The notes under the pieces: model-generated
The model's database searches: none
The model's input: the letters and a program-made list of their open reading frames with translations, nothing else
What the model was told of the DNA's origin: nothing
DNA from: Aliiruegeria haliotis
GTDB lineage: Bacteria > Pseudomonadota > Alphaproteobacteria > Rhodobacterales > Rhodobacteraceae
Assembly: GCF_003003255.1 (NCBI RefSeq)
Contig: NZ_PVTD01000001.1
Location: 806,001 to 870,000, forward strand
Direction: 5' to 3'
DNA length: 64,000 nt
In this document: positions 1-64,000 of the stretch, one piece after another
How the letters are laid out: the number at the start of each line of letters is the position of its first letter
Position numbering within the stretch: position 1 is the stretch's first letter
Program-made: the position numbers and the translations under genes

Positions 1-6
1 TCCTCC

Positions 7-1176
7 ATGCCCGGTTCACCCCTTTCTGGCCGACAATCGGCGCTGACCGCCGTCTTGCTCGCCGCCCTGACCGATCCGCTCGCTGCGGAGCCGGGGTACG
101 ACACGCCGGCCGACCTCGGCGCGGCCTTGTTTTTCGACGTCAATCTTTCGGCCAACCGGAGCCAGTCCTGCGCGACGTGCCATGACCCTGCCTTCGGCTT
201 CGCCGATCCGCGGGAGACCGTGGCCGGGAAGGCCGTGTCGCTCGGCGACGATGGTGTTTCGATCGGCGACAGGAACGCTCCAACGGCGGCGTACGCCATG
301 TTCTCTCCGCCGTTCCACAAGGTCGAGGGCGAGGATGGCCCCTATGTCGGCGGACAGTTCCACGACGGGCGGGAGGCGGATCTTGCCGGTCAGGCTGGCG
401 GGCCACCACTGAACCCGATCGAGATGGGGATGCCGGACAAGGCCAGCGTGGTGGCGCGGTTGCAGGAGAACGATGCCTATGTGGCGTCGATGCAGGCCCT
501 GTTCGGAACCCTAGTTTTTGAAGATGTGGAGGCGGCCTACGCTGCAATGGCCGAGAGCATCGCCGCTTTCGAAAGCTCCGCGGAATTCGCACCCTTTGAC
601 AGCAAGTATGACAGGTTTCTGCGCGGCGAGGTGAAACTGACGGATCAGGAAGACCTTGGCAGGGTGCTGTTCTTCTCCCAGCAGTTCACCAACTGCAACC
701 TTTGTCACCAGTTGGGCCGCAGCGCGATGGACCCGCAGGAGACGTTTTCCAACTATGAATACCACAATATCGGCGTGCCCGAACATGTGGCGCTGCGCGG
801 GCTCAACGGCGTGGCGGAGGGGTTCGTCGACACCGGGTTGCTGATGAATCCGGCGGTCGAGGATCCCGCACAGGCCGGAAAGTTCAAGGTTCCGACCCTT
901 CGCAATGTCGCGGTGACGGGCCCCTATATGCACAATGGTGTCTTCGAGGATCTTCGAACCGTCGTGCTGTTCTACGACAAGTACAACTCGATTTCCGAGA
1001 AACGGCAGATCAACCCGGAAACCGGCCAGCCGTGGCGGGCGCCGGAGGTCGACGGGACGCTGTCGCTCGACGAGCTGGAGACCGGGCCGGCGCTGGACGA
1101 TCAGCGGATCGACGCCATCGTGGCCTTCTTGAAAACGCTCACCGATGCCCGGTACGAACACCTGCTCGAAGACTAA
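7..1176 (+). CDS. di-haem cytochrome c peroxidase (MauG/CcpA family)
   Basis: Probable periplasmic di-haem peroxidase. In this family one c-type haem passes electrons to a second haem that reduces H2O2 or, in MauG-type members, oxidises a protein substrate. Two CXXCH haem sites are visible: C55-A-T-C58-H59 and C230-N-L-C233-H234, about 175 residues apart as expected. A short hydrophobic N-terminus ending near residue 27 (PLAA-EPG) fits a signal peptide. The frame is still open in the six bases before this ATG, so the true start may lie upstream of the window and give a better leader. The length (389 aa) is normal. I cannot distinguish a CcpA-type from a MauG-type substrate. Confidence 0.85.
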   Translation: MPGSPLSGRQSALTAVLLAALTDPLAAEPGYDTPADLGAALFFDVNLSANRSQSCATCHDPAFGFADPRETVAGKAVSLGDDGVSIGDRNAPTAAYAMFSPPFHKVEGEDGPYVGGQFHDGREADLAGQAGGPPLNPIEMGMPDKASVVARLQENDAYVASMQALFGTLVFEDVEAAYAAMAESIAAFESSAEFAPFDSKYDRFLRGEVKLTDQEDLGRVLFFSQQFTNCNLCHQLGRSAMDPQETFSNYEYHNIGVPEHVALRGLNGVAEGFVDTGLLMNPAVEDPAQAGKFKVPTLRNVAVTGPYMHNGVFEDLRTVVLFYDKYNSISEKRQINPETGQPWRAPEVDGTLSLDELETGPALDDQRIDAIVAFLKTLTDARYEHLLED

Positions 1177-2000
1177 CCGGGTGGCTGCGGGCGATGTGTC
1201 GACCTGCCGCGCGCAGTCCAGGCCGGGGGCAAGGGCAGGGTCCTGAACGCGGGTCTTGGCTCGGCTTTTTGCATGGGGCGACCGTGACGCTTGTTGGCAA
1301 CAAGCATTCATCCGCAAGTGTGATTGATCTCCGGCGCGCATGTTGGGCGGCGCCGGAAACACGATCCAAAAGACGTTGTCCCCAGCCTTGGCCGGGCTGC
1401 GCCAAGGTTGATTTCCCCGGCTCAATGGTGCGCGTTGACTGGGCGCCAAGTCGCGCAGCGGGCCGGCGTCGAAGAGCACATCTGCCGCTCTTTCCCGGAT
1501 GGCCTTCACACTCCTGAACCCGGAACGGGCGCGCGGTGACTTGGTGTCCCGCGACGCAGGCGCTGCCAGCCGCCGCCATGAACTCGGCTATGCAAGGAGT
1601 TCCGTTCCAATCCTGCTTGCCCTGCCGACCCGGTGTTTTGCCGGAGCCGTGGTGTTTGCGGAGGCGATATCCGCGATGGCAAACCCTCTGGCGAATGGCA
1701 TCTTTGGGCAGGGCGGTGCCCCAGCCATTTTTCGCGAGCCCGTCGCGATGTGAGCGTGTCTGATCGGCTCACGCACGTCGCTCAACGCTGCGACAGGACC
1801 GTCCGCGCCTATCCCACGGAGCGGTTGGTCGCGATCAGACGGAGCCGTTGTCCACTGCCCAGCGCCAGCTGCCGGGTATGCGAAGGACGACCGGGCGGGC
1901 AGGTCGTTTAGGGGGCGGAGGGTAAATCGGGTAAAATAATATAAATCAATATATTGCGGGTCGATGCATCAGGAAAATCCTGCGACTGAATGCGATGGAC
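1177..2000. other. 824-base stretch with no supported gene
   Basis: No reading frame here resembles a known protein or shows a ribosome-binding site with consistent coding character. Positions 1931-1956 form a conspicuous AT-rich patch (gtaaaataatataaatcaat and onward) in otherwise GC-rich DNA. It lies just beyond the 3' end of the AraC gene. It may hold a promoter, a terminator region or the remains of an insertion. I see no hairpin with a T-tract. Confidence 0.5.
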
Positions 2001-2807
2001 TCACGCCCGGCGGGCATCTCGAAAGTCGCTCGGCGTCTGTCCGGTCCGGTTATGAAAGGCGCGGGTGAAATAGGCGGCGGAATTGTAGCCCAGCACCTCG
2101 GCGACGCGTTTGATCGGCAACGAGGTGTCGAGCAGCAGGCGGCGAGCCTCAAACGTCAGCCGATCGGCGAGGAGTTCGGAGGCCGGACGTCCGCAGGTCT
2201 GGTTGCAGACCCGGCTGAGGTGGGTTGGCGTGACCCCCAGAAGCTCGGCGTAGTCACTGATGGACTGGCCAGTGTAGAGCTGGTTTTCCACGGCTTCGGT
2301 AAACCGGCGCACGAGCGACATTGCGGGCGATTCGGGCTCTTCGGCCTCTGTCTCGTCGCGTTGCCGCTGTAGCCAGACGCCGAGCAATCCACCGTAGTGG
2401 GCAATGGCCTGCTCTTTAAGGGGGCGGTCGCCGTGAACTTCGCGCTGAAGCTGCTCCAGCAGGGAACTGATCTCTCCCTGGGCGCGGGCATCGCGGATTC
2501 GCAAGTGGCAGGGCACGTCAGGGACCTCGAACCCGGAGGCTTCGTTGAAGAAGATCGCGGTCCCGAAGACCTGCGCGGCGACCTCGAACCCATGCATGGT
2601 TCGCGGCGGCACATAGACCGCGTTGTGGGCGCCGTAGCCACGTGTCCGGCCCGCGACCGTGATCCGGCCCTGTCCACGGGTGAACCACAGAAGCACCGGC
2701 ATCCGGTAGCTGCGCATCGCTTCCGTGCGCCAGCGACCGCCGTTGGTCAGGCGTTGCATGGGGACCAGACGCAGCGGTCCGACAGGGGCAGCGGGCAGCA
2801 CGGTCAT
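2001..2807 (-). CDS. AraC family transcriptional regulator
   Basis: Cytoplasmic DNA-binding regulator of 268 aa. The N-terminal half looks like a cupin-type effector domain. The C-terminal 100 residues hold two helix-turn-helix units (SISDYAELLGVTPTHLSRVC and, later, PIKRVAEVLGYNSAAYFTRA), followed by the typical AraC ending FHNRTGQTPSDFR. The ATG at 2807 (MTVLPAAPVG) is preferred: the frame stays open further upstream but would run into miaA and loses family character. It lies between the peroxidase and miaA, and its target cannot be inferred. Confidence 0.85.
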   Translation of the reverse strand: MTVLPAAPVGPLRLVPMQRLTNGGRWRTEAMRSYRMPVLLWFTRGQGRITVAGRTRGYGAHNAVYVPPRTMHGFEVAAQVFGTAIFFNEASGFEVPDVPCHLRIRDARAQGEISSLLEQLQREVHGDRPLKEQAIAHYGGLLGVWLQRQRDETEAEEPESPAMSLVRRFTEAVENQLYTGQSISDYAELLGVTPTHLSRVCNQTCGRPASELLADRLTFEARRLLLDTSLPIKRVAEVLGYNSAAYFTRAFHNRTGQTPSDFRDARRA

Positions 2808-2911
2808 TCGGGAACTCGGGCAGCGAAGTTCGATCTGTGAAGTCTTGCCCTGTGGATAAGTACGAATCAAGCCCGTTGCGCATTTCCACCCTGCGTGGTC
2901 CGGTCGCGGCG

Positions 2912-3778
2912 CTACCCGGCGAGGCTCGTGATCCGCCAGTCTTTCATCTGTGCCCGGAACCAGGTGCGTTGACGCTTGGCATATTGCCGGGTCGCGATCT
3001 GCGCGGCCGTCCGGGCCTCGTCCAGGGTGATGTCGCCGCGCAGGTGGGCGATGAGTTCGGGACCGCCTATGGCGCGGGACGAGGGCAGCGATGGGTCCCA
3101 ATCCGCAAGGTTGGCCCGGGCCTCCTCCAGCGCGCCGTCTTCCAGCATCTGGTCGAACCGCCGCTCGATCCGTGGTGTGAGCCATTCCTTCGGCGCATCG
3201 ACAACGAGTGGCGTTGCCCGGGCGAGTGGCAGCAACGGCGGCGGCGTATCGTCCTGCCAATCCGCAAGACCACGGCCAGTGGCCCGAAGGACCTCCCAGC
3301 CCCGCTGGACCCGGGCCGGGTTGGCAGTGTCGATTCGATCCCGCGTGGCGGTATCGAGGTCTTGCAGCATCGTCTCATGCGTCGCCGCGTCCGCCTCGGC
3401 GCGGATGTGGGACGGGATCTCCGGGATCTCGACCAGGCCCCGCGTCAGCGCGGTGAAGTAGAGGCCTGTGCCGCCGACGATGATCGCGCGGTTTTGCCCG
3501 TCGAGCATCGGCGCAACCTCGCGGAGCCAGTGCCCGACGGAATAGCCCTGTCGCGGAGCGACATGCCCATAGAGGCGATGCGGCGCGCGTGCCTCCTCCT
3601 CGACGCTGGGTCGGGCGGTCAGTACGCGCCAGTTGGCAAAGACCTGCAAGGCATCGGCATTGACGATCACACCGCCCTGCGTCTCGGCGATCCGCAAGGC
3701 AAGCGCCGACTTCCCGCTCGCGGTCGGGCCAGCGATGAGCACCGGCCGGTCGGGCGGAATGTCCTTGAGCGGGATCAC
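2912..3778 (-). CDS. miaA: tRNA dimethylallyltransferase MiaA
   Basis: Transfers a dimethylallyl group to N6 of A37 in tRNAs that read codons beginning with U. The P-loop GPTASGKS sits near residue 18. The family signatures [17 protein letters not shown] and [13 protein letters not shown] follow. The GTG at 3778 ([13 protein letters not shown]) gives 288 aa, which is normal. The upstream ATG at 3976 would add about 66 residues of non-homologous sequence and overlap pyrH on the other strand, so I reject it. It is divergent from pyrH, with an 89-bp gap that should hold both promoters. Confidence 0.93.
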
Positions 3779-3867
3779 GACAATTGGCTCCTTCGCTGTC
3801 GATGCCTGTTGATGCCGGCGCGTTTTTCCGACAGGAAGGCGCCTGAGCCGGATCAGGGGGTTTTGAT

Positions 3868-4605
3868 ATGTTGGACGATGCAGTGGATCAACAGAAGCCG
3901 ACCTACAAGAGGGTGCTTCTGAAGATTTCCGGAGAGGCGCTGATGGGCGACCAGGGCTTCGGTCTTCATCCGCCAACCGTCCAGCGCATCGCCAACGAGG
4001 TGAAATCGGTCCATGATCTCGGGGTCGAGATCTGCATGGTGATCGGCGGCGGAAATATCTTCCGCGGGCTCTCGGGGTCGGCGCAGGGGATGGAACGGAC
4101 CACGGCCGACTACATGGGCATGCTGGCCACGGTGATGAACGCGCTTGCGATGCAGTCGGCGCTGGAAGAACTCGGGGTGTTCACCCGCGTGATCTCCGCC
4201 ATCCGCATGGACGAGGTCTGCGAGCCCTACATTCGCCGTCGCGCCGTCCGGCACCTCGAAAAGAAACGTGTCTGTATCTTCGCCGCAGGCACCGGCAACC
4301 CCTATTTCACAACCGACACGGCGGCGACATTGCGCGCAAACGAGATGGCCTGCGAGGCGATCTTCAAGGGCACCAAGGTCGACGGGATCTACGACAAGGA
4401 CCCGGTGCAGTTCGACGATGCGGTGCGGTACGACAATGTCACCTACGATGAATGCCTTGCCAAGCGGCTGAAGGTCATGGATGCCTCGGCAATCGCGCTG
4501 GCCCGGGACAACAACCTGCCGATCATCGTGTTCTCGCTGGACGAGCCCGGAGGATTCCGCGGCATTCTGGCGGGCGAGGGGACCTATACCCGGGTCCAGG
4601 GCTGA
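3868..4605 (+). CDS. pyrH: UMP kinase PyrH
   Basis: Phosphorylates UMP to UDP in pyrimidine nucleotide synthesis. It is a bacterial hexameric enzyme of the amino-acid-kinase fold. Visible motifs are KISGEALMG, the glycine loop [25 protein letters not shown] and VDGIYDKDP. The length (245 aa) is normal. It is the first gene of the operon that runs through frr, uppS, cdsA, dxr and rseP, and it is separated from frr by 281 bp containing a structured repeat. Confidence 0.96.
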
Positions 4606-4693
4606 GCCGTTCCCAAGGGGCAGCGATCACCCTGAAAGCAGTGCCCGCGTGGCTGGCTGGGCCCGGCAGAACGCACTGTCACCGAATGGCGGA

Positions 4694-4775
4694 GGCGGGC
4701 GTTCCCGCCCGGAGCGCCACATCATGGATGTGACCCGCCGGTTGGGCCGGGCGCGCCTTCGGCGCGCGGGTCCCG
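4694..4775 (+). repeat. intergenic multi-hairpin repeat, copy A
   Basis: Three hairpins occur in series between pyrH and frr: GGCGGG/CCCGCC (4694-4699 with 4704-4709), CACATC-ATG-GATGTG (4718-4732) and GCGCGCC-TTC-GGCGCGC (4751-4767). The linker GTTGGGCCGGGC (4741-4752) runs into the third stem. The same ordered elements occur on the minus strand at 41890-41968. No T-tract follows, so this is not an ordinary terminator. It could be a REP-like element or an RNA processing or attenuation structure. Confidence 0.6.
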
Positions 4776-4886
4776 CGAAGCGTGGGGGAGCGGGTCAGGC
4801 AGCGCGGTTTTGAAACCTATACAATCGTCCGACCCGGCGTTAGAACCGTTGCGAACAAACGAGATGCTTGGAAGGGAAACAGGCAC

Positions 4887-5453
4887 ATGACCGTAGAGTA
4901 TACAGAACCGGACATCGATGACCTGAAGCACCGTATGGACGGGGCCATCAAGGCGCTGAAGAACGAATTCCTCTCGCTGCGGACAGGCCGGGCCTCGGCC
5001 TCGATGCTCGACCCGATACAGGTGGAAGCCTACGGCGCGATGACGCCACTGAATCAGGTCGGCACCGTGAACGTGCCGGAACCGCGGATGATCACGCTCA
5101 ACATCTGGGACAAGAGCATGGTCTCCAAGGCCGAGAAAGCCCTGCGCGAGAGCGGCCTGGGCATCAACCCGGTGGTCGACGGCACCATCATCCGCCTGCC
5201 GATCCCCGAGCTCAACGAGGAGCGCCGGCGCGAGTTGTCCAAGGTCGCCGCCAGCTATGCGGAGAACGCGCGTATCGCGATCCGCAATGTCCGCCAGGAC
5301 GGCATGCACCAGCTCAAGAAGGCCAAGTCCGACGGGATGCCCGAGGACGAGGAACGGATCTGGCATGACGACATTCAGGAGATGACGGACAAGCATATCA
5401 AGCTCGTCGACACCTCGCTGGAGAACAAGCAGGAAGAGATAATGCAGGTCTGA
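4887..5453 (+). CDS. frr: ribosome recycling factor
   Basis: Splits post-termination ribosomes together with EF-G. The start at 4887 ([20 protein letters not shown]) follows a purine-rich ribosome-binding site (gaaggg) and gives 188 aa, close to the usual 185. Family signatures include [18 protein letters not shown] and [13 protein letters not shown]. An in-frame start about 100 bp upstream lies in the repeat region and is rejected. uppS follows after 40 bp. Confidence 0.95.
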
Positions 5454-5493
5454 CCTGCGCCCGCGTATTTTCCAGGAGCGAAAGGGGCCATTC

Positions 5494-6219
5494 ATGCCCT
5501 CCACCGACCGAAGCCAAACGGCCCCGGAACATGTAGCCATCATCATGGACGGCAATGGTCGGTGGGCAACGGCCCGCGGGCGACCGCGCCTTTTCGGCCA
5601 CCAGGCTGGCGCGCGACGTGTGAGCGAGATTGTCGAGGCTTGCCCGGACCTCGGTGTGCGCTATCTGACCATCTTCGCGTTCTCGACCGAGAACTGGAAA
5701 CGGACCCAGGCCGAGGTGACGGGACTCATGACGCTGTTCCGTCGTTACATCCTGAAGGAGGCGCAGCGGTTGCTGTCCAAGCGGGTCCGGGTGCGGTTCA
5801 TCGGTGACAGGGATCGGCTCGATCCGAAACTGGTCAAACTGATGGATGATCTTGAAAACCTGACCAAGGACAATGACGACGTTCACCTGACCATCGCCCT
5901 CAACTACGGGGGGCGGGACGAGGTGACCCGCGCGACCCGCCGCCTCGCCCGTGAAGTGGCCGCCGGCAGGATCGACCCGGAAGAGGTCGATGCGGAGACC
6001 CTGGGCCGTTTCCTCGACACGCACACGCTGCCCGACCCCGACCTGGTGATCCGCACCAGCGGCGAGGCGCGGATCTCCAATTTCCTCCTGTGGCAGTCGG
6101 CCTATTCGGAGTACGAGTTCATCGACACGCTCTGGCCCGACTTCACGGCCGAGAGATTCGCCGAGGTGCTTGCCGGGTTCGGCAAGCGGGAGCGGCGCTA
6201 TGGTGCGGTCCTTGGCTGA
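5494..6219 (+). CDS. uppS: isoprenyl transferase (undecaprenyl diphosphate synthase)
   Basis: Cis-prenyltransferase making the C55 lipid carrier precursor for peptidoglycan and other surface polymers. The catalytic motif IIMDGNGRWA is at residues 17-26 with Asp19. Substrate motifs FAFSTENWKR, LNYGGRDE and DLVIRTSGEARISNFLLWQ follow. The length (241 aa) is normal. The gene overlaps cdsA by 20 bp, so the two are probably translationally coupled. Confidence 0.95.
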   Translation: MPSTDRSQTAPEHVAIIMDGNGRWATARGRPRLFGHQAGARRVSEIVEACPDLGVRYLTIFAFSTENWKRTQAEVTGLMTLFRRYILKEAQRLLSKRVRVRFIGDRDRLDPKLVKLMDDLENLTKDNDDVHLTIALNYGGRDEVTRATRRLAREVAAGRIDPEEVDAETLGRFLDTHTLPDPDLVIRTSGEARISNFLLWQSAYSEYEFIDTLWPDFTAERFAEVLAGFGKRERRYGAVLG

Positions 6220-7030
6220 CACCCCCGAAAAGACACCTGCGCCGGCGGGCAACCGCTGGTCCGACCTGAATGCCCGGACCTGGACGGGGCTGTGCATGGT
6301 CGCCGTCGGCATCGTCGGGATCCGCCTTGGCGGCGTCTGGTTCCAGATGCTCGTTGTCTTCGTCACGGCGGTCATGATCTGGGAACTGGCCCGGATGATC
6401 CGCCCGGGCTGGGACGTGGGGTCGATGCTTCTGGCGGCCTTCAGCGCCTCCGTCATTTCTGGACTGCTGTCACAGGCGCCGGACTGGCATCTGCTTCTCC
6501 TCCTTGTTCCCGCTGTCGCAGGATCGGCGGTCATGCCACGGGAAAGGTTTACCTTTTTCCTGTTCGCACTTGGCATCACCATTGCCGGTTGGGGCCTCGT
6601 GACCGCACGGGACTCCTTTGGCGGCACCTGGCTTTTCTGGATGGTCATTGTCGTCGTTGTCACCGACGTCGCGGGGTATTTTGCCGGACGGCATTTTGGC
6701 GGACCGAAATTCTGGCCCGCAATCAGTCCCAAGAAAACATGGTCGGGGACCGCAGCCGGATGGATCGGCGCCGGATTGGTTGGCGCATTGTTCCTGACCT
6801 TCACGGATTCCGGGCGCGACCTGATCTGGATTTCCATGTTGCTGTCCATGGCCTCGCAGGCCGGGGACATTATGGAAAGCGCGCTCAAGCGACGCCTGGG
6901 GGTGAAGGATAGTTCCTCGTTGATCCCCGGCCATGGAGGGCTGTTCGACCGGTTCGACGGGCTTCTGGGGGCCTCGCTCTTCATGCTGCTTCTGGCTCTT
7001 ATTGTCGACGTGCCGCGGGTGAACATATGA
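6200..7030 (+). CDS. cdsA: phosphatidate cytidylyltransferase CdsA
   Basis: Integral membrane enzyme that converts phosphatidic acid and CTP to CDP-diacylglycerol, the branch point of phospholipid synthesis. It has several hydrophobic segments and the C-terminal signature around SQAGDIMESALKRRLGVKDSS. The ATG at 6200 (MVRSLADTPEK) gives 276 aa. It lies inside the 3' end of uppS, and the stop overlaps the dxr start (ATGA). A longer form from 6170 is possible but less likely. Confidence 0.93.
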   Translation: MVRSLADTPEKTPAPAGNRWSDLNARTWTGLCMVAVGIVGIRLGGVWFQMLVVFVTAVMIWELARMIRPGWDVGSMLLAAFSASVISGLLSQAPDWHLLLLLVPAVAGSAVMPRERFTFFLFALGITIAGWGLVTARDSFGGTWLFWMVIVVVVTDVAGYFAGRHFGGPKFWPAISPKKTWSGTAAGWIGAGLVGALFLTFTDSGRDLIWISMLLSMASQAGDIMESALKRRLGVKDSSSLIPGHGGLFDRFDGLLGASLFMLLLALIVDVPRVNI

Positions 7031-8205
7031 GACGTGTTTCGATCTTCGGAGCAACGGGCTCGATTGGCGAAAACACCGTGGACCTGATTGAACGCGCGCC
7101 GGAAGAATACCGGATTGTTGCCCTGAGTGGCGGGCGCAATGTGAAACGGTTGGCCGAGCAGGCAATCTCGCTTGGTGCGGAAGTCGCGGTGACGTGTTTT
7201 CCGGAGAAAAAAGAAGAACTTGCAGGCCACCTTTCAGGTTCTGGCGTGGAGGTGGCGGCCGGACCCGAAGCGATCGAGGAGGCGGCCTCGCGGCCGGCCG
7301 ACTGGGTCATGTCGGCGATTGTCGGCGCGGCGGGTTTGCCGCCGGGGCTGCGGGCTCTGGAGCAGGGAGCGACGCTGGCCTTGGCCAACAAGGAGTCGCT
7401 GGTCTGTGCGGGCCAATTGCTGATGGGCACGGCCAAGGCGCATGGAGCCGAGGTGCTGCCGGTCGACAGCGAACACAGTGCAGTCGCGCAGGCGCTCGTC
7501 GGCGAGGATCTTTCTGCCGTCGAGCGGGTTATCCTGACAGCATCGGGCGGGGCATTCCGCGATTGGCCGCTAGAGGATCTTGCCCGGGCGACACCGGAAC
7601 AGGCCTCTTCGCATCCGAACTGGGATATGGGGCAACGGATCACGGTCGATTCCGCGTCCATGTTCAACAAGTCTCTGGAAGTTATTGAGACACGTGAGTT
7701 TTTCGGTTTTGAGCCGAGACAGATCGAGGTCGTGGTTCACCCGCAGTCGATGATCCACGCGCTTGTCGGGTTCAATGACGGCGCGTTGATGGCCCATGTC
7801 GGGCCGCCGGACATGCGCCATGCCATCGGCTATGCGCTGCATCACCCAGAACGGCGCAGCCTGCCGGTAGAGCGGTTGGACCTCGTGAAGATCGGGCGTT
7901 TCGATTTTCGCGAACCCTGTGAGGCGCGTTGGCCGGCGCTGCGGCTGGCCCGTCACGTCATGGAGATTCGCGGTCTTGCCGGTGCCGCGTTCAATGCCGC
8001 CAAGGAACAGGCGCTCGATGCCTTCCTCGCGCGGGAGATCCGGTTCACCGACATGGCAAGCGTCGTCGAGGCGGTGCTCGAGGCCATGGAACGCGACGGT
8101 GCCCTGAAATGTGACCGGATGTGCCTTGATGCTGTCACCGAAGCAAACCATGTGGCACGGAAGCGGGCCTCTGAACTGGCCGCGCACGTCGCAATGAATG
8201 CCTGA
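7027..8205 (+). CDS. dxr: 1-deoxy-D-xylulose 5-phosphate reductoisomerase
   Basis: Second enzyme of the MEP isoprenoid pathway: it rearranges and reduces DXP to MEP with NADPH. The N-terminal dinucleotide site is GATGSIGENT. The active-site region includes ALANKESLVCAG, PVDSEHSAVAQ, TASGGAFRDW and HPNWDMGQRITVDSA. The length (392 aa) is typical. Its neighbour uppS uses pathway end products, so isoprenoid precursor and carrier synthesis share an operon. Confidence 0.96.
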   Translation: MRRVSIFGATGSIGENTVDLIERAPEEYRIVALSGGRNVKRLAEQAISLGAEVAVTCFPEKKEELAGHLSGSGVEVAAGPEAIEEAASRPADWVMSAIVGAAGLPPGLRALEQGATLALANKESLVCAGQLLMGTAKAHGAEVLPVDSEHSAVAQALVGEDLSAVERVILTASGGAFRDWPLEDLARATPEQASSHPNWDMGQRITVDSASMFNKSLEVIETREFFGFEPRQIEVVVHPQSMIHALVGFNDGALMAHVGPPDMRHAIGYALHHPERRSLPVERLDLVKIGRFDFREPCEARWPALRLARHVMEIRGLAGAAFNAAKEQALDAFLAREIRFTDMASVVEAVLEAMERDGALKCDRMCLDAVTEANHVARKRASELAAHVAMNA

Positions 8206-8211
8206 ACAAGG

Positions 8212-9549
8212 ATGGAAATGACCTCGCTGATTCCCGAATTCGGCGGTGTTCTTTGGACACTGGCCGCCTTTGTCGTCGCCCTGAGCGTCATCGTTTTTGT
8301 CCACGAGTACGGGCATTACATCGTCGGCAAGTGGTCCGGCATCAAGGCCGAGGTCTTCTCGATCGGGTTCGGGCCAGTGCTGTTTTCGCGGACCGACAGG
8401 CACGGCACCCGGTGGCAGCTTGCGGCCTTGCCCTTCGGCGGGTTCGTGAAGTTCCTCGGCGATGCAAGTGCCGCGAGCGACAAGGCGTCTGACACCTACG
8501 AGGATCTGGACGAGGAAACCAAGCGGCATACGATGCACGGGGCACCGCTCTGGGCGCGGGCCGCGACGGTGGCCGCCGGTCCGGTGTTCAACTTCATCCT
8601 GTCGATTCTCGTCTTTGGCGCCATGGTGCTGGTGCAGGGCACGCCGAAGGAACCGGTCGAAGTCGGTGAATATGTGCCGCTGCCGGCAGAGGTCCAGAAG
8701 CTGCAACAGGGCGACACGATCCTGTCCGTCGGCGGGCAGGAGGTCGCGACCTACGAGGCGTTCATCGCCGCCATTCGGGAACTTCCGGTCGGTCCGCTGA
8801 CCGAATACGGGATCGAACGGGCAGGGGAGCGCAGGGTTGTCGAGGCCGCCTATCCCTTCCCGCCGCTGGTTCAGGGGCTTCAGGCCGGTTCGGCGGCAAT
8901 GGATGCCGGCATCGAGATCGGCGACGTGATCGTTGCGGTCGACGGCCAGCCGATCACGGCCTTCCGCGAACTTCAGGACATCGTCGCGGCCTCCGATGGC
9001 AAGGCGTTGCAGATCGACGTCTGGCGCGATGGCGAGACGCTGGACTTTGTGCTGGCCCCACGGCGGGTCGACATGCCCACCGGCGAGGGCGGGTTCGAGA
9101 CCCGCTGGCTCATCGGCATGACCGGTGGGCTGGCCTTCACCCCCGGCACGGAACGGCCCGGCCCCGTGGAAGCGCTGCAATATGGCGTCGACCAGACGGT
9201 GTTCATCGTCCAGTCCTCCTTGTCGGGCCTGTGGCACATGGTGACGGGCGCCATTTCGTCGTGCAATCTGCGCGGGCCAATCGGCATTGCGGAGACCAGC
9301 GGCGCGGCCGCGAGCCAGGGGGCATCCAACTTCATCTGGTTCATCGCGGTGCTCAGCACGGCGGTGGGGCTGCTGAACCTCTTTCCGATTCCCGTGCTCG
9401 ATGGCGGCCACCTGGTCTTCCACGCCTACGAGGCGATTGCGGGCAAACCGCCCAGTGACGGCGCCCTGCGGGTTTTGATGGGGGTCGGGCTGACGTTGAT
9501 GCTGAGCCTCATGGTCTTTGCCCTCACGAACGACCTGTTCTGTCCCTGA
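8212..9549 (+). CDS. rseP: site-2 intramembrane protease RseP
   Basis: Zinc intramembrane protease of the S2P family, which cleaves anti-sigma factors and leftover signal peptides in the inner membrane. The HEYGH metal motif is at residues 31-35 in the first membrane helix, and the third ligand lies in the NLFPIPVLDGGHL motif near the C-terminus. Two PDZ-like stretches lie between them (about residues 140-280), including AMDAGIEIGDVIVAVDGQPI. The length (445 aa) is normal. It starts 6 bp after dxr. Two ATGs (8212 and 8218) are possible starts. Confidence 0.94.
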   Translation: MEMTSLIPEFGGVLWTLAAFVVALSVIVFVHEYGHYIVGKWSGIKAEVFSIGFGPVLFSRTDRHGTRWQLAALPFGGFVKFLGDASAASDKASDTYEDLDEETKRHTMHGAPLWARAATVAAGPVFNFILSILVFGAMVLVQGTPKEPVEVGEYVPLPAEVQKLQQGDTILSVGGQEVATYEAFIAAIRELPVGPLTEYGIERAGERRVVEAAYPFPPLVQGLQAGSAAMDAGIEIGDVIVAVDGQPITAFRELQDIVAASDGKALQIDVWRDGETLDFVLAPRRVDMPTGEGGFETRWLIGMTGGLAFTPGTERPGPVEALQYGVDQTVFIVQSSLSGLWHMVTGAISSCNLRGPIGIAETSGAAASQGASNFIWFIAVLSTAVGLLNLFPIPVLDGGHLVFHAYEAIAGKPPSDGALRVLMGVGLTLMLSLMVFALTNDLFCP

Positions 9550-9623
9550 CGGGTCACTCCGCCCAAATTGAGACACAATCATCGGCTATGAATTGTCGCA
9601 GGATACTATGCGAGGATTATCCA

Positions 9624-9755
9624 ATGCAGGCCATCAACGCTGGATATCAGGGCTTGAGCCTACTGGTCGAACTGAACTGGGATCGACTGTTCTATATCGG
9701 CACGATCGCCGCAGCCCTGCTCGGCGGCGCGGCCCTTGGCTCGCTCATAGGCTGA
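9624..9755 (+). CDS. 43-residue single-pass membrane protein of unknown function
   Basis: This short frame starts at ATG 9624 (MQAINAGYQGLSLLVELNWD) and stops with TGA at 9753-9755. A GAGG ribosome-binding site lies 8 bases before the start. Residues 1-20 are amphipathic. Residues 22-43 (LFYIGTIAAALLGGAALGSL plus IG) form a glycine-rich membrane helix running to the C-terminus. The gene sits after rseP and before the bamA promoter, so it probably belongs to the rseP transcript. I cannot assign a function. The position suggests an envelope role, but that is inference only. Confidence 0.65.
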   Translation: MQAINAGYQGLSLLVELNWDRLFYIGTIAAALLGGAALGSLIG

Positions 9756-9809
9756 CACCAGCCCAGACCTGTCCCGTGGGGCGGCGCTGATGCGTCGCCC
9801 TTTGTCGTT

Positions 9810-9838
9810 TTGACAAGACATGCGATGATCGCTAGCAA
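9810..9838 (+). promoter_or_regulatory. probable vegetative promoter for bamA
   Basis: A perfect -35 element TTGACA (9810-9815) is followed by a 17-base spacer and the -10-like hexamer TAGCAA (9833-9838). bamA starts 38 bases further on. This suggests that bamA and the genes after it can be transcribed separately from the upstream operon. Confidence 0.5.
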
Positions 9839-9876
9839 AGAGGTAATTTAAGAACCTCGCCCTTGGGGAGCGGAGC

Positions 9877-12282
9877 ATGACAAAGAAAAAATCGGGCGGC
9901 ACGAGCAGGCACGCCCGGGACGGAAGTGGAACACGGATCTCCACACCGGCTGCCTGGATTTTCACGATATTTCTATTCGTTCTGAGTGGCTTCGCCGCAA
10001 CGTATGCAAACGCGCAGACCTATCGGTTCAACAATGTTGAAATCGAGGGGAACCAGCGCGTCGATGCCTCGACGATTGTGACCTACGCGGGAATCGGTCG
10101 TGGCGAGACGGTCAGCGCAGGGCGGCTGAACGACGCGTTTCAGGGGATCGCAGGCACAGGGCTGTTCGAAAGTGTCGAACTGGTCCCGCAGGGCAACACC
10201 CTCGTGATCCGCGTCAAGGAATACCCGACGATCAACCAGATCGCCTTCGAGGGCAACCGGCGCCTCAATGATGAGGCAATGGAAGAAATCATTCAGTCCA
10301 GAACGCGGCGCGTCTATTCGCCATCTGCGGCTGAGGCCGATGCCGCGGCGATCGCGGAGGCCTACCGCCAGAGCGGTCGCTACGCTGCCAACGTGACGCC
10401 GAAGATCATCCGCCGCTCCGACAATCGCGTCGACCTGGTGTTCGAGGTCCGCGAGGGACGGGTCAGCGAGGTGGAGCGGATCTCCTTCGTCGGAAACCGC
10501 TCCTATTCCGACTATCGCCTGCGGCGTGTGCTTCAGACCAAGCAGGCGGGCATCTTCCGGCAACTGGTTGGCGCCGATACGCTGATCGAGGATCGTATCG
10601 AGTTCGACAAGCAGTTGCTGACGGATTTCTACCAGTCGCGCGGTTTTGTCGACTTCCAGGTTCTGGCCGTCACCAACGAGGTGGACCGCAACCGCCGGGG
10701 GGTCCTCGTGACCTTCAATGTGCGCGAGGGGAACAAGTACCGGATCGGCGAGGTCTCGGTTAGCTCCCAACTGCCGGAGATCGACACCGATGCCTATCTG
10801 AACGCGATCAAGGTGCGCCCCGGCATCGTCTATTCGCCGACGCCGATCGATACCGACATCGCGCGTCTGGAACGTCTGGCCGTGAAACAGGGCCTCAACT
10901 TCATCCGCATCGAGCCGCGCATCACCCGTGACAGCCGCAACCTGCGCCTGAACGTGAACTACGTTATCTCGCGCGGCCCGCGCGTGTTCGTCGAGCGGAT
11001 CGACATCGAAGGCAATACCACGACACTTGACCGTGTGATCCGGCGCCAGTTCGCGTCGGTGGAGGGCGATCCGTTCAACCCTCGGGAGATCCGCGAAGGG
11101 GCGGAACGAATCCGCAGCCTCGGTTTCTTCGCCGACGCCGCCGTGGAAGCCCGTGACGGCACGTCGCCGGACCGGGTCATCGTCGATGTGGATGTCGAGG
11201 AACAGCCCACCGGGTCGCTCGGCTTCGGTGCCAGCTACTCGACCAACTCGGGCATTGGCTTCAATATCACCTTCAGCGAGCGGAACTTCCTGGGGCGGGG
11301 CCAGTCTTTGGGCTTTGACCTCGGGACCACCGGGCAGACATCGACCTTCGGCTTCAACTTCAACGAGCCCGCATTCCTTGGACGAGACGTTTCGGCCGGT
11401 CTGAACGCCTTCTACCGCGAAACCGAACAGGACAACTCGCTTTACAACACCAAGCGCGGGCTCTTCCGGCCGACATTTAATTTCCCGCTCACGGAGCGGT
11501 GGCGGCTTGGCACGCGAGTGGCGCTGGAATACGGCGAGGTCTTCGGTGTCGACACCGGTACGCCTGACGATCCGACCACACCGGAAGACGAATTCAGGAC
11601 CGGCTCTTCCAACGTGCTGGAACAGGAACAGAACCTCGGCGGTCTCTACGGCGGTTCGATCGGCTACACGCTCACCTACGAAACCCTTTCCACCGGGCTC
11701 GACCCGACGGCTGGCATCGTGCTGCGCTGGAGCCAGGATTTCGGGGTCCGGGACGATGGCGCGAGCTATGTCCGCTCCGAGGCGCTGCTCCGCGCCCGAA
11801 AGGCGATCTGGAACGAGGAAGTGACCCTTCGGGCCGAACTGGAAGGTGGTGCGGTGGTCTACGAGGGCGGCGACAGCCGGATTATCGAACGCTACACGCT
11901 GTCCAACAAGATCCGCGGCTTCGAGCCCAATGGCGTCGGCCCACGGGATCTCGCGGTCGAAAACGAGGACGTGCTGGGCGGCAACACCTTTGCCGTGGCA
12001 CGTTTGGAGGCCGACTTCCCGCTCGGGCTGCCCGAGGAATACGGGATCCTTGGCGGTGTCTTCTGGGATATCGGCTCGGTCTGGGGGCTGGACAACACCA
12101 ATGGTGGCCCGGATGGCGACGACGAGGTTGATGACAAGTTCTACCTGCGCTCTGCCGCCGGTGTCTCCATCTTCTGGGACACGCCGCTTGGCCCGCTGCG
12201 GTTCAACTTCTCGCGTCCGTTGATCAAGGAAGAGTACGACGAGGAGCAGAACTTCGAGTTCACGGTCTCCACGCGTTTCTGA
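9877..12282 (+). CDS. bamA: outer membrane protein assembly factor BamA
   Basis: Essential Omp85-family insertase that folds beta-barrel proteins into the outer membrane. A cationic N-terminus and a hydrophobic stretch ending ATYANAQT form the signal peptide. POTRA repeats cover roughly residues 45-440, and the rest is a 16-stranded barrel. The barrel carries the conserved RGF motif (KIRGFEPNGVG) and ends in a terminal aromatic residue (FTVSTRF). The length (801 aa) is normal. The stop overlaps the next start (TGATGG). Confidence 0.96.
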   Translation: MTKKKSGGTSRHARDGSGTRISTPAAWIFTIFLFVLSGFAATYANAQTYRFNNVEIEGNQRVDASTIVTYAGIGRGETVSAGRLNDAFQGIAGTGLFESVELVPQGNTLVIRVKEYPTINQIAFEGNRRLNDEAMEEIIQSRTRRVYSPSAAEADAAAIAEAYRQSGRYAANVTPKIIRRSDNRVDLVFEVREGRVSEVERISFVGNRSYSDYRLRRVLQTKQAGIFRQLVGADTLIEDRIEFDKQLLTDFYQSRGFVDFQVLAVTNEVDRNRRGVLVTFNVREGNKYRIGEVSVSSQLPEIDTDAYLNAIKVRPGIVYSPTPIDTDIARLERLAVKQGLNFIRIEPRITRDSRNLRLNVNYVISRGPRVFVERIDIEGNTTTLDRVIRRQFASVEGDPFNPREIREGAERIRSLGFFADAAVEARDGTSPDRVIVDVDVEEQPTGSLGFGASYSTNSGIGFNITFSERNFLGRGQSLGFDLGTTGQTSTFGFNFNEPAFLGRDVSAGLNAFYRETEQDNSLYNTKRGLFRPTFNFPLTERWRLGTRVALEYGEVFGVDTGTPDDPTTPEDEFRTGSSNVLEQEQNLGGLYGGSIGYTLTYETLSTGLDPTAGIVLRWSQDFGVRDDGASYVRSEALLRARKAIWNEEVTLRAELEGGAVVYEGGDSRIIERYTLSNKIRGFEPNGVGPRDLAVENEDVLGGNTFAVARLEADFPLGLPEEYGILGGVFWDIGSVWGLDNTNGGPDGDDEVDDKFYLRSAAGVSIFWDTPLGPLRFNFSRPLIKEEYDEEQNFEFTVSTRF

Positions 12283-13010
12283 TGGCAGGACACGACTACA
12301 GATCCAGGGTCCGCGGTGCGCTCGGCGCCGCGGGCCTTGTGGTTTCAGTGGCCCTGCCGGCGGGCTTCTGTGCGGTGTCGGCCGTGGCGCAGGGCGGGTT
12401 CAGCATGGGGGTCGAAGTCGGTGGTCCAACCGGAGACATGCAGGCCCCCCTTCTGACCCTCGATCAGGAGCGGCTCTTTAGCGAGACCCTGTACGGGCAG
12501 CGGCTTGTGTCGGAGTTCGATCGGATCTCCGTGGCGCTGGCGGAGCGCAACCGGGTGATTTCCACCGAACTTGCGGAGGAGGAACGGTCGCTCACGGAGC
12601 AGCGTGCCGACCTCCCGGCCGCGGAGTTCCGCGAACTGGCCGATGCCTTCGACGAGAAGGTCACGACCCTGCGCGCCGAACAGGATGCCCGCATCCGGTC
12701 GTTGCAACGTCTGCGGGAACGTGAGCGGCGGACCTTCTCGCAACGGGTCCTGCCGATCCTGCTGGAATTGCTGCGCGAGTCGAACGCGGTCGCGATCCTC
12801 GACGACAGGGCGCTGGTGCTGGCGGTGGAACAGGTGGACGTCACGGACGAGGCCATTGCCCGGATCGACGCCGCCATAGGTGACGGCAAGACGCCGGAAG
12901 ACGACGCTATGGAAGATGCGCTGCAACAGGAACTCGAAGCGGTGGATCCTGAGACCGACGACCTTCCCGACCCGACCGCACTCAGCCTTCCGGAGCCCCC
13001 CGAGGAGTGA
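12282..13010 (+). CDS. OmpH/Skp-family periplasmic chaperone
   Basis: Likely periplasmic holdase that keeps unfolded outer-membrane proteins soluble on the way to BamA. It has a long signal peptide (about 36 residues, ending SAVAQG). A helical, charged coiled-coil body (residues 65-170, with runs such as SLTEQRADLPAAEFRELADA) follows the bamA gene directly, as in many Gram-negatives. The C-terminal tail after about residue 200 is very acidic and proline-rich, which makes this protein (242 aa) longer than the classic 160-aa Skp. The start overlaps the bamA stop. Confidence 0.8.
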   Translation: MAGHDYRSRVRGALGAAGLVVSVALPAGFCAVSAVAQGGFSMGVEVGGPTGDMQAPLLTLDQERLFSETLYGQRLVSEFDRISVALAERNRVISTELAEEERSLTEQRADLPAAEFRELADAFDEKVTTLRAEQDARIRSLQRLRERERRTFSQRVLPILLELLRESNAVAILDDRALVLAVEQVDVTDEAIARIDAAIGDGKTPEDDAMEDALQQELEAVDPETDDLPDPTALSLPEPPEE

Positions 13011-13160
13011 CCCGGTGCCGGCACGCGCCGGGCGTGTGATGGGTCGTCCCCGACAGATGCTCGGTCTCGCTGGCTTGTCGTGGCCGTGCGGGGCGTGTAG
13101 GACGCCTAGAACCACGGGCGCATGAATGCCGCCCGGCCCACAGAGCCAAGGCGCCGAGAG

Positions 13161-13637
13161 ATGACCGAGACCCCGAGCCCGCTGATCGAGGCGGATCACG
13201 AGACCATCCTGAAGATCCTGCCCCACAGGTACCCGTTCCTGTTGATCGACCACGTGCGTGACGTCGTGGCCGACAAGAGCGCCGTGGGCATCAAGAACGT
13301 GACCTTCAACGAACCGCATTTCCAAGGCCACTTCCCGGGGCATCCGGTGATGCCCGGCGTCCTTGTCATCGAGGCCATGGCGCAGACATCCGCGGTTCTC
13401 ATCGGCCTGTCGCGCGGGATCACCGAAGAGTTGATGATCTACTTCACGACTGTCGACAAGGCCAAGTTCCGGCGCCCAGTGGTGCCCGGCGACGTTCTGG
13501 AACTGCACGTGTCGGTCAAGCGCGCCGGCTCGCGGATCGGCAAGTTCGAGGGCAAGGCGCTGGTGAACGGGGAACTGGCGGCGGAGGCGGAGTTCTCTGC
13601 CATGGTCCAGCTTCCGAAGAGCGAGACGAAGGGCTGA
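13161..13637 (+). CDS. fabZ: 3-hydroxyacyl-ACP dehydratase FabZ
   Basis: Dehydrates beta-hydroxyacyl-ACP in fatty acid elongation. The active-site segment [14 protein letters not shown] holds catalytic His57, with Glu71 in VIEAMAQ. The start [14 protein letters not shown] gives 158 aa, normal for the family. An upstream ATG at 13122 would add 13 residues of low-complexity sequence. It competes with LpxA for hydroxyacyl-ACP, so the linkage to lpxA four bases downstream is meaningful. Confidence 0.95.
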
Positions 13638-13641
13638 TCCG

Positions 13642-14439
13642 ATGAGCATCGACCCAACGGCCCGCATTCACCCACAGGCAGTGATCGACGAGGGGGCCGT
13701 GATTGGCCCCGGCGTAAGGATCGGACCGTTCTCCGTGATCGGACCAAAGGTGAAACTGGCGGAAGGCGTGGAGATCAAGTCCCATGTCGTCATCACCGGG
13801 GATACGACGATCGGCAACGACACCATCATCTTTCCGTTCTCGGTGATCGGGGAGATCCCGCAGGATCTCAAGTTCCACGGGGAGGACACCTGTCTTGTGA
13901 TCGGCGCGCGCAACCGGATCCGGGAGCATGTGACCATCAACCCCGGCACCGAAGGCGGCGGCGGCATCACCTCGATCGGCGACGATTGCCTGCTGATGGC
14001 CGGGGTCCATGTCGCGCATGATTGCCGGGTCGGAAACCGCGTGATCCTTGTGAACAATGTCGGCATCGCCGGGCATTGCCGGATCGAGGACGATGTCATC
14101 ATCGGCGGCATCTCCGGCGTGCATCAATGGGTGCGGATCGGGCAGGGCGCGATCATCGGCGGCCTGAGCAAGGTCGACAAGGACGTGATGCCCTTCGCCA
14201 TGGTCAACAGCGAGGGCGGCCATGTCGTCGGGCTGAACCTGGTCGGGCTGAAGCGGCGCGGCCTGGAGCGAATCGACATCGCGGAGCTTCGTGCCGCCTA
14301 CAAGAGCCTCGTTGAAGGTGAAGGCACCTTCCAGGAACGTGCGAAACGTGTCGGCGCCGAAAGCGACAACGAGTATGTCCAGAAGATCGTCGACTTCATC
14401 ACCGGCGAATCCGACCGCTCTTTCATCGTTCCGGAGTGA
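13642..14439 (+). CDS. lpxA: UDP-N-acetylglucosamine acyltransferase LpxA
   Basis: First step of lipid A synthesis: transfers a 3-hydroxyacyl chain from ACP to UDP-GlcNAc. The N-terminal two thirds are left-handed hexapeptide repeats (IDEGAVIGPGVRIGPFSVIG and similar). The catalytic His126 is in GVHVAHDCRVGN, and the helical C-terminus is present. The length (265 aa) is typical. The stop overlaps the GTG start of lpxI (GTGA). Confidence 0.96.
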   Translation: MSIDPTARIHPQAVIDEGAVIGPGVRIGPFSVIGPKVKLAEGVEIKSHVVITGDTTIGNDTIIFPFSVIGEIPQDLKFHGEDTCLVIGARNRIREHVTINPGTEGGGGITSIGDDCLLMAGVHVAHDCRVGNRVILVNNVGIAGHCRIEDDVIIGGISGVHQWVRIGQGAIIGGLSKVDKDVMPFAMVNSEGGHVVGLNLVGLKRRGLERIDIAELRAAYKSLVEGEGTFQERAKRVGAESDNEYVQKIVDFITGESDRSFIVPE

Positions 14440-15257
14440 ACAACGTGCTGGCGTTGATCGCGGGCCAGGGACGGTTGCCGCAACTGGTGGCCGAGACCGT
14501 GCGCGCCGAGGGGCGCGAGGTGATCTATTGCGCCTACCACGATGCCCCGCCGGGGGCGTTGGAGCCGGATCTGGTCTTCCGGCTGGAGACTCTGGGCGGG
14601 TTGCTCAGAAAACTTCAGAAGCGTGGCGCATCGGAGGTCTGTTTTGCCGGTGGCATACGCCGCCCGAAGCTGGAGCCGAGCAAGCTCGACCTGGCCACGG
14701 CGCCGCTGGTGCCAAAGTTCCTGTCTGCGCTTGGCAAGGGAGACGATGGCGCGCTGCGCGTGGTTCTGGAGCTGTTCGAGAGCCGCGGCATGGCGGTGCG
14801 GGCCGCGCATGAGATCATCCCGGGCCTCCTCCCCGCCGAGGGCGTGTTGGGGCAGGTCCAGCCCAGCGACGATGACCGGCAGGACGCCGCTCGCGCCGCG
14901 GACATCGTCCGCACGCTGGGCGCGCTCGATGTCGGGCAGGGCTGCGTCGTGTCGCGACGTCAGGCGCTGGCGATAGAGGCCATGCCGGGCACGGACTGGA
15001 TGCTGTCCACGCTGGCCGCCAACCGGGAGGGGCTACCGGACGGTGGTGTGCTTTTGAAAGGACCGAAACCCAATCAGGATCGCCGCGTCGATCTGCCGGC
15101 CATCGGGCCGGACACGATGCGGGCTGCGGCGCGCGCAGGTCTGCGGGGCGTGGCGATCGTTGCCGGAAGTGTCATGGTGCTGGACCGCGACGAGGCGACC
15201 GCCGAAGCCGACCGGCTGGGGCTCTTCCTTTGGGCACGGGCTGAGGAGACAGGGTGA
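14436..15257 (+). CDS. lpxI: UDP-2,3-diacylglucosamine pyrophosphatase LpxI
   Basis: Hydrolyses UDP-2,3-diacylglucosamine to lipid X. This is the DUF1009-type enzyme that replaces LpxH in many alphaproteobacteria. Recognisable segments are LIAGQGRLPQLVAE, CFAGGIRRPKLEPS and GCVVSRRQALAIEAMPGTDW. It starts with GTG inside the lpxA stop and ends overlapping lpxB, so the three are tightly coupled. The length (273 aa) is normal. Confidence 0.93.
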   Translation: MNNVLALIAGQGRLPQLVAETVRAEGREVIYCAYHDAPPGALEPDLVFRLETLGGLLRKLQKRGASEVCFAGGIRRPKLEPSKLDLATAPLVPKFLSALGKGDDGALRVVLELFESRGMAVRAAHEIIPGLLPAEGVLGQVQPSDDDRQDAARAADIVRTLGALDVGQGCVVSRRQALAIEAMPGTDWMLSTLAANREGLPDGGVLLKGPKPNQDRRVDLPAIGPDTMRAAARAGLRGVAIVAGSVMVLDRDEATAEADRLGLFLWARAEETG

Positions 15258-16423
15258 TGCGGCTGTTCCTGGTGGCGGGCGAACCCTCTGGTGACAAGCT
15301 GGGTGCTGCGTTGATGGCGGGGCTCAAGCAACTCGCACCGGGCGTGGAGTTCCACGGCATCGGTGGGCCGCTCATGGAAGCCGAGGGCATGAAGAGCCTG
15401 TTCCCGATGTCGGAACTGTCCGTCGTCGGCCTGTCGGAAATCCTGCCGAAGTATTTCGACCTGAAGCGCCGGATCCAGGAAACCGCCGCCGAGGTGGTTC
15501 AAATGGCGCCCGATGCGCTGATCACCATCGACATCCCCGAGTTCAGTCTTCGCGTGGCGAAGCTGGTGCGCAAGGCGGCGCCGGAGCAGCACACAGTGCA
15601 CTACGTGGCCCCGACGGTCTGGGCCTGGCGTCCTGGCAGAGCAAAGAAAATGGCGCCGGACATCGACCAGGTGCTGGCACTGCTGCCCTTCGAGCCACCC
15701 TACATGGAAGCCGTGGGAATGCGCTGTGATTTCGTCGGTCATCCGGTCGTGGCGGAGCCGCAGGCGGATGCGGCGGCGGCGTTGGCCTTTCGGGAGCGCC
15801 ATGGGATTGCGCCGGACGCGCCGCTGATCCTCGGCCTGCCCGGGTCGCGCCGGGGGGAGATCGCCAAGCTGGGCCCGATCTTCGGGGACGCGCTTGCGCG
15901 GGTCGTGGAGTCGGTTCCGGATGCGAGGGTCGTGGTGCCCACGGTCGCGGCACGCGCAGACCTTGCACAAGAAGTCGTGGGCGACTGGCCCTGCGGGCCG
16001 ATCCTGCTGGACCCGCGCGGGCGGGACGAGGCGGTGGTGCTGGCAGAAAAACGCGCCGCCTTCCGTGCCGCCGACGTGGCGCTGGCGGCGTCGGGCACGG
16101 TGTCGCTGGAACTGGCGGCTGCGGATACGCCGATGGTAATCGGATATGACGGTGCCTGGTTGAATCGGGTCTACATCACGCGAATGCTGCTGGTGGACAC
16201 CGTCACGTTGGTCAACCTCGTGTCGGAAACGCGGGCTGTGCCGGAGTTTCTTGGCAAGGCGTGCAAGGCGGAGGATCTCGCGCCGGCGGTGCTGGACGTG
16301 CTGCGTGACAGCGCCTCGCAACACGCGGCGATGGCACTTTCCATGGACCGGCTGGGGCGCGGACAGGATGCGCCGGGGCTTCGGGCCGCGCGTGCGGTTC
16401 TGGACGGGCTGGATCGCCGCTAG
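15257..16423 (+). CDS. lpxB: lipid-A-disaccharide synthase LpxB
   Basis: Glycosyltransferase (GT19) joining lipid X and UDP-diacylglucosamine into the lipid A disaccharide. It begins MRLFLVAGEPSGDKLGAAL, a family hallmark, and has YVAPTVWAWRPGRAKK and ASGTVSLELAAADTPMVIGY. ATG 15257 overlaps the lpxI stop; the GTG at 15254 just before it is an alternative start. The length (388 aa) is normal. It is the last gene of the envelope operon. Confidence 0.95.
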   Translation: MRLFLVAGEPSGDKLGAALMAGLKQLAPGVEFHGIGGPLMEAEGMKSLFPMSELSVVGLSEILPKYFDLKRRIQETAAEVVQMAPDALITIDIPEFSLRVAKLVRKAAPEQHTVHYVAPTVWAWRPGRAKKMAPDIDQVLALLPFEPPYMEAVGMRCDFVGHPVVAEPQADAAAALAFRERHGIAPDAPLILGLPGSRRGEIAKLGPIFGDALARVVESVPDARVVVPTVAARADLAQEVVGDWPCGPILLDPRGRDEAVVLAEKRAAFRAADVALAASGTVSLELAAADTPMVIGYDGAWLNRVYITRMLLVDTVTLVNLVSETRAVPEFLGKACKAEDLAPAVLDVLRDSASQHAAMALSMDRLGRGQDAPGLRAARAVLDGLDRR

Positions 16424-16545
16424 GACGTTCGAACGGGCAGGGACCGGGCGTCAGATCCCATCCCGGCGAGAATACAGGTCCACCAGAGGGTGTGTCCGTC
16501 TGCAATCACCACGAGAGGCACTGCCAGGTCGGCCCTTGGCAGGTC

Positions 16546-17625
16546 TCAAGTGCCGGTTCGGAACAATTTGCGATATTTCGGCAGGAAGAGTTGCTTCCCC
16601 TTGACCTGGCGGGTCAGCGCATTGCCGACCGTTGCCGGGGGCAGGTAGCTGTTTCCGAGCTGCGGTCCAAGCGGGACAAGGATCGGCGCCTTGCGCCACG
16701 GGCCGTAGGGCAGGCACCGCTCCACCGGTTTGCCGCGGGCCACGGCCTTGAGCGTCTTTATCAGCCACAGCACCTGTCGGGACGTGCCGACAATCGTCAT
16801 CGGGTCGCCCATATCCACCGCGTCACCGGCGGCAAAGACGTTCGGCAGGTCGGAGGGGCGCATGCGGCGGTCTGAGAGGATTCGGCCGTCGGGCTGCTGG
16901 TGGGTGCCCGGCAAGTCCCGGAGCAGGTCCGTGTTCGGCCGCGCGCCGATGGCGGGAAAGACGACGTCGGCGGGGATTTCCGTGCCGGTCCGCAGAACGA
17001 GCGGGTCCTTGAAGGGGCGGGTCGTCGAGGCAAGGTTCTCGACATGCTGGTCGAGGATCACTTCAACGCCCAGCATGTGCAGCTTGCGCCGCAGCTCGCG
17101 CCCCAGCCGTGCAGGATATTCCGGGAACAGGCTGGGAAGGTCGGAGATGAGGGTGATCGTCTTGGACGGATGCGCCACCTTGATCTCACCGGCGAGCTCG
17201 GTCCCCACGGCCCCTGCGCCGACGATGGCGATGTGGCCTGCGTCGCGCAGTGCCGCATGGGCGTCCTTCTGGGCCTTGATCAGGCCGCCGACCTCCGCGT
17301 TTTCGGGCTTGAAGGGGGCCGCGTAGGAAGAGCCGGTAGCGATGACGATGTAGTCGCCGGAAATCTCCGTGCCGTCCTCCAGCGTGACGCCCGTGCCCTG
17401 CACGGAACAGACTCGCGCGCGCCGGACCACGCCGTTGGTCAGCAGCCGGTCGTAGGGAAAGAGCGCCTGCTCGACCAGTTCGGGCACGGCCACACCCCGG
17501 ATCATCACCGGGGTGTGGACGAAGGCCTCCCGCGGCTCCACCAGCGTCACGTCCATGTGGTGGTCGAGTTCGCGGGCAAGTTCCGCGCCGATATAGCCGC
17601 CGCCGACGATGATCACATGGGGCAT
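16546..17625 (-). CDS. NDH-2/AIF-like FAD-dependent oxidoreductase
   Basis: A pyridine-nucleotide-disulfide oxidoreductase fold protein, probably passing electrons from NAD(P)H to an acceptor. The FAD site VGGGYIGAELARELD is at residues 7-21, the second dinucleotide site is VGAGAVGTELAGEI, and the FAD ribityl motif FAAGDAVDMG is near the C-terminus. ATG 17625 (MPHVIIVGGGYIG) gives 359 aa; a longer open frame upstream runs into mnmA and is rejected. No C-terminal membrane helix is seen and there is no CXXC redox pair near the FAD site. The physiological acceptor is unknown. Confidence 0.82.
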   Translation of the reverse strand: MPHVIIVGGGYIGAELARELDHHMDVTLVEPREAFVHTPVMIRGVAVPELVEQALFPYDRLLTNGVVRRARVCSVQGTGVTLEDGTEISGDYIVIATGSSYAAPFKPENAEVGGLIKAQKDAHAALRDAGHIAIVGAGAVGTELAGEIKVAHPSKTITLISDLPSLFPEYPARLGRELRRKLHMLGVEVILDQHVENLASTTRPFKDPLVLRTGTEIPADVVFPAIGARPNTDLLRDLPGTHQQPDGRILSDRRMRPSDLPNVFAAGDAVDMGDPMTIVGTSRQVLWLIKTLKAVARGKPVERCLPYGPWRKAPILVPLGPQLGNSYLPPATVGNALTRQVKGKQLFLPKYRKLFRTGT

Positions 17626-17641
17626 TGGGTCTCCTTGGGCA

Positions 17642-18784
17642 TCAGCCGCGCCAGATCCAGCCACCGCCGTAGATGCGGGTGCTGTCGGTGTCATAGAAAA
17701 CGCAGGCCTGGCCCGGCGATACGCCTTCTTCCGGCGTAAAGAGCTCCACCTCCGCCGTGGTTGGCCCGGTGGGGCGCAGGATCGCCTCCCGCGGTGGACG
17801 GGTCGACCGCACCTTGACCGACAGCGGCCATTCGGCGCGCGCCTCGAAGGGCTCATCCCCCAGCCAGTTGATTTCGCGGACCGGCACGATGCGGGTGGAG
17901 AGCGCCTCCTTAGGGCCGACCACGACCTGCCGCGCGTCGGGGTCGAGCCGGACAACGTAGAGCGGCACTGACAGCCCGCCAATGCCAAGGCCGCGCCGCT
18001 GACCGATCGTGTAGTGGATGACACCGTCGTGCTGCGCCAGAACGCGCCCGTCCATGTGCACGATCTCGCCGGGTTCACCGGCACCGGGGCGCAGCTTCTC
18101 GATCACCGACGCGTAGTTGCCGTCGGGGACGAAGCAGATGTCCTGACTGTCGGGCTTGTCCGCAACCACCAGCCCGTGTTTCTTCGCCAGCGCGCGGGTA
18201 TCTTCCTTGCTGGCGAGGTGCCCGAGCGGAAATCGCAGGTAGTCGAGTTGCTCCGGCGTGGTGGAGAACAGGAAATAGGACTGGTCGCGCCGCGGATCGG
18301 CTCCAGCGTGCAGCTCAGGCCCCCGGTCGCCGATCTTGCGCTGGATGTAGTGGCCCGTGGCCATGCAATCCGCGTCGAGATCCTTCGCGGTCTGCAACAG
18401 GTCCTTGAACTTCACCCGCTCGTTGCAGCGGATGCAGGGCACCGGCGTGGCCCCGGCAAGGTAGCTGTCGGCGAACTCGTCTATGACGGTTTCCTTGAAG
18501 ATGTTCTCGTAGTCCAGAACGTAGTGCGGAAAGCCCATCTCCTCGGCGACGCGTCGGGCATCGTGAATGTCGATGCCGGCGCAACAGGCGCCTTTCTTTG
18601 CCAGCGCCGCGCCATGATCGTAAAGCTGGAGGGTCACGCCCACGACATCGTAGCCCTGGCTCGCCAGTTCAGCGGCCACGACAGAGGAATCGACGCCACC
18701 GGACATGGCGACAACGACTCGTGTGTCTGCGGGCGGCTTGGCAAAGCCGAGAGAGTTCAGCGGGGTATCTGCGTCTAGGGGCAT
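17642..18784 (-). CDS. mnmA: tRNA-specific 2-thiouridylase MnmA
   Basis: Adds sulfur to U34 of Lys, Glu and Gln tRNAs. The PP-loop SGGVDSS is at residues 28-34, the nucleophilic cysteine is C120 in [10 protein letters not shown], and the persulfide cysteine is C217 in [10 protein letters not shown]. The 97-residue spacing equals that in the E. coli enzyme. The length (380 aa) is normal. A good promoter lies directly upstream. The NDH-like gene follows after 16 bp and may be co-transcribed. Confidence 0.95.
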
Positions 18785-18810
18785 AGGGGCTCCGGGTCGG
18801 GAAGCGCGAG

Positions 18811-18838
18811 ACTATAGGAAAATTGGATATACTCTCAA
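18811..18838 (-). promoter_or_regulatory. probable vegetative promoter for mnmA
   Basis: Read on the minus strand, TTGAGA (18838-18833), a 16-base spacer and TATAGT (18816-18811) make a good sigma-70-type promoter. The leader to the mnmA ATG at 18784 would be about 20 bases. Confidence 0.55.
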
Positions 18839-18909
18839 GTCCCGGTTTCACCACTCCTTAAGTGCGCCGGCTCAGGGTGCCGGGCAGTGGTGAGATGGGA
18901 GTGCTGCTC

Positions 18910-19194
18910 ATGTTTATCAAGAAGATCGATGGTCCTCGTGCCGTGACGCTTCCGGATGGAAGTATCATGACCCGCGCCGATCTTCCCTCCGACGACACCC
19001 GACGATGGGTCGCGAGCCGAAAGGCCGCCGTCGTCAAGGCGGTCACGGGCGGGTTGATAACAATCGACGAGGCAAAGACGAAATACGGGCTTTCGGAGGA
19101 GGAATTCGACAGCTGGCGCATGGCCGTGAACCTCCATGGCGAAGTTGCTCTTAAGTCGACATGCCTTCAGAAGTACCGCACTCCCCCAAAATAG
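18910..19194 (+). CDS. sciP: SciP-like CtrA inhibitor (DUF1153)
   Basis: Small helix-turn-helix protein of 94 aa. In Caulobacter, SciP binds CtrA and blocks its activation of target promoters. The family pattern is clear: GPRAVTLPDGSIMTRADLP, then TRRWVASRKAAVVKAVTGGL, then LSEEEFDSWR and the end STCLQKYR. ATG 18910 (MFIKKIDG) matches the family start; the open frame further upstream is rejected. It sits immediately before ctrA on the same strand, putting regulator and antagonist side by side. Confidence 0.88.
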   Translation: MFIKKIDGPRAVTLPDGSIMTRADLPSDDTRRWVASRKAAVVKAVTGGLITIDEAKTKYGLSEEEFDSWRMAVNLHGEVALKSTCLQKYRTPPK

Positions 19195-19226
19195 CGAGGT
19201 TCCCTTACTTCGTTAAAATGCAACCT

Positions 19227-19246
19227 TTGATTGAAGGCGATCAAAC
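19227..19246 (+). promoter_or_regulatory. inverted repeat upstream of ctrA
   Basis: TTTGAT (19227-19232) and ATCAAA (19241-19246) form a 6-bp inverted repeat with an 8-base centre, about 80-95 bases before ctrA. Nearby TTAA half-sites (19214-19217 and 19268-19271) resemble halves of CtrA boxes but lack the second half. It may be an operator; the binding protein is unknown. Confidence 0.3.
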
Positions 19247-19321
19247 GCAGTCTTGGTAATCGCGGATTAACCAATTGAGGCCATGGTCGCACCAAAGGGA
19301 TAGTAGCGGAGTAACGAAAGA

Positions 19322-24413
<5,092 letters not shown>

Positions 24414-24440
24414 ACCCGAGTACACGTAATGTTCGCAAAT

Positions 24441-24455
24441 GTTCTTAAAAAGTTC
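24441..24455 (+). promoter_or_regulatory. LexA (SOS) box, GTTC-N7-GTTC
   Basis: GTTC at 24441-24444, seven bases (ttaaaaa), then GTTC at 24452-24455: an exact match to the alphaproteobacterial LexA operator known from Caulobacter, Rhodobacter and Rhizobium. It lies 28 bases after recG and 69 bases before a 40-residue ORF. A third GTTC at 24431 is spaced by six, not seven. Confidence 0.65.
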
Positions 24456-24523
24456 TTTACTTTTGGCCACCGGAATGAGAACAAAGAGACAACACAAGAG
24501 TTCAAAACCCACAGGACTTGCCC

Positions 24524-24646
24524 ATGCTGACCGAGATCAAGGCGATGCTGCGCCGCTCAGACACCACGTTGTTTCTCGACTTCGTAGGCGTCGTGGCGCT
24601 GATGGTCACGCTCGTGGCTGGCCTGCACCTGCCGGGAGGATTCTGA
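24524..24646 (+). CDS. 40-residue SOS-box-linked membrane protein, unknown function
   Basis: A short frame from ATG 24524 (MLTEIKAMLRRSDTTLFLDF) to TGA 24644-24646, with an AGGA ribosome-binding site 8 bases upstream. Residues 1-14 are charged and helical. Residues 15-36 (LFLDFVGVVALMVTLVAGLH) form one membrane helix, and the tail is LPGGF. The unit is self-contained: LexA box, ORF, then a strong terminator at 24788. Architecture and control resemble Caulobacter SidA, a 29-residue SOS-induced inner-membrane division inhibitor, but no sequence identity is claimed. It could instead be a constitutive conserved peptide. Confidence 0.65.
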   Translation: MLTEIKAMLRRSDTTLFLDFVGVVALMVTLVAGLHLPGGF

Positions 24647-24787
24647 CACCTGTTTCTGCCTGCGATCTGAAGCCGGTACCGCGCGTCAATGTCCCCAAGT
24701 ACGCGCTGCCACGGTACACTGCCTGTCCCCGCTGGCCTCTGGGCGCGCCTCGCCCTGACCAACCGGCCTCACAGATTCGCGACTTTG

Positions 24788-24822
24788 CCGCCGCCGTCCG
24801 ACAGGACGTGCGGCGGTTTTTT
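24788..24822 (+). terminator. rho-independent terminator
   Basis: Stem CCGCCGC/GCGGCGG (24788-24794 with 24810-24816), one bulged T, inner stem CGTCC/GGACG, loop GACA, and a run of six T (24817-24822). It serves the 40-residue ORF on the + strand. The convergent chemoreceptor gene ends four bases beyond it. Confidence 0.85.
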
Positions 24823-24825
24823 CTG

Positions 24826-26244
24826 TCAGACGCTGTAGGCCAGCCGCAAACCGCCCCAATGCCGCCCCCGGACGAGGATCGGCGCGGACACGTCTTTTAT
24901 GAGCACATGGTTCCCGCCCCCCATATCGCGCCGATAGACCTGTACGAGGAAGCTCAGCGTGTTGCGGCCAGCCTTCAGGCCGACGCGGTCGTCAAAGATC
25001 CGCCGGTTCCGGCAATTTGCAGTGTTCCAGACCGGATCGCTCCCCTGTGGCCGGGAGAAGGCGCGGTTGTGAGTGGGGAGGTAGCCATTCCGATCAACCG
25101 CTGCACAGAAGACAACCTGCGGATCAAGCTCCAGCGCAGCCTCGAGGATCGGCGGCAGCAATGTGTCCGTCAGCGTGGTGAAAGGCGCCAGCAATTGCTG
25201 CGGGTTGGTGTTGGCGATGGGCTGGTAGTCACTTGAAAACAGGGCCTGGCCACTGATTTTCCCATCTTCGATGGCCTGTTCGAACATTTTGCCGATCGTG
25301 GTGGCATCCTTGCGCACCCGCTCGATGAAGGCGGCGTCCTGTGACGTGCCGCCGAGTTCCACACTCCCCTGCACGATCGCTTCGGAATAGTCGACGAGGG
25401 CGTGCACGCGGCTCCGCGATTTCTCGATTCCGCTTGCGGTTTCCTGAACGGAGGCCGCAATCCGGGAGAATGCCGGCTGAAACCGGTCGATGGCGTTGCC
25501 GACAAGCGATGCCTCCGCCGAGATCTTCGTGGCTGAAGTGGCGGTGGTGTTCACGCGTTCGGCGATCCGGGACAGCGCGATATCCGCCTGATGGGACTCC
25601 TGCAAGACCACGGCAGCGTCATCGGAGACACCCGTGGATTCCTCCCGAAAGGTGGAGATGACATTGCCGAGGCTGTCCACGGAGACCGATATCCCTTCGG
25701 CTGCGGTTTCCGTCTGATGGCTCAGTTCGTTGATGGCATCGGCGACCACGGCAAACCCCCGACCCGCGTCGCCAGCCCGCGCAGCCTCGATTTTCGCGTT
25801 GATTGCCAGAATGTTGATCTGCTTGGCAATGGTCCCGATTTCGCTGTTGTTCTTCTGAACATTGGCGAGCGTGTCTTCGACGGCGGCCATACGGTCTTCG
25901 ATCTGGCGGACCCATTCGGCGATGTTGCGCGTCCGTTCACCGGCCTTGCGTAGGTCGGCCACCGATCCCTGGACCTCCGCCTGCGCCGTTTCGCTCACGG
26001 CCGAAACATCGGAGATGACCTGTTGAACCGAGGAGTTTGCGGCGATGATCTGGTTGGCGGCGCCGTGGGCGTCTTCCAGCGTGGAGAGCTGCCCCCGCGC
26101 CGTCTCCTCGATCTCGTCGAGAAGACCGGCAATGTCGACGACGTCGAAACCGATGTCCGATGCTTGCCGGACTAGCCGCGCGAGAATCGTGGCGTCGCGC
26201 GCCTGAATCGGTTCGGCCAGGTCGAATGGTGGATTGGGCTGCAT
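24826..26244 (-). CDS. soluble methyl-accepting chemotaxis protein
   Basis: Chemoreceptor-like signalling protein of 472 aa with no membrane segment, so probably cytoplasmic. The central coiled-coil carries the conserved tip sequence ([20 protein letters not shown] then [15 protein letters not shown]) that contacts CheA and CheW in this family. The C-terminal 150 residues form a separate domain ([20 protein letters not shown] ... [10 protein letters not shown] ... [20 protein letters not shown]), resembling a Cache/PAS-like sensor placed after the signalling domain. ATG 26244 ([12 protein letters not shown]) is used; the frame upstream overlaps the next gene. The ligand is unknown. Confidence 0.82.
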
Positions 26245-26320
26245 CTGTTGCTGAGGCTCTCTGCGCGGATCGGTCGATCGCGACCCTAGCGGAGAGCCCT
26301 TGCCACGGAGTAAACGCGGC

Positions 26321-26767
26321 TCAGGCGGCTTCCTCGGCCTGTACCAATGCCGCGGCGGTGGCATCGAACGCAAGCAGGATCGACGCATGGCGATTGCTGA
26401 AATCCCGTGCCGGCAGAAGCACTTCCAAGTCATCGAACGGGGCGGATGGGACCGGTCCGTCGGCCTGAAGCATGGCCCGAAGCTGATCGCGCGCGGTCTC
26501 GATCTCCTGCCGGTTCCGGCCGATCACATGGCGCCCGAGCACCGCGGCGGAGGCCTGCCCAAGTGCGCAGGCCTTCACGTCCTGCGCAAAATCGACAATG
26601 CGACCGTCGTTCACGATCAGGTCGACACTCACGGTCGAGCCACAGAGCGGCGAGCGTTTCCGCACCGTCGCGGTAGGGCTGTCGAGCTTGCCAAGGTGGG
26701 GGATGTCTGCGGCCAAAGCGAGAATCCGCCCGGAATAGAGCTTGACGAGGTCGAGATCGCTGGCCAT
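26321..26767 (-). CDS. NifU/IscU-like iron-sulfur scaffold protein (atypical)
   Basis: Resembles the IscU/NifU N-terminal scaffold on which Fe-S clusters are built. Two cluster cysteines are in place, C42 in [10 protein letters not shown] and C67 in [10 protein letters not shown]. At the third position, where IscU has His-Cys-Ser, this protein reads H127-A128-S129 ([13 protein letters not shown]). The length (148 aa) fits the family. It lies divergent to hisI and upstream of the chemoreceptor on the minus strand. It may not hold a cluster in the normal way. Confidence 0.78.
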
Positions 26768-26833
26768 TGGCTATCCTCCGAGACGGGTCCCCCGGATATA
26801 GACTCGTCATGTTCAATTGCAAAGGAACCTGTC

Positions 26834-27193
26834 ATGGATTTCGACCCGCAAAGCCTGCGTTTTGATGCACAGGGGCTCATCCCCGCAATTGCTCAGGATG
26901 CGCAGAGCGGCGAGGTCCTGATGATGGCATGGATGAACGCGGAGGCGGTTGCAAGGACACTTGAAACACGCCGTGTAACCTACTGGTCCAGATCGCGTAA
27001 ATCGTTCTGGGTGAAGGGGGAGACCTCCGGGCATACGCAGGAGTTGGTGGATTTCCGGCTGGATTGTGACCGTGACTGCCTTTTGGTGCTGATCAACCAG
27101 GTGGGGGCGGCGTGTCACACCAACCGCCGGAGTTGCTTCTACACCGCTGTACGCGATGACGTGGAAGTGATCCTGTCCGAGCCGATGGCCTAG
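26834..27193 (+). CDS. hisI: phosphoribosyl-AMP cyclohydrolase HisI
   Basis: Third step of histidine synthesis: opens the purine ring of PR-AMP. The metal-binding signature is present ([20 protein letters not shown], then [20 protein letters not shown] and RRSCFY, with conserved Cys residues). ATG 26834 gives 119 aa, a single-domain HisI without a fused HisE, as usual in alphaproteobacteria. No other his gene is nearby. An in-frame start more than 500 bp upstream is antisense to the scaffold gene and is rejected. Confidence 0.95.
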
Positions 27194-27208
27194 GGCCTCG
27201 ACCGGGGA

Positions 27209-28066
27209 TCAGGCGAGGCCGACCTTTTCCCGAATGTCGTCCGGTGTCAGCCCATCGGCACGGTATCTGCCGATTGCGCGTGCATCGTCCCGCTTTGCCA
27301 GCCGCTTTCCGTCGTCGTCCCGGACCAGCCGATGGTGGTGGTAGGTTGGCGTCGGCAGGGCGAGCAGGCGTTGCAGGACGACATGAATGGCCGTCGCCTC
27401 GAACAGGTCCTGTCCACGGATGACATCGGTGATCCCTTGGGCGGCATCGTCGATCACGACGGCGAGGTGGTAGGAGGTTCCCATTTCGCGGCGCGCGACG
27501 ACGATGTCACCGATGCCGGTCAGGATATCCTTCGCGGGGATTCGGACCGCTCCTGTCTCTCCATTCTGAGCGACGCCCGTCTCTGTAAATGATACGAAAT
27601 CAATGCCGTGCATGGCGAGGCTCATATCAAGACGAAGGGCGGTTTCGGAGGGAAGCGGCCCGGTGCGCGCGGTACGCCGACAGGTGCCGGGATAGACGAT
27701 CCCGTCTGGCCCGACCGGAGGTGCGCCGCCTTCCTGCGGGGCGTTCGCGGCCTCCAGGATGTCCCGCCGCTTGCAGGTGCACGGGTAAAGCAGCCCTTGC
27801 GACCAGAGATCTTCCAGAGCATCGCGATAGGAGTCCATCCGCTCCGATTGCCGCATGACGGGTCGCGGCCAGTCCAGCCCGAGCCAGTGCAGATCGTCAA
27901 AGATCTGCGACTCCCATTGCGGCCTTGCGCGCGACTGGTCGATGTCCTCGATCCGAAGCAGGAATGCCCCGCCCGCCGCCCGGGCTATGTCCGACGCCAG
28001 CATGGCCGAATAGGCGTGGCCGAGATGCAGCGGGCCGGTAGGAGAAGGTGCGAAACGGGTTCTCAT
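27209..28066 (-). CDS. gluQ: glutamyl-Q tRNA(Asp) synthetase
   Basis: A truncated glutamyl-tRNA synthetase homologue that charges the queuosine at position 34 of tRNA-Asp with glutamate. The HIGH-like motif is PTGPLHLGHAYSA near residues 9-21, a zinc cysteine cluster lies in YPCTCKRRD...YPGTCR, and the KMSKS equivalent is KRLAKRDDA. The length (285 aa) is normal. It lacks the anticodon domain, as expected. ATG 28066 (MRTRFAPSP) overlaps the stop of the small membrane gene upstream (ATGA). Confidence 0.93.
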   Translation of the reverse strand: MRTRFAPSPTGPLHLGHAYSAMLASDIARAAGGAFLLRIEDIDQSRARPQWESQIFDDLHWLGLDWPRPVMRQSERMDSYRDALEDLWSQGLLYPCTCKRRDILEAANAPQEGGAPPVGPDGIVYPGTCRRTARTGPLPSETALRLDMSLAMHGIDFVSFTETGVAQNGETGAVRIPAKDILTGIGDIVVARREMGTSYHLAVVIDDAAQGITDVIRGQDLFEATAIHVVLQRLLALPTPTYHHHRLVRDDDGKRLAKRDDARAIGRYRADGLTPDDIREKVGLA

Positions 28067-28251
28067 TTCCCTCGGGTCACGGCGCCCTGATGGATCAGGA
28101 ACCACGCCAGAAGGATGAACATCGGGTGGGTCAGGCCGCCGGACAGGATAATCGCCGGGATCCAGATCAAGAAGACCACGATCCCGAGGATCGGTCGACC
28201 GGCGATCATGATCGACAGCGGTGGCAGCAGCAGGGCAAACAGGTAGTTCAT
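28063..28251 (-). CDS. YqaE/Pmp3-like small membrane protein
   Basis: A 62-aa protein with two membrane helices: [20 protein letters not shown] and onward, then [20 protein letters not shown]. The LLPPL...G...IPAII pattern resembles the Pmp3/YqaE (UPF0057) stress proteins that affect membrane potential. ATG 28251 is inside the trmFO stop and the gene ends inside the gluQ start, so the three form a tight minus-strand operon. The family assignment is by pattern only. Confidence 0.65.
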
Positions 28252-29627
28252 GACGTCTGCGCGGCCTCCACGACGGGCGCTGGCGCAGGAATGCCGAGCC
28301 ATTCGGCCCAGGCCGCCTTGGCGCGGTCGGTGTAGAGCTTGTAGCGCACTTTGCGGCCCTTGCGACCGCCCTTGGCATCAACGGGGCGGAACAGGCCGAA
28401 ATTCACGTTCATCGGCTGGAAGGTCTTTGCCTCCGCGCCGCCTGTGATGTGGGTGAGAAGCGCACCCATGGCCGTGTCCTGCGGCACTGGCGGCAGCGTT
28501 TCGCCCAGCACCTCCGCTGCGGCCATCCGCCCGGCAAGCAGCCCCATCGCGGCGCTTTCGACATAGCCTTCGACACCGGTGATCTGGCCCGCCATCCGGA
28601 TATGCGGCTGTGAGCGCAGGCGCATCTGCGCGTCGAGCAACCTGGGCGAGTTGATGAAGGTGTTGCGGTGAATGCCACCGAGCCGGGCAAAACGGGCATT
28701 CTCCAGTCCCGGGATCATCCGGAAGACCTCTGTCTGGGCGCCGTACTTCATCTTGGTTTGGAAGCCGACGATATTGTACAGCGTTCCCAGTGCATTATCC
28801 CGGCGTAGCTGCACCACCGCATAGGCTTTTTCCTCCGGCTTGTGCCGGTTCGTCAGGCCCACGGGTTTCATCGGCCCGTGCCGCAGGGTTTCGCGGCCGC
28901 GCTCGGCCATGACCTCGATCGGCAGACAGCCATCGAAGTATTTCGCCGTCTCACCGTCCTTGAACTCGGTTTTCTCGGCGGCGAGCAGCGCGTCGATGAA
29001 GGCCTCGTACTGGTCCTTCGTCATCGGGCAGTTGAGGTAAGCGGTGCGCTCCTCCTCGGTATCGCCCTTGTCGTAGCGCGACTGCATCCAGGCGGTATCC
29101 ATGTCGATCGAGTCGAAATAGACGATGGGCGCGATGGCATCGAAGAAGGCGAGGCTCTCCTGGCCGGCCTCTGCGGCGATGGCATCAGCCAGTTTGCCGC
29201 CCGTCAACGGACCAGTTGCGATGATTGCCGGGCCGTCTTCCGGACCGGGCAGGGCGGTGATCTCGCCCTCGACCACCGTGACCAGGGGATGGTTGCGCAG
29301 CTTGCGCGTCACCGCCTCGGCGAACGGATCGCGGTCGACGGCCAGTGCGCCGCCCGCAGGTATGGCATGGACATCGGCGGTCGACATTATCAGGCCGCCG
29401 GCCACGCGCATTTCCCAATGCAACAATCCCACGGCGTTGTTTTCGTCGTCATCCGACCGGAAGGAGTTGGAACAGACCATCTCGGCCAGGTTCCCGGTCC
29501 TGTGGGCGAACGTCCCGACGGTGGGGCGCATTTCGTGCAGAACAACAGGCACGCCTTGCTGGACGGCCTGCCACGCGGCTTCGGAACCGGCCATGCCGCC
29601 TCCGACGATATGAATGGGTTTGCTCAT
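28248..29627 (-). CDS. trmFO: folate-dependent tRNA-U54 methyltransferase TrmFO
   Basis: Flavoprotein that makes m5U54 (ribothymidine) in tRNA using methylenetetrahydrofolate. It begins with the FAD site [20 protein letters not shown]. The active-site cysteine region [14 protein letters not shown] and the signatures [33 protein letters not shown] and RNTFINSP follow. The length (459 aa) is typical. It is the first gene of a unit continuing into the Pmp3-like gene and gluQ. Confidence 0.94.
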
Positions 29628-29657
29628 GAAGGCGATCTAGGGGATCGCGGCCGATTT

Positions 29658-29686
29658 GGAAAGGCCGGCCGCGTTCATGGCCGGCC
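29658..29686 (-). terminator. probable terminator after the DoxX-like gene
   Basis: An 8-bp stem GGCCGGCC (29663-29670) pairs with GGCCGGCC (29679-29686) around an 8-base loop. On the minus strand it is followed by TTTCC, a weak T-tract. It lies between the DoxX-like gene and trmFO. Confidence 0.5.
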
Positions 29687-29741
29687 CCATGCACGGGACT
29701 GTGTTCGGGACTGCGGGGGACCTGGGGCGTTCCCGGTTGTG

Positions 29742-30356
29742 TCAGTTCGAGCGGGCGATCTCGAACTCTTCGCGGAAGATCGTTTCCAGTTCCTCGATCG
29801 AGACCGGCTTTCGCAGGTGGCCATTTCCATCCGCAGGTGTCGCGTTGACTGTCTCCGGACCATTCTGCTCCTGCATGGGACGGCGGACACGCAGGTCGCC
29901 ATCGGCCCCGGCGGCATGGACGCGCGGGTGGACCCGACGCGGTTGCAGACCCCGGCGCAGGACACCCCGTTTGTGGTGATTGCGCGGATCGGTCTCTGCG
30001 TATGTGAGTATCAGCGATGCGATCAAAGCAAGGTCGCGCCAGAAATGGCCAAGCTGGTCGGCCATGCCGAGATCGATCATCTTCAGGTAGCTGGACCAGA
30101 AGGTAAGGATCCCCAGCAACAGGGCTGCACCCCGGAGCCACATGCCGATCATCACCATGTAGGCCAGAACGAACACGATCGAGGCTGAGACCGGCCCTGC
30201 GAGCGTTTCGGAGAAGATGCGCTCGGTCAGCGGGGTCAGGTCGGAGCCGGGAATGACTCCGATGGCCCCGGCCAGGAAGTAGGAGGCGATGAGAATCCTC
30301 AGAAGGTTCTGTGCGGCGGCACTCAGAACCATGCGGTCTCCGCTCGTTTCATGCAT
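29742..30356 (-). CDS. DoxX-like membrane protein
   Basis: Protein of 204 aa with four predicted membrane helices in the first 120 residues (LLRILIASYFLAGAIGVIPG, SASIVFVLAYMVMIGMW, AALLLGILTFWSSYL, LALIASLILTYAE). This layout is typical of the DoxX family. A soluble, basic then acidic C-terminal tail of about 80 residues follows, ending EELETIFREEFEIARSN, which is unusual. ATG 30356 (MHETSGDR) is preferred; a GUG or earlier ATG is possible. No functional context is visible. Confidence 0.55.
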   Translation of the reverse strand: MHETSGDRMVLSAAAQNLLRILIASYFLAGAIGVIPGSDLTPLTERIFSETLAGPVSASIVFVLAYMVMIGMWLRGAALLLGILTFWSSYLKMIDLGMADQLGHFWRDLALIASLILTYAETDPRNHHKRGVLRRGLQPRRVHPRVHAAGADGDLRVRRPMQEQNGPETVNATPADGNGHLRKPVSIEELETIFREEFEIARSN

Positions 30357-30871
30357 TTCTACGTCGTCCCTGCATTCTGTCGCGCAGTTCACTCTTCAAA
30401 AGCCCGTACCATTACACAGCCAGCGACAATTTTCGGCTGGGTCCAGAATTGTCCCCGAAAGGGGCGGTTGCAGGGATGAAAAAGGGAATATTCGGTAAAT
30501 GAATGTGGTTCCGACTGGCGACAGAGTGTTTCCAGTCAGTGAATTGTGATGAGGAATCCCAAAGATTTATTGATTTAGCGCGGCGGCCCCCGGGCCGCGC
30601 GCCACATTGGCGCCTTGGTCTCGCCCGAATGGCGCGACGCTGCGGCAGTTTTGCCGGATTCTGGCCTGAATGGGTTTACGATGCAGAAACAGCGGGGGGC
30701 CTGCGGCGCAGATTGGCCAACGGGGGTGGTTTGCAGCCCTCATGCGAGCACAGTGTTCCGCGAGCGGAATCGGGCCGTTGACGCGCGCTTGAAAGGGAAA
30801 ACGCGGCGCCAGGACCCGGCGCCGCGTTGTGAACTCGATCAGGGGGAGGCGCGCGAGGCCCGCCGAGTGGC
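30357..30871. other. 515-base intergenic region between the DoxX-like gene and gyrA
   Basis: No supported gene. It contains the gyrA terminator (30796-30827), an AT-rich part around 30478-30575, and a short inverted repeat GACTGG...CCAGTC near 30514-30538. The promoter of the DoxX-like gene must lie here but I could not place it with confidence. Confidence 0.5.
30796..30827 (-). terminator. rho-independent terminator after gyrA
   Basis: A perfect 10-bp stem ACGCGGCGCC (30801-30810) with GGCGCCGCGT (30818-30827), seven-base loop. On the minus strand TTTT then CCC and TTTC follow. It lies 45 bases beyond the gyrA stop. Confidence 0.75.
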
Positions 30872-33631
<2,760 letters not shown>

Positions 33632-34138
33632 TATTGTGTCTTGTGTCTTTTCGCACCGCTATATCTTGACGGCTCACTGTACCGGCTGGACCGGAGAGGC
33701 GCAATGGCAAGGGCGGTCTTGTGGCCCTTAAACCTGCCAAAAGTGCAGCGAAAAAAACGTTTGCGACCGGTGGAGAGGCATTGCGCTGTGCAAAGCGGGC
33801 GTTGTGTCGGTTCGGGGAGGGCAACCTGCGGCGAAAATGCGAGAGCCCCGGGCGTCAAGGCGCTGTGTGGTCTGTCGGTCTGCCGTATCCGACCACCTGC
33901 AATGAAGGATGACCGCTCGCGCACGCATTGCGTGATTTGCAAGGCTCTCCCTTGGTGGCCGGGCAGGTCACGTCGCGTGGCGTGGTGGAACAGGGGGCCG
34001 TTTTGCGGAACGGTTTGCCATCGCGTCCACAGACGAAGTGGCAGCCGCGATACCGGCCTGATAACAGATTGTTTTGTTTGAGAAATCGACTTCATAGGCC
34101 ATCCTGATCCCCGACAGGCAACGACAGGAGATGCGTAG
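33632..34138. other. 507-base intergenic region between gyrA and usg
   Basis: A divergent spacer that should hold the gyrA promoter (minus) and the usg promoter (plus). I find no frame with coding character and no convincing -35/-10 pair. A GATATAG sequence on the minus strand near 33661 could be part of a gyrA -10 element. Confidence 0.45.
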
Positions 34139-34405
34139 ATGACCAGCGATGTGGAGCGGATGCTGACGGGATATGGGCTTACAACGGCGGAGATCTTCTA
34201 CCGCATGCCCGATCACCAGAACGTGCTGAACACCTTCGTCTGGCAGGAATACGACCTCGCGCCGGACCACCCGAGGCTGTTTCGGTTCATCGAGTTCTGG
34301 CAGGACCGGATCGAGGGGCCGCTGCATTCGGTTCGGTTCGTCCACCGCAAGGAAGTCGCCGCCGGGGAATGGCGTCATGTCACGGGTGAATACTGGCTGA
34401 ACTGA
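34139..34405 (+). CDS. usg: usg family protein
   Basis: An 88-aa soluble protein of the usg family, first described beside the trp genes in Caulobacter. Its function is unknown. The segments LTTAEIFYRMPDHQNVLNTF, WQEYDLAPDHPRLFRFIEFW and HSVRFVHRKEV are characteristic. A purine-rich ribosome-binding site (acaggag) precedes the ATG. No trp genes are nearby here. Confidence 0.85.
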   Translation: MTSDVERMLTGYGLTTAEIFYRMPDHQNVLNTFVWQEYDLAPDHPRLFRFIEFWQDRIEGPLHSVRFVHRKEVAAGEWRHVTGEYWLN

Positions 34406-34423
34406 CCGGGATACCGATCCCGG
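34406..34423. terminator. hairpin between convergent usg and dsbB
   Basis: CCGGGAT-ACCG-ATCCCGG (34406-34423) starts directly after the usg stop, eight bases before the dsbB stop. There is no T-tract, so it may be a weak bidirectional terminator or only an RNA end structure. Confidence 0.35.
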
Positions 34424-34430
34424 GCCGGGG

Positions 34431-34898
34431 TCACGTCCGGCGGGCGGCGGCACCCCAGATCACGATCAGGACCAGTGAGACGAAGACATTTGCATTGGCC
34501 AGCGTCATCCCGAAGAGCGCGTAAGACACCTCGTCGCAGTTGACGATTGCCGAGGCGGCGTTGAAATCCAGCAGGTCGGTCCCTGACAGACCGCTCAGGT
34601 CCTGTCCGCCGGTGCAGGAATCCGGCCCCGCCCACCATTTGCGTTCGACGCCGCTGTGGTAGATCGCGATGACGAGGCTGATGGCGGCGACCGATGCCGC
34701 GAGGAGGGCGGGCAGGGGGGAACGCCATATCAGGGCAAGGAGACCGAGCCCGATCAGGATCGCATGCGGGTAGCGGTGCCAGAAACACATCTCGCAGGGA
34801 ATAAGCCCCCCCACATGCTGGAGGAAAAACGCACCGGCCAGCGTCCCGGCGGAAATGATCGTGGCGAGAACGACCAGCTGTGTTCGTGTCTGGGTCAT
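34431..34898 (-). CDS. dsbB: disulfide bond formation protein DsbB
   Basis: Inner-membrane quinone reductase that reoxidises DsbA. Four membrane helices are visible. The first redox pair is CEMC (about residues 35-38) and the second pair is formed by the cysteines in GPDSCTGG and IVNCDEVSY in the second periplasmic loop. The length (155 aa) is normal. The start overlaps the stop of the DedA-like gene (ATGA). Confidence 0.88.
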   Translation of the reverse strand: MTQTRTQLVVLATIISAGTLAGAFFLQHVGGLIPCEMCFWHRYPHAILIGLGLLALIWRSPLPALLAASVAAISLVIAIYHSGVERKWWAGPDSCTGGQDLSGLSGTDLLDFNAASAIVNCDEVSYALFGMTLANANVFVSLVLIVIWGAAARRT

Positions 34899-35473
34899 AG
34901 GAATTTCACGATGTAGAAGCCGCCGAAGAGCAGCACGCAGAAGACCACCAACATCAGCCCGAGCCGTTTCTCGATGAAGTACCGGATCGGTTCGCCGTAT
35001 TTAAACAGCAAGGCCGCGACGAGGAAGAACCGTGCGCCCCGGGCAATCAGCGAGGTGATCATGAAAGTCCAGAAGGGCAGGCCCGTCCAGCCTGACATGA
35101 TGGTGATGACCTTGTAGGGAAAGGGTGTCAGCCCGGCGACGAGCACGGCCCAGAAGCCGAAATCGTTGAAACGGGCATTGAACGCCTCGATCTTGTCCGC
35201 CTTGCCGAGGCTTTCGAGGATCGGCTGGCCGATCTGTTCAAAGGCAAACATTCCAATGCCATAGCCCAGAATCCCCCCGAGGACCGAGGCCACCATCGCG
35301 ACACCTGCAATCAGGAAGGCGCGGTTCGGTGTGGCGATGATCATCGGGATCATCAGCACGTCCGGCGGGATCGGAAAGAAGGAGCTTTCGACGAATGCAA
35401 CCGCCGCCAACGCCCAGAGTGCGTACTTTCCGGCTGCAAGAGTGATCGTCCAGTCGTAGAGTCCGCGTAGCAA
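34895..35473 (-). CDS. YqaA/DedA-like membrane protein
   Basis: A 192-aa polytopic protein of the DedA/SNARE-associated (YqaA) type, in which some members recycle polyprenyl or glycerophospholipids across the membrane. The motif FVESSFFPIPPDVLMIPMII near residue 30 and the second helical hairpin AGLTPFPYKVITIMSGWTGL fit the family. It precedes dsbB in one operon and diverges from the zinc peptidase gene. Confidence 0.78.
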   Translation of the reverse strand: MLRGLYDWTITLAAGKYALWALAAVAFVESSFFPIPPDVLMIPMIIATPNRAFLIAGVAMVASVLGGILGYGIGMFAFEQIGQPILESLGKADKIEAFNARFNDFGFWAVLVAGLTPFPYKVITIMSGWTGLPFWTFMITSLIARGARFFLVAALLFKYGEPIRYFIEKRLGLMLVVFCVLLFGGFYIVKFL

Positions 35474-35545
35474 TGGTCGGGTTCCTGTTCAATTGCGACG
35501 CAGTGAACACGAGGAGCCGGCAGGGTCAAGGCGGAGGATCCCGGG

Positions 35546-36403
35546 ATGAAATGGCAAGGTCGACGTGGAAGCCGCAATATCGAGGACCGGAGGGGCGCGC
35601 GCAGTCCCGCGCGGGCAGGAGGCGTGGGCGGGATCGGGCTGTTGCTCATCCTCGGTATCGGCTGGTTGCTGGGGATCGATCCCACCTTTCTGCTCAACAC
35701 GACCGGCGGCAGCGTGCAGACGAGCACCCCCTCCGGCCAGCCGCCCTCGGCGGAGGAGGAGGCGGCGGCGCAGTTCGTGTCCGTGGTTCTCGCAGATACC
35801 GAAGAGGTTTGGGCCAATGTCTTCGCGGAGCAGGTCGGCGCGCCCTATTCGCCGCCCGTGCTCGTGCTGTTTTCCGGCGTGACGCAGTCGCCCTGCGGCG
35901 GGGCCTCGGGGGCAACCGGCCCGTTCTATTGTCCGGTTGACAGGAAGGCCTATCTCGACACGGCATTCTTCGCGGAGCTTCAGAACCGGTTCGGCGCCGG
36001 TGGCGACTTCGCGGCAGCCTATGTCGTGGCCCACGAGATCGCGCATCACGTGCAGAACGAGCTAGGCATCCTGGGGCAGGCCAACCAGATCCGCGCCCAG
36101 GTGGGGAAGGCGGAGTCCAATGCGATCTCTGTCCGGATCGAGTTGCAGGCCGATTGTCTCTCCGGGATCTGGGCGCGCCAGGCGCAGGCCCAACTGGGAA
36201 CGCTCGAACGCGGCGACATAGAGGAGGCGTTGAATGCGGCGAAGTCGATCGGCGACGACACGCTGCAACGGCAGGCAGGGCAGATCCCGCGCCCGCACAC
36301 CTTTACACATGGCACGTCCGAACAGCGGCAGCGCTGGTTCGCGACAGGGTTCCAGTCCGGCCAGATCGCCGCGTGCGATACCTTCGGGAGCGACCGGCTC
36401 TGA
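35546..36403 (+). CDS. neutral zinc metallopeptidase (YpfJ family)
   Basis: A membrane-anchored protein of 285 aa. One N-terminal helix (GGIGLLLILGIGWLLGI) is followed by a periplasmic domain with the zinc motif HEIAHHVQ (about residues 163-170). The family signature GPFYCPVDRKAYLD precedes it, and the ADC pattern in ELQADCLSGIWA holds a likely third ligand. The physiological substrate of the family is unknown. It is divergent from the DedA-like gene across 72 bp. Confidence 0.85.
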   Translation: MKWQGRRGSRNIEDRRGARSPARAGGVGGIGLLLILGIGWLLGIDPTFLLNTTGGSVQTSTPSGQPPSAEEEAAAQFVSVVLADTEEVWANVFAEQVGAPYSPPVLVLFSGVTQSPCGGASGATGPFYCPVDRKAYLDTAFFAELQNRFGAGGDFAAAYVVAHEIAHHVQNELGILGQANQIRAQVGKAESNAISVRIELQADCLSGIWARQAQAQLGTLERGDIEEALNAAKSIGDDTLQRQAGQIPRPHTFTHGTSEQRQRWFATGFQSGQIAACDTFGSDRL

Positions 36404-36419
36404 CCGGTTCCCGGCAAGC

Positions 36420-36436
36420 CATGCATCTGATGCATG
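36420..36436. promoter_or_regulatory. 8-1-8 palindrome upstream of the monooxygenase-TRAP unit
   Basis: CATGCATC-T-GATGCATG is a perfect palindrome around one base, about 105 bases before the monooxygenase start. The core also fits a LysR-type T-N11-A box. A related sequence is at 40984-41001, beyond the other end of this gene cluster. Confidence 0.4.
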
Positions 36437-36539
36437 CCGACCGAAGGGCAATCCCCGGTTGCATTCCGGCGCCCGGGCAACGCATAGGATGGCGCACGGG
36501 GGATCCCCCCGGCTCTATGCCAACAGAGGGAGCATTCCG

Positions 36540-37832
36540 ATGACTGTCCTGATTTCCGGCGCCGGTGTTGCCGGTCTCACACTTGGCCTGTCGCTGCACC
36601 AGGTCGGCATTCCCTTCCGGATCATCGAGGCCATCGCGGAGCTGCGCCCCCTCGGTTTCGGGATCAACCTGCAACCCCATGCCGTGCGCGAACTCTATGA
36701 CCTCGGCCTCGAAGAGAAAATGGACCGGATCGGTCTTCGCACCGGCAAGACCTCCTACTTCAACTCGCAGGGCCAGGAGATCTGGTCCGAAGCCCGCGGG
36801 CTGGAGGCGGGCTATGCGTACCCGCAGTATTCGGTGCATCGCGGCGCGCTGCAGATGATGCTTCACGAGACGCTTCTGGAACGGTGCGGCCCCAAGGCCA
36901 TCCTTGCCGGGGCCAAGGTCTCTGAATGGCTGGAGACGCCGCGTGGCCTGGAGGTGATCCTCACGGACCGTCAATACGGGTTCGAACTTGACCGCATGCG
37001 CGGCTCGGTGCTGATTGCCAGCGACGGGGCGCGGAGCGAGACGCGGCAGACGCTCTTTCCGGATGTCGGCGGACCCAACCGGCGGAACTCGATGATGTGG
37101 CGCGGTGTTGCGCGGTCGCAGCGGTTCCTTGACGGGCGGACGATGACCATCTCCGGCACCAAGGGCCAGAAGTTCGTGGCCTACCCGATTGGCGATCGCG
37201 GCAAGACCCAGAGCTTCGTGCACTGGATCGCCGACCTCGCCAATGCACCGGAACGCGACTACGACACGCAGGGCTGGGGCCGGAAGGGCAGCATCGACGA
37301 CGTGCTGCCAAGCTTTGGCGACTGGCGGTTCGACTGGCTCGATATCCCGGCCCTGATCGGCGGCACCGAAGCCGTCTGGGAATGGCCCATGGTCGACCGG
37401 GACCCGCTGCCGAGCTGGACCGAGGGGCGTATTGCACTGCTGGGCGATTCCGCCCATCCGATGTATCCGATCGGTTCCAACGGTGCCTCCCAGGGGATCC
37501 TCGACGCGCGGGTCATGGCCCGTTCGCTGCGGGACCATGGGGAAACCACGCTGGCCTTGCAGGATTACGATGCCGACCGCCGCGAAGCGGTCAATGCCAT
37601 CATCCTGGCGAACCGGACACAGGGGCCGGATGCGATCCTTGACCGGGTGGCGGATCTTGCCCCCGACGGGTTCGACGATATCGACGCCGTCATGCCGGAA
37701 GCCGACCGCCGGGCCATTTCCGACCGCTACAAGGAGGCCACCGGCCTCACGGTCGAAGAAGTCAATGCCCAGCCGTCGATCATCGGGCCGATGGGCGACC
37801 AGCCGAACTACACCGGACCGCTGAAGGACTGA
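36540..37832 (+). CDS. FAD-dependent monooxygenase
   Basis: Single-component flavoprotein hydroxylase of the p-hydroxybenzoate hydroxylase class (430 aa). The FAD site ISGAGVAGLTLGLSLHQ is at the N-terminus, the DG motif is VLIASDGARSETRQ, and the second FAD motif is ALLGDSAHPMYPIGSNGASQ. ATG 36540, after an agaggg ribosome-binding site, is preferred over in-frame upstream starts inside the peptidase gene. It runs into TRAP permease genes after 1 bp, so its substrate may be imported by that transporter. An aromatic acid is a guess. Confidence 0.85.
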   Translation: MTVLISGAGVAGLTLGLSLHQVGIPFRIIEAIAELRPLGFGINLQPHAVRELYDLGLEEKMDRIGLRTGKTSYFNSQGQEIWSEARGLEAGYAYPQYSVHRGALQMMLHETLLERCGPKAILAGAKVSEWLETPRGLEVILTDRQYGFELDRMRGSVLIASDGARSETRQTLFPDVGGPNRRNSMMWRGVARSQRFLDGRTMTISGTKGQKFVAYPIGDRGKTQSFVHWIADLANAPERDYDTQGWGRKGSIDDVLPSFGDWRFDWLDIPALIGGTEAVWEWPMVDRDPLPSWTEGRIALLGDSAHPMYPIGSNGASQGILDARVMARSLRDHGETTLALQDYDADRREAVNAIILANRTQGPDAILDRVADLAPDGFDDIDAVMPEADRRAISDRYKEATGLTVEEVNAQPSIIGPMGDQPNYTGPLKD

Positions 37833-37833
37833 C

Positions 37834-38427
37834 ATGGACGACGCGGGAAGGACGCCCCGTGCGCCGGGGATTGGCGGGCGTGCGGTCGAAGCCGGCGCGC
37901 GATGGCTGGCCTGGCTAGGCGGGGCAATCCTTGCGGCGCTGTCGGTGATGACGGTTGTGTCCATTATAGGCCGGGCGCTTGATGGCTACGGGCTGAACTC
38001 GGTTCCCGGCGACTATGAACTGGTGGCCAATGGCTGCGCGATAGCGGTTTTTTTCTTTCTGCCCTGGTGCCAGTTGAAACGCGGACACGTCACCGTTGAT
38101 CTGCTGACCGACGCGTTTCCGCCGCGGGTGCAGGCCGTGTTCGGTCTGCTCGGGGACCTGCTGGTGACCCTCGCGTCCGCGATCATCCTGCGCCAACTCT
38201 GGTTCGGCTTCGGCGAGAAGCTCCCGTTCGGCTCCGACAGCCTGCGGGAGATGCTCGGCATGGGGTACAAACCCTATTTCGCCGAGACGACCTACGAACT
38301 GCTGATCCCTGTCTGGACCCTCTATGGCGCGGCCCTTGTGGGCGCTGTCATGATGGTCATCGTCGGTGTCTACACCGTCTTGCGTGCCTTTCTCTGGGTT
38401 CTGGACGGGGCGGAGGGGACACCGTGA
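37834..38427 (+). CDS. TRAP transporter small permease (DctQ family)
   Basis: A 197-aa inner-membrane protein with four predicted helices and the typical DctQ features (GDYELVANGCAIAVFFFLPW, then KRGHVTVDLLTDAFPPRVQA). It pairs with the large permease whose start overlaps its stop (GTGA). Together they use an ion gradient to move organic acids delivered by a periplasmic binding protein, but no dctP gene is found in this cluster. Confidence 0.88.
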   Translation: MDDAGRTPRAPGIGGRAVEAGARWLAWLGGAILAALSVMTVVSIIGRALDGYGLNSVPGDYELVANGCAIAVFFFLPWCQLKRGHVTVDLLTDAFPPRVQAVFGLLGDLLVTLASAIILRQLWFGFGEKLPFGSDSLREMLGMGYKPYFAETTYELLIPVWTLYGAALVGAVMMVIVGVYTVLRAFLWVLDGAEGTP

Positions 38428-39776
38428 CGGGGCTGGAACTCGCGCTTGTCGCTCTTGCGCTGATGCTGGTGGCCGTTTTCCTGCGGGTGCCGATTGCCAT
38501 CGCCATGGGGCTCACAGGGTTCTTCGGCACATGGTATCTGCTCGGCACGGCAGCCGGGCCGATGGCGCAGCTCAAGACATTGTCCTACGAGACCTTTTCC
38601 AACCAGGGCCTCGCGATCGTGCCGCTTTTCCTGCTGATGGGGCAGGTGGCAACGCGCACGGGGATGTCGGCGGCCCTTTTCCGGGCGGCGTCGGACTGGC
38701 TGGGACACAGGCGGGGCGGTATCGCGATGGCGTCGGTGGGGGCCTGCGCTGGCTTCGGCGCGATCTGTGGCTCCTCTCTGGCAACGGCCTCGACGATGGG
38801 GCAGGTGGCCCTGCCGGAGATGCGCCGGCGGGGATATTCCGATGCGCTGTCGACGGGGGTTCTCGCGGCTGGCGGCACGCTTGGCATCCTGATCCCGCCG
38901 TCGGTGATCCTCGTGTTCTATGCGATCCTCGCCGAACAGAACATCGTGAAGATGTTCATGGCAGCCCTCGTGCCCGGTCTTCTTGCCGCGGTGGGCTACA
39001 TGATCACCGTCGCGCTCTATGTCCGCCTGAACCCCACCGCCGGGCCGACGGTGCCGCGCAAACCCTACACCGAACGCTGGCGTGGACTGGCTGGAACCTG
39101 GCCGGTGCTCGCGATCTTCGGCCTGACCATGGGCGGCATCGTGGGGGACTGGGACTGGTCACGCCCGGGCGATCAGGCGCTTTTTACGCCCAACGAGGCC
39201 GCAGCCTTCGGCGCCACCGCCACCGCGCTCTACGGGATCGTCATGGGCCGACTGACCCTCGGCGGGTTGCTGGACGCGTTTCTTGAAACGGCGAAGGCAA
39301 CCGGCATGATCTTCTTCATTCTGCTGGGGGCGGAAATCTTCAAGGGTTTCCTCGCACTTACCCGGGCGCCGGACCAACTCGCCGAATGGGTTCTCGTGCA
39401 GGGCTACGCACCGATTGTCGTGCTGGTGGCGATGCTGTGCTGCTACCTCGTCTTCGGCTGCGTGATGGAAAGCCTGTCGATGATCCTGCTTACGGTGCCG
39501 ATCTTCCTGCCGGTGATCGAGGCTCTCGATTTCGGCATGACGGCAGAACAGACCGCGATCTGGTTCGGCATCCTTGCCCTGATCGTCGTGGAGGTCGGGT
39601 TGATCACCCCGCCCGTGGGGATGAACCTTTTCATCCTGAACGGCGTCGCGCCCGACATTCCCTTGCGCCGGACCTATGCCGGCGTCGCACCTTTCGTTGC
39701 CTCCGACCTTGTGCGGGTCGCGGTGCTGGTGGCCTTTCCCGGGATCACGCTCTGGCTCGTGGGCGTGACGACCTAG
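38424..39776 (+). CDS. TRAP transporter large permease (DctM family)
   Basis: The 450-aa transport subunit with about 12 membrane helices. Family signatures include MASVGACAGFGAICGSSLAT, GGTLGILIPPSVILVFYA and EVGLITPPVGMNLFILNGV. It starts inside the dctQ stop, and its stop overlaps tail-to-tail by 4 bp with the minus-strand peptidase. The middle section (residues 215-265) is a longer hydrophilic loop than usual. The substrate cannot be inferred from the permease. Confidence 0.9.
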   Translation: MTGLELALVALALMLVAVFLRVPIAIAMGLTGFFGTWYLLGTAAGPMAQLKTLSYETFSNQGLAIVPLFLLMGQVATRTGMSAALFRAASDWLGHRRGGIAMASVGACAGFGAICGSSLATASTMGQVALPEMRRRGYSDALSTGVLAAGGTLGILIPPSVILVFYAILAEQNIVKMFMAALVPGLLAAVGYMITVALYVRLNPTAGPTVPRKPYTERWRGLAGTWPVLAIFGLTMGGIVGDWDWSRPGDQALFTPNEAAAFGATATALYGIVMGRLTLGGLLDAFLETAKATGMIFFILLGAEIFKGFLALTRAPDQLAEWVLVQGYAPIVVLVAMLCCYLVFGCVMESLSMILLTVPIFLPVIEALDFGMTAEQTAIWFGILALIVVEVGLITPPVGMNLFILNGVAPDIPLRRTYAGVAPFVASDLVRVAVLVAFPGITLWLVGVTT

Positions 39777-40765
39777 GCAGGGCTGTCGCCTCGTGCGCGC
39801 CGGTTCAGCCAGGAATGCGCGAACTCCAGCTTGTCCCGGACGCCATCGGTCAACACGAACGGATAAAGATCGTTGAGCCCCATCGCCCGGGTCAACTGAT
39901 TGCTGGCGATCCCGAGATCGATGGCCACATGGATCAGGGCGTCGGATTCGGTCGTGGCATAGGCGTCCTCGGGCGGAGCATAGGCCGACGGCCACACAAG
40001 ACTGGCCGCGACCGCGCTGTCGACCATGTCGGTCAGATGCATCATGTGGGCTGCGGTCTCGGCCCAGTCCTCGTGCGGGTGCGCGCTGGCGTAGGGGGTG
40101 ATGTGCTGCGCCTCCCAGCCGCTGGGCGGGCCTTCGGCATAGTGGCGCTGGAGTGCCGCGCCGTAGTCGGCGCGTTCATCGCCGAAAAGCGCTCGGAAGG
40201 ACTCGATGAAGCCGGGTTCCGCACTCAACCGATCAAACAGGAAATGCGCGAGTTCATGGCGCACATGCCCGAGCATGGTGCGGTACTCCTCGTCGAACAT
40301 GTCCCGGTTACGGGCACGGATCGCGTCGTTGGCCTCGGCGACATTAAACGTGATCACGCCGTTCGCATGGCCCATGGTTACGCGGGTCTTTCCACTGCGG
40401 GTCTGCTCGGCCTTGAAGTGAAAGACCGGCAGCGGGCCGCTGTCATCCGGGCCAAACCATCCCCAGCGGGCCAACGTTGCCAGCGCCCAGCGTTTGGCCC
40501 CCTCGCCCTCCGCCCAACGGTCCTGGTTCGGTCCGATCGCGAGATCGGGGATGACGTCGGTCATTCGGCAGCTCAGGCACAAGTGGGCGTCGGGATTGTC
40601 CTCGGCCCAGTTGCAGCCGATACGTTCCCTGTTGGCGCAGGTCCCTGATGCCACGACCAGCGCAGCCTCTCCGGGGTGGTAGGCAAGCTGTTCGCCGCAA
40701 CTGCCGCAGCTGGAGTTGCGGAAATATGCGGTCGCGCCGCAGGACGGGCATTCATGGAGCTTCAT
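39773..40765 (-). CDS. putative zinc-binding metallopeptidase with N-terminal zinc ribbon
   Basis: A 330-aa cytoplasmic protein. The N-terminus has two CXXC zinc-ribbon pairs (CPSCG and CGSCG within residues 6-24) and another cysteine cluster (CANRERIGC...CLSC). The catalytic motif is VRHELAHFLFDRL (HELAH), with a glutamate-rich region GWEAQHITPYASAHPHEDWA further on. This matches the Peptidase_Mx type of unknown role. ATG 40765 (MKLHECPSCG) is used because upstream sequence lacks family character. Confidence 0.75.
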   Translation of the reverse strand: MKLHECPSCGATAYFRNSSCGSCGEQLAYHPGEAALVVASGTCANRERIGCNWAEDNPDAHLCLSCRMTDVIPDLAIGPNQDRWAEGEGAKRWALATLARWGWFGPDDSGPLPVFHFKAEQTRSGKTRVTMGHANGVITFNVAEANDAIRARNRDMFDEEYRTMLGHVRHELAHFLFDRLSAEPGFIESFRALFGDERADYGAALQRHYAEGPPSGWEAQHITPYASAHPHEDWAETAAHMMHLTDMVDSAVAASLVWPSAYAPPEDAYATTESDALIHVAIDLGIASNQLTRAMGLNDLYPFVLTDGVRDKLEFAHSWLNRRARGDSPA

Positions 40766-41184
40766 CGCAGATCCTCGTGGACCGGGGTCGCCTCGCGGTG
40801 CAGCGCGGCGCAGCCCTACGTTGTCGGACACGTCGTCTTGGCACTGCTCTGATATAAGCCCGGATCGTTGGATTGGGATACCTCGGGCGACACGAATTGC
40901 GCGGGAGGGTCGGCGGCCGGAAACCGTGGCACAACCGTAGACCACCGACGCGTGGGGGCATAGGACGATCGACCCCTCCACCGCATGCAATCTGGTGCAT
41001 GACCAGAGCGGTGCGCGATCCTGCGGAGCCATAAGGGTATTGGCCGCGCTCTGGCCATCAGACCGGCCGACCGGCCCGTCGCAGGCATGCCCCCTGTGGC
41101 GACCCGCCGCGGGGGCTTTGGACACCACAACCGAAATCGGCCAGCCCGGTAGATCTCAGTCCGGGATAGCCCGACGTGCCGGTG
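40766..41184. other. 419-base intergenic region with a second palindrome
   Basis: No supported gene. It holds CATGCA-ATCTGG-TGCATG at 40984-41001, which shares its arms with the palindrome at 36420-36436. The peptidase promoter should lie here (minus strand) but is not clear. Confidence 0.4.
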
Positions 41185-41706
41185 TCAGCCGACGATCATC
41201 TGCTTGAGCTTCAACGCTTCGTATTCCAGTTCCCGCAGACGGAACTTCACAACATCGCCGATCGAAACCAGCCCGGCGATATGCTCTCCGTCGAGCACCG
41301 GGATATGCCGAAACCGGCCTTCGGACATGCTGTGCAGCAAAACCAGAAGCGGCGTCTCCGGCGTGGCAGTCACGACATCGCGGGTCATCAAGTCTTCGGC
41401 GATCTCGTCAAAGGTGTTGTCAGGTTCGTCGGCAAAGCCACGGACGATGTCGCGCTCGGTCAGGATGCCGACCATGTGCCCGTTCTGATCCTTGACGATC
41501 ACGGAGCCGATACCATGCTCCTTCATGACCTCGGTGACCTTGTGGATCGAGTCCTTCGGCCGGACAGAGACAACGTCGTGCCCCTTGGTCTCAAGGATAT
41601 GCGCAGCCGTCGCCTTGGAGCGCTCGACAACGGCGGCTTCAATCGACTGGCTGTGGGTGTGCATGCTCTCATGGCCAAAATGCGGCTTCTTGCTCTTGGA
41701 TACCAT
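41185..41706 (-). CDS. CBS domain protein
   Basis: A 173-aa soluble protein with two tandem CBS motifs (about residues 30-95 and 105-165: DSIHKVTEVMKEHGIGSVIV, then ETPLLVLLHSMSEGRFRHIP). Such pairs bind adenine nucleotides and act as energy sensors. The N-terminal 25 residues are basic and His-rich (KSKKPHFGHESMHTHSQS). ATG 41706 follows a GAGAGAGAG purine run. It is a stand-alone gene, and its partner is unknown. Confidence 0.85.
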   Translation of the reverse strand: MVSKSKKPHFGHESMHTHSQSIEAAVVERSKATAAHILETKGHDVVSVRPKDSIHKVTEVMKEHGIGSVIVKDQNGHMVGILTERDIVRGFADEPDNTFDEIAEDLMTRDVVTATPETPLLVLLHSMSEGRFRHIPVLDGEHIAGLVSIGDVVKFRLRELEYEALKLKQMIVG

Positions 41707-41889
41707 CTCTCTCTCTCGTTCCTGTTGCGACGTCGCTGCGCCGACTCGGGTGCGTCGGGGCGAGTTTAATCCTGTTTGCAGGATTCCCCAGCCCTGATTC
41801 GAACCTGCAACAATCGAACGCATCCCCCCGGGGGGGCATCGGGATCGATTCGGGCACTCTACTGTTCTGCGGGCCCCTCTCCGGGTGCC

Positions 41890-41968
41890 ACCCGCCGCGC
41901 GCGTCAGCGCGCGGCCCGGCCCAACGGGAGGAGGGCATCTTTGATGCCTGACGACGGGCGGGAGCCCT
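41890..41968 (-). repeat. intergenic multi-hairpin repeat, copy B
   Basis: Read on the minus strand, this has the same order of elements as copy A: CCCGCCCG, the hairpin GGCATC-AAA-GATGCC (41948-41934), the identical 12-mer GTTGGGCCGGGC (41925-41914), and the hairpin CGCGCGC-TGAC-GCGCGCG (41913-41896). It lies between the nqrF terminator and the CBS gene. Confidence 0.6.
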
Positions 41969-41972
41969 CAGC

Positions 41973-42001
41973 AAAAAAAGGCCGGGGAACACGCCCCGGC
42001 C
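41973..42001 (-). terminator. rho-independent terminator of the nqr operon
   Basis: Stem GGCCGGGG/CCCCGGCC (41980-41987 with 41994-42001), six-base loop, and seven T on the minus strand. It lies 26 bases beyond the nqrF stop. Confidence 0.9.
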
Positions 42002-42027
42002 TCCGTCCTGTCTTCGTTGAAATCGGC

Positions 42028-43251
42028 TCAACCGCCGAAATCGTCCAGCATGATGTCCTCGCGATCCACGCCCAGTTCCAGCAGCATGTTGATCACAGAG
42101 GAGTTCATGATCGGCGGACCGCACATGTAGTATTCGCAATCTTCGGGCGCCGGGTGATCCTTGAGATACTCGTCATAGAGCACGTTGTGGATGAAGCCGG
42201 TGTAGCCATCCCAGTTGTCTTCGGGCAGCGCATCCGACAGCGCCACATGCCATGTGAAGTTTGGGAACTCCTTGGCCAGTTCGTCGAAATCCTCGACGAA
42301 GAACATTTCCCGCTTCGACCGCGCACCGTACCAGAAGGTGATCTTTCGATCCTTGTTCTTCAGCCGCTTGAGCTGGTCGAAGATGTGGCTGCGCATCGGG
42401 GCCATGCCGGCACCGCCGCCGATGAAGACCATCTCCTTGTCGGTGTCGCGGGCGAAGAACTCGCCAAACGGGCCGGAGATCGTGACCTTGTCGCCGGGCT
42501 TCAGGTTGAAGATATAGGACGACATCTTGCCGGGCGGGATCCCCTGCGTGCCCGGCGGCGGCGAAGCCACGCGGACATTGAGCATGATCATGCCCTTTTC
42601 TTCCGGGTAATTGGCCATCGAATAGGCGCGTTCGACCGGCTCGTTGACGACCGATTCATACTGCCACAGGTTGAACTTGTCCCAGTCCTCCCGGTACTCG
42701 TCCTCGACGTCGAACTCGGTGTACTTGAGCTCGTGGGCCGGCGCCTCGATCTGGATATAGCCGCCGGCGCGGAAGTTCACGTCCTCGCCTTCCGGCAGAT
42801 CCAGGATCAGGGCCTTGATGAAGGTTGCGACGTTCTCGTTGGAGCGCACGGTGCACTCCCACTTCTTGACGCCAAAGACCTCCTCGGGAACCTCGACATC
42901 CATGTCCTGTTTCACGGCCACCTGGCACGACAGGCGATCCCCGGCAGCGGCTTCCCGCTTGGTGATGTGGCTTTCCTCGGTGGGCAGGATCGACCCGCCG
43001 CCCGAATGCACCCGCACCCGGCACTGGGCACAGGTGCCGCCGCCGCCACAGGCGGAGGGGACAAAGAGCTTCTGTTCCGCCAGCGTCTGCAGCAGCTTGC
43101 CACCGGCGGGAACCAGGACTTCTTTTTCGCCGTTGATCCTGATGGTCACGTTGCCCGTGGACACGAGCTTGGACCGTGCGAACATGATGATCGTCACCAG
43201 CGCGAGGACGATCAGTGTGAAGAGGGCAACGCCCAGGATGAATGTGCTCAT
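42028..43251 (-). CDS. nqrF: Na+-translocating NADH:quinone reductase subunit F
   Basis: The NADH-oxidising entry subunit. One N-terminal helix anchors it. The [2Fe-2S] ligands are C68, C74, C77 and C109 ([12 protein letters not shown]...LSC). The FAD site is RAYSMANYP, and the NAD site is [12 protein letters not shown] with the end motif YYMCGPPIM. The length (407 aa) is typical. It is the last gene of the operon, 12 bp after nqrE. Confidence 0.96.
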
Positions 43252-43263
43252 CTCCGCGCCTCC

Positions 43264-43872
43264 TTACAGTTTCACGCCGGAAAAGGACATGAAGCCCATG
43301 GCCATGAGGCCGGCGGTGATGAAGGTGATGCCAAGGCCCTGCAGCCCGTCCGGAATGTCCGAATACTTCAGCTTCTCGCGCACCCCGGCCATGGCGGTGA
43401 TCGCCAGCGCCCAGCCGAAACCGGAGGACGCGCCGTAGGTGACGGATTCGGCGAAGTTGTAGTCCCGTTGCGCCATGAAGAGCGAGCCGCCGAGGATGGC
43501 GCAGTTCACGGTGATGAGCGGCAGGAAGATCCCGAGCGCGTTGTAGAGCGGCGGGAAGTACTTATCGAGAACCATTTCCAGGATCTGCACCATCGCCGCG
43601 ATCACGCCGATATACGAGATCAGCCCGAGGAAGGTCAGGTCCACATCCCCGAAGCCGGCCCAGTCCAGCGCACCAGGCTTAAGCAGCCCGTTGAGGATGA
43701 GGTTGTTCGCCGGCACGGTGATAGTCTGTACCACCATGACAGAGATGCCGAGCCCGATTGCAGTGGAGATCTTCTTCGACACGGCGATGAAGGTACACAT
43801 GCCGAGGAAGAAGGACAGCGCGAGGTTTTCGACGAAGATCGCCTTTACGGCGAGGGAGATAAGCCCTTCCAT
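43264..43872 (-). CDS. nqrE: Na+-NQR subunit E
   Basis: A 202-aa membrane subunit with six helices. Together with NqrD it holds an iron centre at the membrane core; the conserved cysteine is in [13 protein letters not shown]. It is homologous to RnfA. The first base overlaps the nqrD stop, so translation is coupled. Confidence 0.95.
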
Positions 43873-44525
43873 CAGTGCGCCTCCACCGTCTGGATCTTGA
43901 ATTCACGCTCCTCGACCTGCTCCGGCTTCCAGGTGCGGAAGGCCCAGATAATCAGGCCGATGAGGAAGAAAGCGGAGGGCGGCAGCAACAGCATGCCGTT
44001 CGGCACGTACCAGCCGCCGTTGTTCACGGTCGGAAGCACGGTGAAGCCAAAGAGCGTGCCGGCGCCGAACAGCTCCCGGAAGAAGCCTACCAGCATCAGG
44101 ATCAGACCATAGCCAAGCCCGTTTCCGACCCCATCGATGAAGCTGTCGATCGGAGGGTTCTTCATCGCGAAGGCCTCCGCGCGGCCCATTACGATGCAGT
44201 TGGTGATGATCAGCCCGACAAAGACCGACAGCGTCTTCGAGATGTCGTAGAGGAAGGCCTTCAGGACCTGGTCCACGAGGATCACGAGGCTGGCGATGAT
44301 GACCATCTGCACGATGATCCGGATCGAGCTGGGGATATGGTTGCGCAGCATCGAGATGAACATCGAGGCGAAGGCCGTCACGAAGGTCACGGCAAGCGCC
44401 ATGACGAAGGAGACCTGGAGGCTCGATGTCACCGCGAGCGCCGAGCAGATGCCCAGCACCTGCAGCGTGATCGGGTTGTTGTCGACCAGCGGATCGACCA
44501 GGTAGGTGCGTCGCGTCTGCGCCAT
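43872..44525 (-). CDS. nqrD: Na+-NQR subunit D
   Basis: A 217-aa six-helix membrane subunit related to RnfE. The conserved cysteine is in [20 protein letters not shown], the inverted-repeat partner of the site in NqrE. It overlaps nqrC and nqrE by one base each. Confidence 0.95.
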
Positions 44526-45337
44526 TACACGTCTCCCGCCTTGAGGTTGTCGAGGAACGGGCCGAAGCCCTCTTCTCCCATCCAGAAACGCACGAGGTTG
44601 TCGACGCCGACCGAGGTCAGCGTGGCACCGGCCAGCGCATCGATCTGATGGTTTTTCATGTCCGGGGATGGGACACCCTTGGCCACGGTGATCTTCAGAT
44701 CCCCGCTGTCATCGCGCAGTTCCTTGCCCGACCACATTGCCTTCCAGCGCGGGTTGTCCACCTCTGCGCCCAGGCCGGGGGTCTCGCCGTGGTCGTAGAA
44801 TTGCAGCCCGTAGATCGAGTTGCCGTCCTCTTCCAGGGCGATGAAGCCGTAGAGCGTGGACCAGAGGCCATAGCCGTGGATCGGCAGCACGATCTTGTCG
44901 AGATCGCCGGCGTCGTCCTTGAGCAGGTAGGCGACGGCATAGTTCGTCTGCCGACCGATCCCCGCCGGGTCGTCTTCGAGCGCGCGGGAGAGCGACGGAT
45001 CGCTTGCCGCGGCGCGGTCGTCGAAGGTTGCGGCGTCGAAATCATCGGTGAACGTGCCGGTCTCCAGGTCCACCACGCGCGGCTCGAATGCCGCGAAGGC
45101 CTCCCGCACGTTGATCCCGTCCTCGTAGAGCCCGGCGACCTGCAGAATGTTCATCTGCTTGTCCTTGAGCTTGTTGACCTCCTGCGCGGGACGCAGGCTG
45201 ACCGCGGCGGCCGAAACCACCATGGAGCAGAACAGGCAGAGAGAGACGGCGACAAAGACGGTCTTTGGAACCGAGTCGACGGGGAGCGCCTTCCAGCGGG
45301 CGAGGAAACCGCCCTGATTGGCGTCGTTCTCAGGCAT
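44525..45337 (-). CDS. nqrC: Na+-NQR subunit C
   Basis: A 270-aa periplasmic subunit with one N-terminal helix and covalently bound FMN. The flavinylation motif is [10 protein letters not shown] with acceptor Thr239; the Ser usual before GAT is Ala here. [14 protein letters not shown] and [10 protein letters not shown] are family marks. The start overlaps nqrB by 8 bp. Confidence 0.95.
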
Positions 45338-46544
45338 TGCGCTTTGCCCTCCGAGCGATGTTGGCCCGCACGACGAAGTAGTCGATGAGCGGGGCGAAGA
45401 TGTTTGCGAACAGGATGGCGAGCATCATGCCTTCCGGGAAGGCCGGATTCACGACGCGGATCATCACGACCATGAAACCAATCAATGCGCCGTACCAGTA
45501 GCGGCCCATGTTGGTGTGGGAGGCCGTCACCGGCTCCGTCACCATGAAGACCAGCCCGAAGGCGTAGCCGCCCAGAACGATGTGCCACCAGAACGGCATG
45601 GCGAACATCGGGTTGGTATCCGACCCGATCAGGTTCAGCAGTGTCGAGAAGGCGATGGTCCCCGCGAGGCAGCCGACGATCAGGCGCCAGTTGGCGATCT
45701 TCGTGACCAGCAGGAAGACCATGCCGATCAGGCACATCGCCACCGAGGTTTCCCCGAGAGAGCCCTGGATCGTACCCCAGAAGGCCGACATGAAGGTGAT
45801 GCCCTCTCCGGCCAGCGCCTCGACGCCGTTGGCCGCGGTGATACCGAGCGCGGTGGCGCCGGAGAAGCCGTCAACCGGGGTCCAGACCGAATCTCCCGAC
45901 ATCTGCGCCGGGTAGGCGAAATACAGGAAGGCACGGGCGACAAGCGCGGGGTTGAGGAAGTTTTTCCCCGTGCCGCCAAAGACTTCCTTGCCGATGATCA
46001 CACCGAAGGTGATGCCAAGCGCGACCTGCCACAGCGGCGTGGAGGCCGGCAGGATCAGCACATAGAGGATGGAGGTGACAAAGAAACCCTCGTTGACCTC
46101 ATGCCCGCGGACGATCGCAAAGAGGATCTCCCAGAACAGGCCGACGATCATCGTGACCGCGTAGATCGGCAGGAAATACAGGAACCCGTGGAACAGGCAG
46201 GCGATGAGGCTATCGGGGTTGAGCCCGAAGCCGCCCAGCATCTGCATCAGGCCGATGCGCCAGCCGACCAGCGCGTCGTCGCCGATGGCGGCAATCGCCT
46301 CGTTGGCCAGGTGGCCGGCGTTCCACATCCCGAAGAATGCACAGGGCAGCGCCGCGATCAGCACATAGATCATGATCCGCTGCATGTTCGTATAAGTACG
46401 GGCATGCGGGGCAACCGAGGTTACGGTCCGGTGCGAGAAGAACAGGGCCGCGATCGACTCATAGAGCGGATACCATTTCTGGTAGCGGCCGCCTTTCACG
46501 AAGTTCGGTTCGATCTTGTCGAAGAAATTCTGGATGAACTTCAT
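45330..46544 (-). CDS. nqrB: Na+-NQR subunit B
   Basis: The large membrane subunit (404 aa, about ten helices) that carries riboflavin and covalent FMN and forms part of the sodium path and quinone site. The FMN motif is VDGFSGATALG with acceptor Thr231. It lies 3 bp after nqrA. Confidence 0.96.
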   Translation of the reverse strand: MKFIQNFFDKIEPNFVKGGRYQKWYPLYESIAALFFSHRTVTSVAPHARTYTNMQRIMIYVLIAALPCAFFGMWNAGHLANEAIAAIGDDALVGWRIGLMQMLGGFGLNPDSLIACLFHGFLYFLPIYAVTMIVGLFWEILFAIVRGHEVNEGFFVTSILYVLILPASTPLWQVALGITFGVIIGKEVFGGTGKNFLNPALVARAFLYFAYPAQMSGDSVWTPVDGFSGATALGITAANGVEALAGEGITFMSAFWGTIQGSLGETSVAMCLIGMVFLLVTKIANWRLIVGCLAGTIAFSTLLNLIGSDTNPMFAMPFWWHIVLGGYAFGLVFMVTEPVTASHTNMGRYWYGALIGFMVVMIRVVNPAFPEGMMLAILFANIFAPLIDYFVVRANIARRAKRNA

Positions 46545-46547
46545 GGG

Positions 46548-47894
46548 TCAGCCCTCCTTCTCGATCTTGGTCAGGCTGTCGCGCAGCGCCAGGCCGTATT
46601 CGTACTTGGCCGGGCAGGCAAAGGTGCAGAGTGCAAGGTCTTCTTCGTCGAGTTCCAGCGCGCCCAGTTGCTGGGCCGCGTCGGTATCCATGACCAGCAG
46701 CGCCCGCAGGATCTGTGTCGGCAGGAAGTCCTGTGGCATCAACTCCTCGAACGTGCCGATCGGCACCATCGCGCGCCGTCCGCCATGCAGGTTGGAGCCC
46801 ATGGAGAACTTCTTGGCTCGGTCGAACGCCGAGGCAAGCACCGGCAACACGGCGAACTGGTCGCTGCGGGGGGCAATCCAGGCGAGGAAACTCTGCTTGC
46901 GATCCTCGGTGATCAACGTCACGGAGCGGGCATACCGACCGAGGTAGTCGAAGGAATCCTCGGCGATGCGGCCGGTCAGGATCGATCCGGAAATCGGGCG
47001 CAAGGGCTCGTCGCCGGTGATCTCACCGGTGGTGAGATCGGTGATGCTCGCGCCAAGGTTGGTCCGAATCAATCGCGGGTTCGCCGCGCGCGGACCACAG
47101 AGCGACACCACCACGGAGGTATCGAGGAAGCCGGTCCGGGCCAGTGCGCCAATCGCGATCACGTCCTGGTAGGAAATCGTCCAGACGACCTTCTGTGCTG
47201 TGGGCGGCTCAAGGTAGTGCATATGCGTGCCGGGCAGGCCGGCTGGGTGGGGGCCGGAAAAGCTCGCCACCTCGACACCCTCGACATCGCCGCCGGGAAC
47301 ATCCGCGCCCGTGGCCTTGCACAGGTAGGTCTTGCCCTCGGATAGCCGTGCAACCACGGCAACGCCAGCGGCAAAATCCTCGGACCGCTCGGCGATGATC
47401 ACCGTTGGATCTGCCGCCAGCGGCTCGGTGTCCATGGCCTGGATGTAGATCGCCGCCGGGCGGCTGCTCCCGGCCGGAATCTTTGAGTAGGGACGTGTGC
47501 GGAATGCCGTCCAGAGACCTGAATTCAGAAGTTTTTCTACGATTTCGTCCGTGGCGGTGCCGGTGTCGATCCGGCCGAACTCGACGCCTGCGTCGAAGGC
47601 ATTGTCGACGTCGATCACGACGCTTTCCAGCACCCGGCGCGCGCCACGGTTGATCGCGCGGACCCGGCCGGTGGCGGGCGCAACGAACATCACCTCAGGC
47701 GAGTCCTTGTGGCAGAAGAGCGGTGTCCCACGCTGGACCTCGTCCCCTTCGCCAATCAGCATCTTCGGTTTGAGGCCGACATAATCGTCCCCGACGACAG
47801 CCACGGAACGGACCTCGGGTCCGTCGTGGATCTGCTGTTCCGGATCGCCGATGATCGGCAGGTCCAGACCCTTTTTGAAAGCAAACTCGGGCAT
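46548..47894 (-). CDS. nqrA: Na+-NQR subunit A
   Basis: A 448-aa cytoplasmic subunit of the sodium-pumping NADH:quinone reductase. It begins FAFKKGLDLPIIGDPEQQI and contains CKATGADVPGGD and GPHPAGLPGTHMHYLEPPTA. It is the first gene of nqrABCDEF and is divergent from apbE, so both arms of NQR synthesis may share the control region at 47895-48152. Confidence 0.95.
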   Translation of the reverse strand: MPEFAFKKGLDLPIIGDPEQQIHDGPEVRSVAVVGDDYVGLKPKMLIGEGDEVQRGTPLFCHKDSPEVMFVAPATGRVRAINRGARRVLESVVIDVDNAFDAGVEFGRIDTGTATDEIVEKLLNSGLWTAFRTRPYSKIPAGSSRPAAIYIQAMDTEPLAADPTVIIAERSEDFAAGVAVVARLSEGKTYLCKATGADVPGGDVEGVEVASFSGPHPAGLPGTHMHYLEPPTAQKVVWTISYQDVIAIGALARTGFLDTSVVVSLCGPRAANPRLIRTNLGASITDLTTGEITGDEPLRPISGSILTGRIAEDSFDYLGRYARSVTLITEDRKQSFLAWIAPRSDQFAVLPVLASAFDRAKKFSMGSNLHGGRRAMVPIGTFEELMPQDFLPTQILRALLVMDTDAAQQLGALELDEEDLALCTFACPAKYEYGLALRDSLTKIEKEG

Positions 47895-48152
47895 GTACTT
47901 CGCTGGAGTATCCGTCTCGTTTGTCTGTTCGTTCCCGTCCTGCGCCGACCATCTCCCGAAAGGCTCCGAAAGTCACGGTATCCATTGGCATGCAGGCATT
48001 TTTACACCTCATATTGAGTGTCTCGCCGCAGCGCAACAAAACTCGGCGCGCTGATTGTCTCAGGGGCGCTACGGAAGCTCTGGCGAGTTGACAGGCCATG
48101 GCCAATCTGAGATCCCGCAGGGGATCCTTCAGGCAATTCCGGACCCGCACCC
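47895..48152. promoter_or_regulatory. divergent control region between nqrA and apbE
   Basis: 258 bases without a gene. An AT-rich piece near 47998-48020 (atttttacacctcatattga) could contain the nqr promoter. I could not place -35 and -10 elements with confidence. Confidence 0.4.
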
Positions 48153-49190
48153 ATGCGCCTTTCTGTCCTTGTTTCCCTCGCCCTCGTGGTGCCCATGACC
48201 TCGGGCTGTTTCTTTGGCGAAGACGAACCGATCGTGCTGCGCCTGTCCGGGGAGACTATGGGCACGACCTACAATGTCGTGGCCGTGGACGTGCCCGAAG
48301 AGGTGACGGAGACCGAGCTGTCGGTGGCCGTGGAGGAGACGCTGGCACGGGTCAACAGCTCGATGTCGAACTGGGACAAGGACTCGGAGGTGTCGCGTTT
48401 CAACCGCGATTCCGGCACCGAACCCTTCGAGGTTTCGGCTGAGTTCGCCCATGTGATGGCCGCTGCAAACGAGGTTCACGCGCTGTCGGAGGGCAAGTTC
48501 GACGTCACCCTGTTCCCGTTGATCGAGCTTTGGGGCTTCGGGGCTAAGAAGCCGGGGGAACCCATCCCCTCCGATGCGGAGATTGAAGCCGCACTTGAAA
48601 ATGTCGGTCAGGCGGACCTTGTCACGCTCGATGGTCAGATGTTGCAAAAGGCCGCGGAGCCCGTCTCCGTCAACCTGTCCGCCATCGCGAAAGGATATGG
48701 CAACGACGCCGTGGCCGAGACCCTGCGCGGCTTCGGTATCGAGCGCTACCTGGTAGAGATCGGTGGCGACCTCGTGGCCACTGGCCAGAACGACAAGGGC
48801 GAGCCCTGGAAGATCGGGATCGAAACCCCGGACGCGGGCTCGACGGCCGTCGAAATGATCCTGCCGGTCAGCGATCTTGGCATGGCGACATCAGGCGACT
48901 ACCGGAACTTCTTCGAGGAAGACGGCGTGCGCTACTCGCACCTGATCGACCCCACGACAGGCCGGCCGATCACCCACCGTGCGACCTCCGTCACGGTGCT
49001 CGCAGAGAACGGCATGATGGCCGACGCGCTGGCCACGGCGATGATGGTGCTGGGGGAGGTCGACGGTATGCGGGTGGCCGAAGCCAACGATCTCGCGGTG
49101 TTTTTCATCTCCCGCGCCGAGGCGGGCGCGGATGAAGACTACGTGAAGACCTCCAGCCCGGCATTTGAAAAGCTGCGCGAGAAGGACTAG
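48153..49190 (+). CDS. apbE: FAD:protein FMN transferase ApbE
   Basis: A periplasmic flavin transferase that attaches FMN to the threonines of NqrB and NqrC. It has a lipoprotein signal with Cys19 (VVPMTSGCFFGED). Active-site segments are MGTTYNVVAVDV, NLSAIAKGYGNDAVAETL, LVEIGGDLVATG and HLIDPTTGRPITH. The length (345 aa) is normal. It is followed by nqrM and stands back-to-back with the nqr operon, which fits its role exactly. Confidence 0.95.
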   Translation: MRLSVLVSLALVVPMTSGCFFGEDEPIVLRLSGETMGTTYNVVAVDVPEEVTETELSVAVEETLARVNSSMSNWDKDSEVSRFNRDSGTEPFEVSAEFAHVMAAANEVHALSEGKFDVTLFPLIELWGFGAKKPGEPIPSDAEIEAALENVGQADLVTLDGQMLQKAAEPVSVNLSAIAKGYGNDAVAETLRGFGIERYLVEIGGDLVATGQNDKGEPWKIGIETPDAGSTAVEMILPVSDLGMATSGDYRNFFEEDGVRYSHLIDPTTGRPITHRATSVTVLAENGMMADALATAMMVLGEVDGMRVAEANDLAVFFISRAEAGADEDYVKTSSPAFEKLREKD

Positions 49191-49220
49191 GTTCGCGGGA
49201 GCGATCGGAAAGGCTGAACC

Positions 49221-49451
49221 ATGGCGACATTCTTCCTCGTTTTCCTCTTCATGGGCCTGATCGTTGCAGGCATGTCCATCGGCGTGATGCTGGTGGGACA
49301 GAAGATGCGGATCAAGGGAAGCTGCGGCGGGCTGAACGCAATTGCCGGGGCCGACAAATGCGTGGTCTGCAAGAAGGATGTCGATCCTGACAGCCCGTTG
49401 CGCGACCAGTTGACCTGCAAACGCGCCTGCGAAACCGTCAGGGAGTTCTGA
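49221..49451 (+). CDS. nqrM: Na+-NQR maturation protein NqrM
   Basis: A 76-aa protein with one N-terminal helix and a cysteine-rich tail (C35, C47, C50, C66, C70). NqrM is needed for NQR assembly, probably by delivering iron to the NqrD/NqrE centre. It lies 30 bp after apbE, so the pair forms a maturation operon. Confidence 0.92.
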   Translation: MATFFLVFLFMGLIVAGMSIGVMLVGQKMRIKGSCGGLNAIAGADKCVVCKKDVDPDSPLRDQLTCKRACETVREF

Positions 49452-49541
49452 CCAAGGGCTGTTCCGTCCCTGCGCCTTTTGGAGCCGACAGTCGAACATG
49501 TGCGTCTTCCGACCGCGTTTTCGGGAGGCGGTCCCCGGTGA

Positions 49542-49718
49542 CTAGACGTTGAATGGGACGAAGGCGAGCGTCAGCAGGCTCGCCGCGGCCGGCACACCAT
49601 AGAGCCAGGCCCTCAGGACCCATCCGTCTTCCTGCGCCTTCCAGTTGACCCGAAAATTGCGGCCGCACAGTACCATGACCACAACGAGGATCGTCGCGAC
49701 GAGCGGTGTCAGGGTCAT
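49542..49718 (-). CDS. 58-residue membrane protein of unknown function
   Basis: A short frame from ATG 49718 (MTLTPLVATILVVVMVLCGR) to TAG at 49544-49542, preceded by a GGAGA ribosome-binding site at about 6 bases. There are two hydrophobic helices (residues 3-18 and 39-56) separated by a polar, basic loop (NFRVNWKAQEDGWVLRAW). It lies 51 bp after the AbrB-type gene on the same strand and could be co-transcribed with it. Function unknown. Confidence 0.6.
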   Translation of the reverse strand: MTLTPLVATILVVVMVLCGRNFRVNWKAQEDGWVLRAWLYGVPAAASLLTLAFVPFNV

Positions 49719-49769
49719 GTCATTCTCCGGATTGGTTCGGGTCCGGGTAACGCGGCGCAGGCACGCGGG

Positions 49770-50810
49770 TCAATCGGTCTTTCCAAGCGTATGGCGTGCC
49801 AGGAGCGGGATCATGACCGTCAGCAGCGCAAGCCGGGCAACGTGATGGGCGGCGACGAAGGTCGGATCAAGCCCGGCCTGGATCGCAATGGCCGCCATGG
49901 CCTCGACCCCGCCCGGTGCGAAGGCAACGATCAGCATGTCGATGGGCAGGCCAAGGGTCGCCATCACCACCGTCGCGCCGAGCAGCGCAAAGGCCAGCGC
50001 GATGCCGGTGATGCAGAGACCGGCCAGGATGCAATTGCGGAACGCCACCATTCCGGCGCCACGGAACCGGGTGCCGATCAGCGCCCCCATCACCAGCAGC
50101 GCGGCGACGGCGAGCGCGTCGGGCATCCGCCCCGGGGTGATCTCTCCCAGGTGACCGGCCGCACTGGCCGCCATCCCGGCGAGCAGGAAGGCGGCGGGCA
50201 GTTTCAGTTTCAGGAACACCAATCCGAGCGCGAATGCGGCGACATAGAGCAGACCCAGAGAGAGAGGGGTGACCACGCTGCGCGGCAACACCGTTGCGCC
50301 GGTGGGCTCGAAAAGCAGCGTCACGACAAGTGGCACAACGAGGGTCAGGAACAGGACCCGTGTGCTTTGGACAAGGCTGATGGTGACGATATCCGCCTTC
50401 ATATCCGCCGTCAGGCCCAGAACATAGCCGAGGTGACCCGGGGTCGAGGCGAGCGTGGCGGTCGTGCGGTCATAGCCGAAACCACGCTCCAGCACGGCCC
50501 GGCTGGCAAAAAGGGAGCAGAACAGGGTCACCGCCAGCACGGCAAAACTGAGCGGCCATGTGGCCGCCGCCCTGAGCACGTCCGGAGTGACCGAGGACCC
50601 GATATTGAGGCCGAGCGTGACAAAGCAGAGATCGCGCAGCCACGTCGGGATACGCATCGGCAGCCCGGCAAGCACCGCGAGTGTCACCGCCGTCGCCGAC
50701 CCCGTCAGGGCAGGGGCGGGCATGCCGACAACGGCAAAGAGACCCGCGCCGAGACCGGAGAGTGCCAACGTGACGCCGAGGTCGCGCAGCGCACCCCGGT
50801 CAGTCGCCAT
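49770..50810 (-). CDS. AbrB-type integral membrane protein
   Basis: A 346-aa polytopic protein made of two similar halves, matching the 'AbrB duplication' membrane family (often mislabelled ammonia monooxygenase). Repeated blocks are visible: LTGSATAVTLAVLAGLPMRI with STPGHLGYVL in the first half and LLAGMAASAAGHL with FAPGGVEAMAAIA in the second. It may be a transporter or regulator of membrane traffic. ATG 50810 overlaps the 3' end of the lyase gene by 11 bp, so it is part of that operon. Confidence 0.78.
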   Translation of the reverse strand: MATDRGALRDLGVTLALSGLGAGLFAVVGMPAPALTGSATAVTLAVLAGLPMRIPTWLRDLCFVTLGLNIGSSVTPDVLRAAATWPLSFAVLAVTLFCSLFASRAVLERGFGYDRTTATLASTPGHLGYVLGLTADMKADIVTISLVQSTRVLFLTLVVPLVVTLLFEPTGATVLPRSVVTPLSLGLLYVAAFALGLVFLKLKLPAAFLLAGMAASAAGHLGEITPGRMPDALAVAALLVMGALIGTRFRGAGMVAFRNCILAGLCITGIALAFALLGATVVMATLGLPIDMLIVAFAPGGVEAMAAIAIQAGLDPTFVAAHHVARLALLTVMIPLLARHTLGKTD

Positions 50811-51591
50811 CGTATGTCCAGCGGTAGGCCGGCGGTGTCGGACCCTTGTTGCGGCCCCCCTGCTGCATCTGTTCCCACGCATGGGCGAGGATTCCGACGG
50901 ACCGCGACAGGCAGAAGATCCCCCGCGCCAGCGGTGCGGCGAACCCAAGTTCAGCGAAGATGACGGCGGTGGCGCCGTCGATGTTCATCGGAACGGGCGT
51001 GCCCTTGCGGTCGGCTAGTTCGGCCTCGATGGCGGTGGCGATCGCGGCGTGGCACCCGTCGCATGCGCCCTGCTGGCGAGCCTCCTCGACAAGGGCCAGC
51101 AAGCGGGGCGCCCGCGGGTCGACCGGCTTGTGGAACCGATGCCCGAAGCCGGGGATGATCTTGCCGCGCGCCGCGATCCATGCGTCGAGCGCCGCGCTCA
51201 CCGGGCCGTCGTAGCTTTCTACATGGGCATAAAGTTCCACCGCCTGTTCCCCGGCGCCGCCGTGAACGTCACCCAGCGTGTTGACCGCGCTGGCCATGGC
51301 ATTGTTGAGCGGCAGTCCGCAGGTCACGGCCATGCGCGCCGTGGCGATGGAGGGCGCCTGCGGCCCGTGATCCACGGCAGCCACGAGGGCGGCTTCCAGC
51401 AGGCGGGTTTGCCCGGGCGTAGGGATGTCGGTGCGGGTCATGCGCCAGATCATCTCCGGAAAGGAGACCTTTCCGATCAGGTCCTGGATCTCGGTGCCGC
51501 GAAAGGCGATGCGTCCCGGCTCCATGTCGATGATCGAGGTGCGCCACCAATCGGCGACGTCATTGCGCCCGGAGGCAGTGTCGGAGCTCAT
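50800..51591 (-). CDS. citryl-CoA lyase (citrate-synthase-like)
   Basis: A short member (263 aa) of the citrate synthase superfamily, lacking much of the N-terminal large domain (full enzymes are about 430 aa). All three catalytic residues appear: His in DVHGGAGEQA, His in PGFGHRFHK, and Asp in MNIDGATAVIFAELGF. Such proteins cleave citryl-CoA to acetyl-CoA and oxaloacetate. The start overlaps the CoA-transferase stop (ATGA), so CoA activation and cleavage are probably consecutive steps. Cleavage of a related hydroxyacyl-CoA is possible. Confidence 0.8.
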   Translation of the reverse strand: MSSDTASGRNDVADWWRTSIIDMEPGRIAFRGTEIQDLIGKVSFPEMIWRMTRTDIPTPGQTRLLEAALVAAVDHGPQAPSIATARMAVTCGLPLNNAMASAVNTLGDVHGGAGEQAVELYAHVESYDGPVSAALDAWIAARGKIIPGFGHRFHKPVDPRAPRLLALVEEARQQGACDGCHAAIATAIEAELADRKGTPVPMNIDGATAVIFAELGFAAPLARGIFCLSRSVGILAHAWEQMQQGGRNKGPTPPAYRWTYDGD

Positions 51592-52778
51592 ATCACGCCC
51601 TTTTCTGAAAGCTCGGCGATTTCGCGGGGGGAGAGGCCGAGCGCGCCGTAGATGGCGGCGTTGTCCTGGCCCAGTTCAGGCGGCGGCGCCAGCGCCTTGG
51701 GGCGAATGCCGTCGATCAGCGCCGGGGCTGCTGTGACCTCGATCGCGCCCGTTTCTGGGCTGTCATATCGGGCCAGGAGGTCGCGCCCCGCGATCTGTTC
51801 GGAGGCCAGCACCTCCGGCACCGTATGCACCGGGCCGGCGGGGACGCCAAGCGCGGACAGGTCCGCCACCCAATCGGCGGCCGGACGGGTGATCAGGACG
51901 CGCTCCAGTTCGTCGCGCAAGGCATGGCGATTGCGTTTGCGGTCCTCCCGGGTGCGATAGTCGGGGTGATGCAGCAGGTCCTCCCGTCCGAGATGCCGGG
52001 CCAGGCTCTGCCATTGCTCGTCCCGGTTTGCGGCGATGTTGATCGGCGCATCCCGGGTGCGAAAGGTCCCGGAGGGGGCTGAGGTCGTGTTCTCGTTCCC
52101 GTTCGCCGCCGGTTCAACCCCGCCAATGAGGTGGTTGGATACCACCCATCCCATCGTCGAGATGACGGAATCGGTCATGGAAATATCGAGGAAGGCCCCG
52201 CGCGGACGGGCGTTCAGCGCGGCCGCGATGGTGAAGGCGGCGGACATGCCGCCGATCGTGTCGGCCAGCGGATAGCCCACGCGGAGCGGTGCGCTGTCGG
52301 CGTCCCCGGTGATGGACATCACACCGGAAATGCCCTGCACGATCTGATCATAGGCCGGGTTGTCCTTCCACGGGCCGGCCTGTCCGAACCCGGTGATCGC
52401 GCAGTAGATCAGGTCGGGGGCCTCGGCAGAGAGGGGGCCATAGCCCAGCCCGAGGCGATCCATCACACCGGGACGGTAGTTTTCCACCAACACGTCGGCC
52501 TCCCGGACAAGCCGCTTGAGCAGGTCCTTCCCGGCCTCTGCCTTGAGGTTGAGCGTGACCGATTTCTTGCCGGCATTCTGGGCGAGGAAGGAAATGCCCA
52601 TGTTGGCCGCATTGCGTGCCGGATCGGCACCCAGTTGCCGGGCGAGATCGCCGGTGCCGGGGCGCTCGACCTTGATCACCTCGGCGCCAAGAAGCGCAAG
52701 TTGGTAGCAGGCATAGGGACCGGCCAGGACATTGGTCAGGTCGAGCACGCGGATACCGGAGAGGGGGGCGGGCGTCAT
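51588..52778 (-). CDS. class III CoA-transferase (CaiB/BaiF family)
   Basis: A 396-aa enzyme that moves CoA between carboxylic acids. Signatures: IRVLDLTNVLAGPYACYQLA, NLKAEAGKDLLKRLVREADV, VLVENYRPGVMDRLGLGY, and the probable catalytic Asp173 in GYPLADTIGGMSAA. The gene sits directly before the citryl-CoA-lyase-like gene and after tctA, suggesting it activates the acid brought in by the TTT system, for example citrate using succinyl-CoA. Confidence 0.87.
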   Translation of the reverse strand: MTPAPLSGIRVLDLTNVLAGPYACYQLALLGAEVIKVERPGTGDLARQLGADPARNAANMGISFLAQNAGKKSVTLNLKAEAGKDLLKRLVREADVLVENYRPGVMDRLGLGYGPLSAEAPDLIYCAITGFGQAGPWKDNPAYDQIVQGISGVMSITGDADSAPLRVGYPLADTIGGMSAAFTIAAALNARPRGAFLDISMTDSVISTMGWVVSNHLIGGVEPAANGNENTTSAPSGTFRTRDAPINIAANRDEQWQSLARHLGREDLLHHPDYRTREDRKRNRHALRDELERVLITRPAADWVADLSALGVPAGPVHTVPEVLASEQIAGRDLLARYDSPETGAIEVTAAPALIDGIRPKALAPPPELGQDNAAIYGALGLSPREIAELSEKGVI

Positions 52779-52891
52779 GGATCACTCGGGTGGTTGGCCG
52801 GGCAGGGGACTGCCTCGCGCTGCTTGGCGCCCGTGGTCTGGGTGCGGGCGGTGGATGGCGAGGCGGAAGTTTCCCGCCTGCACCGGAGATG

Positions 52892-54403
52892 TCAATCGCC
52901 GTCGGCAACGCCTTGCTGTCGGGCGCGGGCCCGGCGGGCCCGGTAGCTCGGCAGCACCACCAGAAGGGCGGCGATCACCAGCAGACCCAGTGTCATCGGG
53001 CGTTCCCAAATGAAACTGACACCGTCGAAGAGCTGCATGGAGCGGGCGAAATTGTCCTCAAGCATGGACCCCAGGATGAACCCGATCAGCAGCGGGGCGA
53101 GCGGGTAATCCGCAAAGCGCAGCACCGTGGCGCAGACCCCGAACCCCACGAGGATCAGAAGTTCGGTCGCGTTGTTCTGCCCGATATAGGCCCCCATCAA
53201 CGTAAAGAAGAGGATGAAGGGTATCAGGTAGTTGCGCGGCACTTCGAGCACTTTGGCGATGTAGGGGATCAAGGGCAGGTTCAGGATCAGCAGAACAAGG
53301 TTGCCCAGGTACATCGAGATGATCACCGCCCAGAAGATCTGCGGCTCGTCGATCATCAGGCGCGGGCCGGGGGTGACGTTGAGCGCGATCAGCGCCCCCA
53401 GAAGGATCGCAGTCGTGCCGGAGCCCGGAATGCCGAGCGTGAGCAGCGGCACGAAGGAGCCGGTACAGGCCGCGTTGTTTGCGGATTCCGGCGCCGCGAG
53501 CCCCTTGATGGAGCCTTTGCCGAATTCTTCCTGTTCCTCCTTGGTGGCAATATTGCGCTCCACCGCGTAGCCCAGGAAAGAGGCGATGGTGGCGCCGGCG
53601 CCCGGCAGTACTCCGATAAAGAATCCCTGCAATGACTGGCGGCCGATGACGGGTGCGATCTTGCGGCCTTCCTCCCGGGAAATCCGCAACTCGGTGATCT
53701 TGCCGCCGTCGCCATGGGCATCCGCGGGCTTCAGAACGAGGAAGATTGCTTCCGGCAGGGCGAACATCGCCATGGCGAGCGTGATGAAACCGAAGCCCGA
53801 CTGGAGGTCCATGATACCCATGGTGAAACGCGGCATGTTGAAGAGCGCGCCTTCGCCCACGGTGGCCATGATCAGGCCCAGGAGCGTCATCAGAAGTGCC
53901 TTCGCGACCTGCCCGGTTCCGGCGAAGGCCGCGATGGCGGACAGCCCGACGACCATCAGCGCGAAATACTCGGCAGAGTGGAACAGCAGCGCGACAGAGG
54001 AGAGCATGGGCGCGAAGACCATCAACAGCAGCGCGCCGATGGTGCCCCCGGCAAAGGAGGCGATGGCGGCGATGGTGAGGGCCTTGCCGGCCTTCCCGGC
54101 GCGGGCCATCGGATAGCCATCGAAGCTCGACGCGACCGTGCCGGCCACCCCCGGGGCATTGAGCAGGATCGAGGATGTCGAGCCGCCGAAGATCGCGCCG
54201 TAGTAAACCCCGGCAAGCAGGATCAGCGCGGCCGCCGGGTCGCCCATGGAGATGGCGACGGGGATCATGATGGCGATGATCGACATCGGCCCCAGCCCCG
54301 GCAACATGCCGATGAAGGTGCCGATCAGGCATCCGCCAATGACCATCAGGATGTTGGTGATCGAGAGGGCCGTCGACAGGCCGATGAGAATTCCTTCGAG
54401 CAT
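52892..54403 (-). CDS. tctA: tripartite tricarboxylate transporter large permease TctA
   Basis: A 503-aa inner-membrane protein with about 12 helices. Signatures: GTFIGMLPGLGPMSIIAIMI, YYGAIFGGSTSSILLNAPGV, FFIGVLPGAGATIASFLGYA and ESANNAACTGSFVPLLTLGI. ATG 54403 (MLEGILIGLSTAL) follows a gagaga site. The upstream frame is antisense/overlap with tctB and is rejected. It follows tctB by 10 bp. Confidence 0.93.
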   Translation of the reverse strand: MLEGILIGLSTALSITNILMVIGGCLIGTFIGMLPGLGPMSIIAIMIPVAISMGDPAAALILLAGVYYGAIFGGSTSSILLNAPGVAGTVASSFDGYPMARAGKAGKALTIAAIASFAGGTIGALLLMVFAPMLSSVALLFHSAEYFALMVVGLSAIAAFAGTGQVAKALLMTLLGLIMATVGEGALFNMPRFTMGIMDLQSGFGFITLAMAMFALPEAIFLVLKPADAHGDGGKITELRISREEGRKIAPVIGRQSLQGFFIGVLPGAGATIASFLGYAVERNIATKEEQEEFGKGSIKGLAAPESANNAACTGSFVPLLTLGIPGSGTTAILLGALIALNVTPGPRLMIDEPQIFWAVIISMYLGNLVLLILNLPLIPYIAKVLEVPRNYLIPFILFFTLMGAYIGQNNATELLILVGFGVCATVLRFADYPLAPLLIGFILGSMLEDNFARSMQLFDGVSFIWERPMTLGLLVIAALLVVLPSYRARRARARQQGVADGD

Positions 54404-54413
54404 GTCTCTCTCC

Positions 54414-54899
54414 TCAGCCCATGAAGTACGGCAATGGCCGCAGGAAGATGCCAAGCACGCCTTGCACAAGGTACCAGACGACGCCGGTGGCAAGGAGCGC
54501 GATGGGAATGAGGTACTGGAACTTTCGCTCGCCGAGGATCGCCGCTCCAAGGATCAGGAAGCCGGAGGTGGACAGGATGAACCCGGCAGGTCGCAGCAGT
54601 AATGCATAGGCGACCATGAGGACGAGCAATGCCAGCGCCGGTGCCAGGTTGTACTCAAGCAGACGGGTATGATCGATGTCGGGGACCTTGGCCTCTCCCG
54701 AGTGTTTCTCAAGCCCGAGCAGGATGACCAGCGAGGTCAGAATGGCCATGACGGACAGGACCTTTGGAAAGGTGCTCGGCCAGATCGGGTTGTGTCTCAT
54801 GAAGGGCGGCAGGTCGGCGTCCATGGTGAAGAAGGCCGCGTATCCGTAGGCCATGCAGATGATCAGGATGATCAGCGCGATCCAGCGATCCAGCGCCAT
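54414..54899 (-). CDS. tctB: tripartite tricarboxylate transporter small permease TctB
   Basis: A 161-aa membrane protein with four helices, the small partner of TctA. Recognised by size, position between tctC and tctA, and the helix pattern (IALIILIICMAYGYAAFF near the start, VWYLVQGVLGIFLRPLPYF at the end). ATG 54899 (MALDRWIALI) follows a GGGAGG site. Confidence 0.87.
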   Translation of the reverse strand: MALDRWIALIILIICMAYGYAAFFTMDADLPPFMRHNPIWPSTFPKVLSVMAILTSLVILLGLEKHSGEAKVPDIDHTRLLEYNLAPALALLVLMVAYALLLRPAGFILSTSGFLILGAAILGERKFQYLIPIALLATGVVWYLVQGVLGIFLRPLPYFMG

Positions 54900-54940
54900 T
54901 GGTCCCCTCCCGTTTCGTTGTGTTGGTGATTGGGCATGTC

Positions 54941-55053
54941 GTGGGCGGCAGCCGCCCACACGTTGTCCCGGTGTCCTGTTGCATGCGCGGCGGTTCGATT
55001 GGTTCAGCCGAGGCGGTCAGGACGGTCGACGCGCCCGCCGGGGGCGGGCACGC
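54941..55053 (-). promoter_or_regulatory. two hairpins in the tctC-tctB spacer
   Basis: GTGGGCGGC-A-GCCGCCCAC (54941-54959) and GCCCGCC/GGCGGGC (55033-55039 with 55043-55049) lie in the 174-base gap between tctC and tctB. Neither has a T-tract. Such hairpins after binding-protein genes often protect the upstream mRNA, raising binding protein over permease. Confidence 0.4.
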
Positions 55054-55073
55054 CAGGGGTTGTTCGTGACGGA

Positions 55074-56057
55074 TCAGAGGAAGCCGAGTTCCTTCATCAG
55101 GTCGCCAATGACCTGTTCCTGCTCCTCCAGGAAGGTGCGGAAGTCTTCGCCATTGTTGTGGATGTTGACCCAGCCGTTGCGGCCACGGACCTCTTCCCAC
55201 TCCGGAGTGTCGTACATCTTGGCGATCGCGTCCTGGTACATGGCCAGCTTGTCCTCGGGCAGGCCCGGGGCGGCGAAGAAGCCACGCCAGTTGACGAAGG
55301 TGGTGTCGATACCCTGTTCCTTCATCGTCGGCGCATCGGCATAGGCGTCAACGCGCTCGTCAGCGGTCACGCCGATGATCTTCACTTCGCCGGCATTAGC
55401 CAGATCGACAGCCTCCGAGAAGCCGGTGGACAGTGCCGAGATCTCTCCCGACAGGAGTGCCGCCATGGCCTTGCCGCCGGCATCATAGGGAATGTACTTC
55501 ACCGCCGTGGGATCCTCGCCCGCCGCCTTGAACGCCATCGCCGCCACGAGATGGTCCATCCCGCCGGGAACGGAGCCGCCGCCGATGGCAGTGCCGCGCG
55601 GGTCGTCCTTGTAGGCCGCGATGAGGTCGGTCATCGAGTTGATCGGGCTGTCCTTGCCCACGACCATCGCGGCGTAGTCACCGATGGTGCCGGCCACGAG
55701 TGTCAGGTCGCGGAAGTTCTGCGGGAAGACACCCGTCAGCGACCGGATCACGATGGGGGTGGAGTTCACCATCAGCGTGCCATGCTGGCTGTCGGCATTC
55801 TCGATCAGGAAGCCGATGGCCTTGCCGCCGCCGCCTCCGGACATGTTCTCGTAGGACGCATTCGCCACGAGGCCCGATTTGGTCAGCGCCTCTCCGGTGC
55901 CGCGTGCGGTGCCGTCCCAGCCGCCGCCGGCGCCGCCGGGGATCAGGAAGTGAATGCTGTCGACGACCTGTTCGGCGGTCGCGCTGTTGGCGCCCAGCGA
56001 CAACGCGGCGACGGTCGCTGCCATCATGACCCGGCGGGTCAGGTTGAATTGCGTCAT
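55074..56057 (-). CDS. tctC: tripartite tricarboxylate transporter binding protein TctC (Bug family)
   Basis: A 327-aa periplasmic receptor that captures the organic acid for TctAB. The signal peptide is MTQFNLTRRVMMAATVAALS and onward, ending near SATAEQ, with a possible twin-arginine-like RR. Bug-family marks are IHFLIPGGAGGGWDGTARGT and LSTGFSEAVDLANAGEVKII. It is the first gene of tctCBA and is preceded by phased repeats at 56129-56162. Confidence 0.92.
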   Translation of the reverse strand: MTQFNLTRRVMMAATVAALSLGANSATAEQVVDSIHFLIPGGAGGGWDGTARGTGEALTKSGLVANASYENMSGGGGGKAIGFLIENADSQHGTLMVNSTPIVIRSLTGVFPQNFRDLTLVAGTIGDYAAMVVGKDSPINSMTDLIAAYKDDPRGTAIGGGSVPGGMDHLVAAMAFKAAGEDPTAVKYIPYDAGGKAMAALLSGEISALSTGFSEAVDLANAGEVKIIGVTADERVDAYADAPTMKEQGIDTTFVNWRGFFAAPGLPEDKLAMYQDAIAKMYDTPEWEEVRGRNGWVNIHNNGEDFRTFLEEQEQVIGDLMKELGFL

Positions 56058-56633
56058 GGTGTCCTCCCACTATGGTACGCATGGCGGTCTGATGCCGCCG
56101 TTTTCGGAATGCCCTAGGCAAACACGTGAACCTGACACGATCCTGTCACGGAGTGTCAGGTTGCGAGGGGGAGGAGCGATGGGCCATCTTCGTTCGAGGG
56201 AATACGGGCAATCCCCCGCGCCGGTCGGGGGGATCGGAGCGAATTCTGATCAACGTGAAGAAATACTTTCAGGTCATTGTGAAAGAGTAATAATTAATTG
56301 CATGGAGCGCGCCGAAGCAGGGCCGAGGATTGAGCGAGTAGGAGTGCCGCTGTTCCCGAGCTCCCCGCGCATCTCCTTTCCGGCGTCTTCAACTGGATCG
56401 CGGGGTGCGAGAGGCGTTCCCACCGGCGCAGCCGATGCGATTCTGACGCCTGCCATGATTGTCTGTGGGGTGGAAGCATCACATCAGAATGGTGTGTATC
56501 GCCAATTCAACGGCCGACCGAATCAGCATTCGTGCCTGGCCGCGTTCGCTGTGGGCAAGGGCGTGACCATTGTTGCTCCGGAAGGTGTGCCCGCATTGGC
56601 GCTGCCTGTTGTCGGATCTGAGGGGCCCTGGGC
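56058..56633. other. 576-base region between tctC and the kinase gene
   Basis: This is where tctD would be expected, but there is room for only about two thirds of a response regulator and no receiver motif is seen in any frame. It holds the phased repeats above, an AT-rich piece at 56281-56300 (gaaagagtaataattaattg) and a doubtful 111-codon frame. Confidence 0.5.
56129..56162. promoter_or_regulatory. 11-bp phased repeats upstream of tctC
   Basis: CCTGACAC (56131), CCTGTCAC (56142) and GTGTCAGG (56153) start exactly 11 bases apart; the outer two also form the inverted repeat AACCTGACAC/GTGTCAGGTT. This is the layout of OmpR-type response regulator sites, such as TctD. It is about 70-105 bases before tctC. 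Confidence 0.45.
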
Positions 56634-56637
56634 ATGA
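56302..56637 (+). CDS. doubtful 111-residue ORF upstream of the kinase
   Basis: An open frame from ATG 56302 to a TGA that overlaps the kinase start (ATGA). Its second half (MIVCGVEASHQNGVYRQFNG, from ATG 56456) looks somewhat protein-like, but there is no clear ribosome-binding site and I recognise no family. The overlap is the main reason to record it. It may be non-coding leader. Confidence 0.25.
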   Translation: MERAEAGPRIERVGVPLFPSSPRISFPASSTGSRGARGVPTGAADAILTPAMIVCGVEASHQNGVYRQFNGRPNQHSCLAAFAVGKGVTIVAPEGVPALALPVVGSEGPWA

Positions 56638-58019
56638 CCGCCGACGTCCAACCGAGTGGATCGATCCGCCGACGCCTGACGCTGCAACTTCTCTTCAGTG
56701 CCGCACTTCTCGCGGGGTTGCTCTTTGCCGTGGTGCAGAATTTCGCCCGCGAGGTGGCCGAGGAATCGCAGGACAGCGTACTGCTGGCCTCGGTCACGTC
56801 GATCCTTGATGCAGTGACGGTCCAGGAAGGAGAAATCGTAGCCGATATCCCCTATTCGGCGCTGTCGATGTTGGGAAATGTGAGCGATGACAGGGTGTTC
56901 TATCGCATTCTTGCCAATGGAGAGATGTTGACGGGCTATGCGGATCTGCCCGATATGGGGCTGTCGGAGGGTGAGATCGGCAGCGTGGCGGCAACCGGAA
57001 CCTATGCCGGCGAGTCGGTTCGAATGGTGTCGGCCAGTCGCCGCATCGCGCTTGAAGGAGGGCCGGTGGAGGTCGTCGTCTCCGTCGCGCAGACCCGCAG
57101 CGGCCACATGCGGCGCATCCGGCAGATCTCGCGCGATTCGCTGGTGCTCGGGATCGGTTTCTTCGCCATTGCCGCGCTCTTTGCCGTTCTGGCGGCGCAA
57201 TCGACGGTGCGGCCGTTGAATGTTCTGACCGGATCGGTGTCGCGTCGTGGGCCACAGGACCTGCGCCCGGTGACCGGCTCGGTGCCCAGCGAGATGGTGC
57301 CGCTTGTGCGGTCGCTCAACCGGTTCATCGCGCGGCTCAAGATCACGCTGAGCCGGTCGGAGGATTTCATCGCGGAGGCCGCGCACCGTGTCCGAACGCC
57401 TCTGGCGACAGTCCGGGCGCAGGCCGAGGTAGCGCTTCAAAGGGTGGAGAAACCGGAGAACCGCCAGTCGCTCAAGGACATGATCCGGGCCATCGACGAA
57501 AGCTCGCGCGCGGCGGGGCAGTTGCTCGACCACGCCATGATCACCTTCCGATCGGACCAGCTCGAACATCGGGAGATCGACTTGCGAGAGTTGGTGATGG
57601 AAACCGTCGAGCGGCTGCGACCGGTGGCCGGTCTGAAGGATATCGTGGTCACGGTAACCTCGCCGGATCGCCTGTCGATCCCGGGCGACGCGATCCTCGT
57701 TCAGAGCGCGATCGGCAACGTGATCGACAATGCGATCAAGTATTCGCCTGCAGAAAGCGACATCGAGGTAGAGCTTGAGGCGGGGTCGGAGCGTGCCGTG
57801 GTGCGGGTGCTGGACGAGGGGCCGGGATTCGGCGATGAAGACCTTCACAATGCGACCCGTCGTTTCGCGCGCGGTCGAAATTCGGAAGGCACAGTGGGAT
57901 CCGGCCTCGGGTTGACCATCGCGGAGGATGTGGCCCGCGCCCATGGCGGCGGGCTGGGCCTCCGGAACCGTACAGGGGAGAAGGGCGCATGCGTCTCGTT
58001 GGTCTTGGCATCGCGCTGA
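56634..58019 (+). CDS. TctE-like sensor histidine kinase
   Basis: A 461-aa membrane kinase. Two helices (about residues 18-36 and 169-189) flank a periplasmic sensor of the TctE type. The H-box is EAAHRVRTPLATVRAQ with His251, the N-box is SAIGNVIDNAIKYSP, G1 is VLDEGPGFGDE and G2 is GSGLGLTIAED, so it should be active. It diverges from tctCBA, as TctE kinases do, but the partner regulator tctD is absent from this window. It overlaps the next gene by 31 bp. Confidence 0.85.
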   Translation: MTADVQPSGSIRRRLTLQLLFSAALLAGLLFAVVQNFAREVAEESQDSVLLASVTSILDAVTVQEGEIVADIPYSALSMLGNVSDDRVFYRILANGEMLTGYADLPDMGLSEGEIGSVAATGTYAGESVRMVSASRRIALEGGPVEVVVSVAQTRSGHMRRIRQISRDSLVLGIGFFAIAALFAVLAAQSTVRPLNVLTGSVSRRGPQDLRPVTGSVPSEMVPLVRSLNRFIARLKITLSRSEDFIAEAAHRVRTPLATVRAQAEVALQRVEKPENRQSLKDMIRAIDESSRAAGQLLDHAMITFRSDQLEHREIDLRELVMETVERLRPVAGLKDIVVTVTSPDRLSIPGDAILVQSAIGNVIDNAIKYSPAESDIEVELEAGSERAVVRVLDEGPGFGDEDLHNATRRFARGRNSEGTVGSGLGLTIAEDVARAHGGGLGLRNRTGEKGACVSLVLASR

Positions 58020-59032
58020 GCGTCGTGGTCACGGCCGCCGCACAGGCGTTCGAGATCGAGGAGCAGCGGCTCTTCCCGTCGCCCGACGGCACAGACGGTG
58101 CCGTGCTGAAGGTGATTTCCACCACCGATACCGAGATCTTCACCCCCCTAGCATCGGCCTTTCAGGCGCAGGCGCCGGGAGTTGCAGTGGACTATTCCGT
58201 GGTCAGCAGCGCCGAGCTTGACCGGGCGCTCCGCGTGGAGGGGGCGGCATTCGACATCGCCCTGTCCTCGGCGATGGATCTTCAGACCAAGCTGGCGAAC
58301 GACGGGTTGGTCCGTACCCATCGGTCGGCGGATACGGAGCGGCTGCCCGATTGGGCCAACTGGCGCGACCAGGTCTTTGCGTTCACGCAGGAGCCCGCGA
58401 CCATCGTCGTCTCTCCGAGCGCCTTCGACGGGCTGGAGGTTCCGCGCACCCGACAGGCGTTGATCTCGCTCTTGCGGAGCCATTCGGAGCGTTTTCAGGG
58501 CCGTATCGGAACCTATGACGTGCGCGAGAGCGGGCTGGGATATCTTTTCGCCACGCAGGATTCCCGGAATTCGGAGATCTACTGGCGCCTGACGGAGGTC
58601 TTTGGCCGGATGGGGGCCGAGCTTTATTGCTGCTCCTCGCAGATGATCCAGGACGTGGCGGAGGGGCACATCGCCGTGGCCTACAACGTGCTCGGTAGCT
58701 ACGCGCGCGCGCGGCAGGCACTGGGCGATCCGATCGTTGTGGTCGAGCCGCAGGATTTCACCACTGTCATGTTGCGCACTGCGGTCATCCCCACCAGCGC
58801 CGAAAGCCCCGCGCTTGCGGGGAGCTTTGTGGATTTCCTGATCGCGGCGAACTGGGAGTGGCTGGAACAGGGCGATGGCACGCCCTTTGCCCCGATCCTT
58901 GCGAGCGGCGAAGGGGGCGATCCGGGCGCGCGGCGCCCCATCCGGATCGGTCCGGGGCTGCTGGTCTTTCTCGATCCGTTGAAGCGGAAACGGTTCCTGT
59001 CGGAATGGCAGGATGCGATCCTGCAGCGCTGA
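57989..59032 (+). CDS. extracellular solute-binding protein linked to the kinase
   Basis: A 347-aa periplasmic binding protein of the iron/ABC type-2 class. The signal peptide is MRLVGLGIALSVVVTAAAQA. The body has the pattern of this class (VLKVISTTDTEIFTPLASAF, then VAYNVLGSYARARQALGDPI). No ABC permease or ATPase gene is present. The start lies 31 bp inside the kinase gene, so translation is coupled. It may act as an accessory sensor for the kinase and not in transport. Confidence 0.75.
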   Translation: MRLVGLGIALSVVVTAAAQAFEIEEQRLFPSPDGTDGAVLKVISTTDTEIFTPLASAFQAQAPGVAVDYSVVSSAELDRALRVEGAAFDIALSSAMDLQTKLANDGLVRTHRSADTERLPDWANWRDQVFAFTQEPATIVVSPSAFDGLEVPRTRQALISLLRSHSERFQGRIGTYDVRESGLGYLFATQDSRNSEIYWRLTEVFGRMGAELYCCSSQMIQDVAEGHIAVAYNVLGSYARARQALGDPIVVVEPQDFTTVMLRTAVIPTSAESPALAGSFVDFLIAANWEWLEQGDGTPFAPILASGEGGDPGARRPIRIGPGLLVFLDPLKRKRFLSEWQDAILQR

Positions 59033-59098
59033 GCCATCGGCTTGACGACCGGGGCCGGAAAGGGTCTGTGAGGGCAACAGAAATTCGGAGGGGCAGGC

Positions 59099-60268
59099 AT
59101 GCAGACAATCGCTGGATTCGACCGGATCGGGGAGGAGAACGCCTTTGCCGTCCTCGCGCGAGCAGGTGCGCTGGCCGCGAGCGGAATGGATGTCATCAAC
59201 CTCGGAATCGGTCAGCCGGACTTCCCGACCCCGCCCAATATCGTGGAGGCGGCAATCAAGGCGCTGCGGGACGGGCAGCATGGCTACACGCCGGCCGTGG
59301 GCATCCCGGCGCTGCGGGAGGCGGTCGCGGCCGACTTAGATCGGCGGTTCGGCGAAGAGGTCTCGCCCGACAACGTGCTGGTAGTGCCGGGGGGCAAGGT
59401 GACGATGTTCACCGCCATCCTGATGTTCGGCGAACCGGGCGTCGACATCCTCTATCCCGATCCGGGCTTTCCCATCTACCGCTCAATGATCGAGTTCACC
59501 GGCGCGCGCCCGGTTCCGGTCCCGATCCGGGAGGAGAATGGGTTTGGCTTCTCGGCGGAGGAAACACTGTCGCTGATCACGCCGCAGACACGGCTGTTGA
59601 TCGTGAATTCCCCCGCCAACCCCTGTGGAGGCGTCACGCCAAAAGCCGAGGTGGACAAGCTGGTCGCCGGCCTGGCGGAGCACCCGCAAGTCGCGGTGAT
59701 GTCGGACGAGATCTACGACCAGATGCTCTATGACGGCGAGGAACACGTCACCTTGCTGCGCTACCCCGAGATCCGCGACCGTTTGATCCTACTCAACGGA
59801 TGGTCGAAGACCTACGCGATGACCGGCTGGCGGTTGGGGTATTCGGTGTGGCCCGATGACCTCTATGACAAGGCCCGGAAACTCGCGGTCAATGCCTGGT
59901 CCTGCGTGAACGCGCCGGCGCAGTTCGCTGCGCTGGAGGCGCTGACCGGCCCTCAGGATGCCGTGGGCGAGATGGTGGCGGCATTCGATGCCCGGCGGAA
60001 GCTGGTGGTCGAGCTGTTGAACGGTTTGCCCGGGGTCAGCTGCATCACGCCCAAGGGGGCCTTCTATGCCTTCCCGAACATCTCGGAGACAGGATGGAAG
60101 GCCAAGGACCTGGCCTCTTCTTTGCTGGAGGAAACCGGGGTGGCGACAATCGGCGGACCGGATTTCGGGGTTCTCGGCGAGGGATACATACGCCTGAGCT
60201 ACGCCGCGAGCCAGGAGGATATCGAGCGCGCGGTGGAGCGGATGCACGGGTTCCTGGCGCGGGGATAA
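59099..60268 (+). CDS. class I aminotransferase
   Basis: A 389-aa PLP enzyme of fold type I, aspartate-aminotransferase-like subgroup I-gamma. The PLP lysine is K237 in LNGWSKTYAMTGWRLGY. SPANPCGGV, SDEIYDQMLY and IRLSYAASQEDIERA are typical. A GGAGGGGC ribosome-binding site precedes the ATG. The substrate is unknown. It lies 66 bp after the binding protein and may be in the same transcript. Confidence 0.87.
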   Translation: MQTIAGFDRIGEENAFAVLARAGALAASGMDVINLGIGQPDFPTPPNIVEAAIKALRDGQHGYTPAVGIPALREAVAADLDRRFGEEVSPDNVLVVPGGKVTMFTAILMFGEPGVDILYPDPGFPIYRSMIEFTGARPVPVPIREENGFGFSAEETLSLITPQTRLLIVNSPANPCGGVTPKAEVDKLVAGLAEHPQVAVMSDEIYDQMLYDGEEHVTLLRYPEIRDRLILLNGWSKTYAMTGWRLGYSVWPDDLYDKARKLAVNAWSCVNAPAQFAALEALTGPQDAVGEMVAAFDARRKLVVELLNGLPGVSCITPKGAFYAFPNISETGWKAKDLASSLLEETGVATIGGPDFGVLGEGYIRLSYAASQEDIERAVERMHGFLARG

Positions 60269-60367
60269 ACCGGCGCCTGCGCGGGATCCGGTGTGCCGGG
60301 TCTCGGCCGTTCCCGCGGACGGCGCGAGAGCGGGCGGAGATTCTCCGCGAGCGGGGAGCGATGCCGT

Positions 60368-60796
60368 TCAGCGCCGGGGAATGTCAAACCCCGGCGGCGC
60401 GAGCGTGAACCCATCGAAACGGAACCCGGGAGAGACGGTGCAGCCGACCAGTGTCCAGCCGCCTCCCTCCGGTCGTGCCGACTGCCAGTGGTTGGCGGGC
60501 ACGATGACCTGCGGGGCCTGACCATCCGCAAGCGCCGGGCCGAGGATATGCTCTTGCGCGGGGCCGTCCTCCGTTTCGCTCAGGGCAAGGATCAGCGGTG
60601 CGCCGGCATAGAAGTGCCAGATCTCGGTCGCGTCGACCCGATGCCAATGGCTGCGTTGATCGCGGTCCAGCAGGTAGTAGATGGCGGTTCCCGCAGGGCG
60701 TCCGGAGGTGCCGCCCTCCACCCAGGTCTGGCGATACCAACCGCCTTCGGGATGGCGCTCAAGGCCGAGGCGCGTGATGATCTGTTCAGGCGTCAT
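60368..60796 (-). CDS. cupin (DUF985) protein
   Basis: A 142-aa single-domain cupin. Family marks are LERHPEGGWYRQTW, AIYYLLDRDQRSHWHRVDAT and EIWHFYAGAPL, with histidines placed to hold a metal, and ending TVSPGFRFDGF. The function of the family is unknown. ATG 60796 (MTPEQIITRL) is used; an ATG ten codons earlier is possible. Confidence 0.82.
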   Translation of the reverse strand: MTPEQIITRLGLERHPEGGWYRQTWVEGGTSGRPAGTAIYYLLDRDQRSHWHRVDATEIWHFYAGAPLILALSETEDGPAQEHILGPALADGQAPQVIVPANHWQSARPEGGGWTLVGCTVSPGFRFDGFTLAPPGFDIPRR

Positions 60797-60868
60797 GTCG
60801 GGTCTCCGTGGGGTAGGGCCGGGCACCGGCGCCCGACCCCGCGAGCGAAGGATGCGCGTTGGTGTTGA

Positions 60869-61603
60869 TCATCCGAGCGTTCCGACGGGAATGATCTCGG
60901 GGCTGTCCGGCCGCCAATCGGTGCCGTACCAGTCGCCGAGCCATCGGGTGGGCGCAAGCCCGGATCGGGCGAGGACATCGGCAATATGCGGTTGATCGTC
61001 GAACCGGATTTCTGATGGCGCAGAAAGGGTTTGCCCGGTGGACTCGATGTGGAAATGTTTCACGTACCGAGCCACCGAACGTGCGGCGTCGAAAGTGGTT
61101 TCCGTCCAGATCGTGACCGGGCCGAGCTCGGGATGGGTCAAGCGCTTGCGGTCGTTCTTCTGCCAATGCTCCCAGGGCTGAAGTGCTGCGTTTCGTGTGT
61201 CGAAGATGAACTGCCCTCCCGGTGCGAGGTGGTCGCGGATCGTTTTCAGGACCGCGAGTTGGTCAGCTTCGGTCAGGAAGACCTGAAAGGCATGTCCGGT
61301 CAACAACACCAATTCAAATGTGCCCCCGAGAGAGAGCTTCCGGGCGTCGCCCTCGATCCAGGTCACGGCACCGCCGCCGGGGCGACTGGCTGCGATCGCG
61401 AGCATGGCGGGCGCCGGATCGACACCGACGACACGGCGACCCGGGGCAAGGGCTGCGGCCAGCTCTCCGGTGCCGCACCCAAGATCCAGGACCGACCCCG
61501 CGCCGTCGGCCAGCGCCGTGCAGAGGTCGAAGTCCGGTGCCCAGCGGTTCTCCAGATCGTAGAAGGAGGCAATCCGGGCATCGTTGTAGAGTGGCTCAGC
61601 CAT
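60869..61603 (-). CDS. class I SAM-dependent methyltransferase
   Basis: A 244-aa Rossmann-fold methyltransferase. SAM motif I is VLDLGCGTGELAAAL (residues 38-52). VVGVDPAPAML, WIEGDARKLSL and LAPGGQFIFDTRN follow. The C-terminal half is of the Methyltransf_25/11 kind. The substrate is unknown. It lies 72 bp upstream of the cupin gene on the same strand and may be co-transcribed. Confidence 0.8.
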   Translation of the reverse strand: MAEPLYNDARIASFYDLENRWAPDFDLCTALADGAGSVLDLGCGTGELAAALAPGRRVVGVDPAPAMLAIAASRPGGGAVTWIEGDARKLSLGGTFELVLLTGHAFQVFLTEADQLAVLKTIRDHLAPGGQFIFDTRNAALQPWEHWQKNDRKRLTHPELGPVTIWTETTFDAARSVARYVKHFHIESTGQTLSAPSEIRFDDQPHIADVLARSGLAPTRWLGDWYGTDWRPDSPEIIPVGTLG

Positions 61604-62312
61604 GGGTGGGTGCTTTGAGAAAGCAGTGTTCGTGAACGCTCATGGGGCTGAGGGGACCGTCGCCGCGGCTGGGTCGCAGAACGTGAAGGCAGGGGGCGGC
61701 CGTGGTTCGCATGTGGGGTTCCTCGTGGCGGCGGTGCCGATGGCCAGTGCGATTCCGGCGTGGGGCGGTGACAAAAGGTCTGGGCAGAATATGCCGTTGC
61801 TGGCAGGCAGAGGCAAACCCGCTTGCCGTCGTGGTCCGCGCGCGAGGCGCGATCCCGCATCGGGTCACGCGATTTGGTGAGCGCCACGCTCAAGGCCCGT
61901 GGGCGGGGGCGACCGCATCTTGTGATGGCGCCTGCGGACCATTGCCGGCTCTCGCCGCCACTTCCCTTGTTGGACCTGCCCGCAGAGGGCAAACCTGTAC
62001 AGTGGCCTTTCTCAGATGGGCTGAAACGCAAGGCGTGGCAGCCTGCCCACCTTGCTGCCGTCGCTTCGGGCCCATCGGGTGGCCGGTTGATGTCATTCGG
62101 GACAGACTCGCGCCTTCCGGCCCCAGCCAAAACGGGAGAATCGGGCCGTGCGTCCGGTTGGACGACCAGTCTGTTCCGAAGTGTGGGCACCCCGTCGACA
62201 TCATACCGGACGGGAGGTCGCAAAAAGGGCCGGTCCCGGGATCGGAGACCGGCCCTTTCGGGACGTGTTCAGCGTGGCGTGGGGACGGCCCGTGAGAGAC
62301 GCCCCCGGCAGA
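61604..62312. other. 709-base intergenic region upstream of the methyltransferase
   Basis: No supported gene. The eno terminator occupies 62222-62258. The rest (61604-62220) shows no family match in any frame, and the open frames are short and of low-complexity composition. The methyltransferase promoter should be near 61650. It could contain a decayed gene or an undetected small RNA. Confidence 0.45.
62222..62258 (-). terminator. rho-independent terminator after eno
   Basis: A 12-bp stem AAAGGGCCGGTC (62224-62235) with GACCGGCCCTTT (62247-62258), 11-base loop, and a T-tract of five on the minus strand. It lies 55 bases beyond the eno stop. Confidence 0.85.
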
Positions 62313-63629
<1,317 letters not shown>

Positions 63630-64000
63630 TTACCCTTGTCGGGCCTCCGTGAAAAGTGCGCGTTCCCGCGCAAGCGTGTAGAGCCCGGCGCCGACGATCA
63701 TGCCGGCACCAAGGAAGGTCATTGCATCCGGTCGCTCGCCGAACACGAGCATCCCGAGCGCCATTGCGAAGATGAGCCGCGAGTAGCGAAACGGCGCCAC
63801 GGCGGAGAGCTGGGCGATCCGGACTGCCTGCGTGATCATCATGTAGGCCGCACCTCCCAGAAGGATGATTCCGACCAGGGACAGGCCAAGCTCCGGGGCG
63901 ACGGGGATCGGCGGCGTGCCGGTTGCCAGCAGCGCGGCACCCGTGGGAATCATCATCAGGATGCCCCAGAGCGACAGTTGGAGCGCCGAAAGCCGTGGCG
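63630..64000 (-). CDS. EamA/DMT-family transporter, C-terminal part (cut by the window end)
   Basis: The frame stays open to the window edge (reading PRLSALQLSLWGILMMIPTG at the join), so only the last 122 codons are seen. The visible part has four hydrophobic helices of the second EamA half, including the segment SAVAPFRYSRLIFAMALGML and GERPDAMTFLGAGMIVGAGL. The family exports metabolites and drugs. The substrate is unknown. Confidence 0.82.
   Translation of the reverse strand, partial: PRLSALQLSLWGILMMIPTGAALLATGTPPIPVAPELGLSLVGIILLGGAAYMMITQAVRIAQLSAVAPFRYSRLIFAMALGMLVFGERPDAMTFLGAGMIVGAGLYTLARERALFTEARQG

Follow-up and report, generated by a model that had tools for sequence, protein, structure and literature searches.

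Small membrane peptides with a single helix under LexA control are known from TisB and DinQ, which are enterobacterial type I toxins with antisense RNAs, type I toxins being mobile and multicopy, and dual-function RNAs and sRNAs derived from 3'UTRs are known from the SgrS/SgrT type. A described system close to the present locus is SidA of Caulobacter crescentus, which, in the parts of the published accounts available to us, is an alphaproteobacterial, SOS-controlled, very small inner-membrane protein of the GTTCN7GTTC regulon. This motif is the published Caulobacter SOS box (PMC9578287, PMC12700426, both consulted in part). According to the accessible sections of the respective reports, SidA and DidA act on FtsW and FtsN (PMC4211646), and in other bacteria YneA, SosA and ChiZ are small membrane-bound division inhibitors that are induced by SOS and act at a late stage (PMC13396833). 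For Dinoroseobacter shibae, the portion of the study on LexA sites available to us names in silico sites at lexA, pde2, flagella, dprA, recA, GTA and pilus genes, and its main text does not mention recG.

The window, that is, the whole stretch of 64,000 nucleotides of Aliiruegeria haliotis DNA analysed here, carries beside recG a compact unit of a LexA-type operator, a 40-codon gene and a structured 3' region closed by a terminator (Table 1). As with SidA, an SOS-type operator accompanies a single helix, predicted by hydropathy, in a very small protein. The protein has 40 residues compared with the 29 of SidA (compared by description only), its partner is suggested by analogy whereas binding of SidA to FtsW has been shown according to the sections available, and a structured 3' RNA is present here, of which the SidA descriptions, in the parts at hand, make no mention. 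YneA and ChiZ carry a LysM domain, whereas the 40-residue protein ends a few residues past its helix. The likeness to TisB and DinQ lies in LexA control and the single membrane helix; the present gene differs from them in being deeply conserved at one place. Like dual-function RNAs and 3'UTR-derived sRNAs, the unit combines on one transcript a small protein with a structured RNA in which C-rich motifs recur, but it differs in its SOS-type operator, in the membrane protein encoded upstream of the RNA and in matching no Rfam family at threshold. The reading we favour, to which we give even chances, is a LexA-repressed SOS gene beside recG whose one transcript yields a membrane damage checkpoint protein and a folded 3' RNA.

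Table 1. Features of the unit next to recG, in window positions.
Feature	Position	Strand	Basis or remark
GTTC ladder, GTTC-N6-GTTC-N7-GTTC	24431..24455	+	third GTTC at 24431 added to the preliminary description
Perfect alphaproteobacterial-type LexA box GTTCTTAAAAAGTTC, the last two GTTC of the ladder	24441-24455	+	exact match
TTTAC, -35-like element abutting the box	24456..24460	+	in the consensus of 31 orthologs; promoter role inferred
Second, imperfect box GAAC-N7-CAAC, which may overlie the start of transcription	24479..24493	+	ortholog comparison
Ribosome-binding site AGGAC	24513-24517	+	sequence
40-codon gene, predicted N-in single-pass membrane protein; stop 24644-24646	24524..24646 incl. 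stop	+	
3' RNA, structured and conserved, with closing helix P1, inner hairpins and motifs rich in C/U	24647..24786	+	
CTGCCTGCGATCTG, 5' arm of P1 with the first CUGCC(UG) motif	24656..24669	+	
CTGCCTGTCCCC, second motif and complement of the ribosome-binding site before ccrM in this genome	24719..24730	+	
CACAGATTCGC, 3' arm of P1	24770..24780	+	
Intrinsic terminator, hairpin and T run	~24787-24822	+	

A preliminary description of this DNA had recognised the perfect GTTC-N7-GTTC operator, the 40-codon frame with its ribosome-binding site and one membrane helix, and a strong terminator at 24788-24822, and had read them as a self-contained, LexA-controlled unit next to recG. All of these elements are found where it placed them, and comparison supports its view of a LexA-type operator, a small protein with one predicted membrane helix and a single unit, so that its reading is borne out in part; what it overlooked is the conserved structured RNA that separates the stop codon from the terminator. 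It had also proposed a tblastn search with the 40 residues and named lack of conservation of the frame or the box as evidence against its reading; both turned out to be conserved. The search matched 28 of 60 relatives, namely 27/36 members of the own family and one weak match outside it (E 0.56), and a profile built from the 27 orthologs matched 216/248 genomes sampled from the family (188/215 of good quality), leaving 32/248 family genomes with no match to the profile. Seven of 385 genomes of the class were matched, five of them in the own family, which is a class-wide count and not a family rate; the other two matches were weak, partial and inside long open frames of other families, so that no convincing match outside the family was found among the genomes sampled. 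Among the matches listed, nearly all family genomes with a match had exactly one.

We collected 108 copies of the unit, including one duplicate record, with 107 distinct in operator plus gene and 106 distinct proteins; L173 (Seohaeicola) and L011 (G013) share the same unit sequence. recG lay directly upstream in 106/108 copies, the exceptions being L097, where it is slightly beyond the 600-nt limit, and L004, where it was not found. In the window, the first GTTC of the unit follows the recG stop codon by 17 nt, the unit ends in its own terminator, and beyond it a convergent open frame on the minus strand (24826-26433) presumably encodes a methyl-accepting chemotaxis-type protein.

Taken alone, the box is weak evidence, as its frequency is near chance: GTTC-N7-GTTC occurs four times in the window against 2.02 expected, a number reached by 14/100 shuffles, and 184 times genome-wide against 101 for the pattern read backwards. 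It is conservation that gives it significance. To avoid circularity, 31 orthologs were picked through the protein only, and their upstream regions were anchored on a GTTC adjoining TTTAC or a close variant (found in 31/31), TTTAC thus being part of the preferred anchor. GTTC-N7-GTTC, with its first GTTC at -11 from the last, preceded the gene in every one of the 31, whereas of 4200 segments of 200 nt drawn at random from the loci only 83 (2%) contain it. A direct-repeat box of the same type stands before lexA in 25/25 and before recA in 24/25 of the ortholog genomes tested. A reverse scan of a public genome collection with the composite GTTCN7GTTCTTTAC-N18-GAACAA returned at least 117 stretches, 80 of them given as loci; 77 of these 80 precede a frame of the same gene family (76 recognised through a loose D-x-x-G pattern, L122 on visual inspection), L116 (Sagittula marina) ends 72 nt after the operator with the frame region outside, and the remaining two, from records of Thermolongibacillus and Acidimicrobiaceae, appear to be chance matches. 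Because the operator is present in 31/31 orthologs, the lexA and recA boxes are alike and the reverse scan leads back to the gene family, LexA repression of the small gene as part of the SOS response is well supported by inference. We consider it vanishingly improbable that a chance box stands beside a chance frame, a notion to which only the near-chance frequency of the box lends anything and which the conservation of box and frame refutes.

Around the box, an extra GTTC lies 10 bp further upstream (-21 from the last GTTC) in 28/31 orthologs, a GAAC stands at the fixed distance of 27 bp downstream in 30/31, and GAAC-N7-[CG]AAC is present in 27/31; a second perfect box, GAAC-N7-GAAC, occurs in none of the 31. 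The upstream GTTC, with its 10-bp spacing (24431-24434 in the window), fits no LexA box, and no canonical -10 element was recognised in the promoter region. These features would suit a different regulator binding the GTTC ladder, with SOS control only apparent, since the extra GTTC and the fixed GAAC both lie outside the LexA box. The 11-bp direct repeat is, however, perfect in 31/31 orthologs and of the same type as the lexA and recA boxes, and we hold such a regulator to be quite unlikely.

The small gene itself appears to be selected as a protein. The length is exactly 40 residues in 75/108 copies, and the distance from a conserved Asp to the protein end is 22 residues in 94/108; the start was mostly taken as the most 5' ATG, and in the 13/108 copies shorter than 38 or longer than 42 residues it is uncertain. 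In the window, an alternative TTG start at 24518 would give 42 codons. Raw pN/pS, taken from 57 moderately distant pairs among 75 sequences, was 0.31, and variation was greatest at the third codon position; by these measures, the frame is under coding constraint. The hydrophobic segment spans approximately residues 16-36. After the best 17-residue hydrophobic window, K or R occurs in 0/108 copies, and all copies have more K/R before it; this one-sided charge therefore suggests an N-in, single-pass membrane protein. Searches of Pfam, NCBIfam, PHROGs and PDB with the window protein gave no match, 27 members gave only single weak matches to family libraries (best DUF3149, E 0.02, in 1/27), and the protein profile matched nothing in PDB up to E 1; hence, no family match assigns the 40-residue protein a function.

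Of 103 units whose sequence beyond the stop codon was analysed, the terminator was delimited in 96 (93 by pattern, three by hand-set patterns). Among the first 40 of 86 terminator-free bodies of at least 100 nt, the mean folding z was -2.5, with 62.5% below -2; the window copy has a z of -1.96, with 9/200 shuffles folding as well. In an alignment of 25 sequences, the closing helix P1 is paired in 90.6% of cells with double changes in 6/9 pairs, and its covariation score of 0.398 exceeds that of shuffles (0.170; 0/500) and of slid helices (at most 0.140), P1 having been predicted on the very alignment used for scoring, which favours it. In a second clade (n=9), P1 and a hairpin whose loop contains CUGUCCC covary (0.262 against 0.145, 0/500), and in a third (n=13) 10/14 predicted pairs show double changes, as a raw count without control. 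The own-genus alignment (n=9) gave 23 consensus pairs, five of them double-changed, with an unfavourable covariation term (+1.32), and its consensus fold places GUCCC in a stem. A test of own-arm against cross-arm duplexes for P1 was weak (26/94 below 5% of the cross pairs; median 11.6%), and we prefer the column-wise test because the arm swap pools relatives and long GC-rich arms. Comparison across clades thus argues that the transcript ends in a structured RNA that is conserved, is closed by a covarying helix and may have a function of its own. A permissive Rfam search of window positions 24000-25200 gave two matches far below the gathering score, and the loci of ten relatives gave none.

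Two short motifs recur in this RNA. CTGCCTG occurs 121 times (71/94 bodies) where shuffles give 3.5, and TGTCCC occurs 104 times (77/94 bodies) where they give 11; the mean unpaired probability over the 94 bodies is 0.70 for CTGCCTG and 0.76 for TGTCCC, compared with 0.50 for all C. The predicted fold of the window copy leaves CTGCC unpaired in both motifs and pairs TGTCCCC of the second one in part.

For possible targets of these motifs, the window genome was searched for GGGGACAG shortly before ATG, which gave 24 places against seven for the reversed pattern. The plausible gene starts among them included that of what we take from its sequence to be a CcrM-type DNA methyltransferase; ccrM was chosen after the search. 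Its leader carries GGGGACAGAGGCAG before the ATG, and the computed duplex with CUGCCUGUCCCC of the RNA reaches -28.4 kcal/mol. AGGCAG lies at most 24 nt from the ccrM start in 25/25 genomes with the small gene (L254-L278), which is unusual, the longer GGGGACAG in 7/25 only. AGGCAG was found in 3/1105 other leaders, a background crudely defined by the first ATG of long open frames with many starts probably wrong (GGAG in only 165/1427), and the true value may be higher. Of the family genomes without a protein match, one in eight (G448) has AGGCAG at ccrM, G022 has it farther upstream, and two more gave no ccrM match; among 22 genomes from other families it was found in none, four of the 22 being uninformative (three without ATG, and G064 on a truncated locus).

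In a CcrM tree with rough supports, 7/8 non-carriers branch at the base, and G030, which has neither the gene nor AGGCAG, falls inside the carriers. The co-occurrence of AGGCAG and gene is therefore mainly one shared origin and one joint loss, because of which the Fisher value of 2e-6 overstates the association. Ranked by the longest complement to unpaired RNA against 300 background leaders, ccrM falls within the top 5% in 15/24 genomes, but whole-RNA duplex energies do not single it out (median rank 0.55; best 5% in 0/24). Five of the 25 genomes keep AGGCAG at ccrM though their RNA stretch has no CTGCCT, and one of these, G033, also gave no terminator. Covariation in the second half of the pairing was not significant, at 9/11 against 6/14 (one-sided Fisher 0.058) and, with a laxer motif, 11/16 against 4/9 (Fisher 0.22), both values ignoring relatedness. 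Several tests thus speak against the ccrM ribosome-binding site, and as ccrM was picked after the search we treat it as a lead, a candidate target suggested by complementarity. A checkpoint with two arms, in which the protein would block septation and the CUGCCU/UGUCCC motifs of the 3' RNA would pair with the ccrM ribosome-binding site, seems rather unlikely to us; if true, DNA damage would also hold back the cell-cycle DNA methyltransferase. As another candidate, nrdR was dropped: GGGGACAG precedes it in the window genome, yet AGGCAG does so in 1/25 genomes, and the seed test placed it in the best 5% for 4/24 only. With 19 sites in the window genome, the pattern GGGACAGGCA is not enriched, as its reversed form has 28. 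In the nrdR leaders (L279-L303), GGGGAC lies within 24 nt of the start in 15/25 genomes.

The RNA might be not an accessory but the chief product of the unit. It would then act by base-pairing, its CUGCCU and UGUCCC motifs blocking ribosome-binding sites during the SOS response, and the peptide would be a second function. The strong excess of largely unpaired motifs over shuffles would be expected of such an RNA, as would AGGCAG in all 25 ccrM leaders against 3/1105 crudely defined others. The coding constraint on the frame, on the other hand, means that the protein matters; the duplex energies leave ccrM near the middle of the background, AGGCAG persists in the five genomes whose RNA has no CTGCCT, and in the own genus GUCCC is paired in a stem with an unfavourable covariation term. 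We regard the RNA as main product as doubtful, though the likeliest of the alternatives. Somewhat less probable still is a protein that acts as an SOS-induced, membrane-depolarising peptide like TisB and DinQ and slows metabolism, not division. The gene's single match in nearly all family genomes with a match, among the matches listed, and its recG neighbour in 106/108 copies are unlike the mobile, multicopy type I toxins, and outside the best hydrophobic window the protein has charges on the N side only. What recommends depolarisation is the combination of LexA control and a single-helix peptide, as in dinQ (PMC3567139, in the part available).

Under the favoured reading of a LexA-repressed checkpoint gene, the unit would have been inherited in place beside recG in Rhodobacteraceae; the conservation of frame, operator, position and RNA fold is established by comparison of the genomes. 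We infer that LexA binds the perfect box, which lies at the -35 region, that it may also bind the imperfect second box near the start site, and that SOS induction follows when RecA-driven LexA cleavage after DNA damage releases transcription. A single transcript would then provide the 40-residue protein and the folded 3' RNA ending at the terminator. The protein would presumably insert with its charged N-terminus in the cytoplasm and its single helix through the inner membrane, and it would most likely serve as a membrane damage checkpoint, probably binding to a membrane protein of the divisome in the way that SidA binds FtsW; the 3' RNA would act in trans or stabilise the transcript. The checkpoint is proposed because small SOS membrane proteins blocking late division recur, according to the accessible parts of the sources (PMC4211646, PMC13396833); by this analogy, inhibition of division is plausible, and outright division arrest is our guess. 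The explanation as a whole gains from the coding constraint, the fixed length, the one-sided charge and the conserved RNA fold, and it is weakened by the unrecognisable -10 element, the misfit of the GTTC at 10-bp spacing and the 32/248 family genomes with no match.

If right, it would provide a candidate SOS checkpoint gene for Rhodobacteraceae, a large marine and phototrophic group, present in most of the sampled family genomes and matched by no family in the libraries searched, and its RNA part would extend the alphaproteobacterial SOS response to post-transcriptional control. In the open PMC literature on this locus, on LexA in the group, on division inhibitors of the SOS response and on ccrM with sRNA, with subscription papers mostly outside its scope, no title or abstract opening among the papers listed described the unit; an earlier description or automatic annotation of the small gene is possible.

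The triple GTTC ladder was also considered as a genome-wide signature and rejected: the window genome has two exact sites, the present one and L335, and, allowing at most one mismatch, 50 sites against 40 for the reversed pattern. In many recA promoters (L037-L061; seen by eye, uncounted), a GTTC-N7-GNTC-like half box lies upstream of a full GAAC-N7-GAAC, a layout that resembles a mirror of the operator arrangement of the small gene. Three tandem GAAC half-sites in 11-bp steps are present in 6/25 lexA promoters (L066-L068, L070, L074, L075).
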